Shown here: piece by piece, positions 1 to 64,000 of the stretch | Position numbering within the stretch: the stretch's first letter is position 1 | How the letters are laid out: every line of letters starts with the position of its first letter | DNA from: an uncultured SAR86 cluster bacterium | GTDB lineage: Bacteria > Pseudomonadota > Gammaproteobacteria > Magnimaribacterales > D2472 | Direction: 5' to 3' | Assembly (NCBI GenBank): GCA_905478035.1 | Contig: CAJQGX010000039.1 | Span: forward strand, 1-64,000 | Length of the DNA stretch: 64,000 nucleotides | Made by a program: the position numbers and the translations under genes | Notes under the pieces: model-generated | What the model saw: only the letters and a program-made list of their open reading frames with translations | What the model was told of the DNA's origin: nothing | Databases searched by the model: none

Positions 1-11
1 TAACTGTTTTC

Positions 12-39
12 TTGTCCATATATAGGATATTATTATAAA
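12..39 (+). promoter_or_regulatory. putative sigma70 promoter of mreB
   Basis: TTGTCC at 12-17, a 16-nt spacer and TATAAA at 34-39 would start RNA near 46 and leave a 50-nt leader that ends in AAGGA (86-90) before the GTG of mreB. The match was found by eye in an AT-rich stretch, so it is tentative. The rest of 1-95 holds nothing else I can name. Confidence 0.35.
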
Positions 40-95
40 TAGATGGGGATATTAACCCAACTAAACTATTAATTACATATTTTTTAAGGATTACC

Positions 96-1145
96 GTGGA
101 ATTCAACATTTTTAAGACAATTAGAGGATATTTTTCTAATGATTTATCAATAGATCTAGGAACTGCAAATACTCTTATTTATACCAAAGATGTTGGTATT
201 GTTCTTGATGAACCCTCCGTCGTGGCAATTAGAGAAGCAAGAGGTCAAAAGACTGTTGTTGCAGTAGGTTCAGAAGCTAAAAAAATGCTTGGAAGAACTC
301 CAGGAAATATAAAAGCAATCCGTCCTTTGTCTGAAGGCGTTATAGCTGATTTCCAGGTTACAGAAAAAATGCTTCAACATTTTATTGCTAAAGTGCATGA
401 ACAAAGATTTATAAAACCAAGTCCAAGAGTATTAGTTTGTGTTCCTTGTAGATCTACTCAAGTAGAAAGAAGAGCAATTAGAGAGTCTGTACTTGGTGCA
501 GGAGCTAGAGATGTTAAGTTGATAGAAGAGCCTATGGCAGCAGCTATAGGAGCAGGATTACCAGTTGAAGAAGCCAGTGGAAACATGGTTGTAGATATTG
601 GAGGTGGCACATCAGAAATTGCAATATTATCCTTAAATGGAGTTGTATATGCTGAATCAGTAAAAATTGGTGGCGACAAGATGGATGAATCAATTACATC
701 ATGGATTAGAAGAAACTATGGCTGTGTCATTGGTGAGTCAACTGCAGAAAAAATAAAATATACTATTGGCTGCGCTACTCCTGAGTCTGAAAAGCTTGAA
801 ATGTCTATAACTGGAAGAAATTTAGCAGAAGGCATACCTGAAACCTTTACTATAAACAGTGACCAAATATTTGATGCTATGAAAGATCCTTTGTATGGGA
901 TAGTGAGAGCTATAAGAAATGCTCTTGAGCTTTCTCCGCCTGAGCTGGCTGCTGATATAGCTGAAAGGGGTATAGTTTTAACTGGCGGTGGCGCTTTAAT
1001 GAGAGATTTAGATAAACTTATTTCTAGCTCAACAGGCATTCCTGTTATTGTTGCAGAAGATCCTTTAACTTGTGTTGCAAGAGGGGGTGGTCAAGCCCTT
1101 GAGATAATGGATAAATATAATATAGATCTTCTCTCTTCTGAGTAA
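96..1145 (+). CDS. mreB: rod shape-determining protein MreB
   Basis: Bacterial actin homologue that polymerises under the inner membrane and steers the elongation machinery for lateral wall synthesis. At 349 aa it has the usual family length. The phosphate-1 motif ([10 protein letters not shown], about residues 20-29) and phosphate-2 motif ([12 protein letters not shown], about 167-178) are intact, as is the adenosine motif (LTGGGALM) near the C-terminus. The start is GTG, placed 5 nt after a good AAGGA ribosome site. It heads mreB-mreC-mreD-yhdP, the common gammaproteobacterial order, but maf and rng, which often sit between mreD and yhdP, are missing. Identification is certain. Confidence 0.97.
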
Positions 1146-1150
1146 AAATC

Positions 1151-1984
1151 ATGTCGAGGGTAGCACCCACTAGTGGCTCTAAAACTTTATCTTTTATTTT
1201 TATTGCCCTTTCAGCACTCTTACTTTATCTAGATATTACATATAAAAGTTTTGAAGGAATAAAAAATTCATATAAGTCTTTTGCTATATCCTCATCTTAT
1301 GTATTAAAAACAATTTCAATAGACCCGTTGTTAAATATTTACAATTTACTTACAGACAAGTCAAAGCTTATAAAAGAAAATAAAAAACTAAAATTAGAAT
1401 TAGATGAAAGCTATTTATCAAATTTCATTATTTCTTCAGACTCTAAATTTTTTGCAGATGACAATTTAATAAAGACTTTCCTTAAAAAAAATCAAATAAC
1501 AAACATTTTCTATCTCGCAAAAACAAAATCTTTTGATACACAGCTTTATTTTTGTTGCAATCAACATAGGTTATTTATAGAGATATTAAATAAACCAAAT
1601 AATAATTTTGTTGGAAATTCAGTTATAAATAGCTCAGGTATTATTGGTCAAATTATTTATGATAAGGGTTTGCAAGAGGTGCTTTTATTAAGTGATACAA
1701 CTCATGTTCTTCCGGTAGAGTCTGGAGAATATTTTTGCAATGCAAGGGGTAGTGGTCTTCCAGGTAAAATTTCTTGTACCTATAGTTCTTTAATTTGGCC
1801 AGTTGAAATAATACAAGGTCAAAGTTTTTATTCTTCTGGTTTGGGAGGCATATATCCAAGAGGAATATTAATTGGTCATGTAAGCCAAATTAATAGAATT
1901 GATGAGGTTCTTATTGAATTTGAAATCGATCTTATTTCTAGTCCCCTTCAAGAAAACATATTTGGAGTGTTGGATCGCTCATGA
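1151..1984 (+). CDS. mreC: rod shape-determining protein MreC
   Basis: Bitopic inner-membrane protein whose periplasmic beta domains activate the PBP2-RodA synthase. The 277 residues show a short cytoplasmic start, one membrane segment (about 14-30), a coiled coil rich in Lys and Leu (about 70-95), and the beta-rich C-terminal half with the family pattern around GNSVINSSGIIGQI and a later GLGGIYPRGILIGHV. It is shorter than the E. coli protein (367 aa), mostly by lacking a C-terminal tail. It begins 5 nt after mreB and overlaps mreD by 4 nt, so the three are translated from one message. Confidence 0.93.
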   Translation: MSRVAPTSGSKTLSFIFIALSALLLYLDITYKSFEGIKNSYKSFAISSSYVLKTISIDPLLNIYNLLTDKSKLIKENKKLKLELDESYLSNFIISSDSKFFADDNLIKTFLKKNQITNIFYLAKTKSFDTQLYFCCNQHRLFIEILNKPNNNFVGNSVINSSGIIGQIIYDKGLQEVLLLSDTTHVLPVESGEYFCNARGSGLPGKISCTYSSLIWPVEIIQGQSFYSSGLGGIYPRGILIGHVSQINRIDEVLIEFEIDLISSPLQENIFGVLDRS

Positions 1985-2457
1985 GTAATATAAGCCTCTT
2001 TAAAACATTATTATTATTATTCATAGCTGATTACTTTGAATCTCTTATCGCACCAATATTGATAAATGCTTATATAAATCTGCCAATAACTTTCTTAATA
2101 TTTAGCTATATTATTTATAAATCTAGATCTAATTCAGGTCCCATCTTTGCTTTCTCAATAGGTTTATATGTTGACATTATTTCAGATTCACCAATCGGCC
2201 TAAATGCTATACTTTTTTGCTTAATGTCTTACTTGGTCAATAGCTATTCAAATACTTTTAGGCTTTTTTCATATTTTCAAGTTTGTTTATTTTTTAGTGC
2301 TTCTTCCTTATTTTTTATAGGCTTTAAAAATCTATTTATAAATATAGATAACTTTTCTTATTTAGAGCTATTCATAAGTTTTGTTTTTAATAGTGTATTT
2401 TTTGTGCTATTGGCAATTCCGAAATTTAATTTTTTAAAGTCTGGATCTAGAAGATAG
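1981..2457 (+). CDS. mreD: rod shape-determining protein MreD
   Basis: Small polytopic inner-membrane partner of MreC in the elongasome. The 158 aa are almost entirely hydrophobic with about five membrane segments, matching the family length. Sequence is poorly conserved, as is normal for MreD; the central stretch GLYVDIISDSPIGLNA matches the family hallmark (G-x-x-x-D-x-x-x-x-x-x-G-x-x). It starts with an ATGA overlap on mreC. The call rests on this motif plus position directly after mreC. Confidence 0.9.
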   Translation: MSNISLFKTLLLLFIADYFESLIAPILINAYINLPITFLIFSYIIYKSRSNSGPIFAFSIGLYVDIISDSPIGLNAILFCLMSYLVNSYSNTFRLFSYFQVCLFFSASSLFFIGFKNLFINIDNFSYLELFISFVFNSVFFVLLAIPKFNFLKSGSRR

Positions 2458-2468
2458 TAGATTTTATT

Positions 2469-4814
2469 ATGAAATTAATTAAAAAATTATCCTTATATTT
2501 GCTTTATTTGATTTGTTTTTTTATTTCGTTATCGCTTATTAGTTATTCCTTATTAATATATAGACCAAGCACAGTAACTAAAATACTTGATACATTTTTT
2601 ATCTTAGATTACTCATTAGAAATTCAATCAGTAAGCTCAAACCATTCTTTTTTAAAACCTGAATTTAGTTTTGAAAAGATTCAAATTTTTAATTTGAATC
2701 AAGACGAAATAATATCAATACCAAATATAAAATTTGGAATTAATATTATTTCTTCATTATCAAGTGGATATTTCAATCTCTCTTTATTAGAGATAGACTC
2801 TTTTCAAAGTAAAAATACAAAATCTAATAAAACATCTGAATCAATCTTTATAAAAGGTAATAATTTAAAAATAAATAATCAAAATTTACAAATCTCATCA
2901 GAATATTTTGAGATCGTAATCAATAATTTAAATTCAAAAATTTTATTTGCTAATGGTTTTATTAATTCATATCCATACTCAAAAATTAATGTATTTTTAG
3001 ATAGCAGATTAGATAACATATATTATTCTAGTGATCATTTTTTTGATGAATATTTTCTAGAAAAAAACAATTTATTTGATTTGTCCTCTTTTAAAGATAG
3101 TAAGATCAATCTTAATTTAAAAACAAAAGGTATTTTCAACTTTACGACCAATAAATCTGAAAGGTTTGATAAATTTTATTTCAATAATTCTATGCTTGAA
3201 AATGAGTCAGGCTTTAAAACTGATGGCATAACTGCAAATCTTTATTCAGGAATAGATAAATCAATTCATGGCCTTTTTAGTGCGTCGATTCCAGATCAGA
3301 ATATCAATGGAACCATTTCATACAGTCAAAAAGATAATCTTAGAATAAGATCAAATTTGTTAATAGATATGTCAAACATAATTCCATCGAATCAGTATTT
3401 AGCCCCTATTGGAAATGAATTTTTTAAAATAATAATGACAATAAAACAAAAACAAACATCAATGGAGTTATATACCGATTTTACCAATACGATTTTTAAA
3501 TCAAGCCTAGATGATTTAAAAAAACCAATTAATGAAATACTTGAAACCTCAATTTCAATTGAGGATATGTCGCAAGCATCATATTTAATTAAAAATAAAA
3601 AGTTTCATTCATTTGTTGATAAAAATAATAATGGTTTTTTTGCATTTGGCGACGTCTTTAATTCAGAAATTCAATTAAAAGAATTTAAAGATGGTTTTTA
3701 TATATTTTTAGATCTTAAAGAATTAAATTTAGACAATATTTTATATGCTCAATCAGATATCGAGGAAGAATCATCAATCAAGCAAATTAGAATTAAAGCA
3801 CAAGAGTTTAATTTCCTTAATAATTTATATCTTAATCAATCCATCGATATTTTTTTTAATGAAGAAATAGCAGCCATTCTTTCTGGAAATGATTTAAATG
3901 GAAATATAAATATTGATAAAACTAATTTTATTAAAATTAATCTCAATAAAACTAAGTTTAATTTCAAAGGTTTGGATATTGCACAAAGTAATCTTGCTTC
4001 TGATTTGAGTACCATTAGTCTAAGGTTTATTGGAAAAGATATACAAACTGAAGATGAGTTATTCCAGGATATAGATTTTTATCTTTTAAAAAATAAAAAT
4101 ATTCTCACAATAGATAATATTAAAATTGATAGTCAAAGACTAAAAATTAGCCCAAATATAAAAAATGAAAAAGCGTATATAAGTTATAACAATGTTAGTG
4201 ATTTATATAAGCTCAGGGGCGCATATAAAATAGATAATTCCTCTGGTTATTTTAATAATATATTGAATTATGATTTTAACCTTCTTGAAACAGATTTAAA
4301 TATACAATGGAATAGCTTAAGTTCTCTAACAAATTTGGAGGGACGACTTAATTTTTTAGTTAAAGATTTAAATATTAATAGAGAAATTCCAGACTCTACT
4401 CTATTAAGGGCATTAAAAATATTAAATTTAAACGCTATAGTCGATGGTGTTGAGGAATCTCAAGATAACAAGCTTTTTATTAATAGGGCCGATGGTAATA
4501 TTATCATAGGTAAGAAAAGAGCATTAATTAGTGCGCCAATCAAAATTGAAACCACCGAAGCGAGCATGAGATGGAATGGCGAAATTTTAAAAAACAGTAA
4601 GGGTGAACTCAGTAACCTAAATTTGGATTTATCAATGAGATTAAAAATCTCAGAAAATATTCCATGGTATGCAGCTATTTTTGGAGGTATGCCAGCTCTT
4701 GCAGGCGGAGTAGTGCTAGAAAATATTTTTGAGGATGCAATAGAAGATGCGTCAACAATTAATTTTAAGATGAAAGGGACTGTAGATGACCCTAATTTAA
4801 TTAGATTAAATTAA
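2469..4814 (+). CDS. yhdP: YhdP-like AsmA-superfamily envelope protein, short form
   Basis: Probable member of the YhdP/TamB/YdbH group that bridges inner and outer membranes and moves phospholipid outward. One N-terminal membrane anchor (about 8-30) is followed by a long beta-rich periplasmic region. The C-terminal 60 residues (PWYAAIFGGMPALAGGVVLE then DDPNLIRLN) match the YhdP C-terminus, where a hydrophobic helix precedes a WDDP-type motif. At 781 aa it is far shorter than E. coli YhdP (about 1270 aa). Position after mreD supports the call; rng, the usual gene between, is gone. The 3' end overlaps convergent mgtE by 9 nt. Confidence 0.8.
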   Translation: MKLIKKLSLYLLYLICFFISLSLISYSLLIYRPSTVTKILDTFFILDYSLEIQSVSSNHSFLKPEFSFEKIQIFNLNQDEIISIPNIKFGINIISSLSSGYFNLSLLEIDSFQSKNTKSNKTSESIFIKGNNLKINNQNLQISSEYFEIVINNLNSKILFANGFINSYPYSKINVFLDSRLDNIYYSSDHFFDEYFLEKNNLFDLSSFKDSKINLNLKTKGIFNFTTNKSERFDKFYFNNSMLENESGFKTDGITANLYSGIDKSIHGLFSASIPDQNINGTISYSQKDNLRIRSNLLIDMSNIIPSNQYLAPIGNEFFKIIMTIKQKQTSMELYTDFTNTIFKSSLDDLKKPINEILETSISIEDMSQASYLIKNKKFHSFVDKNNNGFFAFGDVFNSEIQLKEFKDGFYIFLDLKELNLDNILYAQSDIEEESSIKQIRIKAQEFNFLNNLYLNQSIDIFFNEEIAAILSGNDLNGNINIDKTNFIKINLNKTKFNFKGLDIAQSNLASDLSTISLRFIGKDIQTEDELFQDIDFYLLKNKNILTIDNIKIDSQRLKISPNIKNEKAYISYNNVSDLYKLRGAYKIDNSSGYFNNILNYDFNLLETDLNIQWNSLSSLTNLEGRLNFLVKDLNINREIPDSTLLRALKILNLNAIVDGVEESQDNKLFINRADGNIIIGKKRALISAPIKIETTEASMRWNGEILKNSKGELSNLNLDLSMRLKISENIPWYAAIFGGMPALAGGVVLENIFEDAIEDASTINFKMKGTVDDPNLIRLN

Positions 4815-6146
4815 GAAGATTGTTGCAAGTCCTAGAAATGATAAAAATCCTACAACATCTGTCACAGTAGTTACAACCACACTCCCTGCAATTGCAGGAT
4901 CTTGTTTGAAATGCCTTAATATAAGAGGAACAAAAACACCGGCCATAACTGAGCTAATAAGATTAATAATCAAAGCGCAAGAAATTAGGATTGATAGTAT
5001 GATTTCATTGAACCAAACATAGGTCGCAGCTCCTACAAGAACAGACAAAACTATACCATTTAAAATAGACACAGCTAACTCTCTTTTTAGAAGCCATCTT
5101 AGGTTTGAAGAACTAATTTGCTCTAAAGTTAACCCCCTAAGAACTATGGTTAGAGTTTGTGTTGCAGCAACACCGCCCATACTTGCAACTATAGGCATCA
5201 ATATTGCTAAATAAACAATTTGATCAAGAGTATCTTTAAATATATTTATTGTCATGGACGCTATGAATGCAGTTATTAGATTCATACTTAACCAAAAAAC
5301 TCTACTTTTTGCAGCTCTGCCAGGAGGTGCGAATGTATCTTCAGCAACACCTGCCATACCCAAAAAGTTTTGGTCAGCATCTTCTCTTATCACATCAACA
5401 ACATCATCAATCGTTATTCTGCCAATAAGCTTACCTGATGCATCAACCACAGCTGAAGAAATTAAGTCATTTCTTTCAAATAAAGTGGCAACTTCTTTGT
5501 CTTCTTGTTCAACAAGTATTGGCAATACGTCAGTCTCCATAACTTCTCTAACTGTTAATGAAAGCTTGCTTGTAATAATTTTACTTATAGAAAGTTCACC
5601 AACATATTTATCATTTTTTGAGACTACAAAAATTTTATCTGTGTTTTGAGGTAGCTCATCTTGATCCCTCAGGTAGTTAATAACTACTTCTATAGTATGG
5701 CTAGGCCTAACACTAATAACATCAGTATTTAAGAGGCCACCAGCTGTATCATCTGGAAAAGTAAGACCTAATTCGATCCTTTTTCTATCTCTTAGAGACA
5801 TTTTAGATAAAATATTTTTCATTCTATCTTCTGGAAGATTCTGGAGAATATCAACAACTTCGTCGGGTTCTAATTCTTTTACAGCCTCAGCTAGCTCATC
5901 ATTAGAAATATTTGAAATAAGATCTTGTTGAATCTCTTCGCCAAGATCTGAAAGAACATCTCCTTCTTCATTTATTTTTAAAAGAGAAAATAAAAGTTGT
6001 CTTTGTTTGGGAGGAGATGATTCAAGCACATGGGCTATCTCAGAAGAAGACATTTTATTAAGTAGGCGTCTTATTTCATTCGGTGATAGCTCTGAAAATT
6101 TATCTAAAATAATATTTAAATTCTCTAGAATATCTGAATTATCCAT
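4806..6146 (-). CDS. mgtE: magnesium transporter MgtE
   Basis: Mg2+ channel of the inner membrane gated by cytosolic Mg2+ sensing. The 446 residues follow the family plan: an acidic superhelical N domain (about 1-130), a tandem CBS pair (about 135-255, with the AGGLLNTDVISVRP segment), a connecting helix, and five membrane segments (about 285-446) with the pore motif PIVASMGGVAATQTLTIVLRG. It is the last gene of a leftward unit kdsD-lptA-lptB-rpoN-mgtE and starts 29 nt after rpoN. In pseudomonads hpf, ptsN, rapZ and ptsO lie between rpoN and mgtE; all are absent here. Confidence 0.95.
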   Translation of the reverse strand: MDNSDILENLNIILDKFSELSPNEIRRLLNKMSSSEIAHVLESSPPKQRQLLFSLLKINEEGDVLSDLGEEIQQDLISNISNDELAEAVKELEPDEVVDILQNLPEDRMKNILSKMSLRDRKRIELGLTFPDDTAGGLLNTDVISVRPSHTIEVVINYLRDQDELPQNTDKIFVVSKNDKYVGELSISKIITSKLSLTVREVMETDVLPILVEQEDKEVATLFERNDLISSAVVDASGKLIGRITIDDVVDVIREDADQNFLGMAGVAEDTFAPPGRAAKSRVFWLSMNLITAFIASMTINIFKDTLDQIVYLAILMPIVASMGGVAATQTLTIVLRGLTLEQISSSNLRWLLKRELAVSILNGIVLSVLVGAATYVWFNEIILSILISCALIINLISSVMAGVFVPLILRHFKQDPAIAGSVVVTTVTDVVGFLSFLGLATIFLI

Positions 6147-6175
6147 ATACCAATTCTACATTAACTAAAAAAAAT

Positions 6176-7444
6176 TTATCGATTCCTGGATGAAGGTAAA
6201 TTAAGCTTTTTTCTATACTTAGTAATAGTTCTTCTAGCTAAATTAAACCCTCTCTTATTTAATTCAATTGCAATTCTATTATCACTTTTAGGATGCTTTT
6301 CCTCTTCAACTATATTTTCAATAAGCTGCATAAGTTGAAGTGGGGTTACACTTCTTGTTTTAGAGACAGATGATACTAATAACGATTTTAAAAGCATTAC
6401 ACCTTTCGGGGTATCTATGTATTTTGATCTTAAAATTCTAGAAATTGTTGATGGATGAAGCCCTAATTCTTCAGCTAGCTCTTTATTTGACAACGGGTTT
6501 ATTTTTAATGGATTTTCACCAAAAAATGATATTTGTTTTTTACAAATTAATTCTCCGACCTTAAAAACAGTGTCATTTCTTTTCTTTACTGATGAAACAA
6601 GCCATCGTGCATCTTGAATTTTCTCAGTTAGTTGTTTATTTGGAGTTTTTTTTAATTCTTCACTTACTTTTTTAAGCAGGTCTTCATCAATATTTATTTT
6701 TGGAAAATTATCAGTTACAAAGTCTGTCAATAATTTACTGTTTTCTAATCTTATCTTTATGTCCGGTATGACAAAATTAGTTTTCTCATAGTTCAGTCCT
6801 GGGCTCAGATCACATGATTTAATTTCTTGTATTGCCTTATCAATTTCACTTTTTTTATAGCCAGATAAAATTAGCTCACTTCTAATACCCTCAAGATCAT
6901 CAGATTTATTTTGAAGTAGAATTTTATCTGCAATAATCCTGATTTTTTGAGGTAATTTTTTTTTCGATATTTGAATTTTTATACATTCTTTAAAGTTTCT
7001 ATAGCCAATTCCAGCTGGCTCAAGGTTGTGAATGATATCCTTTAAAACACTTTCAATTTCATGAAAATGAAATTTGAAGTTCATTAGAGATTCAAGCTCA
7101 TCTATATCATCATGCAGTTGACCAGATTCGTCTAAGCTATCAATTATAATTTGGGCTATTGCTATTTTATTTGTATCAAGACCAAGATCATCAACTTGTT
7201 TAATAAGTCTCTCTCTAAGGCTTTCAGATGCAGATATTTCAAAATTAAATTCATCAGCGCTGGTCTTAAAATCGAATTCTTCAAAATCCTCTTTTTCAAC
7301 AAAAGGATTTGTTTGTATTTCATTATCAATCTTTTGAATTAGTTCATATCTTGATAATTGAAGCAAATCAATTGATTTTTTCAGCAATGGTGTCAATGAG
7401 ACCTTTTGTTTTTGCTTAAATTCTTTAATTAAGGATATAGCCAT
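6176..7444 (-). CDS. rpoN: RNA polymerase sigma-54 factor RpoN
   Basis: Alternative sigma factor that binds -24/-12 promoters and needs AAA+ activators to open them. The N-terminal region I is present (LIKEFKQKQKVSLTPLLKKS; Leu- and Gln-rich activator-interacting helix), region II is short, the core-binding domain fills the middle, an HTH lies near 330-350 (NKELAEELGLHPSTISRIL) and the RpoN box is intact near the end (ARRTITKYRKKL). Length is 422 aa against about 480-500 usual; the loss is mainly in acidic region II. It starts 3 nt after lptB. No activator or obvious -24/-12 site was seen in this window. Confidence 0.96.
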   Translation of the reverse strand: MAISLIKEFKQKQKVSLTPLLKKSIDLLQLSRYELIQKIDNEIQTNPFVEKEDFEEFDFKTSADEFNFEISASESLRERLIKQVDDLGLDTNKIAIAQIIIDSLDESGQLHDDIDELESLMNFKFHFHEIESVLKDIIHNLEPAGIGYRNFKECIKIQISKKKLPQKIRIIADKILLQNKSDDLEGIRSELILSGYKKSEIDKAIQEIKSCDLSPGLNYEKTNFVIPDIKIRLENSKLLTDFVTDNFPKINIDEDLLKKVSEELKKTPNKQLTEKIQDARWLVSSVKKRNDTVFKVGELICKKQISFFGENPLKINPLSNKELAEELGLHPSTISRILRSKYIDTPKGVMLLKSLLVSSVSKTRSVTPLQLMQLIENIVEEEKHPKSDNRIAIELNKRGFNLARRTITKYRKKLNLPSSRNR

Positions 7445-7447
7445 TTT

Positions 7448-8161
7448 CTAACTATACATATTACCAAGATAGACTTTTTTAACTAATTCATCCTTAATTA
7501 GTTCTTCACTTATTCCCTTCGCAATAACCTGACCATTATTTATAACAATTGCATTATCACAAATATCTAGAGCCTCTCTTACATTATGGTCAGTAATAAG
7601 AATAGCAATACCCTTATCTTTTAAATTTTTTAAAACTTTTTTTATTTCATCTATAGCAATAGGATCTATTCCAGCAAAAGGCTCATCCAAAAGTATTATC
7701 TTTGGAGAGGCGGCTAGTGTTCTCGCTATTTCCACTTTCCTACGTTGGCCACCTGATAGCTGCCTTCCTTTGTGGTTTAGAATTTCTTTAAGACTAAATT
7801 CTTCAATTGATTGATTCATAAACTTATCAATATTATTTTTGTCTTTAAAGGATATTTCTGCAAGCCCATAAAGGTTTTCATAAACAGTTAATTCTTGGAA
7901 GATTGAAGGCTCTTGAGGTAAATATTTAATACCCATATTAGACCTTTTATGCATTGGAAGATGAGAGACATCTAAATTATTAAAAATAATTTCTCCAGAT
8001 TCAAGTGGTATAAGTCCAGCTATCAAATAGAATGTAGTAGTTTTTCCTGCTCCATTTGGACCCAATAAACCATTTATAGATCCTTTATTAATTTCGAAGC
8101 TAATTTCATTAACAATAATTTTATCTTTTATGGACTTAGAAACTTTTTTTAAATTTAGCAT
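7448..8161 (-). CDS. lptB: LPS transport ATPase LptB
   Basis: Cytoplasmic ABC ATPase of the LptB2FGC complex that extracts LPS from the inner membrane and pushes it across the periplasm. All ABC motifs are present in 237 aa: Walker A (GPNGAGKTT, about 34-42), Q-loop (LPQEPSIF), signature (LSGGQRRKVEIAR), Walker B (IILLDEPFAGID) and H-loop (ITDHN). The LSGGQRRKVEIAR and DHNVREAL strings are diagnostic of LptB among ABC ATPases. It lies 12 nt after lptA in the usual lptA-lptB-rpoN order. The permeases LptF and LptG are outside this window. Confidence 0.97.
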   Translation of the reverse strand: MLNLKKVSKSIKDKIIVNEISFEINKGSINGLLGPNGAGKTTTFYLIAGLIPLESGEIIFNNLDVSHLPMHKRSNMGIKYLPQEPSIFQELTVYENLYGLAEISFKDKNNIDKFMNQSIEEFSLKEILNHKGRQLSGGQRRKVEIARTLAASPKIILLDEPFAGIDPIAIDEIKKVLKNLKDKGIAILITDHNVREALDICDNAIVINNGQVIAKGISEELIKDELVKKVYLGNMYS

Positions 8162-8173
8162 TTTAATATCAAG

Positions 8174-8590
8174 CTATTTGCTAGAGCTCATTTTTCCATT
8201 TTCAGGATTAAAAATAATAGAATTAGATGAGATATTAATATTGTCATAGTTCATTACCGCAGACCCAATTAATTGAACTTTGCTGTTATTAAAGAAAATT
8301 ATTTTGCTAGCATTGCCATTAAATGTTTTCGAACTATCTAATGAGCTTATTGAAGAGGGCAGTCCTTCTAAAGTCATTGTTTTATCTAATTCATTGTATA
8401 TAGCACTATCTGACTTAAGGACTAATTTACCTGTATCTAATATTACATTATTTGAAAATATAATTTGATTATCTTTAGGTGAAATAACTATAGATGTAGC
8501 ATCAATCTCTAGATTTTCAATATATGATTCAGAATATATAACCGAGTTAAAAAATATAGCGCAGATAAAAAATAGTTTACTGTAATACAA
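8174..8590 (-). CDS. lptA: LPS transport periplasmic bridge protein LptA
   Basis: Periplasmic beta-jellyroll protein that polymerises into the bridge carrying LPS to LptDE. The 138-aa product has a signal peptide (about 1-20, cut near YSES) and an OstA/LptA domain with the typical 'I..DA..' and 'VILDTGKLVLKSDSAIYNE' strands. It is shorter than E. coli LptA (185 aa). The start is TTG, just 1 nt downstream of the kdsD stop; no ATG is available before the signal peptide. The two genes that normally separate kdsD from lptA, kdsC and lptC, are both missing, so this could in principle be a merged LptC/LptA function, but I see one short jellyroll only. Confidence 0.88.
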   Translation of the reverse strand: MYYSKLFFICAIFFNSVIYSESYIENLEIDATSIVISPKDNQIIFSNNVILDTGKLVLKSDSAIYNELDKTMTLEGLPSSISSLDSSKTFNGNASKIIFFNNSKVQLIGSAVMNYDNINISSNSIIFNPENGKMSSSK

Positions 8591-8591
8591 T

Positions 8592-9557
8592 TTATAAAAT
8601 CCTAGCTTGAATTAAATCATGCATTGAAAGTACACCAATATTCTTTGTTCCATTCATTACTACTAGGGTAAAAATTTTATTTTTTTCCATAATTTCTGCA
8701 GCATCTATTGCGAGCGAAGATCCATCAATTGTTCTAAATTTTTTGGTCATAACATCTTTAATTTTCGTGGTATTAATATCTACTTTTTGATTTAAACATC
8801 TTCTTAAATCACCATCAGTAAAAATGCCAATTATTTTAGACTTGTCCTTTACTAAAGTAATTCCAAGTCCTTTTTCAGTTATTTCTATAAGGGCATTAGA
8901 TAGCAAAGTATTTTTTTCCACTAATGGAATAGCATCATCTTTATGCATAATGTGCTGCACTTGAGTAATAAGTTTCTTGCCTAATTTTCCAGCAGGATGC
9001 GAGCTTGCAAAGTCATTTTTTGTAAATCCCTTAGATTCTAGAAGGGCTATAGCCAAAGCATCGCCAAATGCTAGAGCAGATGTGGTTGATGTAGTTGGCG
9101 CTAGGTCTAATGGACATGCCTCATTTTTGGTATTTAAAACAATAGGAATATCAGAAGACTTGGAAATTGTTGAGTTTTTCTTACCTGTTAAGGATGATAA
9201 TTTATATGAAAGTCTTTTTAGGGACGGAATAATATTAATGATCTCATCTGTTTCACCTGAATTTGATATTAACAGAACAATATCTTTTTTTTCTATAAGT
9301 CCCATATCTCCATGAGCAGCCTCAGTGGGGTGAATAAAAATAGACCCAGTACCAGTGCTTGAAAGAGTAGCAGATATCTTTTGTCCAATATGACCTGACT
9401 TTCCAACACCCATAATTATAAACTTACCATCACTAAGACGAATCTCATCACACAAATGTTCAAAATTATTATCAAGCTGTGAAGATAAGCTTTTAATAGC
9501 ATCGGATTCGATCTTGAAAGTTCTTTTGGCTGAGGCTATGTAGTTAAATTTTTTCAT
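8592..9557 (-). CDS. kdsD: D-arabinose 5-phosphate isomerase KdsD
   Basis: Converts ribulose 5-phosphate to arabinose 5-phosphate, the first step of Kdo synthesis for LPS. The 321 aa comprise a SIS sugar-isomerase domain (about 1-190) with the GVGKSGHIGQKISATLSSTG phosphate-binding loop and the HPTEAAHGDMGL active-site stretch, then two CBS domains (about 205-321). Length matches the family (328 aa in E. coli). It heads the leftward kdsD-lptA-lptB-rpoN-mgtE unit and is divergent from mlaC. KdsA, the next Kdo enzyme but one, is encoded at 41316-42155; the phosphatase KdsC is not in its usual place here. Confidence 0.96.
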   Translation of the reverse strand: MKKFNYIASAKRTFKIESDAIKSLSSQLDNNFEHLCDEIRLSDGKFIIMGVGKSGHIGQKISATLSSTGTGSIFIHPTEAAHGDMGLIEKKDIVLLISNSGETDEIINIIPSLKRLSYKLSSLTGKKNSTISKSSDIPIVLNTKNEACPLDLAPTTSTTSALAFGDALAIALLESKGFTKNDFASSHPAGKLGKKLITQVQHIMHKDDAIPLVEKNTLLSNALIEITEKGLGITLVKDKSKIIGIFTDGDLRRCLNQKVDINTTKIKDVMTKKFRTIDGSSLAIDAAEIMEKNKIFTLVVMNGTKNIGVLSMHDLIQARIL

Positions 9558-9597
9558 ATATTTTCGATCATTTGCTCAATTTTTATTTGTATCTAAC

Positions 9598-9606
9598 TGG
9601 TATAAT
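9598..9606 (+). promoter_or_regulatory. extended -10 promoter, probably giving leaderless mlaC mRNA
   Basis: TGG precedes a perfect TATAAT (9601-9606), an extended -10 element. Only 6 nt separate it from the ATG of mlaC, so transcription should begin at or within a base or two of the start codon, and there is no Shine-Dalgarno sequence. No good -35 box is visible at 16-18 nt, which fits an extended -10 promoter. Confidence 0.5.
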
Positions 9607-9612
9607 AGACCA

Positions 9613-10245
9613 ATGTTAAAAGCACGTAAAAATTTTTTATCTTTATTATTATTTTCTTTGTTATCAAGTAACCTTCAATCCCAAGAAGATCCATATGTAT
9701 TTATTGATGAAAATGCTCAAAAAATGGTGGTTGTCCTTATAGAAAATAAAAATCTATTTTTACAAGATAGACTAGCATATGAAAATAAAATAAAAGAGAT
9801 TTTTGAACCAATGATAGATTTCAGAAGGGTTGCTGCTGGAGTGATGGGCAGAAAGCATTATATTAATGCATCGCCGGAACAACGAATTGAATTTGTAGAA
9901 ATATTTCGTGATTCCCTTCTTGATACATACGCAGAAACACTTGCACAATGGGAAAATCAAAATATAGAAACTATTTTTCCTAATATAAAAGATTTTTCTG
10001 ATAAAAAAAGTATAGAAGTAAAACAAATACTGAATACAGGCAGCAGTAAATATCCAATATCATATAAATTAAGAAAGAATAAAGATGGCTCATGGATGAT
10101 TATTAATATTATTGTGAATGGGGTCAATCTAGGACTAACATTTAAAAATCAGTTCCAAGCATTGGCATTAAAAAATAAAGACAGTATTGAAAAAACAATT
10201 GAAGACTGGGTTTCAGATGCTGGGGATGCAGGAATAAGTGGATAA
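9613..10245 (+). CDS. mlaC: periplasmic phospholipid shuttle MlaC
   Basis: Soluble periplasmic carrier of the Mla pathway that ferries phospholipid between MlaA at the outer membrane and the MlaFEDB ABC complex at the inner membrane. The 210 aa match the family length, with a signal peptide (about 1-23) and the MlaC/Ttg2D fold: the MIDFRRVAAGVMGRKHYINA region and the WMIINIIVNGVNLGLTFKNQF strand (the 'V.G.S....R..F' equivalent). The gene order mlaC-ibaG-murA is ancestral, but mlaF, mlaE, mlaD and mlaB, which should lie between kdsD and mlaC, are not here. Its ATG is probably the 5' end of the mRNA. Confidence 0.93.
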   Translation: MLKARKNFLSLLLFSLLSSNLQSQEDPYVFIDENAQKMVVVLIENKNLFLQDRLAYENKIKEIFEPMIDFRRVAAGVMGRKHYINASPEQRIEFVEIFRDSLLDTYAETLAQWENQNIETIFPNIKDFSDKKSIEVKQILNTGSSKYPISYKLRKNKDGSWMIINIIVNGVNLGLTFKNQFQALALKNKDSIEKTIEDWVSDAGDAGISG

Positions 10246-10456
10246 AAATTTAATTCAAGATATCATTCTTAAGCAAATACCCGATGCTCAATGCTCATTT
10301 ATTGGTGAGACTTGTAATTTAAAGTTAGTTGTTATTTCACCAGTTTTTAAAAACCTTTCTCTTATAGAGCAACATAAATTAGTTTTAAACCCATTAAAAG
10401 AAAAGTTTGAGTCTGGATCTCTCCATGCGTTAAGTTTGGAAACAAGAATAGGTTAA
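10238..10456 (+). CDS. ibaG: BolA-family protein IbaG
   Basis: Small BolA-type protein that, with monothiol glutaredoxin, binds or transfers [2Fe-2S] clusters. The 72 aa carry the alpha-beta BolA/KH-like fold and the conserved His in SLHALSLETRI near the C-terminus; the family usually continues with TPxEW, which is absent, so this copy is trimmed by about 10 residues. It overlaps mlaC by 8 nt and is followed 2 nt later by murA, the standard ibaG-murA neighbourhood. Identification rests on size, the HALS motif and position. Confidence 0.88.
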   Translation: MDKNLIQDIILKQIPDAQCSFIGETCNLKLVVISPVFKNLSLIEQHKLVLNPLKEKFESGSLHALSLETRIG

Positions 10457-10458
10457 AC

Positions 10459-11718
10459 ATGGAAAAACTTTTAATTAAAGGTGGAAATTCACTGAATGGA
10501 ACAATTAAATGCGCAGGCGCTAAGAACGCTGCCTTGCCAATGATATCTGCAACAATTCTATCCTCAGAAAATGTGATTCTTAAAAATCTACCTTATCTTC
10601 AAGATATTACTACTATGTTTGAATTATTAGGATCAATGGGTGCAGAAATTGTTCTTAATGAGAATATGGATTTTAATATTTCATCTAATAATCTTCAGGA
10701 TACTGAAGCAAGATATGAGCTAGTTAAGACTATGAGAGCATCAATATTGGTTTTAGGACCACTTGTTGCAAAATATGGCAAAGCTAGAATTGCTTTACCT
10801 GGTGGATGTGCAATTGGGTCAAGACCAGTCAATTTTCATCTTGATGCACTGGAGCAGCTTGGAGCAAAGATTGTTTTAAGAAATGGTTATATTGAAGCAA
10901 CTGCAGATGAGCTTATAGGTACAAAAATTAAATTTGATGGCATTACTGTTACAGGTACTGAAAATATAATGATGGCTGCAACCTTAGCCAAGGGGACCAC
11001 ACATCTGACAAATGTAGCAAAAGAGCCTGAAATTTTAGATTTAGCTAATTTACTTAATGCTATGGGAGCAGATGTCCAAGGAGCTGGAACAGATGAAATC
11101 ATAATAAATGGTGTTGCAAATCTTAAAGGGACATCTTTTAGTATTCCTGCTGATAGAATTGAGGCTGGAACATATTTAGTAGCAGCTGCTGTTACTCACG
11201 GTAACGTTCTTGTAGATGGTATTAATCCGGAAAGACTAACAAAGGTTATTCAAAAGCTTGAAGAGTGTGGAGCAACTATATCAACAACTGATAGTTCGAT
11301 TGCATTATCAATGGAAAACAAAGAATTAAAACCAGTTGATATAACTACTGCTCCATTTCCTGAATTCCCTACAGATATGCAAGCTCAATTCTCAGTGATG
11401 AATGCCATTGCCAATGGCACATCAAATATTTATGAAACTGTTTTTGAGAATAGATTTATGCATATCCAAGAATTAAATAGGATGGGTTGTGATATTGAAA
11501 TCAATGGCAATCAAGCAATAATTAAAGGCGTTAAAAGTTTGTATGGTGCTGAAGTAATGGCAACGGATTTGAGAGCATCAGCTAGCTTGATTTTGGCAGG
11601 TCTTTGTGCTTCTGGACAAACTACAGTTAGTAGAATCTATCATATTGATAGAGGATATGAGCGAATAGAAGAGAAGCTTAATTATTTAGGTGCTGAAATA
11701 CTAAGACTCCCTAGTTAA
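10459..11718 (+). CDS. murA: UDP-GlcNAc enolpyruvyl transferase MurA
   Basis: Transfers enolpyruvate from PEP to UDP-GlcNAc, the committed cytoplasmic step of peptidoglycan synthesis. At 419 aa it equals E. coli MurA in length. The substrate-site Lys (KCAGAKNAALP, about 18-28) and the catalytic Cys in LPGGCAIGSRPV (C117), the residue alkylated by fosfomycin, are present. It completes mlaC-ibaG-murA. Its last 8 nt overlap the convergent DegS-like gene. It supplies the substrate pathway used by the murC-F cluster at 24775-33250; murB is not in the window. Confidence 0.98.
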   Translation: MEKLLIKGGNSLNGTIKCAGAKNAALPMISATILSSENVILKNLPYLQDITTMFELLGSMGAEIVLNENMDFNISSNNLQDTEARYELVKTMRASILVLGPLVAKYGKARIALPGGCAIGSRPVNFHLDALEQLGAKIVLRNGYIEATADELIGTKIKFDGITVTGTENIMMAATLAKGTTHLTNVAKEPEILDLANLLNAMGADVQGAGTDEIIINGVANLKGTSFSIPADRIEAGTYLVAAAVTHGNVLVDGINPERLTKVIQKLEECGATISTTDSSIALSMENKELKPVDITTAPFPEFPTDMQAQFSVMNAIANGTSNIYETVFENRFMHIQELNRMGCDIEINGNQAIIKGVKSLYGAEVMATDLRASASLILAGLCASGQTTVSRIYHIDRGYERIEEKLNYLGAEILRLPS

Positions 11719-12703
11719 ATTTTTCAATTTCATCAGACGAAATTGAAACAAGTCTAACCTGACCATTAGAGCTAAGAATTTTTAGCTTGATAATTTCATT
11801 AAATGTAAGAGATTTTAAAGATTCAGTTAGATTCTTCCATGAACTAGAAGCTTCATTAATCTCAATTATAATATCAGTTGCTCTAACCCCGCTTTCATAA
11901 AGCGGACCGAATTTATCTATCTCAATTATTCTTAGACCATTTAGTAACTGATTGTTTAAATTTATCCTCACATCCCCAACTCTAAAATTCCCAATCCATG
12001 CAGACCTCACTTTTCCATATTGGATTATTTCAGATGTTATCTCAGCAATGTTATTAGACGGTATAGCGAAACCTAGCCCTTGATATGCCCCGGTTTTTGA
12101 AAAAATTTTAGTATTAATACCTATCAGATTACCTTCTTCATTTATTAATGCTCCACCAGAATTACCAGGGTTAATTGCTGCATCGGTTTGTATAAGCTCT
12201 AAGTATGGATTTCCATACTCTCTTCCTGTTGCACTTATGATTCCGCTTGATACTGAAATTCCTATTCCGTATGGATTGCCGATAGCAAGAACTTTATCGC
12301 CAGTTTTAATATGAGAGCTATCTGCTATATTAATAGGGCTAAGAGAATCTTCAGATGATATTTTCAAAACTGCAATATCAGAATTAATATCAAAGCCAAT
12401 AATCTTAGCTATATTCTCTTTTCCATTTGCAAGCCTAACTTTTATAACCCTTCCTTTAGAGACAACATGGAAATTTGTAACTATATATCCATCATTAGAA
12501 AATATAACACCTGAACCAATAGAGATAGGTGCAGGGGAATACAAATTATTGTTGTAAGAAGCAACTATGACTACTGAAGAAATAGATTTTTCAGTAGCTT
12601 TAACAAATTTATTGTTATCATGAGATATATAAATCGATGTAACTATAGATGCTAATCCAATTAAGACCAAATAACGTATCTTTATCCCTTTTAAATAATT
12701 CAT
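11711..12703 (-). CDS. degS: membrane-anchored DegS/AlgW-type serine protease
   Basis: HtrA-family periplasmic protease with a single PDZ domain, the DegS/AlgW type that starts the sigma-E envelope stress cascade by cutting RseA/MucA. With the ATG at 12703 the product is 330 aa: an N-terminal membrane anchor (about 9-27), a trypsin domain with His79 (VTNFHVV), Asp109 (NSDIAV) and Ser182 (GNSGGAL), then one PDZ domain (about 230-325). A TTG at 12718 would add five residues and run into zapE; I prefer the ATG. murA-algW-zapE order recalls Pseudomonas, where hisG, hisD and hisC intervene. RseA and RpoE are not in this window. Confidence 0.9.
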   Translation of the reverse strand: MNYLKGIKIRYLVLIGLASIVTSIYISHDNNKFVKATEKSISSVVIVASYNNNLYSPAPISIGSGVIFSNDGYIVTNFHVVSKGRVIKVRLANGKENIAKIIGFDINSDIAVLKISSEDSLSPINIADSSHIKTGDKVLAIGNPYGIGISVSSGIISATGREYGNPYLELIQTDAAINPGNSGGALINEEGNLIGINTKIFSKTGAYQGLGFAIPSNNIAEITSEIIQYGKVRSAWIGNFRVGDVRINLNNQLLNGLRIIEIDKFGPLYESGVRATDIIIEINEASSSWKNLTESLKSLTFNEIIKLKILSSNGQVRLVSISSDEIEKFN

Positions 12704-12709
12704 AATAAT

Positions 12710-13762
12710 ATGATCCAAAATATCATTGATGATCTAAAAATCCAAGACATTCAACCCGATACGGACCAACTCAACCTTATTGAAAGTTTAGTTAAAAGCC
12801 AAAAAGCTGAGAATGGTATTTTTAATAATCTCTTAAAGAGTAATAAAATAAGAGGTGCATATGTATGGGGTGATGTTGGAAGAGGCAAAACTGCAATTCT
12901 ACGATCATTCATGAAGCAATCTATAAAAAAATCATACTCTTATCACTACATTGATCTTATGAATGATATTCATAAAAAACTGAAAGATCTCTCAAGCATT
13001 AAAAATCCCATAGATACTATTGCAAAAAACTATTACAGCAACTATGAGATAATTTTTATTGATGAATTTCAAGTTGAGGATGTTGCAGATGCCATGATAA
13101 TTGGAAATTTATTAAATCAACTAACCAAGAAAGGGGTTCAGCTTTATATTACATCAAATGCTCATCCAGATGATTTATACAAGGATGGACTTCAGCGTCA
13201 AAAGTTTATTAAATCCATGGAATCTCTAAAAAATAACTTAATCATCTATGAGCTTAAAGGACTGATTGATTATCGAATGCGTAATATTCATCAATTCAAT
13301 AAAGATCAATCAAAAGCTATGTCTCCAATGACTGATAAAAGTATAGAAATTTTTTTAAAAGCTAATTTTAGCGATGAAGCAATTCATTATGATAGTTTTT
13401 TAATTAACTCTCGAGAATTTAAATGTAAAGCTTACTCAAAAAATTTTTTATGGATCTCATACGCAAATTTTTTTGGACAGCCAACCGGTTCAAAAGATTT
13501 TATTGAAATTTGTAATAATTTTGAGTGGGTGTTTATAAATGACTTTAATGAATATGATGACGATCATGCAGATATTATTAGAAGATTTATTTCTTTTATT
13601 GATATAGCTTACAGAGAAAATATTAAAGTTAAGTTTTTTATTCAATCAGAATCTATTAATAGATTATATAAAGGATCAAAATTATCTCTTCTATGGAATA
13701 GATGCGCTAGCAGACTCAAAGAAATGCAAACTATTGAATATTTAGAATCTGCTAAAAAATAA
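12710..13762 (+). CDS. zapE: cell division AFG1-like ATPase ZapE
   Basis: P-loop ATPase of the AFG1/ZapE family that associates with the Z ring and alters FtsZ polymer stability in E. coli. The 350 aa contain Walker A (GDVGRGKTAIL, about 54-64) and the family-specific Walker B (IIFIDEFQVEDVADAMII, about 113-130), followed by an arginine-containing sensor (YITSNAHPDDLYKDGLQR) typical of AFG1. Slightly short against 375 aa in E. coli. Its ATG is only 6 bp from the divergent DegS start. ZapE normally lies just upstream of rplM, as here. Confidence 0.95.
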   Translation: MIQNIIDDLKIQDIQPDTDQLNLIESLVKSQKAENGIFNNLLKSNKIRGAYVWGDVGRGKTAILRSFMKQSIKKSYSYHYIDLMNDIHKKLKDLSSIKNPIDTIAKNYYSNYEIIFIDEFQVEDVADAMIIGNLLNQLTKKGVQLYITSNAHPDDLYKDGLQRQKFIKSMESLKNNLIIYELKGLIDYRMRNIHQFNKDQSKAMSPMTDKSIEIFLKANFSDEAIHYDSFLINSREFKCKAYSKNFLWISYANFFGQPTGSKDFIEICNNFEWVFINDFNEYDDDHADIIRRFISFIDIAYRENIKVKFFIQSESINRLYKGSKLSLLWNRCASRLKEMQTIEYLESAKK

Positions 13763-13781
13763 AAAATAATGCTTATAAATA

Positions 13782-13810
13782 TTGCTAATTTATCTTCAAA
13801 ACATTAATAT
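13782..13810 (+). promoter_or_regulatory. putative promoter of rplM-rpsI
   Basis: TTGCTA (13782-13787), 17-nt spacer, TAATAT (13805-13810); transcription would begin near 13817, giving a leader of about 11-17 nt without a Shine-Dalgarno sequence. Moderate match only. Confidence 0.4.
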
Positions 13811-13833
13811 TCGCATCTTACAAAAATATGACT

Positions 13834-14268
13834 ATGAAAACATTCGCACTAAAAAAAGAAAATGTAGACAGACAATGGTTTGTTATTGATGCATCTGACA
13901 AAATTCTAGGAAGAGTTGCTACGAAAATAGCTGATAGAATCAGGGGTAAAGATAAGCCAACTTTTACACCTCATACAGATGGCGGAGATTATGTTGTTGT
14001 AATTAATGCTGAAAAAATTAAGGTCACTGGTGAAAAATTTAATGATAAGAAATACTACACCCATTCTCTATATCCAGGCGGCTTAAAAACTAAAACCTTT
14101 AGAGAAATGAATGAAAAGCATCCTGAAAGAATTATAGAGGAAGCTGTTAAAGGTATGCTTCCAAAAAATAAGCTAGGAAAATCAATGATTAAAAAACTTA
14201 AAGTATTTAGTGGTCCTGATCATGACCATGAATCACAACAACCAATAGAGTGGAATCCAAAAATATGA
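13834..14268 (+). CDS. rplM: 50S ribosomal protein L13
   Basis: Large-subunit protein that binds 23S rRNA early in assembly and, in E. coli, represses its own operon. The 144 residues start with [11 protein letters not shown], the conserved family start, and carry the [20 protein letters not shown] and [12 protein letters not shown] motifs. An in-frame ATG two codons upstream (13828) is possible; I choose 13834 by homology. It overlaps rpsI by 4 nt (ATGA), the universal rplM-rpsI pair. Confidence 0.97.
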
Positions 14269-14657
14269 CATCAGAAATTCATTACGCAACTGGAAGAAGA
14301 AAGACATCTTCTGCCAGAATTTATCTATCATCTGGAAAGGGTAATATAACTGTTAATGATAAAAAATTAGATGTTTACTTTGGAAGGAAAGTAGCTCAAA
14401 TGCTAGTCATGCAACCTATCGAAATGACAGAACTTGAGGGTAAACTTGATATTAATATTAAAGTCAAGGGTGGCGGTAGCTTTGGTCAAGCTGGTGCAAT
14501 TAGACATGGAATTTCAAGAGCTCTAATAGCATTTGATGAGGAATTAAGACCTCAGCTTAAGAAGGCTGGTTTATTGACTCGAGACCCTAGAAAAGTCGAA
14601 AGAAAGAAACCTGGCTTAGTAAAAGCTAGAAAAAGTAAACAGTTCTCAAAACGTTAA
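14265..14657 (+). CDS. rpsI: 30S ribosomal protein S9
   Basis: Small-subunit head protein whose C-terminal tail contacts P-site tRNA. The 130 aa equal the family length, with the N-terminal [15 protein letters not shown] motif, the [19 protein letters not shown] stretch and the strictly conserved C-terminus ending in [15 protein letters not shown] at 14250 would add five residues; the ATG at 14265 that overlaps the rplM stop is the conventional start. Confidence 0.98.
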
Positions 14658-14685
14658 TTCTTTCAAATTTCTATATAAGAATTAG

Positions 14686-14694
14686 TGGTATAAT
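14686..14694 (+). promoter_or_regulatory. extended -10 promoter of petABC
   Basis: TGG followed by a perfect TATAAT (14689-14694) forms an extended -10 element; RNA should start near 14701. The leader then carries AAGGA (14729-14733) just before the petA ATG. No convincing -35 box. This separates petABC-sspA from rplM-rpsI. Confidence 0.55.
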
Positions 14695-14736
14695 CTGCCT
14701 GTTTTTTAGTACACAATAAACAAGAAAAAAGGATTA

Positions 14737-15321
14737 ATGCAAGAAAAAGACAATACAAGAAGGAAAGTGCTTATTGGCTTAACAAGCGCAGTAGGGCTAT
14801 CTGGAGTTCCTTTTGCAGCAACACCATTTATAGCAGCCTGGAATCCAAGTGCTAGAGCAAAAGCAGCGGGAGCATCTGTAAAGATTGATGTTTCAAAAAT
14901 GCAATACGGACAACAGATTCAAGTCGCATGGAGAAAGCAACCGGTATTCATCATTAGACAAACAAAAGAAAGTCTTGCTGGTCTTCAAGAAACCTTACCA
15001 AAGCTTTCTGATCCTAATTCAGAAGCTATAGATGAGCCATATAGAGGTTTAAATAACACAAGATCTAAAAGTAGTGAATATACTGTCATTGCTGGTGTTT
15101 GTACTCATCTTGGATGTTCACCAAAATATCATCCCGAAGTAGAACCCAAGCCATGGGATGCAACATGGTCTGGAGGTTTCTTTTGTCCCTGTCACGGTTC
15201 AATGTTTGACATGGTTGGAAGAGTTTTTAAAGGAGTTCCAGCTCCAACAAATCTTCCTGTTCCTCCTCATTATTTTGATGGCAACATTTTAACAATAGGC
15301 GAAGATGGAGGAATGGCTTAA
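14737..15321 (+). CDS. petA: ubiquinol-cytochrome c reductase Rieske iron-sulfur subunit
   Basis: Accepts electrons from ubiquinol in the cytochrome bc1 complex through a [2Fe-2S] centre. The 194-aa protein has a twin-arginine export signal and membrane helix (NTRRKVLIGLTSAVGLSG, about 7-24). The two Rieske boxes, CTHLGCSP and CPCHGSMFD, supply the Cys/His ligands and the disulphide cysteines. It starts after an AAGGA site and abuts petB with no gap. Standard petA-petB-petC operon, so the organism respires aerobically through bc1. Confidence 0.98.
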   Translation: MQEKDNTRRKVLIGLTSAVGLSGVPFAATPFIAAWNPSARAKAAGASVKIDVSKMQYGQQIQVAWRKQPVFIIRQTKESLAGLQETLPKLSDPNSEAIDEPYRGLNNTRSKSSEYTVIAGVCTHLGCSPKYHPEVEPKPWDATWSGGFFCPCHGSMFDMVGRVFKGVPAPTNLPVPPHYFDGNILTIGEDGGMA

Positions 15322-16539
15322 ATGAATAGTATGTTCGGAAAAATGTTTGGGTGGTTTAATAGTAGGCTTCCAATAGTAAATACTTTTGAGAGACATCTTT
15401 CAAAACATCCCGTTCCATCTAAAGTTAATTTTTGGTATCTATTCGGAGCATTGGCATCAGTAGTTCTTATTATTCAAATTGTTTCGGGTATTTGGCTAAT
15501 AATGCCATACTCAAATACTGAAGAGCAGGCATTCTCGTCAATAGAATACATTATGCGAGATGTTGATTATGGGTGGGTTATTAGATATATGCATACAACT
15601 GGTGCTTCAATGTTTTTTGCAGTTGTTTATTTGCATATGTTTAGAGGACTGTTATATGGCTCCTATCAAAAACCAAAAGAGTTGGTCTGGGTTTTTGGAT
15701 GTGCTATTTATCTAGCTATGATGGCAGAAGGGTTTTTAGGCTACGTTTTGCCATATGGGCAGATGTCTTACTGGGGTGCTCAGGTAATTATTTCTTTATT
15801 TGGTGCAATTCCCTATATTGGAGAGTCACTTGAACTATGGGTACGAGGAGACTATTACATATCTGGAATAACAGTATCAAGGTTTTTTGCACTTCATGTT
15901 GTTGCATTACCTTTAGTCTTAATTGCTCTTGTATTTCTTCATCTTGTTGCCTTGCATGAGGTTGGTGCTGGAAATCCTGAGGGAGTAGACATAGAAGCGC
16001 ATCTAGATGAAGATGGAGTTCCGCTTGATAGTGTTCCATTTTTTCCTTACAAAGTCCTTAATGCTCTTGTAGGTATTGGCGTATTTATGACGGTTTTTGC
16101 AATTATAATGTTCTTTTTTCCAGAAGGCGGAGGCTATTTTATCGAAATGGCTAATTTCGAAGAAGCTAATCCATTAGTCACACCAGAACATATAGCACCC
16201 GTTTGGTACTATTCTCCATATTATGCAATGCTCAGAGCTGTTCCTGATAAGTTAGGTGGCTTGATTGTAATGGGTTCAGCAGTAGCTATTTTATTTGTTG
16301 TACCTTGGCTTGATAATAGTAAAGCGGCATCAATTAGATACAAAGGAGTTTATTCAAAAGTAGCTATAGCTTTATTCGGTATAAGTTTTTTAACACTTGG
16401 TTACCTTGGCACTGTAGGTGTTACTGAAGTCAGAAAGACAATGAGTGTTATATGTACTGTTATTTATTTCGCTTTTTTCATTCTAATGCCAGTTTATACA
16501 AAGTATGAAATAACCAAGAAAGTTCCAGAACGACTATGA
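15322..16539 (+). CDS. petB: cytochrome b of the bc1 complex
   Basis: Membrane core of the bc1 complex with hemes bL and bH and the two quinone sites. The 405 aa carry about eight membrane segments. Recognisable features are RYMHTTGASMFFAVVYLHMFRG in the second helix (heme-binding His), the QMSYWGAQVI Qo-site stretch, a second His pair in helix D (FFALHVVALP), and the PEWY equivalent PVWYY. It overlaps petC by 4 nt. Length and order are typical of proteobacteria. Confidence 0.97.
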   Translation: MNSMFGKMFGWFNSRLPIVNTFERHLSKHPVPSKVNFWYLFGALASVVLIIQIVSGIWLIMPYSNTEEQAFSSIEYIMRDVDYGWVIRYMHTTGASMFFAVVYLHMFRGLLYGSYQKPKELVWVFGCAIYLAMMAEGFLGYVLPYGQMSYWGAQVIISLFGAIPYIGESLELWVRGDYYISGITVSRFFALHVVALPLVLIALVFLHLVALHEVGAGNPEGVDIEAHLDEDGVPLDSVPFFPYKVLNALVGIGVFMTVFAIIMFFFPEGGGYFIEMANFEEANPLVTPEHIAPVWYYSPYYAMLRAVPDKLGGLIVMGSAVAILFVVPWLDNSKAASIRYKGVYSKVAIALFGISFLTLGYLGTVGVTEVRKTMSVICTVIYFAFFILMPVYTKYEITKKVPERL

Positions 16540-17363
16540 ATCAAAAAAATATAATGAACATAAAAATAATTAAGTTTTTTACATTTTTCTCATTAGTATT
16601 TTCTATAAATTATCTATATTCTGCAGAAGGCGGGCCATGTAAAGATTATGGTGAATGCGATAAATTTAAATATTCTCTTAATGATATGGAATCATTGCAA
16701 AGAGGAGCATCAACGTTTCTAAATTATTGTTATGGGTGTCACTCTCTTCAATATTCAAGGTGGGGTAGAGTAGCAAAAGATCTCCAAATTCCTGAAGATA
16801 TCTTTTTTGATAATCTAATATTTGATAAAAGTATTAAAGCTGGAGATCTTATGACTGGAGCTATGGTTGATGAAGAATCAGCTCAGTGGTTTGGTGTTGC
16901 ACCGCCTGATCTAACCTTAGTGAGCAGGGTTAGAGGAGATGACTGGTTATATTCTTATCTAAGAACTTATTACGAAGATTCATCAAAACAATATGGGGTA
17001 AATAATCTAGTTTATCCAGGTACAGCAATGCCAAATGTTCTTGCAGCTCTTCAAGGAAATCAGAAACTTATATGTAAAAATATTCCCATACTAGCTAGCA
17101 ATGGTGGTGAAAAGCGGGATGATTTAGGTAATACTCTTACAAAAGAGAAATGTGGATTTCTGGAAGTTGAAAAAGGTACAGGCACTCTAACTAAAGATGA
17201 ATTTAATAATGTTATTTACGATTTAACAAATTTTCTTGTTTATGTAGGTGAACCGGCAAAAGCAACAAGGGAAAGAATTGGCTGGTATGTTATTTTTTAT
17301 TTTTTAATATTCACAGCATTATCAGCTCTTTTATATAGGGAATATCACAAAGACTATCATTAA
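16536..17363 (+). CDS. petC: cytochrome c1
   Basis: Heme-c subunit that passes electrons from the Rieske centre to soluble cytochrome c. The 275 aa have a signal peptide (about 1-30), the CxxCH heme motif in NYCYGCHSLQYSRWG (about 63-77), the axial Met in GTAMPNVL, and a C-terminal membrane anchor (about 247-265) ending in LLYREYHKDYH, the typical c1 tail. Its ATG overlaps the petB stop (ATGA); a second Met six codons later is an alternative start that would still leave a signal peptide. Confidence 0.97.
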   Translation: MNQKNIMNIKIIKFFTFFSLVFSINYLYSAEGGPCKDYGECDKFKYSLNDMESLQRGASTFLNYCYGCHSLQYSRWGRVAKDLQIPEDIFFDNLIFDKSIKAGDLMTGAMVDEESAQWFGVAPPDLTLVSRVRGDDWLYSYLRTYYEDSSKQYGVNNLVYPGTAMPNVLAALQGNQKLICKNIPILASNGGEKRDDLGNTLTKEKCGFLEVEKGTGTLTKDEFNNVIYDLTNFLVYVGEPAKATRERIGWYVIFYFLIFTALSALLYREYHKDYH

Positions 17364-17380
17364 AAAAATAGGGAAAAATT

Positions 17381-17992
17381 ATGATTTTATATTCAGATAG
17401 AGACGATCATTACAGTCAAAGAGTGAGAATAGTTCTTGCAGAAAAGGATATTACTGCTGAGATCAAAGAATCTAAGCCTGAAGAAACACCTGAAGATATT
17501 TTGTCAATAAGCCCTTATCATAAATTACCGATATTGGTTGACAGAGACTTAGCAATCCACGATCCATCTGTAATGATGGAATACTTAGATGAAAGATTTC
17601 CTCATCCACCACTACTTCCTGTTTATCCAGTTGCAAGAGCAAACAGCAGAACTTTAATGTTAAGAATTGACAGAGAGTGGTGTCCTATAGTTGATACTTT
17701 GATAGCTGGTGAACTTCCAGAAAAAGAATTAATTAAACTTAGAGAAGAATTACTTCATGAAATCTCATCAATAGCTCCAACCTTTAAAGAGTTTAAATAT
17801 TTTATGAGTGATGAATTTACCCTTGTTGATTGCTGTTTTGCACCAATTCTTTGGAGGCTGCCTTCAATAGGAATAAGGCTTCCAGTTAATAGGCATCTTA
17901 AACCACTGATAGACTATCAAAAAGAAATATTTAAGAGACCTGGTTTTTTAGACAGCCTGTCTTCTTTAGAAAGAGATCTTAAAGAAGAGTAG
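17381..17992 (+). CDS. sspA: stringent starvation protein A
   Basis: Glutathione-S-transferase-fold protein that binds RNA polymerase and supports survival in starvation and acid in E. coli. The 203 aa contain the thioredoxin-like N domain (MILYSDRDDHYSQRVRIVLAEK, split here by family usage) with the PHHKLP-like loop SPYHKLPILVDRD, and the helical C domain with EWCPIVD and PSIGI. The petABC-sspA order is standard; sspB, which normally follows, is missing. Its 3' end overlaps the convergent lipoprotein gene by 14 nt. Confidence 0.94.
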   Translation: MILYSDRDDHYSQRVRIVLAEKDITAEIKESKPEETPEDILSISPYHKLPILVDRDLAIHDPSVMMEYLDERFPHPPLLPVYPVARANSRTLMLRIDREWCPIVDTLIAGELPEKELIKLREELLHEISSIAPTFKEFKYFMSDEFTLVDCCFAPILWRLPSIGIRLPVNRHLKPLIDYQKEIFKRPGFLDSLSSLERDLKEE

Positions 17993-19148
17993 ATATATTT
18001 TCTTGATCTACTCTCCAAAATACTAGCTCTCTTTGAATGCATTCATTTCTCTTATAATTTATAGCGCCTGAATTAAGCAATACATAAGCGTCTGAAATAT
18101 TGGCTGACTTCAATTTTTCTACTAATAATAAGTCATCAATTAAGCCTCTTTTAATTTCATTATGAAATGATTCTATTGTTGGATTGTTGATAATTTTTTT
18201 AAAAAAATATTTCGGAGAAGGTAAGAGTAAATCATTAAAATCTCCTAGCTGCTTAGTATTAATTGCACCTAATAAAATTTCACTGGAAGAATAAAAATCA
18301 TTATTTATCAAATAACTCCTAAATATTGGAACAATAGATTTACCAGAAGAATAATCCATTAAAAAGTATACTTTTTTAAAATCCTTTCTTTCTCTTGGGG
18401 TATGTTCTATTTGAATATTTTGATCTAAATTTTGAATTTTATTTTTCCTTGCAAGGCTCTTATCAATACCTAAAATATCTTGAGAATGTTTTTCATGATT
18501 TAAATCATTAATTAAAGAAAACTTAGCATCAGGAAATGCTTGTTTTAAGTTATTGGCATAATCTTCAAATGATTTTGTATAAACAACTAAAACATCTACA
18601 GAATCGGAGGATTTAAATATAGAATTTTCGATCATGTTTGCCTGATCTCGAATATAACTATTACAAAAATATAGTAAATTTGAATCAAGAAGATTGTTAT
18701 CTATTTCATCGCCATCCGGATTATTAAAACCTATATTAAATTTGACATCATTTTTTAGAATAGATTCAACAATATATTCTTTGTTTTGCTTGCTTGTTTT
18801 ATAACTCTTATCTATGAGCTGTATATCCGAAATTTTTTTATTATTGAAAATTGCCTGCTGAGTTTGAGAAATAAATTTTTTTTTAATATAACCACTATTT
18901 ATATACTCATTAATTTTTCTATAAAATTCAGGATCATTTTTTTTATATTGAAATAATTCTTCAAGATGTAATAAAATTTCACTTCTAAGCTCATTTGAAA
19001 TATTTTCATTATCATTGACCATTGCATGAATGTAAGAAGGCTCATGGATATCAATATTATTTGTTTTACTTGAAGTTGGAATAGATGTACATCCTGATAG
19101 AGCAAGAATTAAGGTAAGTAAAATAAATGTTAAGCTAGGTCTCGTCAC
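17979..19148 (-). CDS. lpoA: LpoA-like (PBP activator) outer-membrane lipoprotein, short
   Basis: Probable LpoA/YraM-type lipoprotein that would activate PBP1A from the outer membrane. A lipoprotein signal with lipobox LSGC (Cys about 19) is clear. The rest is weakly conserved; the C-terminal half reads as a periplasmic-binding-protein-like fold (VDVLVVYTKSFEDYANNLKQ and a SGKSIVPIFRSYLI stretch). At 389 aa it is much shorter than E. coli LpoA (678 aa), as if the N-terminal TPR domain were reduced. The main support is position: divergent from rsmI exactly as lpoA is in gammaproteobacteria. Start is GTG. Without synteny I would call it only a lipoprotein. Confidence 0.65.
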   Translation of the reverse strand: MTRPSLTFILLTLILALSGCTSIPTSSKTNNIDIHEPSYIHAMVNDNENISNELRSEILLHLEELFQYKKNDPEFYRKINEYINSGYIKKKFISQTQQAIFNNKKISDIQLIDKSYKTSKQNKEYIVESILKNDVKFNIGFNNPDGDEIDNNLLDSNLLYFCNSYIRDQANMIENSIFKSSDSVDVLVVYTKSFEDYANNLKQAFPDAKFSLINDLNHEKHSQDILGIDKSLARKNKIQNLDQNIQIEHTPRERKDFKKVYFLMDYSSGKSIVPIFRSYLINNDFYSSSEILLGAINTKQLGDFNDLLLPSPKYFFKKIINNPTIESFHNEIKRGLIDDLLLVEKLKSANISDAYVLLNSGAINYKRNECIQRELVFWRVDQENISTLL

Positions 19149-19151
19149 TTT

Positions 19152-19157
19152 TATAAT
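19152..19157 (+). promoter_or_regulatory. -10 element for leaderless rsmI; opposed -10-like site for lpoA
   Basis: The 16-bp gap between the divergent starts holds TATAAT (19152-19157) 7 nt before the rsmI ATG. On the other strand AATAAT (19156-19161) lies 7 nt before the lpoA GTG. Both genes would then be transcribed from about their first base. -35 boxes would lie inside the opposite gene and none is convincing. Confidence 0.4.
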
Positions 19158-19164
19158 TATTATT

Positions 19165-19977
19165 ATGTTAAATCTTTTATCAACACCAATCGGTAACCTT
19201 AATGATATATCACTTAGAGCTATAGATGCTCTTAAAGATGCAGATTATATTTATGCAGAGGATACAAGAGTTACTAATAAGCTTTTAAATTTCTTAAAAA
19301 TTGAAAAGAAATGCAGAACCTTACATGAGCATAATGAAGAGCTTGTTAGCCAAGAAATTATAAAGTTATTAAATAAAAATAATAAAATTATATTAGTCTC
19401 AGATGCTGGAACGCCTTCAATATCAGATCCTGGATATTATTTAGTCCAACAGTGCATTGAACAAAATATTTCTTTCTCGCTTATACCAGGCCCATCATCT
19501 GTAATAAGCGCATTAGTGATGTCTGGGTTATCTACATCTAGTTTTTCTTTTCTTGGTTTTGTGCCAAGAAAAAAGAGTCAAAAAAAAGATTTTTTTAATT
19601 TATTAAGACATGAAAGAAATACAGTAATCCTATTTGAATCTGCAAAAAGAATTGAAGATACATTGCAAGTAATTCGAGATGAGTATTCTTCAAAAAATAA
19701 GATTGCTTTATGCAGAGAAATGACAAAACTTCATGAAACTATAGAGAGAGGGTCTATAGAAAATGTATTGCAAAGATTAAAAGATGGAAGAGTTGTTCTT
19801 AAGGGAGAGTTTGTGATTGTTATTGAAAGCTCCTCACTTGATAAACCAAATTTTATAATTGATAAAAAAATTAAAGAATCTTTCTTAAAATTTTTACCAG
19901 CGAAAGATGCAGCTAAACTTATTTCACTTTTAACTAAAGAAAATAAAAGAGACATTTACAAGCAACTATTAGATTAA
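19165..19977 (+). CDS. rsmI: 16S rRNA (cytidine-1402-2'-O)-methyltransferase RsmI
   Basis: Methylates the ribose of C1402 in 16S rRNA near the P site, together with RsmH, which acts on the same base and is encoded at 21999-22892. The 270 aa have the tetrapyrrole-methylase fold: the N-terminal TPIGNLNDISLRA, the AEDTR motif, SDAGTPSISDPG and IPGPSSVISAL, all diagnostic. Divergent from lpoA and followed by rnpB and mraZ, the standard gammaproteobacterial context; yraN and diaA, often nearby, are absent. Confidence 0.97.
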   Translation: MLNLLSTPIGNLNDISLRAIDALKDADYIYAEDTRVTNKLLNFLKIEKKCRTLHEHNEELVSQEIIKLLNKNNKIILVSDAGTPSISDPGYYLVQQCIEQNISFSLIPGPSSVISALVMSGLSTSSFSFLGFVPRKKSQKKDFFNLLRHERNTVILFESAKRIEDTLQVIRDEYSSKNKIALCREMTKLHETIERGSIENVLQRLKDGRVVLKGEFVIVIESSSLDKPNFIIDKKIKESFLKFLPAKDAAKLISLLTKENKRDIYKQLLD

Positions 19978-19982
19978 CAATT

Positions 19983-19988
19983 TATAAT
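19983..19988 (+). promoter_or_regulatory. -10 box of rnpB
   Basis: Perfect TATAAT six nt before the inferred 5' end of RNase P RNA. TTTACA (19955-19960) resembles a -35 box but the 22-nt spacing is too long. Confidence 0.45.
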
Positions 19989-19994
19989 GTAATT

Positions 19995-20323
19995 GAGTTG
20001 GTCGGGTGATCGCTAGTTTACTAGAGGAAAGTCCGGACTTCATAGAGCAGGACGCCAGGTAACGCCTGGGAGGCGTGAGTCTACGGAAAGTGCAACAGAA
20101 AGTATACCGCCAATTTTAATTGGTAAGGGTGAAATGGTAGGGTAAGAGCCTACCGCTTAGTTGGAGACAAGTAAGGCATTGTAAACCCCAGTCCGAAGCA
20201 AGACCAAATAGAAATCCTTTTAAGTTGCTCGCTTAGGATTTGGGTAGGTTGCATGAGTATTATGGCAACATAATACCTAGATAGATGATCATCATTTACA
20301 GAATCCGGCTTATAGACCAACTC
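19995..20323 (+). ncRNA. rnpB: RNase P RNA, bacterial type A
   Basis: Catalytic RNA that removes 5' leaders from pre-tRNA. Ends are set by helix P1: GAGTTGGTC (19995-20003) pairs with GACCAACTC (20315-20323). The universal core is present: AGAGGAAAGTCCGG (about 20022-20035, P4 and CRI) and the matching ACAGAATCCGGCTTA (about 20298-20312, CRV). The L15 tRNA-CCA binding region GGTAAGGGTGAAATGG...GGTAAGAGC lies near 20120-20150. About 329 nt, slightly short of E. coli M1 (377). It sits between rsmI and mraZ, its usual place in pseudomonads. Confidence 0.97.
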
Positions 20324-20355
20324 ATAATATACATACTTTATGTTAACAGTGCTAA

Positions 20356-20385
20356 AAAGTGTGTAAATGTGTTGCAAAGTGTGTA
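20356..20385 (+). promoter_or_regulatory. MraZ box-like triple 10-bp repeat
   Basis: Three direct repeats in 10-bp register: AAAGTGTGTA (20356-20365), AATGTGTTGC (20366-20375), AAAGTGTGTA (20376-20385). MraZ binds tandem short G-rich repeats with 10-bp spacing upstream of its own gene (TGGGN in E. coli; AAAGTG-type in mollicutes). Position, period and the GTGTG core make this the likely operator for the whole dcw cluster. It overlaps the proposed mraZ -35 box. Confidence 0.7.
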
Positions 20386-20400
20386 AAAAATCTATATATT
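20372..20400 (+). promoter_or_regulatory. putative mraZ (dcw) promoter inside the MraZ box
   Basis: TTGCAA (20372-20377, within the second and third repeats), 17-nt spacer, TATATT (20395-20400). RNA would begin at about 20407, the A of the mraZ ATG, so the message would be leaderless. MraZ bound to the repeats would cover the -35 region. Confidence 0.5.
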
Positions 20401-20406
20401 TTGACA

Positions 20407-20874
20407 ATGTATGGTTTAAATACAGTTTCATTGGACTCTAAAGGTAGATTAGCTATTCCAGCTAAATATCGTTCAAATTTAGTTGAAAATAATGAAACAA
20501 AAATTGTAGTAACAAAAGACCCACAATATCCGTCTCTAAAAATTTATCCCGAATCAGAATGGAATAAAATTTCATCAAAACTTCAGTCACTGCAGGGTTT
20601 AGATCCTATAGTTAGAAGTCTTCAATGGACTATTCTAGGAAATGCGCATGTAATTGATATAGATCTTGCAGGAAGAATGCTGGCATTAATTCCACTAGAA
20701 TTACGAAAATATGCTGATATAGCAGATCAAAAACAGATTTGTATTATTGGGATGGGCGATAAATTTGAGGTATGGAATATTAATAATTGGGATAAGAGAC
20801 AAATGGGCGGCCCTTTGTCTACAGAAATTTTAGATGTAGTACTTCCAGAGAGTATTAAATCAATGTCATTTTAA
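20407..20874 (+). CDS. mraZ: transcriptional regulator MraZ
   Basis: Ring-forming DNA-binding protein of the AbrB/SpoVT superfamily that represses the dcw operon. The 155 aa hold the two half-repeats with the family motif: LDSKGRLAIPAKYR (about 9-22) and its second copy IDLAGRMLALIPLELR (about 84-98). The ATG at 20407 gives the canonical N-terminus (MYGLNTVSLDSKGRL); an upstream GTG at 20359 stays open but would translate the operator repeats and is rejected. First gene of the dcw cluster, with ftsZ only 13 nt downstream. Confidence 0.96.
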   Translation: MYGLNTVSLDSKGRLAIPAKYRSNLVENNETKIVVTKDPQYPSLKIYPESEWNKISSKLQSLQGLDPIVRSLQWTILGNAHVIDIDLAGRMLALIPLELRKYADIADQKQICIIGMGDKFEVWNINNWDKRQMGGPLSTEILDVVLPESIKSMSF

Positions 20875-20887
20875 CAGGGGATATGTG

Positions 20888-21997
20888 ATGAATTTTGAAG
20901 TAATTGGTCAAGCAGTTGAAAATGCAAAAATAAAAGTTGTAGGGGTTGGTGGAGCAGGAGGAAATGCAGTCATTCATATGATTAATCATAATATTGAGGG
21001 CGTCGATTTTATTTGTGCTAATACAGATACACAAGCGCTATCAGAGGCAAATGGCGCCATTACATTAAAACTTGGTAATGGTCTTACAAAAGGTCTCGGC
21101 GCTGGCGCAAATCCTGATGTGGGTAGAAAAGCAGCAGAAAGTGATAGAGCTGCAATTGAAGAGCTTCTTGTCGGCGCAGATATGATATTTATAACAGCTG
21201 GAATGGGTGGTGGTACCGGGACAGGTGCAGCTCCAGTAGTAGCATCAATTGCTAAAGATATGGGTGCATTAACTGTAGCAGTAGTAACTAAGCCATTTAA
21301 ATTTGAAGGAAAAAAGAGGATGTCAGCAGCTGAGAAAGGACTAGCTGCATTAGTTGAAGAAGTTGATAGTCTTGTAACAATTCCTAATCAGAAACTTTAT
21401 GAAATTCTTGGTGAAGATACAGCAATGCAAGATGCTTTTGCAAAAGCAGATGATGTATTAAAGGGTGCTGTTCAAGGTATATCAGATATTATTATGAAAA
21501 AAGGTCATATCAATGTTGACTTTGCAGATGTAAAAACAGTTATGTCAGAAAAAGGCATTGCTATGATGGGAACTGGCAGAGCAAGCGGCAAAAATAGAGC
21601 AGAAGCAGCAGCTACCCAAGCAGTCAAAAGCGAGCTTCTAGAAGACATCAACCTTAAAAATGCAAGAGGTGTTTTAGTTAATATAACAGCCGCAAAACCT
21701 ACACTAGGCGACCAAACAGAAGTAGCTGATATTGTTGAAGAAATAGTTCATGAAGATGCAAATATTATTTATGGTCTGGTTTATGATGAAACTGTAGATG
21801 ATGATTTGCTTGTAACAATAGTAGCAACAGGTGTTGATCAAAGAGCGCCAACTTTAGTTATTGATAACCAACCATCTATTCAGCTAAATCCAGTAGGATT
21901 AAGAAAGGATGATATTGATCAGAAAGGGGGCACATCGTCTGCAGCGGAAATTGATTTCCTTGATGTGCCAACTTTTATGAGAAAACAAGTAGATTGA
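20888..21997 (+). CDS. ftsZ: cell division protein FtsZ
   Basis: Tubulin homologue that forms the division ring. The 369 aa contain the nucleotide loop (KVVGVGGAGGNAV), the tubulin signature GGGTGTGAAPVVA, the T7 loop (NVDFADVKTVM), a short linker, and the C-terminal peptide (FLDVPTFMRKQ) that binds FtsA and ZipA. I chose ATG 20888, 7 nt from AGGGG; GTG 20885 is the alternative. The oddity is place: it lies second in the dcw cluster, between mraZ and rsmH, whereas gammaproteobacteria carry ftsZ last after ftsA. No second ftsZ follows ftsA. Confidence 0.98.
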   Translation: MNFEVIGQAVENAKIKVVGVGGAGGNAVIHMINHNIEGVDFICANTDTQALSEANGAITLKLGNGLTKGLGAGANPDVGRKAAESDRAAIEELLVGADMIFITAGMGGGTGTGAAPVVASIAKDMGALTVAVVTKPFKFEGKKRMSAAEKGLAALVEEVDSLVTIPNQKLYEILGEDTAMQDAFAKADDVLKGAVQGISDIIMKKGHINVDFADVKTVMSEKGIAMMGTGRASGKNRAEAAATQAVKSELLEDINLKNARGVLVNITAAKPTLGDQTEVADIVEEIVHEDANIIYGLVYDETVDDDLLVTIVATGVDQRAPTLVIDNQPSIQLNPVGLRKDDIDQKGGTSSAAEIDFLDVPTFMRKQVD

Positions 21998-21998
21998 T

Positions 21999-22892
21999 AT
22001 GCTTCACTTTCCAGTATTACTGGAAGAGTCTTTAGATTTTCTCATCCAAAAAAAAGATGGCAAATATGTAGACTGTACATATGGAAGAGGTGGACATACT
22101 CAAGCCATATTAAGCAAGATAGATATCAATGCGCATCTTACCTCATTTGATAAAGACTTAGAGGCTTTTAATCATGCATCACTCATTACAAATAAGAATT
22201 TTAATGCCGTTCACAATTCATTTAATAAATTAGAAGATACCTTTCCTAAGGAAAGTATCGATGGAATTCTTTATGATTTAGGAACCTGTTCTACTCATTT
22301 TGATGAAGGTGATAGGGGATTTAGCTTCCTTCATGATGGCCCTTTAGATATGAGGTTTAATACCACAAAAGGTGAGCCTTTATCTTTATGGATTAAGAAA
22401 GCATCTCAAAAAGAAATAATGGATGTCTTATATGAATATGGGGATGAAAAGCATGCAAAAATTATTTCAAGAAATATCCTAGATCATAGATCAAAAAATG
22501 AAATAAAATCTACCATACAATTAGCAAATATTATTGAAGACATATATCCAGAAAAAAGAAAAAAAATACATCCTGCTACTAAGTCTTTTCAAGCATTTAG
22601 AATACATATCAATAATGAATTAGATGAACTAAAACAATCTTTAGATCAAGCAAGCAACATTCTTGTAAAGAACGGTATTATTGTTGTAATTTCCTTTCAT
22701 TCGCTAGAGGACAATATAGTAAAAGAATTTTTTAAACCAAGTATCAGAAATTTTCCTAAAGACATTCCATTAAATACTATTGAAGAAAAAGATTTTGAGT
22801 GCATAGCGAAAAAAATTAGACCCACAGATAATGAGATCGCTTTAAATAAGCGCTCAAGAAGTGCAATTATGAGAGTTTTTAAAAAAATATAG
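21999..22892 (+). CDS. rsmH: 16S rRNA (cytosine-1402-N4)-methyltransferase RsmH
   Basis: SAM-dependent methyltransferase that modifies N4 of C1402 in 16S rRNA, the partner of RsmI. The 297 aa carry HFPVLLEESLDFL at the N-terminus, the SAM motif VDCTYGRGGHTQAIL, the DLGTCSTHFDEGDRGFSF stretch, and VVISFHSLEDNIVKEFF near the C-terminus, all family hallmarks. It starts 1 nt after the ftsZ stop and shares its last base with the GTG start of ftsL. In most relatives it follows mraZ directly. Confidence 0.97.
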   Translation: MLHFPVLLEESLDFLIQKKDGKYVDCTYGRGGHTQAILSKIDINAHLTSFDKDLEAFNHASLITNKNFNAVHNSFNKLEDTFPKESIDGILYDLGTCSTHFDEGDRGFSFLHDGPLDMRFNTTKGEPLSLWIKKASQKEIMDVLYEYGDEKHAKIISRNILDHRSKNEIKSTIQLANIIEDIYPEKRKKIHPATKSFQAFRIHINNELDELKQSLDQASNILVKNGIIVVISFHSLEDNIVKEFFKPSIRNFPKDIPLNTIEEKDFECIAKKIRPTDNEIALNKRSRSAIMRVFKKI

Positions 22893-23176
22893 TGACTAAA
22901 TCAAATAATATCATTTTATTACTATTATTATTCTTCTTATGCTTTTTATCTTTGGAGCAGATAAAGCTATCTTTTGAAATAAGTAGATTGCACTCAAACC
23001 AAGAAAATTTAAGAAAAGAATATGAAAACTTTAAAGATACAAATCTTAAGTTAATTACTCAATTCAATACTAACAATTCGCCAGCAAGTATTGAAAAAAT
23101 TGCTAAAGAAGAGCTCGGTATGATTAAGAAGAGAGCAAAAAAAATAAATATTACAAATACGAATGAAGAAAATTAG
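22892..23176 (+). CDS. ftsL: cell division protein FtsL
   Basis: Small bitopic divisome protein that forms the FtsQLB activator of FtsWI through a periplasmic coiled coil. The 94 aa have one membrane segment (about 7-24), a leucine-rich coiled coil (about 25-60) and the distal IEKIAKEELGMIKK motif typical of FtsL. GTG start overlapping the rsmH stop codon. Sequence is weakly conserved in the family; position between rsmH and ftsI makes the call secure. FtsB is encoded at 43435-43740 and FtsQ at 34127-34759. Confidence 0.93.
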   Translation: MTKSNNIILLLLLFFLCFLSLEQIKLSFEISRLHSNQENLRKEYENFKDTNLKLITQFNTNNSPASIEKIAKEELGMIKKRAKKINITNTNEEN

Positions 23177-24782
23177 CATTATCAATTGGCGATTTATCTT
23201 AGTATGTATCTTTTTTAGCTTATCTATTGCTGCAATCGCTTACAAAATTATATCCCTGCAAATAGATGATAGTATCTTTTTAAAAAATGAAGGCAAAAAA
23301 AAATATATTAAATATAGAAATATAAACCCAGTAAGAGGAACTATTTATGATAGGAATAATTTTCCATTAGCTGTTTCTATAATTAATTATGATCTTTATG
23401 CACTTAAAGACCTAGATAAAGCAAAATTTATTTTAATAAAAGATCTTATTTCTTTGGACAGTAATCTAAAGATTGATGAATCATTCCCAAAAAAAACTCT
23501 AATTAAAAAAGGACTATCAAGAAATGAACAATTAATTATTGAAGAGCTTAAAAATAATAAACTTGAAGTAGAAATCAGACATAGCAGACATTACCCCTTA
23601 GGAGATCAAATAGCACCTCTTATCGGGTTTTATGGAAAAGACAGGGCTCAAGAAGGGCTTGAAAAAAGTTATGACTCAGTGCTTTCTGGAAAGAATGGTA
23701 AAGAAAAATTCCATAAAAATGCTAAACAAAAAATTATCTCTAAACCGATAGAAGTTGATAAAGCAATTCAAGGGATAGATATAGTTCTAACTATTGATTC
23801 AACAATTCAATTTTATGCTTACAAGTATCTTGTAGAGGCAATTAAAGAAAATAAAGCAAAGGCAGGAAGTGCTATTGTCCTTGATAACTTTAGCGGAGAA
23901 GTGCTTGCTATTGCTAGTTATCCCTCATACAACCCAAATGATCCAGGTAGAGTTATTCAGAAGAATAGGGCTCTTATAGATGCATATGAGTTGGGTTCAG
24001 TGCTTAAACCAGTCCTACTCTCATCTGCAATAAATAATAATATTTTTGATCCTGACCAGCCTATAGAGATTCCAAGAAGGCTTAAATTAAATGATAAGAT
24101 AATTAGTGATTATAAAAGTTATGAAAAACTTAGTCCTAAAGAGATCATTGCTTTTTCAAGTCAAGTCGGGGCATCAAAAATTGCTCTTATGCTTGGGTAT
24201 GATGAATTAAAAACTGCTTACTATGACTTTGGATTTAGTAAGCCGATCTCAATAAACTTTCCATCCGCTGCATTTGGGATAATGAACATTAAAGAAAAAA
24301 TATCTGATAAAGAATTAGCAAGTTTAGGTTATGGATATGGTTTAACAATTAGCCCATTTCAAATCGCTTCTGCATATTCAGTATTTGCAAATAAAGGAAT
24401 TTATAAAGATTTTAAATTACTAAAAAATGATGAAGTAACAAAAAGTAGAATTATTTCCGCGGATTCTGCTAAACATACCTTAGAAGCTCTAAAGAATGTT
24501 GTTAGCATAGGAACAGGAAAAATGGCAGATATTAGAGGATATACTGAGGGTGGCAAAACCGGAACAGTTCATAAAACATCTTATGGCAAAGGATATGCTG
24601 ATGATTCTTATAGAGCCTCATTTGTTGGAATAGCACCTCTTTCTAATAAGTCATTAACAATTTTTGTTTCAATTGAAGAGCCTGGTTTAAATGCATATTC
24701 GGGAGGAATGGTTGCAGCGCCATTATTTAAAAAAATAGCTGATAGCTCTCTTAACTATCTTGGGTATATTGAAGATGAGTAA
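23163..24782 (+). CDS. ftsI: septal peptidoglycan transpeptidase FtsI (PBP3)
   Basis: Class B penicillin-binding protein that crosslinks septal wall together with FtsW. The 539 aa show a membrane anchor (about 10-30), the pedestal domain with PVRGTIYDRNNFPLA, and the transpeptidase domain with the SxxK serine (GSVLKP, S279) and KTGT (about 465). The second catalytic motif, normally SxN (SSN in E. coli), reads SSQ here (332-334). Somewhat shorter than E. coli PBP3 (588 aa). It overlaps ftsL by 14 nt and murE by 8 nt. Confidence 0.96.
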   Translation: MKKISIINWRFILVCIFFSLSIAAIAYKIISLQIDDSIFLKNEGKKKYIKYRNINPVRGTIYDRNNFPLAVSIINYDLYALKDLDKAKFILIKDLISLDSNLKIDESFPKKTLIKKGLSRNEQLIIEELKNNKLEVEIRHSRHYPLGDQIAPLIGFYGKDRAQEGLEKSYDSVLSGKNGKEKFHKNAKQKIISKPIEVDKAIQGIDIVLTIDSTIQFYAYKYLVEAIKENKAKAGSAIVLDNFSGEVLAIASYPSYNPNDPGRVIQKNRALIDAYELGSVLKPVLLSSAINNNIFDPDQPIEIPRRLKLNDKIISDYKSYEKLSPKEIIAFSSQVGASKIALMLGYDELKTAYYDFGFSKPISINFPSAAFGIMNIKEKISDKELASLGYGYGLTISPFQIASAYSVFANKGIYKDFKLLKNDEVTKSRIISADSAKHTLEALKNVVSIGTGKMADIRGYTEGGKTGTVHKTSYGKGYADDSYRASFVGIAPLSNKSLTIFVSIEEPGLNAYSGGMVAAPLFKKIADSSLNYLGYIEDE

Positions 24783-26274
24783 CTTAGAAAATATATTGGG
24801 AATTAATTTTCCAAAAGAAATAAATATCAATGGAGTGACTAATTGCTCCCATAAGGTTAAGGATGGATTTATTTTTTTTGCCCTTGATGGGATAAATACC
24901 CACGGCAGTAAATACATTTCACATGCAATTGACTTAGGCGCATCATTAGTTATTCACAATGATTCAAGCTACCTATCTAATAAAAAAAATATTATTTTTG
25001 TAGATGATTTATGTAATTTTGATGCTCTGACAAATAAAAATAAAGTTTTCATATTCTTGGAAGAGTTTTATAAACTTCATGATATGCAGAGTAAAAATAA
25101 TTACTTTGCATTTACAGGAACAAATGGGAAAACTTCTACTGCTTATTTAACCCATCAGATGCTAGTAAAAAGCGGCTATGATTCGCTATATATTGGAACT
25201 TTAGGAACAAAATATAATAATGAAGTTTTAAATAAAAGCATTTCATCGAAAACAACACCAGATATTTTTGAGTTTTTTGAAATTTTTAGCTTTTATAACT
25301 TTCATGATTCTGTATCAGTTTGTATAGAAATTTCTTCACATGCATTATCTCAAAAAAGATTGAAAGCCATTTCTTTATATAACTCTGCAGCTCTTCTTAA
25401 CATTGGAACAGATCATCTTGATTACCATAGTAATTTAAAAGAATATACCGATATAAAATTTCAAATATTTAATCCATCTAGTCCATTGATGCTCATAAAC
25501 GATAATCTCATCGCATATAAGGATAATTATGATTACATTAGGGCAGCAAAGTATCCTTTAACAACAATAAGTAAGGAAAATAAATCAGCTGATATTTATT
25601 ATGAGATATTTTCTAGCGAAACAGATAAATCATTGTTTAGCATCACAATAAATAATCCTCCGATCGGATATTTTCCCTCATCATGTTATACATATAAATT
25701 TTCATGTGAATTATTCCCCGAATTTAATATTGAAAATTTAGTATTTGGAATATGCTCAATAGGCTTCTCTGATTTCTCGCATATGCATACTAATGAACTT
25801 GATTACTTAGACCTACCTAAAGGAAGAACCGAATTAATTAAAAATATATCTGCTAATGTAATAATAGATTTTGCTCACAATGCTGAAGGCTTGGAATTAT
25901 TTCTCTCATCAATAAAAAATTATTTTGCAAAGATTGTTGTTGTTTTTGGATGTGGTGGTGATAGAGATAAATTAAAAAGACCAAAAATGATGAAAGCTGC
26001 TATAAATAATGCCAGTGAAGTTATTTTTACTTCTGATAATTCAAGAAGTGAGAATTTTAATTCAATATTTTATGATGCTATGGAAGGAAATGATCAGGAG
26101 AGAGTTATCCCTATAGAGGATAGAAGAGAGGCAATCATTCATGGAAGCAGCCTTCTTATAGAGAAAGATGATTGTTTGGTTATTCTTGGGAAAGGGCATG
26201 AAGAGACACAAGAGATATCTGGCAAAACAATTTTTTTTAGTGATCATGAGGTAGTGAATGAAATTTATAAATAA
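24775..26274 (+). CDS. murE: UDP-MurNAc-tripeptide synthetase MurE
   Basis: Adds the third stem residue, meso-diaminopimelate, to UDP-MurNAc-L-Ala-D-Glu in the cytoplasm. The 499 aa match the family length, with the ATP loop TGTNGKTSTAY (about 115-125), the DHLDYH motif and the GCGGDRDKLKRP segment. The diaminopimelate-recognition motif DNPR reads DNSR here; the Arg that contacts the DAP carboxylate is kept. I chose ATG 24775 over a TTG at 24760. Overlaps ftsI by 8 nt and murF by 17 nt. Confidence 0.96.
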   Translation: MSNLENILGINFPKEININGVTNCSHKVKDGFIFFALDGINTHGSKYISHAIDLGASLVIHNDSSYLSNKKNIIFVDDLCNFDALTNKNKVFIFLEEFYKLHDMQSKNNYFAFTGTNGKTSTAYLTHQMLVKSGYDSLYIGTLGTKYNNEVLNKSISSKTTPDIFEFFEIFSFYNFHDSVSVCIEISSHALSQKRLKAISLYNSAALLNIGTDHLDYHSNLKEYTDIKFQIFNPSSPLMLINDNLIAYKDNYDYIRAAKYPLTTISKENKSADIYYEIFSSETDKSLFSITINNPPIGYFPSSCYTYKFSCELFPEFNIENLVFGICSIGFSDFSHMHTNELDYLDLPKGRTELIKNISANVIIDFAHNAEGLELFLSSIKNYFAKIVVVFGCGGDRDKLKRPKMMKAAINNASEVIFTSDNSRSENFNSIFYDAMEGNDQERVIPIEDRREAIIHGSSLLIEKDDCLVILGKGHEETQEISGKTIFFSDHEVVNEIYK

Positions 26275-27595
26275 CTCAAATGATCTCTCGAAATTTCTGT
26301 GTGTAGAGATTAAAAAAAATGTACCTATTAAAAGTATTTCTACAGATACACGAACTTTAAGAAAAGGCTCTTTATTTATAGCTATTAAAGGCAATAACTT
26401 TGATGGAAATGATCATATCTTTACAGCAATAAAGAAGGGAGCATCAATTGTAATAACAGATAGAAGAAAATTTAAGGATTCAAAAGACAAAAGTATTGTA
26501 TATGTACCAAATTCAATAAGAGCATTAAAAAAAATATCAAAAAATATAATCAATAGTTATAAAGGTGAAGTAGTTGGGATAACTGGAAGTAATGGAAAAA
26601 CTTCAACTACCAGCTTTATCTCTCAGTGTATTAAAGGAAGCTCAAGCACCATTAAAAATTTTAATAATGAAATAGGAATGCCTTTAAGCATAATAAATGC
26701 AAAAAGGAGTTCTACAAGCTTAGTAATGGAGATGGGTGCATCAAACTTTGGTGACATACATTATCTAAGCTCCTTTCTAAAACCGCATGTTGGTGTTATT
26801 ACAAATATTGGTAAATCTCATCTTGAAAATCTCAAAAATATAAGTGGAGTTTTTAAGGTTAAATCAGAGATTGTTCATAATATTAAAAAGAATGGATGCT
26901 TGGTAATACCTTCTGAAAATAAAAAACATCTAAGGCAGTGGAAAGGTATGCGGGATGATATCTCTATTGTGACTTTTGGCTTGAATAAAAATGCAGATTT
27001 TTATGCATCAGATATAAAATATAATATAAAAAATACCTCTTTTACAATTTTATCTTCAGTATTTGGGATAGAGCAAAAAATTAACTCTAGTCTTGCTGGA
27101 GAGCATAACGTTAAAAATATATTAGCTACCTATGCGGTATTATTTTTTTTAAAAATGCCAGAACAAACTATTTTAAAAAATATTAGTAATATCAAGCTAA
27201 CTGGTAGACAAGATCAAATTAGTTGGATTAATAATTCAGTATTAATTGATGATTCGTATAATGCGAATCCAGATTCGGTAATGAAATCAATAGACCTTTT
27301 AGCAAATTCAAAAAAAAGAAAAATATTAATTTTAGGAGATATGCTGGAATTAGGTAGAATGAGAAAATATATGCATAAAAATATTGGGAGTTATGCATTG
27401 CAAAAGAAAATAGATATTTTGATTGGTTTTGGTAATTTAACAAAATATGCTGTAGAAGAATTTGGAAAAAGCGGGGTATATTTTAGTAACGAAAATGAAC
27501 TAAAAATATTCTTAAAAAAGAACATATCATCAAAAGATACTGTACTTTTAAAGGGCTCTAGAGGTATGCAAATGGAGAAATTTATAAATGTTTGA
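26258..27595 (+). CDS. murF: UDP-MurNAc-pentapeptide ligase MurF
   Basis: Joins D-Ala-D-Ala to UDP-MurNAc-tripeptide, finishing the cytoplasmic precursor; its dipeptide comes from Ddl at 33238-34143 using D-Ala from Alr at 38546-39604. The 445 aa carry STDTRTLRKGSLFIAIKG at the N-terminus, the ATP loop GITGSNGKTSTTSF (about 107-120), NIGKSHLENL and the DDSYNANPDSV motif, all characteristic. Overlaps murE by 17 nt and mraY by 8 nt, so it is translationally coupled. Confidence 0.97.
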   Translation: MKFINNSNDLSKFLCVEIKKNVPIKSISTDTRTLRKGSLFIAIKGNNFDGNDHIFTAIKKGASIVITDRRKFKDSKDKSIVYVPNSIRALKKISKNIINSYKGEVVGITGSNGKTSTTSFISQCIKGSSSTIKNFNNEIGMPLSIINAKRSSTSLVMEMGASNFGDIHYLSSFLKPHVGVITNIGKSHLENLKNISGVFKVKSEIVHNIKKNGCLVIPSENKKHLRQWKGMRDDISIVTFGLNKNADFYASDIKYNIKNTSFTILSSVFGIEQKINSSLAGEHNVKNILATYAVLFFLKMPEQTILKNISNIKLTGRQDQISWINNSVLIDDSYNANPDSVMKSIDLLANSKKRKILILGDMLELGRMRKYMHKNIGSYALQKKIDILIGFGNLTKYAVEEFGKSGVYFSNENELKIFLKKNISSKDTVLLKGSRGMQMEKFINV

Positions 27596-28673
27596 ATATT
27601 TAGGAACTGTATTGGTTGATTATGATCCTGGGTTTGATGTTCTAAGGTACCTCACTGTTAGAACACTAGGCGGTGCAGTAACAGCACTTATGATTTCTAT
27701 ATTAATGGGCCCATTTATTATCAAACTTTTAAAGTCTATGCAGTTTGAGCAACATGTTCGAACTCAGGGACCAGAATCTCATTATAAAAAAACTGGTACC
27801 CCAACCATGGGAGGTCTCCTTATTTTGTCATCATTGGTTATCTCAACTTTATTATGGGCTGATTTAAGTAATAGATATATATGGGTAGTTTTATTTGTAA
27901 CAATTTCTTTTGCAATGATTGGGTTTATGGATGACCTTATAAAAATAAAGAAAAAAAGCTCTGATGGTCTATCCTCTAAGCAAAAAATTCTTTTACAAAT
28001 GGCTTGTTCATTTATATCGGTAGCATATTTATTTTATTCAGCAGAAACTGTTCCAGAAACATCCTTTATCGTTCCATTTTTTAAAGATTTATTGATTCCA
28101 ATGAGCCCATTTATATTTATTTTTACTGGAATGTTTGTTCTCGTGGGGTCTTCAAATGCTGTCAATCTTACAGACGGTTTAGACGGTTTAGCTATTTTAC
28201 CTTCAGTACTTATTGCAGGAGCCCTTGGGTTAATTGCATACAGTATGGGAAATCAAATAATAGCAGATTATCTATACTTGCCTCATTTAAAACTTTCAGG
28301 CGAATTAATAGTTTTTTGTGGTGCATTAATTGGATCAGGTATTGGTTTCCTTTGGTATAACACATATCCAGCACAAATCTTTATGGGTGATATAGGCTCT
28401 CTGACCTTAGGAGCTATACTGGGAATATTAGCAATCATACTTAGACATGAACTTGTTTTCGCAATTATGGCTGGCGTATTTGTTATTGAAACTTTGAGTG
28501 TTGCAATTCAGGTCATATCATTTAAAACACGTGGAAAAAGAGTTTTTTTAATGGCGCCTATCCATCATCATTATGAACTTAAAGGCTGGCCTGAACCAAA
28601 AATTATTGTACGTTTTTGGATTGTTACTCTTGTATTAATTTTGATCGCATTAGCAACCTTAAAGCTTAGATAA
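27588..28673 (+). CDS. mraY: phospho-MurNAc-pentapeptide transferase MraY
   Basis: Integral membrane enzyme that moves phospho-MurNAc-pentapeptide onto undecaprenyl phosphate, making lipid I. The 361 aa equal E. coli length, with about ten membrane segments. Catalytic and signature motifs are intact: TPTMGG (about 64-69), the Asp pair in GFMDDLIKIKKK, NLTDGLDGLA, and the C-terminal PIHHHYELKGWPEPKI. Its lipid substrate connects to IspDF (43730) and the PopT-like translocase (46287). Confidence 0.98.
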   Translation: MFEYLGTVLVDYDPGFDVLRYLTVRTLGGAVTALMISILMGPFIIKLLKSMQFEQHVRTQGPESHYKKTGTPTMGGLLILSSLVISTLLWADLSNRYIWVVLFVTISFAMIGFMDDLIKIKKKSSDGLSSKQKILLQMACSFISVAYLFYSAETVPETSFIVPFFKDLLIPMSPFIFIFTGMFVLVGSSNAVNLTDGLDGLAILPSVLIAGALGLIAYSMGNQIIADYLYLPHLKLSGELIVFCGALIGSGIGFLWYNTYPAQIFMGDIGSLTLGAILGILAIILRHELVFAIMAGVFVIETLSVAIQVISFKTRGKRVFLMAPIHHHYELKGWPEPKIIVRFWIVTLVLILIALATLKLR

Positions 28674-28681
28674 AATTATTA

Positions 28682-29713
28682 ATGAAGTCCCTGATATATG
28701 GCTATGGCATCACAGGAAAATCTTTTGAAAGATATTTAAAAAAACAAAATATTGAATATGATATTTATGATGAAAATATTGATTTAAAAATTTCAGAACT
28801 TAAATCCTATAAAACAATATATTGCAGTCCTGGTGTTAAAAGAGAGACATTTAAACTACTAAAATCTTCAACAGAAGTTCTTACTGATTTAGATATTTTT
28901 CTTAAAGAGGATACATCTATCAAGATTGGCATTACTGGCACAAATAGAAAAAGTACAACTTGCTATCATCTTCATCAAATTTTTCAAAAATTTACTAAAA
29001 CCAATCTGATTGGAAATATTGGAGAACCAATGCTGGATAATATCAACAATGGTTGTAAGTATTCAATTATTGAACTTTCCAGCTTTCAACTTGATAAAGC
29101 TAAGGAGCCAAAATTAGATTTTGGTATTTTACTAAAAATTACTCCGGACCATCTAGATTATCATGAAACTTTTGATGCTTATAAAAAAGCAAAGCATAAA
29201 TTACTTTCATCAAAGAATACCTGTTTTGAGGATGATCCTTTTAAATTATATCAATGGATTACAGGAAACAATGCTAAGACTATTGAGCTTAAAGATTTGC
29301 CATTTCGATTCGAAGAAATAGCAAATTCAATTATTAATGACTCTAAATCTACAAATTCAAGTTCGTTAAAATATGCAGTGGAAAAAGCAAATCATAAATT
29401 TGGAATTAACGGATATTATCTAATGTTATGCGGAGATCCTAAAAAAGAACAATTTAAAAGTCTACATATAAGTGGGCCAAAGGGAATTATAGTCTTTGGA
29501 GCTCATAAGAATGAAATAATAGATTGTATATCTCATGCCAACAAACATATCTTTAAGAACATAGAAGAAGCATTTGAATTTATTAAAGACTTATCTATAA
29601 ACACAAATATTTTATTCTCACCTGGTTATCCGAGTGGGAATGATTATAAAAATTTTGAAGAAAGAGGTGATAAGTTCAATTCGCTTGTAAATGAGTTACT
29701 TAATGAATCATAA
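28682..29713 (+). CDS. murD: UDP-MurNAc-L-Ala:D-Glu ligase MurD, unusually short
   Basis: Adds D-Glu to UDP-MurNAc-L-Ala. At 343 aa it is about 95 residues shorter than E. coli MurD (438). Kept motifs: E131 in ELSSFQL, PDHLDYH (155-161), the probable carbamylated-Lys helix YKKAKHK (167-173), the Arg in LPFRFE (206-211), NDSKSTN (219-225) and the C-terminal LFSPGYPSGNDYKNFEERGDKF. Missing is the part of the central domain between the Lys helix and LPFRF, including the GxHNxxN motif. The ATP loop reads GTNRKST (86-92), with Arg for the invariant Gly. The frame is open, so it is expressed as a compact protein; activity is open to doubt. Confidence 0.88.
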   Translation: MKSLIYGYGITGKSFERYLKKQNIEYDIYDENIDLKISELKSYKTIYCSPGVKRETFKLLKSSTEVLTDLDIFLKEDTSIKIGITGTNRKSTTCYHLHQIFQKFTKTNLIGNIGEPMLDNINNGCKYSIIELSSFQLDKAKEPKLDFGILLKITPDHLDYHETFDAYKKAKHKLLSSKNTCFEDDPFKLYQWITGNNAKTIELKDLPFRFEEIANSIINDSKSTNSSSLKYAVEKANHKFGINGYYLMLCGDPKKEQFKSLHISGPKGIIVFGAHKNEIIDCISHANKHIFKNIEEAFEFIKDLSINTNILFSPGYPSGNDYKNFEERGDKFNSLVNELLNES

Positions 29714-30812
29714 AGCTAATAATTTATTTATTTTAATACCTTTTATATCTTTAGTGTCGATAGGAATTATTATGGTCTCATCTGCTAGTATTTATTTTGC
29801 AGATGAAAATTATGGAAATCCTTTTCATTTTGCATCAAGACAGATGTTATTTATTTCTATTGGTCTAATGGCAATGATATTTTTTTCTGTAATCCCATCG
29901 GATTTTTTATTTAAATCAGATTGGATTTTTATGCTAATTAGTATCATTCTTCTGTTTGCACTTTTTGTACCAGATATTGGTACCACTGTAAATGGAAGTA
30001 CTAGATGGATAAGGGTAGGCCCTATAAATATACAACCCTCAGAAATATGCAAATTCAGCTTAATTTTATATATATCTGGTTATTCAGTTAGACGTATGTC
30101 TGAGATAGATTCTTTAAGAAGTTTTTTAAAACCCCTTTTCCTTTTATTTGTTATAGCTTTATTAATAATGAGCCAGCCTGACTTGGGATCAACTGCAATA
30201 ATATGTTTTTTAGTAGTAGGAATTCTTTTTTATGCAGGAATTTCTTTTTTTCAGTTTAGTCTTCTTTCATTCTTAATTGCAGTACTGGGTTATTTGGCTG
30301 TATATAATTCTCCATGGAGAATTGCTCGCGTTATGGCGTTTACAGATCCCTTTGCTCCTGAGGTAGTAAATAATGCAGGTTGGCAGCTTTCAAATTCCTT
30401 GATAGGAATAGGTCAAGGTGGTTGGTTTGGTCTTGGAATTGGTAACAGCTTCCAAAAAAACTTTTTTCTTCCTGAGGCACATACAGATTTTATTTTTGCG
30501 ATTCTTGTTGAGGAGTTAGGCGTTGTTGGGGGGTTATTTCTATTATTTTTATTTGTAGTTTTATTTATTGGTATTTTGAGAATAGCTTTAGATTCATTGA
30601 AAAAAGGTAGACTATTTCAAGGATATGCCTCCTTTGGTATCTTTATTTTAATAGCAGTTCAGGCACTATTTAATATAGCGGTAAATGTAGGACTTCTTCC
30701 TACAAAAGGTCTCACCTTGCCATTTATAAGCTATGGCGGTACAAGTATTATCATAATGATGTCATTAATAGCTATAGTTCTTAGGATTAACAACGAAAAC
30801 AAATTAATATAA
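29691..30812 (+). CDS. ftsW: septal peptidoglycan glycosyltransferase FtsW
   Basis: SEDS-family polymerase that strings lipid II into glycan at the septum with FtsI as partner. The 373 aa have about ten membrane segments. Family motifs are present: GSTRWIRVGPINIQPSE (extracellular loop 2), SQPDLGSTAI, the long loop 4 with FLPEAHTDFIFAILVEELG that holds the essential Asp, and LPFISYGGTS near the end. It overlaps murD by 23 nt; an ATG four codons in (29703) is the alternative start. Confidence 0.97.
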   Translation: MSYLMNHKANNLFILIPFISLVSIGIIMVSSASIYFADENYGNPFHFASRQMLFISIGLMAMIFFSVIPSDFLFKSDWIFMLISIILLFALFVPDIGTTVNGSTRWIRVGPINIQPSEICKFSLILYISGYSVRRMSEIDSLRSFLKPLFLLFVIALLIMSQPDLGSTAIICFLVVGILFYAGISFFQFSLLSFLIAVLGYLAVYNSPWRIARVMAFTDPFAPEVVNNAGWQLSNSLIGIGQGGWFGLGIGNSFQKNFFLPEAHTDFIFAILVEELGVVGGLFLLFLFVVLFIGILRIALDSLKKGRLFQGYASFGIFILIAVQALFNIAVNVGLLPTKGLTLPFISYGGTSIIIMMSLIAIVLRINNENKLI

Positions 30813-30816
30813 GTAT

Positions 30817-31863
30817 ATGAAAATCTTAGTATCTGCAGCAAAAACAGGAGGACATATCTTTCCTGCAATAGCGGTTGCTGACGAATTTAAAAAAAGTGGT
30901 CATGAGGTAGTATTTCTAGGATCAGGAGAAAAAATAGAATTAAATGCCATAAGAGAAAAAGATTTCAATCATCAGATTATTAAAATGCATGGTTTTAGAG
31001 GAAAGAATATAATTTCAAAATTTAAATTACTTTTTCTTATACCTTTGGGAATTATCAATGTGATTAATTTAATAAGAAAAGAAAAGATAGATGCAATGAT
31101 AGGTTTTGGCGGATTTATAACAGTGCCTCCTGCAATAGCATTTAAAATTATGAAAAAACCTATTTTTACTCATGAACAAAATTCTGTTCAAGGCTCAGCA
31201 AATAAATTACTTTCAAAGCATTCTGCTTTTAATTTTTTAGGCTTCCCCATAAAAAATAACCCGCTAAATAGTATTTTAAGTGGAAATCCTATTAGAGATA
31301 ATTTTTCTAAGAAGCCTATCCCAAATCATGATAGCCGTAATAATATTAATATCTATGTAACTGGAGGAAGCCAGGGAGCTAAATATATTAATTCAAATAT
31401 ACCAAAAGCTTTAAAGAGCGTTAATAAAAAAATAAATATTAAACATCAGTGCGGTTTTGGTAAGTTATCTGATGTAAAAAATTCATATTTAGAGGCTGAT
31501 ATTAGTGCAGAGGTTAAGGAGTTCTACGAGAGTCCTCAGTCAGCAATTGAATGGTCAGATTTTGTTATCACAAGATCTGGTGCTTTAAGTATCTCTGAAA
31601 TTTCATCTATGGGAAAAGGTATGTTAATGATCCCTTTACCAATATCGATTGATAATCATCAACTGCATAACGCTATGCATATTGAAGATATAGGTATGGG
31701 TTTAGTTCATAATGAAAAAGATGGACTAAAAGATTTGGAAAGCAAGTTATCAAAGGTTATTAGTGAAAAAACATATAATAATTGGAAAGATAGTATGAGT
31801 TTAGAGCATATAAATGCAGCATCTTTAATATTTTCAAAAATAATAGAATATTTAAATAAGTAG
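30817..31863 (+). CDS. murG: lipid II synthase MurG
   Basis: Peripheral inner-membrane GT28 glycosyltransferase that adds GlcNAc to lipid I to give lipid II. The 348 aa include the N-terminal glycine loop (KTGGHIFPAIAVADE; the Gly-rich loop is slightly divergent from GTGGH), the second G loop (IGFGGFITVPP), the third (VTGGSQGAKYIN), and the UDP-GlcNAc site (RSGALSISEISSMGKGMLMIPLP). Starts 4 nt after ftsW; 1 nt separates it from murC. Length matches E. coli (355 aa). Confidence 0.97.
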   Translation: MKILVSAAKTGGHIFPAIAVADEFKKSGHEVVFLGSGEKIELNAIREKDFNHQIIKMHGFRGKNIISKFKLLFLIPLGIINVINLIRKEKIDAMIGFGGFITVPPAIAFKIMKKPIFTHEQNSVQGSANKLLSKHSAFNFLGFPIKNNPLNSILSGNPIRDNFSKKPIPNHDSRNNINIYVTGGSQGAKYINSNIPKALKSVNKKINIKHQCGFGKLSDVKNSYLEADISAEVKEFYESPQSAIEWSDFVITRSGALSISEISSMGKGMLMIPLPISIDNHQLHNAMHIEDIGMGLVHNEKDGLKDLESKLSKVISEKTYNNWKDSMSLEHINAASLIFSKIIEYLNK

Positions 31864-31864
31864 T

Positions 31865-33250
31865 ATGAATTTTAAAAAAATTAAGCACATTCATTTTATA
31901 GGAATCGGCGGATCTGGAATGATAGGTATCGCTAGAGTGCTTTTAAAAAAAGGATACAAGATATCTGGATCAGATCTTGCTGAAACCTCTGAATTAAAGA
32001 AACTCAATAAGAGTGGGGCGAAAGTTTATATTGGACATAAGCAGGCAAATATAAAAAAAGCAAATCTCATTGTTGTCTCATCAGCGATAGATGCAAAAAA
32101 TCCTGAGATTATCGAAGCTAAAAAAAATTCCATAACGATCATCCCAAGAGCTGAGATGCTAGGAAGCTTGATGAAAGGTTATGAAAGTATAGCTATCGCT
32201 GGAAGTCACGGAAAAACAACAACAACTAGCATGATTGCAAAAATATATACTGTTGCAATGCTAAGTCCCACATATGTAGTTGGAGGTAAAGTATTAAGTA
32301 CTAATGAAAACTCAGATCTTGGAGAAGGAAAGCATTTAATAGCTGAGGCAGATGAAAGTGATGGATCTTTTATTCATTTACAACCTGATATAGCAGTTTT
32401 AACTAATATTGATGATGATCACCTCGTTCATTATGATAACAACTTTGAAAATCTTCTAAATTCGTTTGTAAGGTTTTCTGAAAATGTTCCATTTTATGGA
32501 TATCTCATTATTAATATTGATGATAAAAATATAAAGAAAATTTCGAAGCGAATTTCAAGAAAGCAAATTTCTTTTGGCAAATCTAGTCATGCTGATTATC
32601 AAATTCAGGATACTTTCTTTGATAAAGGTTGGCATCATTTTAAAATTGTAATTAATAAAAAAGTTCATAAATTTAAGATACAGCTTCCAGGCATTCATAA
32701 TGTTTACAATGCAGCAGCAGCAATTGCAGTTTCGATGGAAGAAGGAATACCTATTAAAGCTATTAAAAATGGAATAGCAGACTTTAACGGAGTTGGAAGG
32801 AGGTATGAAAAACACAAAATCAACATAAAATCTTCATCTAAAATACTTATCGATGATTATGGCCATCATCCCATTGAAGTACTTTCTACAATCCAAGCAT
32901 ACAAAGAAGAATTTCCAAATAGAAAAACTTTGATGATTTTTCAGCCGCATAGATTTTCTAGAACAGCGCAATTATTTGATGACTTTGTGAAAGTTCTTAA
33001 AAAAGTTGACACTTTATTTTTATTAGATATTTATGCTGCAAGTGAGAAGCCTATAAAAGGAATTGATTCAAGAACAATTGTTGAAACGTTAAAGCAACAA
33101 GGCCATAAGGATGTTACTTATGTTAAAAATCATGATGATATAAATGATCTAATAATGAAAAGAAAAGATGACTTCGAAATTTTAATTACGCAGGGTGCTG
33201 GAAGCGTATCATCAGTTTGTAATTCAATAATAAGCGAATGGAAAGCATAA
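31865..33250 (+). CDS. murC: UDP-MurNAc:L-Ala ligase MurC
   Basis: First amino-acid ligase of the precursor pathway. The 461 aa start with the Rossmann-type HFIGIGGSGMIGIARVL, followed by the ATP loop AGSHGKTTTTSM (about 113-124), EADESDGSF, TNIDDDHLVHY and the DDYGHHPIEV motif of the C domain, all MurC-specific. The usual murG-murC-ddl order is kept. Overlaps ddl by 13 nt. Confidence 0.98.
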   Translation: MNFKKIKHIHFIGIGGSGMIGIARVLLKKGYKISGSDLAETSELKKLNKSGAKVYIGHKQANIKKANLIVVSSAIDAKNPEIIEAKKNSITIIPRAEMLGSLMKGYESIAIAGSHGKTTTTSMIAKIYTVAMLSPTYVVGGKVLSTNENSDLGEGKHLIAEADESDGSFIHLQPDIAVLTNIDDDHLVHYDNNFENLLNSFVRFSENVPFYGYLIINIDDKNIKKISKRISRKQISFGKSSHADYQIQDTFFDKGWHHFKIVINKKVHKFKIQLPGIHNVYNAAAAIAVSMEEGIPIKAIKNGIADFNGVGRRYEKHKINIKSSSKILIDDYGHHPIEVLSTIQAYKEEFPNRKTLMIFQPHRFSRTAQLFDDFVKVLKKVDTLFLLDIYAASEKPIKGIDSRTIVETLKQQGHKDVTYVKNHDDINDLIMKRKDDFEILITQGAGSVSSVCNSIISEWKA

Positions 33251-34143
33251 ATAAAATTGCCGTACTTTATGGAGGCTCTTCTGCAGAAAGGGAGGTATCA
33301 ATTGAGAGCGGAAAAAGAGTTTATAATGCAATCATAGATCTTGGTTATTGCTGTGAGAAGTTTGATATAAATAATATTGATGGCTTACATAATCTAACTA
33401 ATTTTGACTTCATTTTTATAGCCCTTCATGGAGAAGAAGGCGAAAGTGGTAATTTGCAGAAACAACTTGAATCAATTGGGTTGCCTTTTACTGGATCTAA
33501 CTCAGAGTCTTGTTCATATAGTTGGGATAAATCAATTAGTAAAGATTTAATTAGGAAAAATGGAATAAAAACACCTGATTCAATTCAAATAAATAATTCT
33601 TTAAATTTTAATAGAAGTTATGATGATATTCCTTTTGATCATTTTTTTATTAAACCCTCAATGGATGGTTCAAGCATTAATATTTTTGAGATTAAGAATG
33701 AAAATGAATATAGAAAAACATTAGAACAATTGAGAGACCTAAATGGGCCATTTATTCTTGAAGAAGCCATTAAACATAAAGAATTTACTGTAACAATTAT
33801 TGGAGATTCAGTTTTACCTCCTTTAGAGATCAAAACTCAAAATAGTTTTTACGATTATGAAGCTAAATATTTATCTGATGATACTGACTTGGTTGAAGCA
33901 AAATATGGCAATGAATGGCTGGCTAATATAAAAGACTTTGCTAAAAATTCTTATCAAGCATTAGGATGTACCGGATGGGCCCGAGTTGATATTCTAGAAG
34001 ACAAAGATGGAGAATTTTATTTTTTAGAATTGAATTCTAGTCCTGGGATGACTTCACATAGCTGCGTTCCAAAATCAGGTGAGTTTATGGGCTTGAGTTA
34101 CAATGAAGTTGTTAAAAAAATAATCGATGCATCAGTTTCTTAA
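33238..34143 (+). CDS. ddl: D-alanine:D-alanine ligase
   Basis: ATP-grasp enzyme that makes the D-Ala-D-Ala dipeptide for MurF. The 301 aa match the DdlB form. Visible motifs: VLYGGSSAEREVSIESG at the N-terminus, ALHGEEGESG, the ATP-grasp KPSMDGSSINIF, and the Mg2+ site ELNSSPGMTSHS; the Ser-Tyr of the omega loop region is represented by YDYEAKY. Overlaps murC by 13 nt and ftsQ by 17 nt. Confidence 0.97.
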   Translation: MESINKIAVLYGGSSAEREVSIESGKRVYNAIIDLGYCCEKFDINNIDGLHNLTNFDFIFIALHGEEGESGNLQKQLESIGLPFTGSNSESCSYSWDKSISKDLIRKNGIKTPDSIQINNSLNFNRSYDDIPFDHFFIKPSMDGSSINIFEIKNENEYRKTLEQLRDLNGPFILEEAIKHKEFTVTIIGDSVLPPLEIKTQNSFYDYEAKYLSDDTDLVEAKYGNEWLANIKDFAKNSYQALGCTGWARVDILEDKDGEFYFLELNSSPGMTSHSCVPKSGEFMGLSYNEVVKKIIDASVS

Positions 34144-34759
34144 ATACTTATTTACAATCTATTTTTTTATCAGTTTTAATACTTTTTTAAATGCTAGCAA
34201 TTTAATTGTTGATATTAATTATGAATCTGGAATGCAACTGGATTCCCAAAAGAACTTTAACAAAAGATTGTCTTTGGTAACTTCTAAAAAAGAACTAAGA
34301 AGATTGCTGGATAGTCAAGACTGGATTTCCTCCTATTCAATGCGATCTCTCCCATTTAAAAATGAAGTTAAAATTTCTATAACTAATAGAACTCCAATTT
34401 TTATTCTTAATAAGAATTTCTATATTGATAAAAACTTAAAAAAATTTCAATTTGATTCTACAGTCACATCTTTGGTAAATGTTGATGGCGATATAAAAGA
34501 TCTTAACGATGTCATGTTATTGCTTAATCTTTTCTCAATATATGAGGACACTGAATTTGCACTTATTTCTATTGACTTCAATCACACTAGAGGTTGGCTG
34601 GTAAATACAAATAGTTCTGAAATAAAGCTTGGCAAAGAATTAGATTTTAAAAAGATTAAAAATATCAAAGACACATTAAATTACTTGTACGATAAAAGAA
34701 AAATACCTAAGATAATAGATCTTAGATACAAAGATGGAGCAGCTCTAAAATATGGCTAA
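34127..34759 (+). CDS. ftsQ: cell division protein FtsQ, short
   Basis: Bitopic divisome scaffold that joins FtsL and FtsB. The 210 aa have an N-terminal membrane segment (about 5-22), a POTRA-like region (about 27-95, with the typical SYSMRSLPFKNEVKISITNRTPIF beta strand pair split by a turn) and a beta domain ending in IIDLRYKDGAALKYG, the usual family C-terminus. It is clearly shorter than E. coli FtsQ (276 aa). Weak sequence conservation, but position between ddl and ftsA settles it. Confidence 0.93.
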   Translation: MHQFLKYLFTIYFFISFNTFLNASNLIVDINYESGMQLDSQKNFNKRLSLVTSKKELRRLLDSQDWISSYSMRSLPFKNEVKISITNRTPIFILNKNFYIDKNLKKFQFDSTVTSLVNVDGDIKDLNDVMLLLNLFSIYEDTEFALISIDFNHTRGWLVNTNSSEIKLGKELDFKKIKNIKDTLNYLYDKRKIPKIIDLRYKDGAALKYG

Positions 34760-35978
34760 TAATACAAAAAATTCTAATATGGTTGTTGGCTTAGATATTG
34801 GTACATCAAAGGTTGTCTGCATTGTTGGAAAGTATAATGAATCTAATAAGCTAGAAATAATATCGTTAGGCTCATATCCATCAAGTGGATTAAAGAAAGG
34901 CGTGGTGGTTAATATAGATGCTACAACTGATGCAATTAAAAAAGCAGTTGAACAAGCTCAGTCTATGATTGAAGAAAGAATAAATTCTGTATATGTTGGT
35001 ATTGCAGGAAATCATATCAAGAGCTTAAATTCTCAGGGTGCTGTTGGCATAAAAGATAAAGAGGTAACACCTTACGACATTGATAGGGTTATTGATTCCG
35101 CTCAAGCAGTATCAATACCATCAGATCAAAACGTGTTGCATGTTTTACCTCAAGAATACGTTATTGATAATCAAGAGGTAAGCTTAGATCCTCTTGGGAT
35201 GGCTGGAGTAAGGCTGGAAGCGAAGGTGCATTTAGTTACTTGTGCCAACAGCGCCATAAAAAATATCGAAAAATGTATTAAAAATTGCGGTTTGTCTGTA
35301 GATGGGTTTGTTCTTGAGCAGCTAGCAAGTTCTCACTCTATATTATCTGAAGACGAAAAAGAATTAGGTGTATGTTTGGTTGATATTGGAGGAGGAACAA
35401 CTGATATAGCAATTTTTAACTCAGGCTCAATTGTTTTTACAGGAGTTATTCCTATTGCAGGTGATCAAGTGACAAGTGATATTGCTCAAGCATTAAGAAC
35501 ACCTACACCACAAGCCGAAGAAATTAAACAAAAACACGGATGCGCTGTAGCAGAATTTACAAAAGAGGATGAAAGTATAGAAGTTCCTGGGGTTGGTGGG
35601 AGACCAACAAGAGAGCTTTCCAGATCATCTCTCGCTGATATTGTTCAACCTCGTTATACAGAACTTTTTGAATTAGTAAAAGCTGAAATCACAAGAAATG
35701 GATTTGAAGATAAAATTTCTGCAGGGGTAGTTTTTACTGGAGGAACTTCAAAGATGGAGGGCGTGGTTGAATTAGCAGAGTCAATCTTTCAGACATCGGT
35801 AAGATTAGGCATTCCTAATAAATTCTCTGGAATGGAAAGCATTCTGCAAAATCCAATATATGCGACATCAATTGGTCTTGTTGATCATGGCCACAAACAA
35901 ATGAGTGATGGGCTTATTGCTGAACAGGGCCAGAGCTGGCTTTCTAAACTTTTAAAAATAGTTAAAAGTGAGTATTGA
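34752..35978 (+). CDS. ftsA: cell division protein FtsA
   Basis: Actin-like protein that tethers FtsZ to the membrane. The 408 aa show the phosphate-1 loop (VGLDIGTSKVVCIVG), the 1C domain, phosphate-2 (CLVDIGGGTTDIAIF), adenosine loop (VFTGGTSKMEGV) and a C-terminal amphipathic helix (SWLSKLLKIVKSEY) for membrane binding. It is the last gene of the dcw cluster here: ftsZ and lpxC, which should follow, are absent, and a ribosomal-protein promoter begins in its stop codon. Confidence 0.97.
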   Translation: MANNTKNSNMVVGLDIGTSKVVCIVGKYNESNKLEIISLGSYPSSGLKKGVVVNIDATTDAIKKAVEQAQSMIEERINSVYVGIAGNHIKSLNSQGAVGIKDKEVTPYDIDRVIDSAQAVSIPSDQNVLHVLPQEYVIDNQEVSLDPLGMAGVRLEAKVHLVTCANSAIKNIEKCIKNCGLSVDGFVLEQLASSHSILSEDEKELGVCLVDIGGGTTDIAIFNSGSIVFTGVIPIAGDQVTSDIAQALRTPTPQAEEIKQKHGCAVAEFTKEDESIEVPGVGGRPTRELSRSSLADIVQPRYTELFELVKAEITRNGFEDKISAGVVFTGGTSKMEGVVELAESIFQTSVRLGIPNKFSGMESILQNPIYATSIGLVDHGHKQMSDGLIAEQGQSWLSKLLKIVKSEY

Positions 35979-36003
35979 TAACTAAATTTAATTGCTTTAG
36001 AAT
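35975..36003 (+). promoter_or_regulatory. promoter of rpsF-rpsR-rplI
   Basis: TTGATA (35975-35980) overlaps the ftsA stop codon; 17-nt spacer; TAGAAT (35998-36003). Both hexamers match consensus at 5 of 6 positions with ideal spacing. RNA would start near 36010, giving a 50-nt leader with AAGG just before the rpsF ATG. Confidence 0.6.
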
Positions 36004-36059
36004 GCATTTTCCTTGGTTTGGGCTAATTAAAGCTTAAATCTATAACCAAAAGGTAAACA

Positions 36060-36482
36060 ATGAATAAATACGAAGCGGTCATAATTTTAAATCCAAACCT
36101 TTCAACAAAAGTTGATGATTTCTTAAAAGATTTTGAAAAGTTATTAAAAGATAACTCATTTAGTATCGTTAAGACTGAAGATATTGGAAGAAGACAATTA
36201 GCATATTCAATCAACAACCATAACAAAGGTCACTACATTATTTTTAATCTTGAAGGTGATCCATCAAAGCTTCTTGAAATTGAAACTAAAATTAAATACA
36301 ACGAATCAATAATTCGTCATTTATTTTTAGTAGTTAAAAAACATTCTGATGAAGATTCAAGTCTATTTATAGAATCCAAAAATAAGAAATCAGAGCCTGC
36401 AAATGATGATGTTAAAGTTGAAAAAGTTGAAACTAAAGAAATAAAAGCTGATGATTCAGCTAACAAAAAAGGGGAAGTGTAA
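36060..36482 (+). CDS. rpsF: 30S ribosomal protein S6
   Basis: Platform protein that binds 16S rRNA as a heterodimer with S18. The 140 aa begin with the conserved [14 protein letters not shown] and contain [21 protein letters not shown] and [10 protein letters not shown]. The C-terminal 40 residues are a charged Lys/Glu/Asp tail of low complexity, as in other proteobacteria. First gene of rpsF-rpsR-rplI; the rpsR start lies 1 nt after its stop. Confidence 0.97.
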
Positions 36483-36483
36483 T

Positions 36484-36678
36484 ATGAGTAAGTATGATTT
36501 ACCCAAAAATTTTGATTATAAAAATACTGATGCTTTAAGACCATTTATTACTGAGACTGGAAAAATTATTCCAGCGCGAGTAACTGGTGTTTCTGCTGCA
36601 AATCAAAGAAAAGTTACTAAATCAATTAAGATTGCTAGATTTTTAGCACTTTTACCATATACGGACATGCACCAGTAA
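36484..36678 (+). CDS. rpsR: 30S ribosomal protein S18, N-terminally short
   Basis: Binds 16S rRNA with S6 on the platform. The ATG at 36484 gives 64 aa with the family core IDYK-like [38 protein letters not shown] and the C-terminal [10 protein letters not shown]. coli S18 has 75 aa; what is missing here is the basic N-terminal arm (YFRRRKFCRF). A TTG-type extension upstream (from 36451) stays open but reads through the S6 tail and has no such arm, so it is rejected. Confidence 0.95.
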
Positions 36679-36682
36679 GATT

Positions 36683-37129
36683 ATGAAAATTATATTATTA
36701 GATAAAATACAAAGATTGGGTGAGATTGGAGATGTTGTTGAAGTTAATTCAGGCTATGCAAGAAACTTCCTAATTCCACAAAAAAAGGCAGCATTTGCTA
36801 GTGGTAAAAATATAGCTGAAGTAGAGGCAAGAAAAGATGAGCTGGCTGCAGCCTCAGCAGATCAACTAACAAGAGCTCAGGCTAGAGCAGAAGAAATTGA
36901 AGGATCTGTATGTGAGATTGCTGTTCCAGTAACAGAAGAGGGAGCTTTATATGGCTCTGTTGGAACGAGAGAAATTTCTGAAGCTTTTGTTAATGATAAT
37001 GTTCAAATAGATAAAAGTGAAGTTCAGTTACCCGATGGTCCTATCAAAGAAACTGGTGAACATACTATTACTATTAGCGTTCATCCAGAGGTTTCAGCTG
37101 AAGTTACTGTAAAAGTATTAGCTGAGTAG
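36683..37129 (+). CDS. rplI: 50S ribosomal protein L9
   Basis: Elongated protein at the base of the L1 stalk that helps keep reading frame. The 148 aa equal the family length: the N domain with VNSGYARNFLIPQKKA (about 22-37), a long connecting helix (about 45-75) and the C domain with GALYGSVGTREI and ITISVHPEVSAEV. Follows rpsR by 4 nt. The next gene, dnaB, is 37 nt downstream after an inverted repeat. Confidence 0.97.
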   Translation: MKIILLDKIQRLGEIGDVVEVNSGYARNFLIPQKKAAFASGKNIAEVEARKDELAAASADQLTRAQARAEEIEGSVCEIAVPVTEEGALYGSVGTREISEAFVNDNVQIDKSEVQLPDGPIKETGEHTITISVHPEVSAEVTVKVLAE

Positions 37130-37133
37130 TTGT

Positions 37134-37163
37134 ATATTTTAAAATATGATGTAAAAATCATAT
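37134..37163 (+). repeat. two overlapping inverted repeats before dnaB
   Basis: A perfect 14-bp palindrome ATATTTTAAAATAT (37134-37147) overlaps a 7-bp stem ATATGAT/ATCATAT with a 6-nt loop (37144-37163). They fill the rplI-dnaB gap and end 3 nt before the dnaB ATG, where no Shine-Dalgarno sequence exists. They may act as an operator or a fold at the initiation site; no U-tract follows, so not a terminator. Confidence 0.4.
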
Positions 37164-37166
37164 TCC

Positions 37167-38546
37167 ATGTCTGACTCATCAATAAATCAAAACGAACAAG
37201 CTAGAGAAGCAGAAAGAGCTGTCTTAGGTGGTCTTATGCTTGAGACACATAGGTTTGATACGGTTATTCAAGTAATTAAAGATAATGACTTTGATGGGAA
37301 AGATCATCAAATAATTTTTCAATCCATGTCAGAACTGATTGAAGAAAATAAGCCACTAGATCCATTAACAGTTTCAGAAAAGTTAGATAACAAAAACTCA
37401 TTAAACAAAGTTGGTGGTAAAGATTATTTGATAGAGTTGGCAACATCAACCCCATCAGCCGCTAACTTAGAAGCTTATGCTGAAATAATCAGACAACGTT
37501 CTATCACTAGAAAGCTTATCAAAACTAACTCAGAAATTTCTGAACTCATTAATAATCCTCAAGGCCAGGATGGTTTGGCACTTTTAGATAAAGCAGAAAG
37601 TATGATTTTTGCTCTTAATGATGAGTCTTCTCAAGACACAGACACCATGGAGTCTATGAAATCTTTAATTCCAAAAACCATGGATAGACTTCATGAGTTA
37701 TCCAATAAGAAGGGTGGCTTGATTGGTTCCTCAACTGGCTTTAAAGATTTAGATACAAAGCTTCAAGGTATTCAGAATGGAGATCTAATTGTTGTCGCGG
37801 GAAGACCAAGTATGGGTAAAACATCTTTAGCCATGAATTTGGCCGAAAATGTTCTTGTAGATAATGATACCAAAGGAGCTGTTTTAATTTTTAGTTTAGA
37901 GATGCCTGGAGAGTCATTAACAACAAGAATGCTATCAGGCATGAGTAAATTAAATCAACAAAATGTTAGATCTGGAATGCTTAAAGATAATGAACTAAAA
38001 CTTTTACTACAAGAGGGTGAAAGATTAAAAAATTTACCTCTATGGATAGATGATAGTTCTTTATTGTCACCCATGGAATTAAGAGCCAAGGCAAGAAGAC
38101 TTGCCAGACAAGAAGAGCATGGACTATCTTTAATAGTTGTTGATTATCTTCAGCTTATGCAACTTCCTACATCCTCAGAAAATAGAGTTAATCAAATATC
38201 TGAAATTTCAAGATCATTAAAATCTCTTGCAAAAGAGTTACAGGTTCCTGTTATAGCACTTTCCCAGTTAAATAGGGCAGTTGAACAAAGACCAAATAAA
38301 AGACCAATTATGGCAGATTTACGAGACTCAGGAGCTATCGAACAAGATGCAGACGTAATCTTGTTTATTTATAGAGATGAGGTTTATAACGAAGATTCTG
38401 ATCAAGGGAATAAAGCTGAAATAATTATTGGTAAGCAAAGAAATGGGCCTATTGGGACTGTTAATCTTACTTTCCTCAAAGAATATACCCGTTTTGAAAA
38501 TTTTGCGAACGATGGGTATTCCGATGACTACTCGAACAACTTCTAA
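37167..38546 (+). CDS. dnaB: replicative DNA helicase DnaB
   Basis: Hexameric helicase that unwinds DNA at the replication fork and recruits primase. The 459 aa have the N-terminal primase-interaction domain (EAERAVLGGLM at about 13-23), a linker, and the RecA-like motor with Walker A (AGRPSMGKTSLAMN), Walker B (LIVVDYLQLM), and the arginine-finger region ELQVPVIALSQLNRAVEQR. rplI-dnaB-alr is the usual pseudomonad order. Stop and alr start share TAATG. Confidence 0.98.
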   Translation: MSDSSINQNEQAREAERAVLGGLMLETHRFDTVIQVIKDNDFDGKDHQIIFQSMSELIEENKPLDPLTVSEKLDNKNSLNKVGGKDYLIELATSTPSAANLEAYAEIIRQRSITRKLIKTNSEISELINNPQGQDGLALLDKAESMIFALNDESSQDTDTMESMKSLIPKTMDRLHELSNKKGGLIGSSTGFKDLDTKLQGIQNGDLIVVAGRPSMGKTSLAMNLAENVLVDNDTKGAVLIFSLEMPGESLTTRMLSGMSKLNQQNVRSGMLKDNELKLLLQEGERLKNLPLWIDDSSLLSPMELRAKARRLARQEEHGLSLIVVDYLQLMQLPTSSENRVNQISEISRSLKSLAKELQVPVIALSQLNRAVEQRPNKRPIMADLRDSGAIEQDADVILFIYRDEVYNEDSDQGNKAEIIIGKQRNGPIGTVNLTFLKEYTRFENFANDGYSDDYSNNF

Positions 38547-39604
38547 TGACAAGAGCTACATCTGAGCTCTTAATTGAACCTTCAATAATTAGAGATAATA
38601 TTTTATATCTCAAGAGTTGTATAAAAAACTCATCAAATTTTATGGCAATTATAAAATCAGATTCTTATGGTCATATCCTCCAAAATGTAGTCAGAGACAT
38701 TGATGATATTGTCGATGGTTATGGGGTTGTAAGGCTTGAGGAGGCAATAAAAATAAGAAAGATATCTTCAAAGAAAATTTTATTAATGCAAGGTGTGTAT
38801 TCAGAAGAAGATTTCAAAGAAGCTCAAGAGCATTCCTTAGATTTAGTTATACACAACAAGCACCAATTTGAAATAATTAAGTTAAATAATGTGTTTACAA
38901 ATCTATGGTTTAAAATTAACACAGGAATGAACAGGTTAGGTTTTGATGAAGACGAGTTCCTTGATATATATGATTCCTTTTTATCTGATAAGAAGTTTAC
39001 TTTGATGTCTCATTTATCAGCATCAAATGTTCCAGATAACCAATCCAATAAAAATCAATTCGAACGCTTTGATAAATTAAGCAATAAATTACATCCAGAT
39101 ATTTTAAGAAGTATTGCTAATACAGGATGTATTTTAAATTTTCCAGAAAAATCATTTGATTGGGTTAGAGTTGGTATAGGTATTTTTGGAGGATATATTG
39201 GCAATAGTGAGTTAAAAACTGCAATGACACTTCGATCGCCAATTATAAATATAAGAAAAATACAGCAAGGAGAAAGAGTTGGTTATGATGGGCGAGCTCT
39301 AGCAGAAAAAGAAATGAAAATTGCAACTATTTATTGTGGCTATGCCGATGGACTACCTCATCATATTAAAGATGGGACTCAGGTGATGATTAATAGTCAT
39401 ATGGCAAATATTTTTGGAAAAGTTAGTATGGATGTCTGTACAGTTGATGTAACAGATATTTCTGAATGCAAAATTGGAGATTATTGTGAATTTTTTTCAC
39501 CTGACTTATCGATAAATAATATTACTTCTTCCAACAATCTGATCTCTTATGATCTTATGATTAGAATTAAATCTAGAGTTAAGAGAATTTATAAAAATTT
39601 ATAG
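38546..39604 (+). CDS. alr: alanine racemase
   Basis: PLP enzyme that makes D-Ala for Ddl and MurF. The 352 aa show the PLP-lysine segment MAIIKSDSYGH (family consensus AVVKANAYGHG), NTGMNRLGF, and the C-domain CGYADGLPHHI carrying the second catalytic Tyr region, with RVGIGIFGGY before it. The match is somewhat diverged but domain order and length (E. coli 359) fit. Translationally coupled to dnaB by TAATG overlap. Confidence 0.94.
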   Translation: MTRATSELLIEPSIIRDNILYLKSCIKNSSNFMAIIKSDSYGHILQNVVRDIDDIVDGYGVVRLEEAIKIRKISSKKILLMQGVYSEEDFKEAQEHSLDLVIHNKHQFEIIKLNNVFTNLWFKINTGMNRLGFDEDEFLDIYDSFLSDKKFTLMSHLSASNVPDNQSNKNQFERFDKLSNKLHPDILRSIANTGCILNFPEKSFDWVRVGIGIFGGYIGNSELKTAMTLRSPIINIRKIQQGERVGYDGRALAEKEMKIATIYCGYADGLPHHIKDGTQVMINSHMANIFGKVSMDVCTVDVTDISECKIGDYCEFFSPDLSINNITSSNNLISYDLMIRIKSRVKRIYKNL

Positions 39605-39644
39605 TTTTATTTGTTAAATTTGTAAATATTATTTCACTAATTTA

Positions 39645-39665
39645 GTTATTCTGTTATTCTGTTAT
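39645..39665 (+). repeat. 2.6-copy GTTATTCT tandem repeat in the pyrG leader
   Basis: GTTATTCT occurs at 39645-39652 and 39653-39660 and continues as GTTAT to 39665, in the 83-nt gap between alr and pyrG. It lies 23 nt before the pyrG ATG. A nine-codon open frame (ATG at 39673, stop TAA at 39700) begins after it and overlaps the pyrG start in another frame. Role unknown. Confidence 0.35.
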
Positions 39666-39675
39666 CCCATCATGA

Positions 39676-41313
<1,638 letters not shown>

Positions 41314-41315
41314 TT

Positions 41316-42155
41316 ATGAACGATTTAGAATTGAGAGACTTCACTATAGGTAACAACAAACCTATGACATTAATGGGTGGAGTAAATGTTCTTGAATCAA
41401 GAGATTTAGCAATGAAAGTTGCAGAACAATTCAAATTAATTTCAGATGAGCTTGGTATTAATTACATATTTAAAGGTTCCTTTGATAAGGCTAATAGAAG
41501 TTCAGTTTCTTCTTTTAGAGGTCCTGGTCTAGAAGAAGGGTTAAAAATATTACAAGAAGTATCTACTGAGTTTAATGTATCAACTGTTACTGATATTCAT
41601 GAACCAGATCAAGCTATGCCTGTTAGCGAGATATGTGAAGTAGTTCAAATACCTGCATTTTTAGCTCGTCAAACTGACTTGGTTGTAGCTGCTGCAAAAA
41701 CTTCTTCCATTCTGCAATTTAAAAAACCTCAATTTTTATCCGCACCTGAAATGAAAAATATTATAGAGAAATGTGAATCAGCAGGAAATAATAAAATAAC
41801 ACTATGCGAGAGAGGCAACTCATTTGGCTACAATAATTTAATTGTAGACACCTTAAACTTCCAGATTCTTAAAAATCTAAATAAACCAACTATATTTGAT
41901 GTAACACATTCTCTTCAACTTCCAGGAGGCTTAGGTAATGCAGCAGGAGGAAGAAGGGAGTATCTTCTCAGCTTGGCAAAAGCCGGTATATCACAAGGTA
42001 TTGCTGGATTATTTTTAGAAGCTCATCCAGATCCTGATAATGCTAAATGTGATGGTCCATGCGCATTACGTTTAGATATGCTTAGACCATTCTTAAAACA
42101 AATCAAAGACCTTGATAATTTTATAAAGAACCAAGAAGCTTTAGATATTTCATAA
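41316..42155 (+). CDS. kdsA: Kdo 8-phosphate synthase KdsA
   Basis: Condenses PEP with arabinose 5-phosphate to make Kdo 8-phosphate for the LPS inner core. The 279 aa carry the family motifs [49 protein letters not shown] and [18 protein letters not shown]. Starts 2 nt after pyrG and ends 5 nt before eno. Its substrate comes from KdsD at 8592-9557; the following phosphatase KdsC is not found in the window. Confidence 0.98.
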
Positions 42156-42160
42156 ATACT

Positions 42161-43438
42161 ATGACTTGGATTAAATCAATAAAAGCTATACAGGTTTTAG
42201 ACTCAAGAGGGTTACCGACTATTTCTTGTAATGTTGTTCTTGGTTCCGGAGTTGAAGCATCTGCAATGGTTCCCAGTGGAGCATCTACAGGAGCTAAAGA
42301 AGCGCTAGAGTTAAGAGATGGAGGGAGCCCATATTTGGGTAAGGGAGTTGAAAAAGCTGTTGATAATATTAACAATATTATTAGCCCTCTTATTGTTAAA
42401 CTTGATCCAAGAGATCAGAAATTAATAGATCAAAAATTAATTGATCTAGATGGCACTCATGATAAATCAAAATTAGGAGCTAATGCTATTCTTGCAGTTT
42501 CTTTGGCAGTCTCTCATGCAGCAGCCATAGACAAAAAGATACCACTACATAAACATTTTGCAGATATATACAAAGATATTACAGGCTCAACCCTTGAACC
42601 CAATTTACCCATGCCAATGTTAAATATATTAAATGGTGGAGAGCATGCTGACAATAATATAGATATCCAAGAATTTATGATTATTCCAAAAGGAGCCATA
42701 AACTTCAAAGAGGCTATGAGGTGGTCATCAGAAATATATTGGAATCTAAAATCTATCTTAAAAAAAGAAAAATTATCGACTGCCGTAGGCGATGAAGGCG
42801 GATTTGCTCCTAATTTACAAAATAATGAGGAGGCTATTAAGTTAATATTAAGAGCTATAGAAGAATCTAACTTGATACCAGGAAAAGATGTTTTCATTGC
42901 TCTTGACTGCGCTGCAAGTGAATTCTATAAAAATAAGCAATATAGTTTATCTGGTGAGGGTAGGTCGCTTGGATCTGAAGATTTTACAGATTACCTTGAA
43001 AAACTCGTTGATACATATCCAATAATTTCTATTGAAGATGGTATGGATGAGAATGACTATGAAGGTTGGAAAATTTTAACAAAAAAAATTGGTCATAAAT
43101 GCCAACTAGTTGGTGATGATCTATTTGTTACAAATAAAAAAATCTTTAAAAATGGAATAGATGAAAATCTAGCTAATTCAATCCTAATTAAATTTAATCA
43201 AATTGGCTCTATAACTGAAACCATAGAAACTATTCATCTTGCAAATAAGCATAACTATAAATCAATTATTTCTCACAGGTCAGGTGAAACTGAGGATACA
43301 ACTATTTCAGATCTTGCTGTTGGACTAGGCGCTGGTCAAATAAAGACTGGGGCACCATGCAGATCAGACAGAGTGGCTAAATACAATAGACTTCTTTGGA
43401 TTGAGGAGGAAAATGAAGATCTCAATCTATCCAAATGA
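42161..43438 (+). CDS. eno: enolase
   Basis: Converts 2-phosphoglycerate to PEP in glycolysis and gluconeogenesis; PEP feeds KdsA and MurA, both encoded nearby. The 425 aa match the family (432 in E. coli). Visible: [31 protein letters not shown], the catalytic Glu region [11 protein letters not shown], Mg2+ ligands in [13 protein letters not shown] and GDDLFVTN, and the signature [18 protein letters not shown]. Its stop overlaps the ftsB ATG (ATGA). Confidence 0.98.
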
Positions 43439-43740
43439 TTCGAATCTTTTATTTATTACTAATATCTTTGGTATTGATGATAGTAATTTTATTTAATAGT
43501 ATTTTTTTTGGTCAAAATAGTTACTCTCAAAGATCCATTCTTCTCAACGAAACAAATCAACAAATCATAAAAAATGATGATTTAAAAAAACAGAATGATA
43601 TTTTAGAATTTGAAATAGAAAATGCACAAGTATCAAATGAACATGTTGAGAATTTTGCTAGAGAGAAACTTAATTTGTCATACCCCGATGAAGAATTTAT
43701 TTCTTTTGAAGATCAGAAAAGTATAAAAGATGAAAAATAA
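43435..43740 (+). CDS. ftsB: cell division protein FtsB
   Basis: Small bitopic protein that pairs with FtsL by coiled coil and binds FtsQ. The 101 aa hold a membrane segment (about 3-22), a coiled coil (about 35-65, rich in Asn, Lys and Leu) and the distal [18 protein letters not shown], the family's conserved 'R..l....pgE' region. Position between eno and ispD is the standard place of ftsB. Length equals E. coli (103 aa). Confidence 0.93.
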
Positions 43741-44863
43741 AATTTTAGCGATAATCCCAGCAGCAGGAATCGGACAAAGATTTGGAACAGACAAACCAAA
43801 ACAATACGAACATTTAAATGGAATGACTGTTATTGAATCTGCTGTTAAGCCCTTTTTAGATTCTAATTTAATTTCAAAAATTATTATTCCAATTTCAAAA
43901 TCTGATTCATTGATAAAAAAACAAAACTTTATCGATCATCCTAAAGTTCTTATTGTCGATGGAGGAGATACTCGAGCTGAGTCAGTTCATAATTCTCTTT
44001 GTCACGAAGAGGTTAATAGTCATAATTTTGTAATAACTCATGATGCTGCAAGGCCAAATGTTACCGAAGAGGATATAGTTAATATATATGAAGAAATAAG
44101 AAGATCAGATTCAGATTGCTCAATCTTTTATATACCAGTTGTCGATTCAATTAAGAATATAAAAGAAGATACTACATTAAACAAATCTAATTATTATCTT
44201 ATTCAGACTCCACAAATCTCAAATATTAAAAAGCTCAAAAAAGCACTTGAAATATTGATATCAGAAGATATAAGCATCCCAGATGAATCTTTTGCTATAG
44301 AATCTCAGAATTTAGCTGTATCTAGGATAAAAGGAAGGACATCAAATATTAAAATAACACATAAAGAAGATATAAGTCTTTTACAAAAGTTCTCTACTAG
44401 AGTGGGAACTGGTTTCGATCTTCATACATATAAACCAGGTAAAGGTTTTATGATTGGAGGTTATTTTCTCGAGTGTGATTATGATATAGAAGCTCATTCA
44501 GATGGGGATGTTCTTCTTCATTCAATTGCTGATTCAATTCTTGGCGCTTCAGCATTAGGTGATATTGGAATATTTTTTTCTGATCAAGATTTAAAAAACA
44601 AGGGATTAGATAGTAAAAATATAATCAATTTTTGCCTAGAGAGAATCAAGGATCTTAACTTAGAAATTTATAACATAGATGCAACTATTATTTGCGAATC
44701 TCCTAAAATTTCTCCTCATCGAGAAGCAATAATACAAAGCTTATCATCCATCCTTGATCTACCAAGATCAAAAATCGGTTTAAAGGCTACAACAACTGAA
44801 AAGATTGGTATTATAGGTAAAAATAGGGCTATTGCAGTTCAATCCTTAGTAAATCTTAAGTAA
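43730..44863 (+). CDS. ispDF: bifunctional IspD-IspF (MEP pathway)
   Basis: One 377-aa chain joins two enzymes of isoprenoid synthesis. Residues about 1-220 are IspD (MEP cytidylyltransferase): PAAGIGQRFGTDKPKQY, GGDTRAESV and THDAARPNV. Residues about 223-377 are IspF (MEcPP synthase): GTGFDLHTY (metal-binding Asp and His), AHSDGDVLLHSIADSILGA and KATTTEKIG. Gammaproteobacteria usually keep ispD and ispF as separate neighbours, so this is a local fusion. Overlaps ftsB by 11 nt. truD, usual after ispF, is absent. Confidence 0.97.
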   Translation: MKNKILAIIPAAGIGQRFGTDKPKQYEHLNGMTVIESAVKPFLDSNLISKIIIPISKSDSLIKKQNFIDHPKVLIVDGGDTRAESVHNSLCHEEVNSHNFVITHDAARPNVTEEDIVNIYEEIRRSDSDCSIFYIPVVDSIKNIKEDTTLNKSNYYLIQTPQISNIKKLKKALEILISEDISIPDESFAIESQNLAVSRIKGRTSNIKITHKEDISLLQKFSTRVGTGFDLHTYKPGKGFMIGGYFLECDYDIEAHSDGDVLLHSIADSILGASALGDIGIFFSDQDLKNKGLDSKNIINFCLERIKDLNLEIYNIDATIICESPKISPHREAIIQSLSSILDLPRSKIGLKATTTEKIGIIGKNRAIAVQSLVNLK

Positions 44864-44870
44864 AAAAATT

Positions 44871-45617
44871 ATGAAAATATTATTAACAAATGATGATGGT
44901 TATTTAGCATCAAATATTCAAAGTCTTTATAAAAGACTTTCTCAAGATCATGATGTGTGGATGATAGCTCCTAAAGGAAATTGTAGTGGTATGAGCGCAG
45001 CAATATCATTTCTTAAAGAAATCGAAATCACTAGAATCGAAGAAAGAATTTTTGCAGTGGATGGAACTCCTGCAGATTGTACATATTTTGGCTTGTTAGG
45101 AATGGTAGATTTCGAATTTGATATGGTTGTCTCAGGTATCAATCATGGTGCAAATATTGGCAATGACGTTATTTATTCTGGAACTGTTGGTGCTGCAGTT
45201 GGCGGGAGAAAATTAAAATATCCACCTATTGCATTGTCTGTTGCATCTTATGATACTAAAAATATTGATTTTATTGTTAACAAAACAGTTTCAATTATAG
45301 AGGATGTCAAAAACCTTCCAAATGAATATCTTGGAAAAGTTATTAACGTAAATTTTCCAGATCTTTCAGAGGATGAATGTAATGGGATCAAAATTACTGC
45401 TTTAGCTCAAAGAGGCATACCCTCCAAACCAATAGAAGTACATTCTGAAAATGACACTAAGAAATATAGATATAATTTATCCGGAGAGCCTATTCAGGAA
45501 GAGCATTTAACAGATGCTGAGGCTGTTAAGGATGGTTTTATTTCAATATCTGTTCTTGACTATAGTTTAGATAGAAGCAATTTAAGAGAGAATCTTAAAG
45601 AGTATTTTAATGAATAA
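44871..45617 (+). CDS. surE: 5'-nucleotidase / exopolyphosphatase SurE
   Basis: Metal-dependent nucleoside monophosphatase linked to stationary-phase survival. The 248 aa start with the metal-site motif ILLTNDDGYLASNI (Asp pair), followed by APKGNCSGMSAAI, VDGTPADCTYFGL and VSGINHGANIGNDVIYSGTVGAA, all diagnostic. Starts 7 nt after ispDF and overlaps pcm by 8 nt, the usual surE-pcm pair. Confidence 0.97.
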   Translation: MKILLTNDDGYLASNIQSLYKRLSQDHDVWMIAPKGNCSGMSAAISFLKEIEITRIEERIFAVDGTPADCTYFGLLGMVDFEFDMVVSGINHGANIGNDVIYSGTVGAAVGGRKLKYPPIALSVASYDTKNIDFIVNKTVSIIEDVKNLPNEYLGKVINVNFPDLSEDECNGIKITALAQRGIPSKPIEVHSENDTKKYRYNLSGEPIQEEHLTDAEAVKDGFISISVLDYSLDRSNLRENLKEYFNE

Positions 45618-46290
45618 TTCTGGATTTACTTTTAGAAGGGTCAGAGAAGAAATGATTGAAATGCTTCTTGAGATGGGCATAAAAGATTTTAGGGTTCTTG
45701 ATGCCATGTCTCAGGTTCCGAGGCATATATTTTTAGATGAGGCTTTAAGGTCAAGAGCATACGAAAATAGATCTTTAACAATAGGTTATAAGCAAACTAT
45801 CTCTCAACCATTTATCGTAGCAAGAATGACAGAGTTATTAATTTCTCATACTAAGTCTCGTGGAAAAGTTCTTGATAATGTTTTGGAACTGGGCTCAGGG
45901 TGTGGTTATCAGAGTGCAGTCCTTTCATATTTCTGTGAACAAATATATGCTGTGGAAAGAATAAAGCCTTTAGTTACAAAATCTAGAGAAAATCTAAGTG
46001 AATTAAAAATTAATAATGTGCTTTTTAAGCATGGAGATGGTTTTATCGATTGGGATAAAGATATTAACTATGATGGAGTAATATGTGCGGCAGCTCCAAG
46101 GCAATATCCTCAGGACCTAATCGAGTGTCTTAATGTGGACTCAAAGATTGTGATACCGGTTGGAAATTCTAAATCACAACAACTTAATGTAATCACAAAA
46201 TACGCTGATGAGGTTTCAGAGGATGTTTATGATGAGGTTGCATTTGTTCCTATGCTGCCAGGAATATCAATGGATGGAAATGACTCGTGA
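45610..46290 (+). CDS. pcm: protein-L-isoaspartate O-methyltransferase
   Basis: Starts repair of isomerised Asp residues in aged proteins by SAM-dependent methylation. The 226 aa contain VPRHIFLDEALRSRAYENRSL, the substrate loop GYKQTISQPFIVARMTELL, the SAM motif VLELGSGCGYQSAVLSYF and DGVICAAAPRQYPQDLIE. Slightly long against E. coli (208 aa). In relatives it is followed by nlpD and rpoS; here a DUF368 gene follows by a 4-nt GTGA overlap. Confidence 0.96.
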   Translation: MNNSGFTFRRVREEMIEMLLEMGIKDFRVLDAMSQVPRHIFLDEALRSRAYENRSLTIGYKQTISQPFIVARMTELLISHTKSRGKVLDNVLELGSGCGYQSAVLSYFCEQIYAVERIKPLVTKSRENLSELKINNVLFKHGDGFIDWDKDINYDGVICAAAPRQYPQDLIECLNVDSKIVIPVGNSKSQQLNVITKYADEVSEDVYDEVAFVPMLPGISMDGNDS

Positions 46291-47030
46291 GTGAAAGATT
46301 AAGATTTGTTATTGCTGGTTTCTTTGTTGGTATTGCTGAGCTTTTACCTGGCATTTCAGGCTCTACAGTAGCAATAGCATTTAATGTTTATGATAAATTT
46401 ATATTGTTTTTAGCTAATTTAAAATTATCAAATCTAACATTAAATCCTAAAAAGCTTAACGAAGTATTTTTTCTTGATTTAATTCTGCCTTTTTTTATTT
46501 CAATGTTTCTAAGCGTATTGCTTGCATCAAATCTAATACTTTTCTTGTTATCTGCTCATACCGAATACTTCTTATATTTTATTGGAGCTCTAATGTGCAT
46601 GGTTGCTTTTTTAATAGGATTTAGAATAAAAAAGGAATTTGGTGAGAGTATTAAATTTAATATTAACTTTGTCTCTGGTTTAGTTTTTGGAATATTTTTA
46701 AGCAAATACACTTCATCGCCAATTGATCCGTCATCAGCATTTATTTTATTTATGGGATTTGTTGCTTTCTCATTCTTCTTACTTCCAGGCATTTCTGGAA
46801 GTGCAATACTATTATCTTTTGGTGTTTATGAGATTGTTATTGGATCTATTGGCACTATAAATTTATCTGTCTTAATCCCTTTTGCTTTGGGTTGCTTAAT
46901 ATCAGTTTTAACTATGCCTAAGCTCTTAAATCAGCTAATTGAAAAATATAGATTACAGGTAATGACTTTTTTTACTGCTTTAATTTTAATTAGTGGAATA
47001 AACATACTTCCAATATGGGATATTCTATAA
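46287..47030 (+). CDS. popT: DUF368 membrane protein, PopT-type undecaprenyl-phosphate translocase
   Basis: Polytopic inner-membrane protein of 247 aa with about eight segments and the two inverted family motifs [11 protein letters not shown] (about 19-29) and [11 protein letters not shown] (about 167-177). DUF368 proteins were recently shown to return undecaprenyl phosphate, the lipid carrier for wall and LPS sugars, to the cytoplasmic face, with a reported fitness role in alkaline conditions. That function is taken from the family. GTG start overlapping pcm; 3' end overlaps fdxA by 6 nt. It sits where nlpD-rpoS would be. Confidence 0.9.
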
Positions 47031-47348
47031 ATTTATTAAGTCTCTTTTATTTTTTACTGTCTCAAATTTCTTAGCTTCTGGAAGTGGCTCTTTTGCCTCT
47101 GTAATATTTTCATAAACTTCTGAAAGACGAGCATTAATTTCAATAAACTCAATCTGATCTTCTGGCAATTCATCTTCTGATAAAATTGCATCAATAGGAC
47201 ATTCTGGCTCACATAAAGCACAGTCAATACACTCATCTGGATGAATTACAAGAAAATCAGGACCTTCATAAAAACAATCTACAGGACACACCTCGACACA
47301 ATCAGTATATTTGCATTTTATACATGCTTCAGTAACAACAAAGGTCAT
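47025..47348 (-). CDS. fdxA: seven-iron ferredoxin FdxA
   Basis: Small electron carrier with one [3Fe-4S] and one [4Fe-4S] cluster. The 107 aa carry the two cysteine sets [14 protein letters not shown] and [12 protein letters not shown] plus the [16 protein letters not shown] loop between them, the Azotobacter ferredoxin I type. In pseudomonads it lies between rpoS and mutS upstream of recA; here it is convergent with the DUF368 gene and divergent from recA, with rpoS, mutS and cinA all gone. Confidence 0.97.
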
Positions 47349-47421
47349 ATAATTTTATCCAAAATAAAGTATTATCAAATGGAGACTTTAAGATAAAACA
47401 AGAAAAAAATATACTTTAAAG

Positions 47422-47449
47422 TTGTAAATTTCTTAAATAGTAATATACT
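47422..47449 (+). promoter_or_regulatory. putative recA promoter
   Basis: TTGTAA (47422-47427), 16-nt spacer, TATACT (47444-47449). The -10 hexamer overlaps the SOS box, so a bound repressor would block polymerase. Confidence 0.5.
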
Positions 47450-47465
47450 GTATAAATATACAGTA
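47446..47465 (+). promoter_or_regulatory. LexA (SOS) box of recA
   Basis: TACTGTATAAATATACAGTA is a near-perfect 20-bp palindrome of the gammaproteobacterial LexA type (CTGT-N8-ACAG). It overlaps the recA -10 box and ends 12 nt before the ATG, just ahead of the AAAGGAGA ribosome site. A LexA repressor of the E. coli class must therefore be encoded elsewhere. Confidence 0.88.
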
Positions 47466-47477
47466 AAGGAGATTAAG

Positions 47478-48494
47478 ATGGCTAAATCAAAAGATGTAGG
47501 TAATAAAACACTAAAAGATACACTTGCGGATATCGACAGTCATTTCGGTAAAGGCACCGTTATGAGAATGGGAGATAGGGAGATATTAGATATCCCATCT
47601 ATTTCTACTGGTTCTGTAGGGTTAGATATTGCACTTGGAATTGGTGGTATCCCAAAAGGAAGAGTAACTGAAATATATGGGCCTGAGTCTTCTGGAAAGA
47701 CAACTTTAACACTTCAGATAATTGCTCAATGCCAAAAAGATGGAGGAACATGCGCATTTATAGATGCTGAACATGCTCTCGATCCTCAGTATGCAGAAAA
47801 GTTAGGTGTTAATGTCGATGAATTATTACTTTCTCAACCAGATACAGGAGAGCAAGCACTAGAGGTTGCTGATATGTTAGTTAAATCAAAAAGTGTTGAT
47901 TTAGTTATCATTGATTCTGTTGCTGCATTAGTTCCAAGAGCAGAAATTGAAGGTGAAATGGGCGATCATCATGTAGGTTTACAGGCAAGACTGATGTCAC
48001 AAGCGTTAAGAAAAATAACTGGCAATATCCAAAGATCAGGAGCAACTGTTGTTTTTATTAACCAGATAAGAATGAAAATTGGTGTTATGTTTGGAAGTCC
48101 TGAGACTACTACAGGTGGTAATGCTTTAAAATTTTACTCTTCAGTAAGACTAGACATTAGAAGGATTGGTGCTGTTAAAGAGGGAGATGAAATAATGGGT
48201 AACGAAACAAGGGTAAAAGTTGTTAAAAATAAAGTTTCACCTCCATTCAAACAAGCTGAATTCCAAATAATGTATGGCCAAGGAATAAATTCTGAGGGCG
48301 AAATACTAGACTATGGAAATAAATTAGGATTAATAGAAAAGTCTGGAGCATTTTATAAATTGAATGGTGAAACCATTGGACAAGGGAAAGCAAAGGCAGG
48401 ATTATTCCTTAAAGAAAATGCAAAAATTCGTGAAAATCTTCTTGAAGAAATACGTAAAGAATATATAGCAAGCAAAGCAAAATCTACAAAGTAG
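47478..48494 (+). CDS. recA: recombinase RecA
   Basis: Forms filaments on single-stranded DNA for strand exchange and SOS induction. The 338 aa contain Walker A ([13 protein letters not shown], about 69-81), DAEHALDP, Walker B region [22 protein letters not shown], loop 2 ([27 protein letters not shown]) in family form, and [14 protein letters not shown]. Strong AAAGGAGA ribosome site, unusual among the weak sites of this window. recX, which often follows, is absent. A clear terminator follows the stop. Confidence 0.98.
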
Positions 48495-48512
48495 TTTTTT
48501 GTTGATACACTA

Positions 48513-48547
48513 ATCCCTATTAATTAATTTTTAATAGGGATTTTTTT
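48513..48547 (+). terminator. Rho-independent terminator after recA, abutting the next start codon
   Basis: An 11-bp perfect stem ATCCCTATTAA/TTAATAGGGAT (48513-48523 with 48531-48541), 7-nt loop, and a run of T from 48541 to 48547. The ATG of the thiolase follows at 48548 with no space between. The only Shine-Dalgarno-like bases for that gene (AGGGA) are in the 3' arm of the stem. Confidence 0.85.
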
Positions 48548-49726
48548 ATGGCTCAAAACGCATACATAGTATCAGCAGTTAGAACAGCTGGTGGAAAAAA
48601 GAATGGAAAGCTAAGTGGATGGCATCCTGCAGATTTAGGAGCCAAAGTATTAGATGAACTAGTTTATCAAACAGGCATTGACCCTAAAGATATTGATGAT
48701 GTTATTTTTGGCTGTGTAGATCAAGTAGGAGCTCAATCAGGTAATCTCGCAAGAAATTCAGTTTTAGCGTCTAGTCTTCCAGAATCAGTTCCAGGAACAA
48801 CCGTAGACAGACAGTGTGGCTCATCTCAACAAGCAATTCATTTTGCAGCACAGGCAGTTATGTCTGGTACTCAAGATGTTGTGATTGCTGGAGGAGTTGA
48901 AGCAATGTCAATGGTGCCAATCGGTGCTAGTGTAAAAGATGGCTTTGATGCTGGTCATGGATTTCCTTTCAATGCCGATGGAATAGCTGCAAGGTATCCA
49001 GATATATTTTTCTCGCAATTTACAGGAGCTGAATTGGTTGCTGATAAATGGAAGTTATCTAGAGAAGCACTAGATGCCTTCGCACTTGAAAGCCATCAAA
49101 AAGCTAAGCACGCTACTGAAATGAAATATTTTGATTTAGAAATACTTCCTTTGGCTGGTAAGAATGAGCATAACGATACTGATTTGGTCTTAGCTGATGA
49201 AGGTATTAGATTTGATGCCTCCTTAGATGCACTTTCTGGTCTTAAAACTGTTGTAGAAGGTGGGGTTATTACTGCAGGAAATGCTAGTCAGATTACTGAT
49301 GGCGCAGCTGCAATTATGATTTGTAATGATGCTGGTTTAAAAAAAATCAAGTCAGATCCAAGAGCAAAAATTACTGCACTTTCTGTTGTGGGTGATGATC
49401 CTGTTTTCATGCTTACTGGTCCAATACCTGCATCTCATAAAGTATTATCAAGAGCAAATCTATCTATTGATGATATGAATCTTTATGAAGTAAATGAAGC
49501 ATTTGCTCCAGTTCCATTAGCATGGGCAAAAGAACTAAACGCTGATATGACTAAGCTTAATGTAAATGGTGGAGCTATGGCGCTTGGACATCCATTAGGC
49601 GCTACAGGGGCCAAACTAATGACTACCATGTTACATGAGCTAGAGAGAAGAGAGGGTAAATATGCTCTTCAGGCTATATGTGAAGGTGGTGGAACTGCCA
49701 ATGCCACGATAATAGAAAGACTCTAA
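48548..49726 (+). CDS. acetyl-CoA C-acetyltransferase (thiolase)
   Basis: Thiolase II-type enzyme that condenses or cleaves acyl-CoA/acetyl-CoA. The 392 aa have the nucleophilic Cys in DRQCGSSQQA (C90), the NEAFAPVPLAWAKE segment, GGAMALGHPLGATGA with the catalytic His, and a C-terminal second Cys in ICEGGGTANATII. This CEGGG form is common in FadA-like acetyltransferases of beta-oxidation, but the exact substrate cannot be told; no fadB or hydratase lies nearby. The start is fixed by homology at the base after the recA terminator. Confidence 0.93.
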   Translation: MAQNAYIVSAVRTAGGKKNGKLSGWHPADLGAKVLDELVYQTGIDPKDIDDVIFGCVDQVGAQSGNLARNSVLASSLPESVPGTTVDRQCGSSQQAIHFAAQAVMSGTQDVVIAGGVEAMSMVPIGASVKDGFDAGHGFPFNADGIAARYPDIFFSQFTGAELVADKWKLSREALDAFALESHQKAKHATEMKYFDLEILPLAGKNEHNDTDLVLADEGIRFDASLDALSGLKTVVEGGVITAGNASQITDGAAAIMICNDAGLKKIKSDPRAKITALSVVGDDPVFMLTGPIPASHKVLSRANLSIDDMNLYEVNEAFAPVPLAWAKELNADMTKLNVNGGAMALGHPLGATGAKLMTTMLHELERREGKYALQAICEGGGTANATIIERL

Positions 49727-49766
49727 AATATATACAAATGCTTAGTATTATATTTTTTGTACAACT

Positions 49767-49783
49767 CTATATCTTTGATATAG
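49767..49783 (+). repeat. inverted repeat upstream of the SPFH gene, with a -10-like site
   Basis: CTATATC/GATATAG with a 3-nt loop lies in the 84-nt gap after the thiolase. TATAGT (49779-49784) overlaps it and could be the -10 box of the next gene. No T-run follows, so a terminator is unlikely. Confidence 0.3.
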
Positions 49784-49810
49784 TTAAATAAACTACATAT
49801 TATAAATATT

Positions 49811-50734
49811 ATGATTTCAACATTTCAAATTTTTCTTTTCTTTGTTTTCTTCTTAACAATTACTGTTCTTTATCTTGGAATTAAAGTTGTTCCTCAATCT
49901 AAAGTTTATGTGATTGAACGTTTTGGTAAATATACCAAAACTCTGGAATCTGGATTATCAATAATTGTTCCATTTGTTGATAGTGTTGCTCATAAAGTTG
50001 ATATCCTTGAAAGACAATTACCTAAATTTCAAATATCTGTAATCACAAAAGACAACGTAGAAGTTGGACTTGTATCTACAGTATTTTTTAGAGTTTTAGA
50101 TGCTTCTAAATCTGTTTATAGAATTAAAAATATTGATCTTGCAATTGAAAATACAGCGATTTCTGTAATCAGATCTGCTGCTGGTCAATTAGAGCTCGAT
50201 GATCTTCAATCATCCAGGGAGTCAATGAATTCAGAAATCAAAGATCGACTTGTTAAGGCAGCAGAAATTTGGGGTGTTGAAGTAACAAGAACAGAAATTC
50301 TTGATGTTCTTGTAGATGAGCAAACAAAAGAATCACAAAGACAACAGTTAAATGCTGAAAGAGAAAGAAGGGCAACGATTGCAACAGCTGAGGGTAATAA
50401 AAGAAGTATAGAGCTAAATGCTGATGCACAGTTATACGAGGCTCGCAAAGTTGCTGAAGCTGTTAAAGTATCTGCTGATGCCGAGGCTTATGCTGTCAAA
50501 ATAAAAGCTGATGCTGATGCAGAACAAACTAGAGTTGTAGGAAAGGCTATTAAAGATGATGGTCAGCCAGCTATAAATTATGAAATCATGAAAAGACAAG
50601 TTGATGGTTTAACTGCAATTGCTTCATCAGGCCAGTCAAAAACATTAGTAGTTCCATCTGATGTAACAAAAGCTCTTGGAAGTCTAGAGTTATTGTTAGG
50701 ATCAATAACTGATAAGCCTACTAGTAATGATTAG
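49811..50734 (+). CDS. qmcA: SPFH/stomatin family protein QmcA
   Basis: Band-7 protein anchored in the inner membrane that forms large oligomeric microdomains; in E. coli QmcA partners an NfeD-type protein and touches on FtsH protease control. The 307 aa start with a membrane helix (about 4-24), then the SPFH domain (VVPQSKVYVIERFGKYTKTLESGL through ...VEVTRTEILDV, split in the usual way), and a long Ala/Glu-rich coiled coil (about 165-250). The NfeD partner overlaps its 3' end by 8 nt. Length matches E. coli (305 aa). Confidence 0.95.
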   Translation: MISTFQIFLFFVFFLTITVLYLGIKVVPQSKVYVIERFGKYTKTLESGLSIIVPFVDSVAHKVDILERQLPKFQISVITKDNVEVGLVSTVFFRVLDASKSVYRIKNIDLAIENTAISVIRSAAGQLELDDLQSSRESMNSEIKDRLVKAAEIWGVEVTRTEILDVLVDEQTKESQRQQLNAERERRATIATAEGNKRSIELNADAQLYEARKVAEAVKVSADAEAYAVKIKADADAEQTRVVGKAIKDDGQPAINYEIMKRQVDGLTAIASSGQSKTLVVPSDVTKALGSLELLLGSITDKPTSND

Positions 50735-51011
50735 TCTTTTAGAAAATCCTGATATTTGGCTAATCTCTGGAATTGTTTTAATGATAATTGAAGTTTTTTT
50801 TGGTTCTCTTGTTATATTCTTGCCAGTTGGCATGGCATCGTTGATAGTTGGATTAATTTATAAATTTCAAAATAATTTCGAACTTAACATAATTGAAAAT
50901 TGGGCCTATGCACTAGTACTGTGGGGAATAATTTCAATTATTATTTCTTATCTTATTCAAAGATATTTTAAAAATAATCAAGATGGAAACAAAGATATTA
51001 ATTCCTATTGA
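50727..51011 (+). CDS. NfeD-like membrane protein, short (partner of QmcA)
   Basis: Companion of SPFH proteins, normally an inner-membrane hairpin followed by a soluble OB-fold. This 94-aa product has the three membrane segments (about 12-32, 33-50 and 64-82, with IEVFFGSLVIFLPVGMASLIVGL) but the OB-fold that should follow is missing: the chain ends in a charged tail of about 12 residues. Overlap with qmcA and the segment pattern support the call; it resembles E. coli YbbJ in its first half. Confidence 0.8.
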   Translation: MISLLENPDIWLISGIVLMIIEVFFGSLVIFLPVGMASLIVGLIYKFQNNFELNIIENWAYALVLWGIISIIISYLIQRYFKNNQDGNKDINSY

Positions 51012-51016
51012 TTAAC

Positions 51017-52291
51017 CTACTTAAAAAAATCTAATATTGTTTTTAAATTAGAAATATCATTTAAAGAAGAATCTCCGCTCCTGGATTTCAACTCAACCTC
51101 ATTTGTTTCAATATATTGCTTACCAATTACAATATTTAGAGGCACACCTATCAGTTCTGAATCTTTCATTTTAGTCCCATAACCATCTTTTCGGTCATCA
51201 AGAAGAACATCGTATCCCATCTCTTGAAGATCCTTATAAAGTTTTAATGAGGCTTCTGCAATTTGTTGATCTTTTTCATAACCAATTGCAATAATATTTA
51301 TATCAAATGGTGAAATACTATGAGGCCATATGATTCCCTTGTCATCATTATTTTGCTCAATAGCTGCAGCAACTAATCTCGAGACTCCAACTCCATAACA
51401 CCCCATATGAAGAGTTGAAGCTTTGCCTTCATTATTTAGTACATTAGCTTTCATGTCTTCGGCATAAACTTTTCCTAATTTAAATATATGACCAACTTCG
51501 ATCCCTTTTTTAATTTGGATAGTGCCTTTACCATCTGGTGAAGGCTTACCTTCTAGAGATGAAATATCCTCTCCTTCTTTTAAAAGAAGCTCAGTATTGA
51601 TTGCAAATTCAGATTCACTACTAATTGCAATTGTATCTTCACCAGTTTCTGCAAGAACATGGAATTCCTCAGAGGCATCTCCACCAATAGCACCAGAGTC
51701 GGCTGCAACAATCTTATAATCTAATCCAATTCTTTCAAGAATATTTTTATAGGTATTTCGCATAGTTAAATAAGTAGACTGAAGACATGCCTCATCAATA
51801 TTAAAACTATAGGAATCTTTCATTAAAAATTCTCTTCCTCTCATTACTCCATATCTTGGTCTAACTTCATCTCTAAATTTTGTTTGAATTTGATATATAT
51901 TTAGTGGAAGTTCTTTATAACTCTTTACATTGTTTCTAATTAAATCAGTTATAACTTCCTCATGTGTTGGACCTAAACAGAAATCTCTTTCATGCCTGTC
52001 TTTAATTCTTAAAAGCTCAGGACCCATTTTTTCCCATCTATTTGTTTCATTCCATAATTCTTTAGGCTGAACCATTGGCATTAGAACTTCTTGTGCTCCA
52101 GATGCATCCATTTCCTCTCTTACAATATTTTCAATTTTTCTAAGTACCTTTAGACCCAATGGGAGCCATGTGTATATTCCTGAGGCAACTTTTCTTACCA
52201 AACCAGCTCTGAGCATTAATTTATGGCTTATAACCTCAGCTTCTTTAGGTGCGTCTTTAAGTGTTGGCAGTAATAGTTTTGATAACAACAT
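51017..52291 (-). CDS. proS: prolyl-tRNA synthetase without the INS editing domain
   Basis: Charges tRNA-Pro. Class II motifs are intact: motif 1 region ([20 protein letters not shown]), motif 2 ([21 protein letters not shown] in part) and motif 3 ([19 protein letters not shown]), then the anticodon domain. Sequence is gamma-type throughout, but after AINTEL (about 231-236) only some 14 residues precede [22 protein letters not shown] (from about 249). In E. coli that gap holds the roughly 180-residue INS domain that hydrolyses Ala-tRNA-Pro. Total 424 aa against 572. Editing must come from a free-standing protein or be absent. Confidence 0.95.
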
Positions 52292-52325
52292 TTTATTAAT
52301 TTGTTTTATATAAATCCTTATGGTT

Positions 52326-52331
52326 TATAAT
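52326..52331 (+). promoter_or_regulatory. -10 box for the fmdB-aspS-yebC-tol unit
   Basis: Perfect TATAAT in the 62-bp gap between divergent proS and the FmdB gene; RNA would start near 52338. TTGTTT (52301-52306) is upstream but 19 nt away. Weak support. Confidence 0.3.
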
Positions 52332-52353
52332 TTTATCTTTTTTTTAAGTACTT

Positions 52354-52632
52354 ATGCCGATTTATGACTATAAATGTTCAGATTGTGAGCATGAAATTGA
52401 GATAATTCAGAAGTTCAGTGATGAACCAAAAACTTTATGCCCAAAATGCAACAAAGAAAGTTTATTGAAAATGGTATCTGCTCCATCATTTAGATTGAAA
52501 GGCGGTGGTTGGTATGAAACTGATTTCAAAACTGGAAATAAAAAAAATCTATCATCAAATGATGATAAATCATCAAAAAATTCAACATCCGACTCCAAGA
52601 AAGAGTCTAAACAAGATAAGATTACTAAATAA
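52354..52632 (+). CDS. FmdB-family zinc ribbon protein
   Basis: Small putative regulatory protein of unknown role. The 92 aa start with MPIYDYKCSDCEHEIEIIQ and a second Cys pair (LCPKCNKE), making a four-Cys zinc ribbon, then a SAPSFRLKGGGWYETDFK stretch shared by the family, and a Ser/Lys/Asp-rich tail. It lies 13 nt upstream of aspS, a frequent position of FmdB genes in pseudomonads. Confidence 0.92.
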   Translation: MPIYDYKCSDCEHEIEIIQKFSDEPKTLCPKCNKESLLKMVSAPSFRLKGGGWYETDFKTGNKKNLSSNDDKSSKNSTSDSKKESKQDKITK

Positions 52633-52645
52633 ATAAGGAAATATT

Positions 52646-54412
52646 ATGAGATCTCACTATTGTGGAGAAATTACATCCAAGAATCTTGATGAAGATATAA
52701 CAATTTGTGGCTGGATACATAAAAGACGTGATCATGGTGGCGTTATATTCTTAGATGTTAGAGATATTAAGGGAATTTGTCAGGCAGTTATAAATCCCGA
52801 TAATTCTAAGTCATTCGAGATAGCAGAAACTTTAAGAAATGAATTTGTTGTAAAGATATCAGGTAAAGTTAATCAAAGGCTTGAAGGGACAGTAAATAAA
52901 AATATGACTACTGGAGAAGTAGAGATTAATGCTGAGAATATAGTTATTCTAAGTAAGGCAGCCACTCCAGTTTTTCCACTTGATGATTATCAGGATGTTA
53001 ATGAAGATGTTCGCTTAAAGAATAGGGTTTTAGATTTAAGAAGACCTGAGATGAATCATAGGATTGTTACAAGATCAAAAATAAGTTCAACAATAAGAAA
53101 CTATTTAGATTCCAATGAGTTTCATGAAATTGAAACGCCAATTTTAACAAAAGCAACGCCAGAGGGCGCAAGAGATTTTATTCTACCAAGTAGAGTTCAA
53201 TCTGGTAATTTCTTTGCCTTGCCTCAGTCTCCTCAGTTATTTAAACAGTTACTGATGATGGGGGGCTTAGATAAGTATTATCAAGTTGCTAGATGTTTTA
53301 GAGATGAAGATCTTAGAGCAGATCGTCAACCAGAATTTACTCAAATAGATATTGAGGCTTCTTTTGTTGATCAAGAATATATTATGGAAATCGGTGAAAA
53401 TATGGTGAAAGAGCTTGTCCATAAGTTTTGCGGTGATGAATTAGAGACATTTCCTATCTTAGATTGGCATGATTCTATGAGAGATTATGGATGTGATAAA
53501 CCTGACTTAAGAATACCTTTAAAGTTAGTAGAGGTTTCTGAATTAGTTCAAAATGAAGAATTTAAAGTCTTCTCTGAGCCTGCTAAAGATAATAAATCTA
53601 GGGTTGTTGCTCTAAAGATACCAGGTGGTAATTCTCTATCAAGGGGACAGATTGATGAATATACTAAGTTTGTCTCAAAGCTGGGAGCTAAGGGGCTAGC
53701 GTATATCAAGGTCAATGATAAAAGTGATATCGAAAATGGCTTGCAATCACCAATTCTTAAGTTTCTTAAAAGTGAGACTATAGAATCTATCGTATCAGAA
53801 TTAGATTTACAAAATGATGATCTTCTATTCTTTGGTGCAGGTAAAAGTTCTGTTGTAAATTTAAGTATGAGTAGTTTAATTAAAAAAATAGGTGATGATT
53901 TAGATATGTATTCATCTAAATGGTCTCCATGCTGGGTTGTAAACTTCCCAATGTTTGAAAGAAACAGTGAAGGCAACCTTACATCACTTCATCATCCATT
54001 TACTCTTCCAAAGTGTTCTACTAAAGAGTTGACTGAATCAGCAGATACTGCACTAGCTCATGCATATGATGTTGTACTAAATGGATATGAAATTGGAGGA
54101 GGCTCCTTAAGAGTCTTTGACACTGAAATGCAAAAAACAATATTCAATATATTAAATATTACAGAAGAAGAAGCTGATAGTAAGTTTGGTTTCTTATTAA
54201 AAGCTCTCTCATCAGGATGTCCTCCTCATGGAGGAATAGCATTTGGTCTTGATAGGATTGTTATGCTTATAACAGATACTACAAATATTAGAGATGTAAT
54301 TGCATTCCCTAAAACACAGAGTGCAACTTGTTTATTAACTGATGCTCCAAGTAAAGTTGATAGCTCTCAACTAGAAGAACTAAAAATTATAAGTACTCAC
54401 AAGGAAGAGTAG
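52646..54412 (+). CDS. aspS: aspartyl-tRNA synthetase
   Basis: Class IIb synthetase of the bacterial type. The 588 aa have an N-terminal OB-fold for the anticodon ([21 protein letters not shown]), motif 1 region and flipping loop [14 protein letters not shown], motif 2 ([20 protein letters not shown]), the GAD insertion (about 290-410) and motif 3 ([14 protein letters not shown]). Length equals E. coli (590 aa). Whether it is strictly Asp-specific or also charges tRNA-Asn cannot be judged here. Ends 2 nt before yebC. Confidence 0.98.
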
Positions 54413-54414
54413 AT

Positions 54415-55152
54415 ATGGCAGGACATTCCAAATGGGCGAACATTAAGCATAGAAAGGCTCGTCAAGATGCATCGAGAGGTAAGGTTTGGACTAAAGTTAT
54501 CAGAGAGATAACTGTTGCTGCAAAGGGTGGGCCCGACCCTGATGACAATCCTAGATTAAGATTGGCCCTAGATAAGGCTAATGCAGCAAATATGCCAAAA
54601 GATAATATTAAAAGAGCTATAGAAAAAGGCTCTGGTACTGGTGAAACAGGTGCATTAGAAGAAATTATCTTTGAAGGATATGGGCCAGGTGGTGTTGCAA
54701 TATTGGTAGAAACTATGTCAGATAATAGAAACAGAACTGTTTCTGATGTGCGTCATGCTTTTTCTAAATTTGGAGGTAATCTTGGTACAGATGGGTCTGT
54801 ATCATATCTTTTTAATAAAATTGGGATAATTCATATTTCAAAAGATACTTCTGAAGAGGAGTTGATGGACATTGTATTAGAGTCTGGTGCTGATGATCTT
54901 ATCGATGAAGGAGAATATTTTGAAATTATTACTTCAAGTACTAATTTAAGTAATGTGCTTGAATCATTAAAAAATAATAATATAGATAATATCAATGCAG
55001 AGCTTACCTTGAGGGCAGAGACATCAGTAGCTATTGATCAAGAAATGTCTGAAAAAGTTCTAAAAATCATGGATTTTATGGATGAGCTTGATGATGTGCA
55101 AGAAGTCCATACTAATGCAGAATTTCCTGATAATTTTGAATTAAAAGAGTAA
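54415..55152 (+). CDS. yebC: YebC/PmpR-family protein
   Basis: YebC-type protein, described both as a transcriptional regulator and, more recently in related members, as a ribosome-linked factor. The 245 aa start with the invariant MAGHSKWANIKHRKARQDA and contain NMPKDNIKRAIEKG and EGYGPGGVAILVE. Length equals E. coli (246 aa). In gammaproteobacteria it is followed by ruvC, ruvA and ruvB; here a different nuclease gene follows by 3 nt. Confidence 0.97.
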   Translation: MAGHSKWANIKHRKARQDASRGKVWTKVIREITVAAKGGPDPDDNPRLRLALDKANAANMPKDNIKRAIEKGSGTGETGALEEIIFEGYGPGGVAILVETMSDNRNRTVSDVRHAFSKFGGNLGTDGSVSYLFNKIGIIHISKDTSEEELMDIVLESGADDLIDEGEYFEIITSSTNLSNVLESLKNNNIDNINAELTLRAETSVAIDQEMSEKVLKIMDFMDELDDVQEVHTNAEFPDNFELKE

Positions 55153-55155
55153 ATA

Positions 55156-55581
55156 TTGACTATAAACTCAAGAAATAAAGGCGCAACTTTTGAGAGACAA
55201 ATAGCTAATGCGCTTATTAATGATCTTAATTTAACAAATCCAGTTAAAAGAATACTTGAGCAAACTAGAACTAAAGAACTCCCAGATCTTATGCTGGGTA
55301 ATTGGTGTATAGAATGCAAAGCATATGGAACAGGTGCTGAGCCAAGGCCTGATTGGTGGGATCAAGTCCTAGCATCCTCAAAAGGAGCGGATTTAAAACC
55401 AGCATTAGTTTATAAATTTAATAATAGGCCAATTAAAGTAAGAATTTTGGCCTCATCGATAAACAATGAAATTAAAAATACTTTAGTAACAGTTGATTTA
55501 TTGTGGCCTGATTTTATCCAAATCTTGCTGGAATTATTTCAAAAAGATATTGAGCTTCATGAAAAAAACTTTCAAGCCTAA
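55156..55581 (+). CDS. PD-(D/E)XK nuclease, phage/Hjc resolvase-like, at the ruvCAB locus
   Basis: A 141-aa protein with a complete PD-(D/E)XK active site: helix-1 Glu in KGATFERQIANAL (E13), Asp in LPDLML (D44), and ECK (E53, K55). The rest, including RPDWWDQVLASSKGADLKP and LVYKFNNRPIKVRI, follows the pattern of small archaeal Hjc and phage Holliday-junction resolvase-like nucleases as I remember them. It is not RuvC (no RNase H fold motifs). It fills the place of ruvC-ruvA-ruvB between yebC and ybgC. Start is TTG, 3 nt after yebC; no in-frame ATG comes before the active site. Fold class is firm; junction resolution is inference. Confidence 0.75.
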   Translation: MTINSRNKGATFERQIANALINDLNLTNPVKRILEQTRTKELPDLMLGNWCIECKAYGTGAEPRPDWWDQVLASSKGADLKPALVYKFNNRPIKVRILASSINNEIKNTLVTVDLLWPDFIQILLELFQKDIELHEKNFQA

Positions 55582-55978
55582 GGATTTACATTTAAAAGTA
55601 TATGTAGAGGACACAGACTTCCAAGGCTTTATATATCATGCAAATTATATTAAATTTTTTGAAAGAGCCCGATCAGAATTTCTTGAATATAATAATATTT
55701 CTCAAAAAAAACTAAGAGACGAAAATCTTGCATTTGTTGTCAAACGAATTGAAACAAATTTTCTGTCTCCAGGTAGGCTTGGAGATGCTTTGTCAGTAAA
55801 GTCTTTAATTGAAAAAAAATCCAATGCCCGCATAATATTTAATCAACAAATAGTTGATTTAAATGATTCAAGGGAGCTATGCAATGCCTTGGTTGAGGTA
55901 TGCTTAATTAACATTAAATCAAAAAAACCTAAACCCTTGCCTGATGATTTACTATTGTTACTTAACGAGGAAAATTAA
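55559..55978 (+). CDS. ybgC: acyl-CoA thioesterase YbgC
   Basis: Hot-dog-fold thioesterase tied to the Tol-Pal cluster and linked to phospholipid enzymes in E. coli. The ATG at 55559 gives 139 aa; the family motif VYVEDTDFQGFIYHANYIKF with catalytic Asp is at about 12-31, followed by FFERARSEFLE. A longer frame from 55493 adds residues unlike the family and lies wholly inside the nuclease gene, so I reject it. Overlaps the nuclease gene by 23 nt; tolQ starts right after the stop. Confidence 0.95.
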   Translation: MKKTFKPKDLHLKVYVEDTDFQGFIYHANYIKFFERARSEFLEYNNISQKKLRDENLAFVVKRIETNFLSPGRLGDALSVKSLIEKKSNARIIFNQQIVDLNDSRELCNALVEVCLINIKSKKPKPLPDDLLLLLNEEN

Positions 55979-56653
55979 ATGAATGACATTTCTGTATTAA
56001 ATCTCTTTCTTGAGGCCGGAGTAGTTGTAAAAATTGTAATGATGCTCTTACTTCTTGCATCACTATTAACATGGATAGTTATAGTTGAGAGATATAACTT
56101 TTATAAAAAAATCAAAGATATTAATTCAAGTTTCCATAATAGATTTTGGAATGGTGAAGATTTAAATACTTTATTTGATGAAATTGAAAGTGAGAATATT
56201 CCTCTTTATGGATCTCTGAGCGTATTTCAAAGTGCTTTCAAAGAATTTAAACAGCTTAATCCTCAAGAGGTCATAACTGAGTTAGACTTAGAGGGAATAA
56301 ACAGATGTATGAGAGTTGCTATCGCAGCTGATGAAGAGGAGATGAATAAACACCTACCTTTTCTTGCAAACGTTGGTTCAGTTAGCCCATATATAGGTCT
56401 TTTAGGGACTGTTTGGGGCATTATGACCTCATTTCAAGGCTTATCTGATGCAACACAAGCAACTATAAATGCAGTGGCGCCAGGTATCTCTGAAGCCCTT
56501 GTAGCAACTGCAATGGGTTTATTTGCTGCTATTCCAGCAGTTATTGCTTTTAATAAATACACTTCTGAACTTGAAACCATGAGCCAATCGACCTTAATAT
56601 TTTCTGAAGAGCTTGCAAGTATTTTTTATAAACAATCTATAAAAAATAAATGA
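55979..56653 (+). CDS. tolQ: Tol-Pal system protein TolQ
   Basis: Inner-membrane pentamer of the TolQ-TolR motor that uses proton force to drive outer-membrane constriction. The 224 aa have three membrane segments (about 15-38, 135-157 and 170-192). Motifs LPFLANVGSVSPYIGLLGTVWGIM and ISEALVATAMGLFAAIPAVIAFN mark the family. It begins with no gap after ybgC and overlaps tolR by 4 nt. MotA/ExbB-type homologues exist, but order with TolR, TolB and Pal settles it. Confidence 0.97.
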   Translation: MNDISVLNLFLEAGVVVKIVMMLLLLASLLTWIVIVERYNFYKKIKDINSSFHNRFWNGEDLNTLFDEIESENIPLYGSLSVFQSAFKEFKQLNPQEVITELDLEGINRCMRVAIAADEEEMNKHLPFLANVGSVSPYIGLLGTVWGIMTSFQGLSDATQATINAVAPGISEALVATAMGLFAAIPAVIAFNKYTSELETMSQSTLIFSEELASIFYKQSIKNK

Positions 56654-57072
56654 TCTATAGGTTAGCTAAGAAAAAAACTCTTAAGGCTGAAATCAATGTG
56701 GTGCCATACATTGATGTCATGCTTGTATTGCTAATTATTTTTATGGTTCTTTCGCCACTACTTATTCAAGGTATTGAAGTTAATCTTCCTAAAACAGATA
56801 CAACAAAAATGAGTGTTCAGAATGAACCATTAGTAATCTCTATAGATAGCTCAGGTAAATATTATTTAAATCTCGGAGAAGAAGCTCTTCCAATAAGTAT
56901 TGATGAGCTTAAAAGGAAATCCATGGTCATTTTTGATGCGAATCCTGATATCGAAGTGGTATTTCAAAGTGATAAAGATGTAACATTTGATAGTGTTGCC
57001 AAGGCTATGGCAGCAATTCAGAGCGTAGGCATATCAAAAATAGGAATAGTGACCACAGGTTATGGAAATTAA
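56650..57072 (+). CDS. tolR: Tol-Pal system protein TolR
   Basis: Membrane-anchored partner of TolQ whose single helix carries the essential proton-binding Asp. The 140 aa include INVVPYIDVMLVLLIIFMV (Asp about 23), then a periplasmic peptidoglycan-binding domain with GIEVNLPKTD and the C-terminal VQSVGISKIGIVT. Length equals E. coli (142 aa). Overlaps both tolQ and tolA, so the stoichiometric partners are translationally coupled. Confidence 0.97.
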   Translation: MIYRLAKKKTLKAEINVVPYIDVMLVLLIIFMVLSPLLIQGIEVNLPKTDTTKMSVQNEPLVISIDSSGKYYLNLGEEALPISIDELKRKSMVIFDANPDIEVVFQSDKDVTFDSVAKAMAAIQSVGISKIGIVTTGYGN

Positions 57073-57694
57073 ATCTGATTATCTTATAGCTTCATTTTTT
57101 TCATTTTTAATACACGCTTCTCTTATTTTATTTTTAATGGATTTCTTTTATTCTGAAAAGCAAATCCGTCCAGTGCTTAGCAAAACAGTAGATGTAAATC
57201 TTATTTTTGAAGAAGAAATAATTAAAACAAAGGAGCCTCTCGCTGTAAATGAAGTACCTATAATTAAAAACACATTTAATAAGACTATAGATAATAAGAT
57301 AATAGAGTTGAGTCAGGATATTGAGAAAATCGGTTCAGATGAAACCTTTATAAATCTAAATGAGCTAATTCAGATAGATAAAGCTGTAATAGCATCAAGT
57401 GAAGAGAAAGAAATCAATCAAATAAGTAATATGATTATAAATATGATTGAATCGGCTTGGGTAAAACCTAAAAATATACAAGAAGGGCTAATTTGTGATC
57501 TGAGATTGGCTGTTAATAAAAATGGAAGGATAGTCTCTGTAAATCTTATTAAAAGCAGTGGTAACATTAGGTTCGATAATTCAGCAATTAAAGCTGTTTA
57601 CAGAGTTGAATCATTTAATTTTTATAATAAAATTTCTAGCAACCTTTATACAGATAATTTTAAAAAAATAGTTATAACTTTTAATCCTTCATGA
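57062..57694 (+). CDS. tolA: TolA, short periplasm-spanning form
   Basis: Links the TolQR motor to TolB and Pal across the periplasm. The 210 aa show one membrane helix (about 8-28), a short middle (about 40-120) without the long Ala/Lys helix seen in E. coli, and a TonB/TolA-type C domain (about 125-210, with IESAWVKPKN and CDLRLAVNKNGRIVSVNLIKSSG). E. coli TolA has 421 aa; the spanning domain II accounts for the loss. Overlaps tolR by 11 nt and tolB by 4 nt. Confidence 0.9.
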   Translation: MEIKSDYLIASFFSFLIHASLILFLMDFFYSEKQIRPVLSKTVDVNLIFEEEIIKTKEPLAVNEVPIIKNTFNKTIDNKIIELSQDIEKIGSDETFINLNELIQIDKAVIASSEEKEINQISNMIINMIESAWVKPKNIQEGLICDLRLAVNKNGRIVSVNLIKSSGNIRFDNSAIKAVYRVESFNFYNKISSNLYTDNFKKIVITFNPS

Positions 57695-58965
57695 AAAAAA
57701 TACTAATAATATTTCTTGTACCACAATTAATTTTTGCCGAGCTTGTTTTGGAGATCACCCAAGGATCAGATGATCCGTTTGTTATCGCTCTGTTAGATTT
57801 TGATGGTCAAGATGAAATTACCAATCAAATAAATACTATAGTTAACAATGATCTTAATAGGACAGGGGAATTTAAGATTATAAAAAAAGATAAGTTGCTA
57901 TCTTCTCCTAAAAGCGAGGAAGAAATTAATTTTAATGATTTTAAGTTGCTCAATATTGATTATATTGTCATAGGATCTTTAGAGTCAGAAAATGAGTTTA
58001 ATCTATCAGCCTCATATCAAATTTTCAGTGTCTTAAGTAAGAAAAAAATAAGAACATCAAAAGTTTTAGGCATCCCAAACAAAATAAAACAATTAGCTCA
58101 CTATATAAGTGATGGAATCTATGAAGAAATTACTGGCTTACAAGGCGTGGCTTCAACAAAAATATTATATGTATCTGAACTAAAAGAAAATAATGAATCT
58201 CTTTATCAGCTTATAGTTGCTGATGCTGATGGAGTCAATGAACAAATACTTTTAAAAAGCTTCGAGCCTATTATTTCACCAGCATGGTCACCTGATTCAA
58301 AAGAAGTAGCATACGTTTCATTTGAGACAGGAATTGCAAAGGTATATATTCAAAATATAGCAAACGGAGATAGAAGGGTTGCAATACAGAACTCTAAACA
58401 GATAAGTTCCCCAGCATGGTCACCAAATGGAAATTTTCTCTCTTTAACAATGTACCAAGATGGCAATGCAGAAATATATATCCTTAACTTAAAAAATAAT
58501 AATCTAACAAGACTTACCAACCACTATTCAATTGATACTGAATCCTCATGGTCTCCTGATGGATCTAGTATCATGTTTACTTCTGGAAGATCTGGCTCAC
58601 CACAGTTATACGAAATTAATCTGAGAAAATTTAATTCAAAGCCACAAAGAATCACATTTGAAGGAAATTACAATGCAAAAGGATCTTATCTTAAGAATGG
58701 TGATGGGATTATATTTGTTCACAGATCTAGTGATGATTTCAAAATAGCATTGAAGTACTTTAATGAGAATTTCATTAGACCATTAACTGAGTCCAAATTA
58801 GATGAGTCTCCTAGTATTTCTCCAAACGGTAATGTGATAATCTATGCTGTAACTGAAAATGGCGAGAATTTGCTATCTGGGCTTACTCTTAGCGGTGCAA
58901 GATTTAGACTTCCAGCAAAAAAAGGTGAAGTAAGAGAGCCTGCATGGTCAGGGTTTTTAAGGTAA
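57691..58965 (+). CDS. tolB: Tol-Pal system protein TolB
   Basis: Periplasmic adaptor that binds Pal and TolA. The 424 aa comprise a signal peptide (about 1-16), an N-terminal alpha/beta domain, and a six-bladed propeller with the repeat SPAWSPDSKEVAYVS, SPAWSPNGNFLSLT, ESSWSPDGSSIMFTSGRSG and so on, which is diagnostic. Length equals the family (430 in E. coli). pal follows 15 nt downstream. Confidence 0.97.
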   Translation: MKKILIIFLVPQLIFAELVLEITQGSDDPFVIALLDFDGQDEITNQINTIVNNDLNRTGEFKIIKKDKLLSSPKSEEEINFNDFKLLNIDYIVIGSLESENEFNLSASYQIFSVLSKKKIRTSKVLGIPNKIKQLAHYISDGIYEEITGLQGVASTKILYVSELKENNESLYQLIVADADGVNEQILLKSFEPIISPAWSPDSKEVAYVSFETGIAKVYIQNIANGDRRVAIQNSKQISSPAWSPNGNFLSLTMYQDGNAEIYILNLKNNNLTRLTNHYSIDTESSWSPDGSSIMFTSGRSGSPQLYEINLRKFNSKPQRITFEGNYNAKGSYLKNGDGIIFVHRSSDDFKIALKYFNENFIRPLTESKLDESPSISPNGNVIIYAVTENGENLLSGLTLSGARFRLPAKKGEVREPAWSGFLR

Positions 58966-58980
58966 TAAACAGGAGATTTT

Positions 58981-59484
58981 ATGAAAAAAACAAATAACAA
59001 GAGCTTTCAAAATTTTTTATGCGCATCTGCATTTCTAATACTTTTATCTTCATGCTCAAGTATGAATGTTACTGAAGAAAGAGTTTATGATGGTGGTATT
59101 AAAACAGTTGAAGCATCTGTTGTAGAGGTTCAGGATTTGGACTATGAGACTAAAGCTATATTTGCTAATGCAACAGTATTTTTTGAATTTGATAGTTACA
59201 ATTTAACTTCAAAATCAATCCAGACCTTAAAAAGTGTTGTATCAGTTATGAATTCAAATATCGATATTGAAATTACATTAGCCGGTCATGCAGACGAAAG
59301 GGGTACTAGAGAATATAACTTAGCTCTCGGTCAAAGAAGAGCAGAATCAGTTAAAGATTATTTCTTGCTTAATGGAATAATGTCATCACGAGTAACTGTT
59401 AAAAGTTATGGAGAAGAGAGACCCTTATCTCTAGGAAATGATGAAGCAAGCTATTCAAAAAATAGGAGAGTAGAAATTAACTAA
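58981..59484 (+). CDS. pal: peptidoglycan-associated lipoprotein Pal
   Basis: Outer-membrane lipoprotein that binds diaminopimelate-type peptidoglycan and is gathered at the septum by Tol. The 167 aa have a lipoprotein signal with LSSC (Cys about 25) and an OmpA C-terminal domain (about 58-167) with FFEFDSYNL, ITLAGHADERGTREYNLALG and the binding residues in RRAESV and NRRVEI. GGAG-type ribosome site just upstream (caggag before the ATG). Length equals E. coli. Confidence 0.97.
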   Translation: MKKTNNKSFQNFLCASAFLILLSSCSSMNVTEERVYDGGIKTVEASVVEVQDLDYETKAIFANATVFFEFDSYNLTSKSIQTLKSVVSVMNSNIDIEITLAGHADERGTREYNLALGQRRAESVKDYFLLNGIMSSRVTVKSYGEERPLSLGNDEASYSKNRRVEIN

Positions 59485-59486
59485 AA

Positions 59487-60137
59487 ATGAAAGAGATATT
59501 TTTTATACCTTCATTTTTATTTTTTTTAATTTTTTCTGTCTTTACGGTTCAGGCTGAAGATAGCGATACTCTTCCTGCTGATATATTGTTTTTAAAAATC
59601 CAAGAACTTGAAGTTGAAATTGCTGACTTAAGAAATAAAGTTGAATCCCAAAGTTACCTTATTAAAAAACTCATAGATGAATCAGTAATTAATGATGAGG
59701 AAGATAGTCTTAATACATTGCCAATTAATGGCAATCTTAGATTTAAGGGAATGGAAGATATTAAAAGCAAAGAAGATGTATTTGAGGGTGCTGTGCAAGC
59801 CCTTGAAGATCAAGATTTGGAAAAAGCATTCTCTCTTTTTTCTTATTTCATAGAAAATTTTAATGATAATGACAAAAAAGCAATTTCTTATTTTTGGTTA
59901 GCTGAAATATCCATTATTCAAAATAATTTAGATGCTTCGCAAAATTATTTTATGGAACTTATCTTATCTTATCCAAATCACTACAGAGTTCCTCTGGCTC
60001 ACAAGAAAATAGGCGATATCTTTCTTAAGAAAAATGACTTAATTAAAGCTAAAGAGAAATATAATTTTGTTGTTAGGGAATACCCAAATGATACTGCTTC
60101 ATCTTTGGCCTTGCAGTTATTGAAAAATATGGAATAA
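59487..60137 (+). CDS. cpoB: cell division coordinator CpoB (YbgF)
   Basis: Periplasmic TPR protein that couples Tol-driven constriction to PBP1B wall synthesis. The 216 aa have a signal peptide (about 1-23), a coiled coil that trimerises the family (about 28-62, ILFLKIQELEVEIADLRNKV), and a TPR region (about 90-216). E. coli has 263 aa; the linker is reduced. Last gene of tol-pal; queE and queC, which follow in pseudomonads, are missing and a tRNA gene comes next, as in many gammaproteobacteria. Confidence 0.93.
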   Translation: MKEIFFIPSFLFFLIFSVFTVQAEDSDTLPADILFLKIQELEVEIADLRNKVESQSYLIKKLIDESVINDEEDSLNTLPINGNLRFKGMEDIKSKEDVFEGAVQALEDQDLEKAFSLFSYFIENFNDNDKKAISYFWLAEISIIQNNLDASQNYFMELILSYPNHYRVPLAHKKIGDIFLKKNDLIKAKEKYNFVVREYPNDTASSLALQLLKNME

Positions 60138-60161
60138 TCACACTTTTTTATGCATAACCGT

Positions 60162-60237
60162 GGGTCGCTAGCTCAGCTGGTAGAGCAGTTGGCTTTTAAC
60201 CAATTGGTCACAGGTTCGAATCCTGTGCGACCCACCA
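60162..60237 (+). tRNA. tRNA-Lys (anticodon TTT), CCA encoded
   Basis: 76 nt that fold as a full cloverleaf: acceptor GGGTCGC with GCGACCC, D arm GCTCAGCTGGTAGAGC, anticodon stem GTTGG/CCAAT with loop CTTTTAA (anticodon TTT), T arm CAGGTTCGAATCCTG and an encoded CCA (60235-60237). A lysine tRNA after the tol-pal cluster is also seen in E. coli and Pseudomonas. Confidence 0.98.
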
Positions 60238-60258
60238 CTCTTAGTGCATAATTGCATT

Positions 60259-61509
60259 ATGACAAATCTTAAAATTATTTTTAATAGATTTACTTCGGTT
60301 TTTACAAGAGATTCATTGCTTGCAAGCTTTCTTTTCTTTTTAGTCTTATCTTCTTGGTATATTCTTCGACCAGTTCGAAATGAAATGGCTGTAGCAAATG
60401 TTGACGAATTACCTCTGCTTTTGGCATTTGGAGCCTTTGCCATGCTTTTGGCTAACCCAGTTTATGCATGGGTTGCATCTAAATCGAATCTTAAAAAAAT
60501 AATAACCTACTGTTATTCATTTTTAATTTTTAATTTACTATTTTTTCTTTTTTCATGGAGAGTTCTTGATCTCGGAAGTTCTATTTGGCTCGGAAGAATT
60601 TTTTATATTTGGTGCAATATTTATTCTTTTTTTGTAGTTTCAATTTTTTGGGTACTGATAATAAATATTTATAGAAATGCTAAATCGAGAAGCTTTTATG
60701 GAGTCATAATGGCTGGAGGCTCATTGGGTGCTCTTTTTGGTTCTGAGATTTCTAAAAGATTTGCATCGTCTTTTAATGATTTTGGTCTTGAGCTCTTTTG
60801 CTTATCAGCAACCATTTTACTTTTTCTAGCAATGCTTACAGGAAGATATCTAACAACCAAAAATGATATTAACCAACAAGATAAAAAGGTTGGTGGAACT
60901 GGTTTTGATGGAATTAAGAATGTTATCCAAGTTGCAGAAATTAGATCTATAGCAATATATGTATGGATATGGACTGGGTTAATGACTGTTCATTGGATGA
61001 CTGCAATAACAATTATAGATGGCTGGTCACAAGATCCTGAAGAGAGAATCGTTTTTTTTAGTTTATTAGAACAAATAGTCACTCCTCTGACCTTAATCAT
61101 GCAATTATTTTTAACCAACCTATCTATTAAATATTTTGGTGTTAAAAAAATATTAATGACATATGGGTTACTTTTTATAATTGTATTTATCTTATATGGA
61201 TTTATGCCTTCAATTACAATCGTTGCAGTAGCAACAGTTACTTTAAGGTTATTTGAATATGGTCTTAACAAGCCAACACGAGAAACTGTTTATAGTACAC
61301 TTGCAAAAAACGATAGATATAAATCATCTGTATTTATAGATACATTTGTATCAAGACTTGGTGATTTGTCTGGAAGTAGTTTTATAGGGGTTGGAAAGCT
61401 GTTTAGTATTGGATTTAGTTCGATGCCACTTATTGCAATTCCTATAGCTGGGGTTCTTTCCTTAGCAGGCTTAAAGATTTCTAAAAATGAGCGACTTAAA
61501 GATTTCTAG
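60259..61509 (+). CDS. NTT-like (ATP:ADP antiporter superfamily) membrane transporter
   Basis: Polytopic protein of 416 aa with about 11-12 membrane segments. The N-terminal SSWYILRPVRNEMAVANVD and the C-terminal NKPTRETVYSTLAKNDRYKSS with FIDTFVSRLGDLSGSSF are the signatures of the MFS-like NTP/NDP translocase group as it occurs in free-living bacteria. The bona fide ATP thieves are found in intracellular bacteria and plastids; the substrate in free-living species is unknown, so I do not name one. ATG 60259 is preferred to a GTG at 60244. The 3' end overlaps bepA by 14 nt. Confidence 0.8.
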   Translation: MTNLKIIFNRFTSVFTRDSLLASFLFFLVLSSWYILRPVRNEMAVANVDELPLLLAFGAFAMLLANPVYAWVASKSNLKKIITYCYSFLIFNLLFFLFSWRVLDLGSSIWLGRIFYIWCNIYSFFVVSIFWVLIINIYRNAKSRSFYGVIMAGGSLGALFGSEISKRFASSFNDFGLELFCLSATILLFLAMLTGRYLTTKNDINQQDKKVGGTGFDGIKNVIQVAEIRSIAIYVWIWTGLMTVHWMTAITIIDGWSQDPEERIVFFSLLEQIVTPLTLIMQLFLTNLSIKYFGVKKILMTYGLLFIIVFILYGFMPSITIVAVATVTLRLFEYGLNKPTRETVYSTLAKNDRYKSSVFIDTFVSRLGDLSGSSFIGVGKLFSIGFSSMPLIAIPIAGVLSLAGLKISKNERLKDF

Positions 61510-62929
61510 TTATATTAATCCTTTCTTTAATAAGAACAATTTTTGTCATAATGCTCTCTGAAACCTGAAAGTTATTCTTAGTGAGTTTTAATGCAAATTC
61601 TAATTGATTTAAAGCTTCTTCATCTCGACCTAGCAAAAGAAGATATTCAGCTCTACTTTGATGATACCCAATAATATTTTTACTAGTTTTTTGAATTTCT
61701 GAAAGCAGCAACCATAGGTCAGGATCAGAGTTTCTTCTCAATATCTGATCTCTAACAATCTCTTCAGAGTTAAAATAAGTACCCATTTCAAGAAGAAGTT
61801 TCGATTTTGTTATTGATAATGGAAAGTTTTTTGGTGATATTTCTAGAAACTTGTCTGCTAAAATTAGAGCTTCATCATATTTTTTTGCCTCTTTCAAAAT
61901 TTCAACCTTTGAAGTATTAAGAAACAAATTTTTTGGATACTTTTTTATTAATTTATTTATTTGCTTAATGCTCAAATTAAAGTTACCTAAATTCTTATTA
62001 GCTAATGAAAGACCGTAGAGATTTGCATCAGATGGATTATCTTCATATGCAAAAGTAAAAGATCTTAATGCATTCTCTGGAATTTTTTCATAGTAAATTT
62101 GCAATCTTGACTTTATTAAAGAGTACTCAAGTGAATTTTTCTTAGTTCCAATCTCAGAAAGGCTTTCTGCTGCATTAAATGCATCATTAATCCTAGATGT
62201 TGAAAGAGGGTGAGTTAATAAGAACTCTGGAGGCAATTCGCCGGAAAGCCTTCTGAGATCATTCATATTTTCGAACATTTCTCCCATAGATTTTGGGTTA
62301 TAACCTGCTTTAATTAAATTAGTAAATCCTACTCTGTCAGCTTCTCTTTCAAATAATCTACTATATCTAAGACTTTCACTTTGCATTAATGCTGGTGCTA
62401 CCGCTATTGCTTCAGGATTATTACTTAAAATGGCTACAGCAATAGATGAAACCAATAATAATGCTGAGGCTAGATTAGAATCTTGGGATTTTAAAATATT
62501 CCTTGCAAAGTGTCTTTGACTTAAATGAGCAAGTTCATGAGAGAGAACTGATGCAAATTGTCCCTCATTATCAGCATTTAAAAATAACCCGCCATTGACG
62601 CCAATAATTCCTCCGGGAGCTGCGAATGCATTTAAGTTGCTGTCATCAATTAAAATAATGTTGAAGTACCTATCTTGAACTTGGCTGTATTCTGAAAGCC
62701 TATAGATCAAAAGTTCAGTATATTCATAGATCAGTGGATCTGAAATTGTCCTTGCTTGTGCAAATATTTGTTTTAAAAACTCGTTACCAATAGCTTTTTC
62801 TTGATCAGACGAAACAGCACCTGAAACTCTATCGCCAAGCTCTGGAAGTAATATATCCTTTTTTTCAAAACCTTGGCCTTGAATAAATACACATAACAAA
62901 AAAAGTGTGAATAATTTAAGTATTTTCAT
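61496..62929 (-). CDS. bepA: periplasmic M48 metalloprotease/chaperone BepA
   Basis: Periplasmic zinc protease with C-terminal TPR repeats that helps LptD and other outer-membrane proteins assemble and removes stalled ones. The 477 aa have a signal peptide (about 1-20), the HELAH zinc site (131-135) in SVLSHELAHLSQRH, the downstream ligand in FEREADRVG, and TPR units (about 290-460). Length equals E. coli (487 aa). Divergent from perM, the same arrangement as in E. coli (bepA-perM). Confidence 0.96.
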   Translation of the reverse strand: MKILKLFTLFLLCVFIQGQGFEKKDILLPELGDRVSGAVSSDQEKAIGNEFLKQIFAQARTISDPLIYEYTELLIYRLSEYSQVQDRYFNIILIDDSNLNAFAAPGGIIGVNGGLFLNADNEGQFASVLSHELAHLSQRHFARNILKSQDSNLASALLLVSSIAVAILSNNPEAIAVAPALMQSESLRYSRLFEREADRVGFTNLIKAGYNPKSMGEMFENMNDLRRLSGELPPEFLLTHPLSTSRINDAFNAAESLSEIGTKKNSLEYSLIKSRLQIYYEKIPENALRSFTFAYEDNPSDANLYGLSLANKNLGNFNLSIKQINKLIKKYPKNLFLNTSKVEILKEAKKYDEALILADKFLEISPKNFPLSITKSKLLLEMGTYFNSEEIVRDQILRRNSDPDLWLLLSEIQKTSKNIIGYHQSRAEYLLLLGRDEEALNQLEFALKLTKNNFQVSESIMTKIVLIKERINITRNL

Positions 62930-63011
62930 CTATTAAAAATCTGTATTTTTTTGATTTGAATATAAAACTAACATAAATAATCTTTTTAGATATAATATAT
63001 TTAATAATAAT

Positions 63012-63029
63012 AATTAGTAGTTACTAATT
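63012..63029 (+). promoter_or_regulatory. palindromic operator candidate between bepA and perM
   Basis: AATTAGTA-GT-TACTAATT is a perfect 8-bp inverted repeat with a 2-bp centre in the 149-bp divergent gap. TATAAT occurs at 62991-62996. The geometry suits a dimeric repressor serving both genes, but the family cannot be told and the AT-rich half-sites reduce confidence. Confidence 0.35.
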
Positions 63030-63078
63030 GTTTGACCATATTATGACTTACATAGTTCACATATATCTTTAAATAAAA

Positions 63079-64000
63079 ATGCTAGATCAAATAAACTCAG
63101 TTTTAAAAAAAATTTTTAGTAATGAAGAAACAATAGTTTTTTCTTTTGTTATTTTTGGCATATTTTTAATAATGACTTTTTTCGGCTCTGTCCTCACTCC
63201 TTTTTTAATAAGTATTGTAGTTGCATATTTGCTTGTAGGTGTGCAGAAGAAAATTGAATCCTTTAATGTTAGCAGCAGAGCTGCTTTAGTAATTACATTT
63301 ACGATATTTATAGTCGCTGGCGCAACAATGTTAATTTGGCTATTGCCTATTCTATATACCCAGCTTCAAACATTTGTTTTAGATGCTCCAAAACTTTTTA
63401 ATGATTTTCTAGAATTTGTATCAACATTGCCTGCTAAATTTCCTGATTTAGTCTCATCAGATCAGATTACAGTTTTTTTCCAGGCTGTTTCTTCAGAGCT
63501 TACATCGGTGACTCAGAATGTTGTTAAATCATCTATTGCTGGCATTCAGAGCACTATCACTATTCTTTTATACATAATACTATTTCCGATACTTGTGTTC
63601 TTTTTTCTATTCGATAGAAAAAATATAATGGATGGCTTATCTAAACTAGTGCCTGGAAAGCGAGAAATGTTCTCAAATATTTGGCTTGAAATGGATGTTC
63701 AGTTAAGTAACTACGTTCGAGGTAAGACTACAGAGATTTTTGTTGTTGGTATTTGTGCAGCTATAATATTTTCTTTAGTTGGCTTAAAGTACTCTGCGTT
63801 GTTATCAGTTTTGGTTGGTTTATCAGTTGTAATACCATATGTTGGAGCCTTTTTGGTTACCGTGCCTGTTGTTATTGTGGGTTTACTTCAATTTGGACTT
63901 GAGAGTGAATTTTATATTCTCATTACTCTTTATCTGTTATTGCAGATCCTTGACGGTAACTTGTTAGTTCCCATAATATTTTCTGATGCAGTAAAGCTTC
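63079..64000 (+). CDS. perM: AI-2E family transporter PerM (partial, runs off window)
   Basis: Polytopic inner-membrane protein of the PerM/TqsA family; the physiological cargo of PerM itself is unsettled. The open frame from ATG 63079 reaches the window edge with 307 codons and no stop. Visible: two N-terminal membrane segments, a periplasmic region, then the family hallmarks NYVRGKTTEIFVVG, SVVIPYVGAFLVTVPVV and LDGNLLVPIIFSDAVKL near the edge. E. coli PerM has 353 aa, so about 45 residues are missing. BepA interacts functionally with nearby outer-membrane assembly; the bepA-perM pair is conserved. Confidence 0.9.
   Translation, partial: MLDQINSVLKKIFSNEETIVFSFVIFGIFLIMTFFGSVLTPFLISIVVAYLLVGVQKKIESFNVSSRAALVITFTIFIVAGATMLIWLLPILYTQLQTFVLDAPKLFNDFLEFVSTLPAKFPDLVSSDQITVFFQAVSSELTSVTQNVVKSSIAGIQSTITILLYIILFPILVFFFLFDRKNIMDGLSKLVPGKREMFSNIWLEMDVQLSNYVRGKTTEIFVVGICAAIIFSLVGLKYSALLSVLVGLSVVIPYVGAFLVTVPVVIVGLLQFGLESEFYILITLYLLLQILDGNLLVPIIFSDAVKL

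Follow-up and report, generated by a model that had tools for sequence, protein, structure and literature searches.

An Hjc-like PD-(D/E)XK nuclease, a candidate Holliday junction resolvase, in the ruvC-ruvA-ruvB slot of the order SAR86

In most Gammaproteobacteria ruvC adjoins yebC, and the order of genes at this place in E. coli is aspS-nudB-yebC-ruvC. RusA, a phage-borne resolvase, is able to act without RuvABC, and together with RecG it provides a bypass of E. coli ruv mutants. RuvAB is absent from less than 2% of the sequenced bacteria, mostly parasites, and all organisms with RuvC are said to have RuvAB (PMC3403352). The same work mentions RecG-RusA and describes RecU as accompanying a retained RuvAB while being encoded away from ruvAB (PMC3403352). 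The Hjc of phage Tth15-6 (7bgs/7bnx), whose catalytic set is E10-D40-E53-K55, cleaves Holliday junctions (PMC8805305).

The DNA analyzed here, referred to as the window, is a whole stretch of 64,000 nucleotides from a marine SAR86 lineage; its closest named loci come from SAR86 cluster bacteria, among them SAR86A and SCGC AAA076-P13. An earlier note on this sequence had claimed that the whole Ruv resolvasome was lost, that a small phage or Hjc-type nuclease took its slot, and that RecG might migrate branches in its stead.

The nuclease gene and its slot

The conserved gene order in the window starts with aspS (52646..54412, + strand) and continues through yebC (54415..55152, +), the nuclease gene (55156..55581, +) and ybgC, the acyl-CoA thioesterase gene of the tol operon (55559..55978, +; ATG start at 55559), to the block tolQ-tolR-tolA-tolB (55979..58965, +). 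The nuclease ORF has a TTG start and encodes 141 aa; it begins 3 nt past the yebC stop (55152), its 3' end overlaps ybgC by 23 nt, and no methylase adjoins it at this locus. The residues E13, D44, E53, and K55 are all present in the window translation, and the size, position and active-site residues ascribed to this ORF in the earlier note were all confirmed. In an alignment of 30 diverged SAR86 homologues these four residues are invariant, as are R14, R32, and Q70, and the four also align and are invariant with the proteins from family f40 and from a prophage that are described below.

The sole match of the nuclease in a Pfam search was to PF24608 PDDEXK_15 (E=1.2e-9; 38.8 bits versus a gathering cut-off of 27), described as "Phage putative PDDEXK endonuclease". 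It also matched PHROG 244 (E=6.6e-13), labeled "RusA-like Holliday junction resolvase"; the names of both families are putative annotations of phage proteins. With a score above the curated cut-off and conserved catalytic residues, the protein belongs to PDDEXK_15/PHROG 244. The Pfam search gave no match to the RuvC profile PF02075 or to the RusA profile, "RusA-like" being a PHROG label only, and neither the RecU profile nor the Hjc profiles PF01870 and NF040854 were matched in Pfam and NCBIfam. The median dN/dS, with synonymous sites near saturation in several pairs, was 0.032 for the nuclease, 0.029 for yebC, 0.034 for tolR, and 0.137 for ybgC. Due to its PF24608 and PHROG 244 matches, its order-wide conservation and its low dN/dS, this ORF is real and not a product of chance; it is under strong purifying selection and behaves like an old housekeeping gene.

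The order-wide search covered 203 SAR86 genomes of ~0.7–1.8 Mb, which are mostly incomplete MAGs or SAGs. The nuclease was detected in 181 of them, including 38 of the 40 high-quality genomes and all 22 genera, and nearly always as a single copy; its absence from the other 22 genomes (two of them high-quality) is presumably due to assembly gaps. The nuclease directly followed yebC in 86/86 loci where the contig reaches upstream, and it occupied the slot in all four SAR86 families. When the same slot was read in other genomes by means of a TIGR01033 (yebC) search, ruvC was found downstream of yebC in RuvC-positive controls. The order yebC-nuclease-ybgC-tolQ was present in all 49 loci examined from the window's family (f1), preceded by aspS in those that extend far enough, and the 19 loci from families f2 and f3 had the same gene order. 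In f4, yebC-nuclease was found in 18 of 19 loci, the contig of the remaining one starting at the nuclease. The order yebC-nuclease-ybgC, which the earlier note had proposed to look for in related genomes, is found in f1–f3; most f4 loci proceed from the nuclease directly to tolQ with no recognizable ybgC, and three have no recognized tol gene within reach. The f4 loci in which ybgC is unrecognizable between nuclease and tolQ, while the nuclease is kept, are L113–L124, L127, L129, and L130.

Distribution of RuvABC, RecA, and RecG

RuvC was not detected in any of the 203 SAR86 genomes, including closed or near-closed ones of 92–97% completeness, and the positive controls were detected. Similarly, RuvB above the cut-off was found in none of 107 genomes from the window's family and none of 59 from the other three families (0/166), and RuvA in only one of the 203 genomes (G149). 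This RuvA lies beside an RND transporter on a 3.2-kb contig; in view of the short contig and of a bin with 3% contamination, it was rejected as a true SAR86 gene and is a probable contaminant. Weak matches to RuvB in the window genome were also rejected, as they correspond to ClpX, FtsH, Lon, and DnaX; likewise, the weak match of ~200 aa that RuvA searches gave repeatedly is RecR. The presence of RuvC in 345 of the 369 genomes of a class sample indicates that the search works and that the loss in SAR86 is unusual. RuvA, RuvB, and RuvC appear to have been lost from the window genome, which is 88% complete, and from the entire SAR86 order. The claimed loss of the whole resolvasome thus holds order-wide, and no intact ruvCAB was found elsewhere in the genome.

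An intact recA (47478..48494, +; TIGR02012, E=1.5e-158) lies within the same window as the nuclease, and Holliday junctions are therefore expected to form in this organism. Based upon profile scores, RecG is full-length in f2–f4 and in five f1 genera, while only Mfd-like scores were obtained for the f1 genera g1 (that of the window), g3, g4, g8, and g9, a set of 66 genomes in which RecG has apparently been lost. Scores near 1e-110 in these genera were read as Mfd because the matches listed at this level in other genomes are frames of 980–1100 aa covering positions 163–609 of the profile; for the window genome this reading rests on matches in other genomes. RecG thus appears to be absent from the window's genus and four others and cannot be the motor there, so that the suggestion of RecG as a possible branch migrator fails for the window organism. 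If the nuclease is a resolvase, it works in these genera without any known dedicated motor.

Fold, phage relatives, and a second nuclease in the same slot

The AlphaFold2 model of the nuclease (pLDDT 85, pTM 0.82) was compared with the PDB by Foldseek, and archaeal Hjc came first (2wcw_D, E=7.9e-4, probability 1.00; 1gef, probability 0.99). The matches are almost solely Hjc, a few weaker ones being restriction enzymes, and among those in BFVD are proteins of phages and archaeal viruses that carry the name Holliday junction resolvase. The motifs I–III of Hjc are present as G9..E13, D44, and E53-C-K55. The TM-scores to Hjc are only about 0.45–0.6, a moderate level that would also fit other PD-(D/E)XK specificities, and nothing significant was found in single-sequence and profile (A3) searches of PDB sequences. 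As sequence alone fails to reach Hjc, the protein is classed, on its predicted structure, as Hjc-like and not as Hjc. The presence of a small phage or Hjc-type nuclease in the ruv slot was in this manner borne out by PF24608, PHROG 244, the Hjc fold and the order-wide slot, and it is Hjc, not a nuclease acting on other substrates, that leads the structural matches.

The gammaproteobacterial family f40 (G238 and G474; 1.1 Mb, 97–98% complete), in which neither RuvC nor RuvB was found, carries a different PDDEXK_15 nuclease of 104 aa between yebC and ybgC (G238:C2:491600-491887 (L141) and L223:5577-5891, –, for G238; L230:2269-2583, +, for G474). This protein matches PF24608 (E=3.4e-9) and, below the threshold, the Hjc profile PF01870 (19.9 versus 21.1 bits); its best match among PDB sequences is 7bgs, the Holliday junction resolvase of phage Tth15-6 (E=8.6e-5), and the top fold match of its model is Hjc 1gef. 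The f40 and SAR86 nucleases share about 29–38% identity and their homology is recognizable (hhalign probability 95%). The low identity, together with the very long branch of the f40 protein in the nuclease tree, suggests that it was recruited separately. In a two-gene (aspS and yebC) species tree bearing upon this independence, SAR86 itself came out non-monophyletic.

A further arrangement was observed in family f139 (L233 from G337, L234 from G445), where yebC-ruvC is directly followed by queE-queC without ruvA or ruvB, and RuvB is absent from G337. The presence here of RuvC without RuvAB is contrary to the statement in PMC3403352.

By tblastn, marine viral contigs were found to carry copies of the nuclease that are 49–59% identical to the query. 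In contigs L239–L249, possibly from SAR86 phages, the nuclease is next to structural and lysis (lysozyme-like) genes, and the flanking genes of the host are absent. In the nuclease tree, which is based upon 140 columns and has many open forks, family-specific SAR86 clades are interleaved with phage branches; this mixing makes it likely that the gene was exchanged between SAR86 and phages, the direction of transfer not being indicated by the tree. A segment of a SAR86 genome at ~6.2–16 kb of L058 (G096:C4), with terminase-like and primase-like genes, is apparently a prophage or phage-derived. A distant PDDEXK_15 copy lies there at 8017–8436, and near-identical copies occur in the viral contigs L319–L321 and L325. 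Other class-level matches to the nuclease (L138, L139, L140, and L142) were set aside, as they are located among phage genes.

Proposed replacement and comparison with known systems

We consider it likely that the slot gene encodes an Hjc-type PD-(D/E)XK Holliday junction resolvase, shared with phages, that took the place of all of ruvC-ruvA-ruvB in the SAR86 ancestor and has stayed fixed as the resolvase, within the gene order aspS-yebC-X-ybgC-tol, ever since. Under this proposal, for which we infer junction cleavage, dimerization, and the order of Ruv loss and nuclease gain, a homodimer would bind a four-way junction that RecA has formed, with E13/D44/E53/K55 and Mg2+ serving in each subunit to nick one of the two opposed strands. 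There is no RuvAB motor, and most SAR86 genera still have RecG; in the window's genus, where RuvAB and RecG both appear to be absent, the junction would be cut where it formed, or moved by spontaneous migration, by RecA or by another helicase. There is perhaps an even chance for the stronger, twofold statement that in the genera without RecG, RecA-bearing free-living bacteria resolve junctions by a stand-alone phage-derived Hjc-type nuclease with no dedicated motor, and that streamlined Gammaproteobacteria arrived at this replacement in the yebC slot on two or more occasions.

The gene could instead be a housekeeping PD-(D/E)XK nuclease of phage origin acting on some other repair substrate (flaps, forks, or mismatches), with RuvABC lost by streamlining and not functionally replaced. 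The functional diversity of PD-(D/E)XK nucleases and the moderate TM-scores to Hjc speak for this, and the tolerance of repair-gene loss is real, given the small genomes of SAR86 and the apparent loss of RecG as well from one subclade. However, in each of the four families the nuclease sits precisely in the ruvCAB slot, its fold matches almost solely Hjc, RecA has been kept, and f40, likewise Ruv-less, took up another Hjc-like nuclease at this very position, which together render this explanation rather improbable. The few weaker fold matches to restriction enzymes would also agree with a restriction-like or anti-phage nuclease inserted by chance after yebC, but a single-copy gene that is vertically kept in 22/22 genera under the low dN/dS given above, and that has no methylase beside it, does not look like one; furthermore, phages themselves carry this nuclease, which fits poorly with a defense gene, and we regard this possibility as very unlikely. 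It is hardly credible that RuvABC is present and was missed in incomplete, masked, or divergent assemblies. The window genome is indeed only 88% complete and some stretches are masked as N (L225), but the closed and near-closed genomes likewise lack RuvC where the controls are positive, RuvB is missing from all 166 genomes, and reading across the usual ruv locus shows the nuclease there in place of ruv genes.

A search of the open literature found no paper that connects SAR86 to ruvC or to Holliday junctions. The type of enzyme is known, but as far as this literature was searched, there is no description of a free-living order in which the whole of RuvABC has been replaced at its native locus. 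That an abundant free-living order of the ocean lacks RuvABC, and partly RecG, and has one candidate gene instead suggests that a phage enzyme can take over from the bacterial resolvasome as a whole. SAR86 thus offers a clean system for studying which tasks require a branch-migration motor, and a function is also proposed for the putative phage family PDDEXK_15/PHROG 244.

Among the known enzymes, archaeal Hjc (PF01870; P. furiosus 1gef, A. fulgidus 2wcw) and the Tth15-6 Hjc have the PD-(D/E)XK fold in common with the SAR86 nuclease, including a G-x3-E helix motif, a D on a strand, and E-x-K on the next strand, and the Tth15-6 catalytic set corresponds to E13-D44-E53-K55. Hjc is the top structural match for both slot nucleases, and the f40 one matches it by sequence too. 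The SAR86 protein differs from Hjc in having PD instead of VD/SD, in containing an extra WWxQV motif and extending further at the C-terminus, and in being a bacterial chromosomal gene with no significant Pfam or PDB sequence match to Hjc. The phage genes of PDDEXK_15/PHROG 244 have structural and lysis genes as neighbors, whereas in SAR86 the gene is fixed in the host and has no phage neighbors. With RusA it shares the likeness to a phage-borne resolvase acting without RuvABC, but RusA belongs to a different family and RecG, its partner, is apparently absent from the window's genus. RuvC has the same position after yebC and the same presumed job, but its fold is of the RNase-H type. Lastly, RecU of the Firmicutes is likewise a PD-(D/E)XK-type resolvase standing in for RuvC; in SAR86, however, RuvAB is gone as well, and the stand-in occupies the ruvCAB slot itself.
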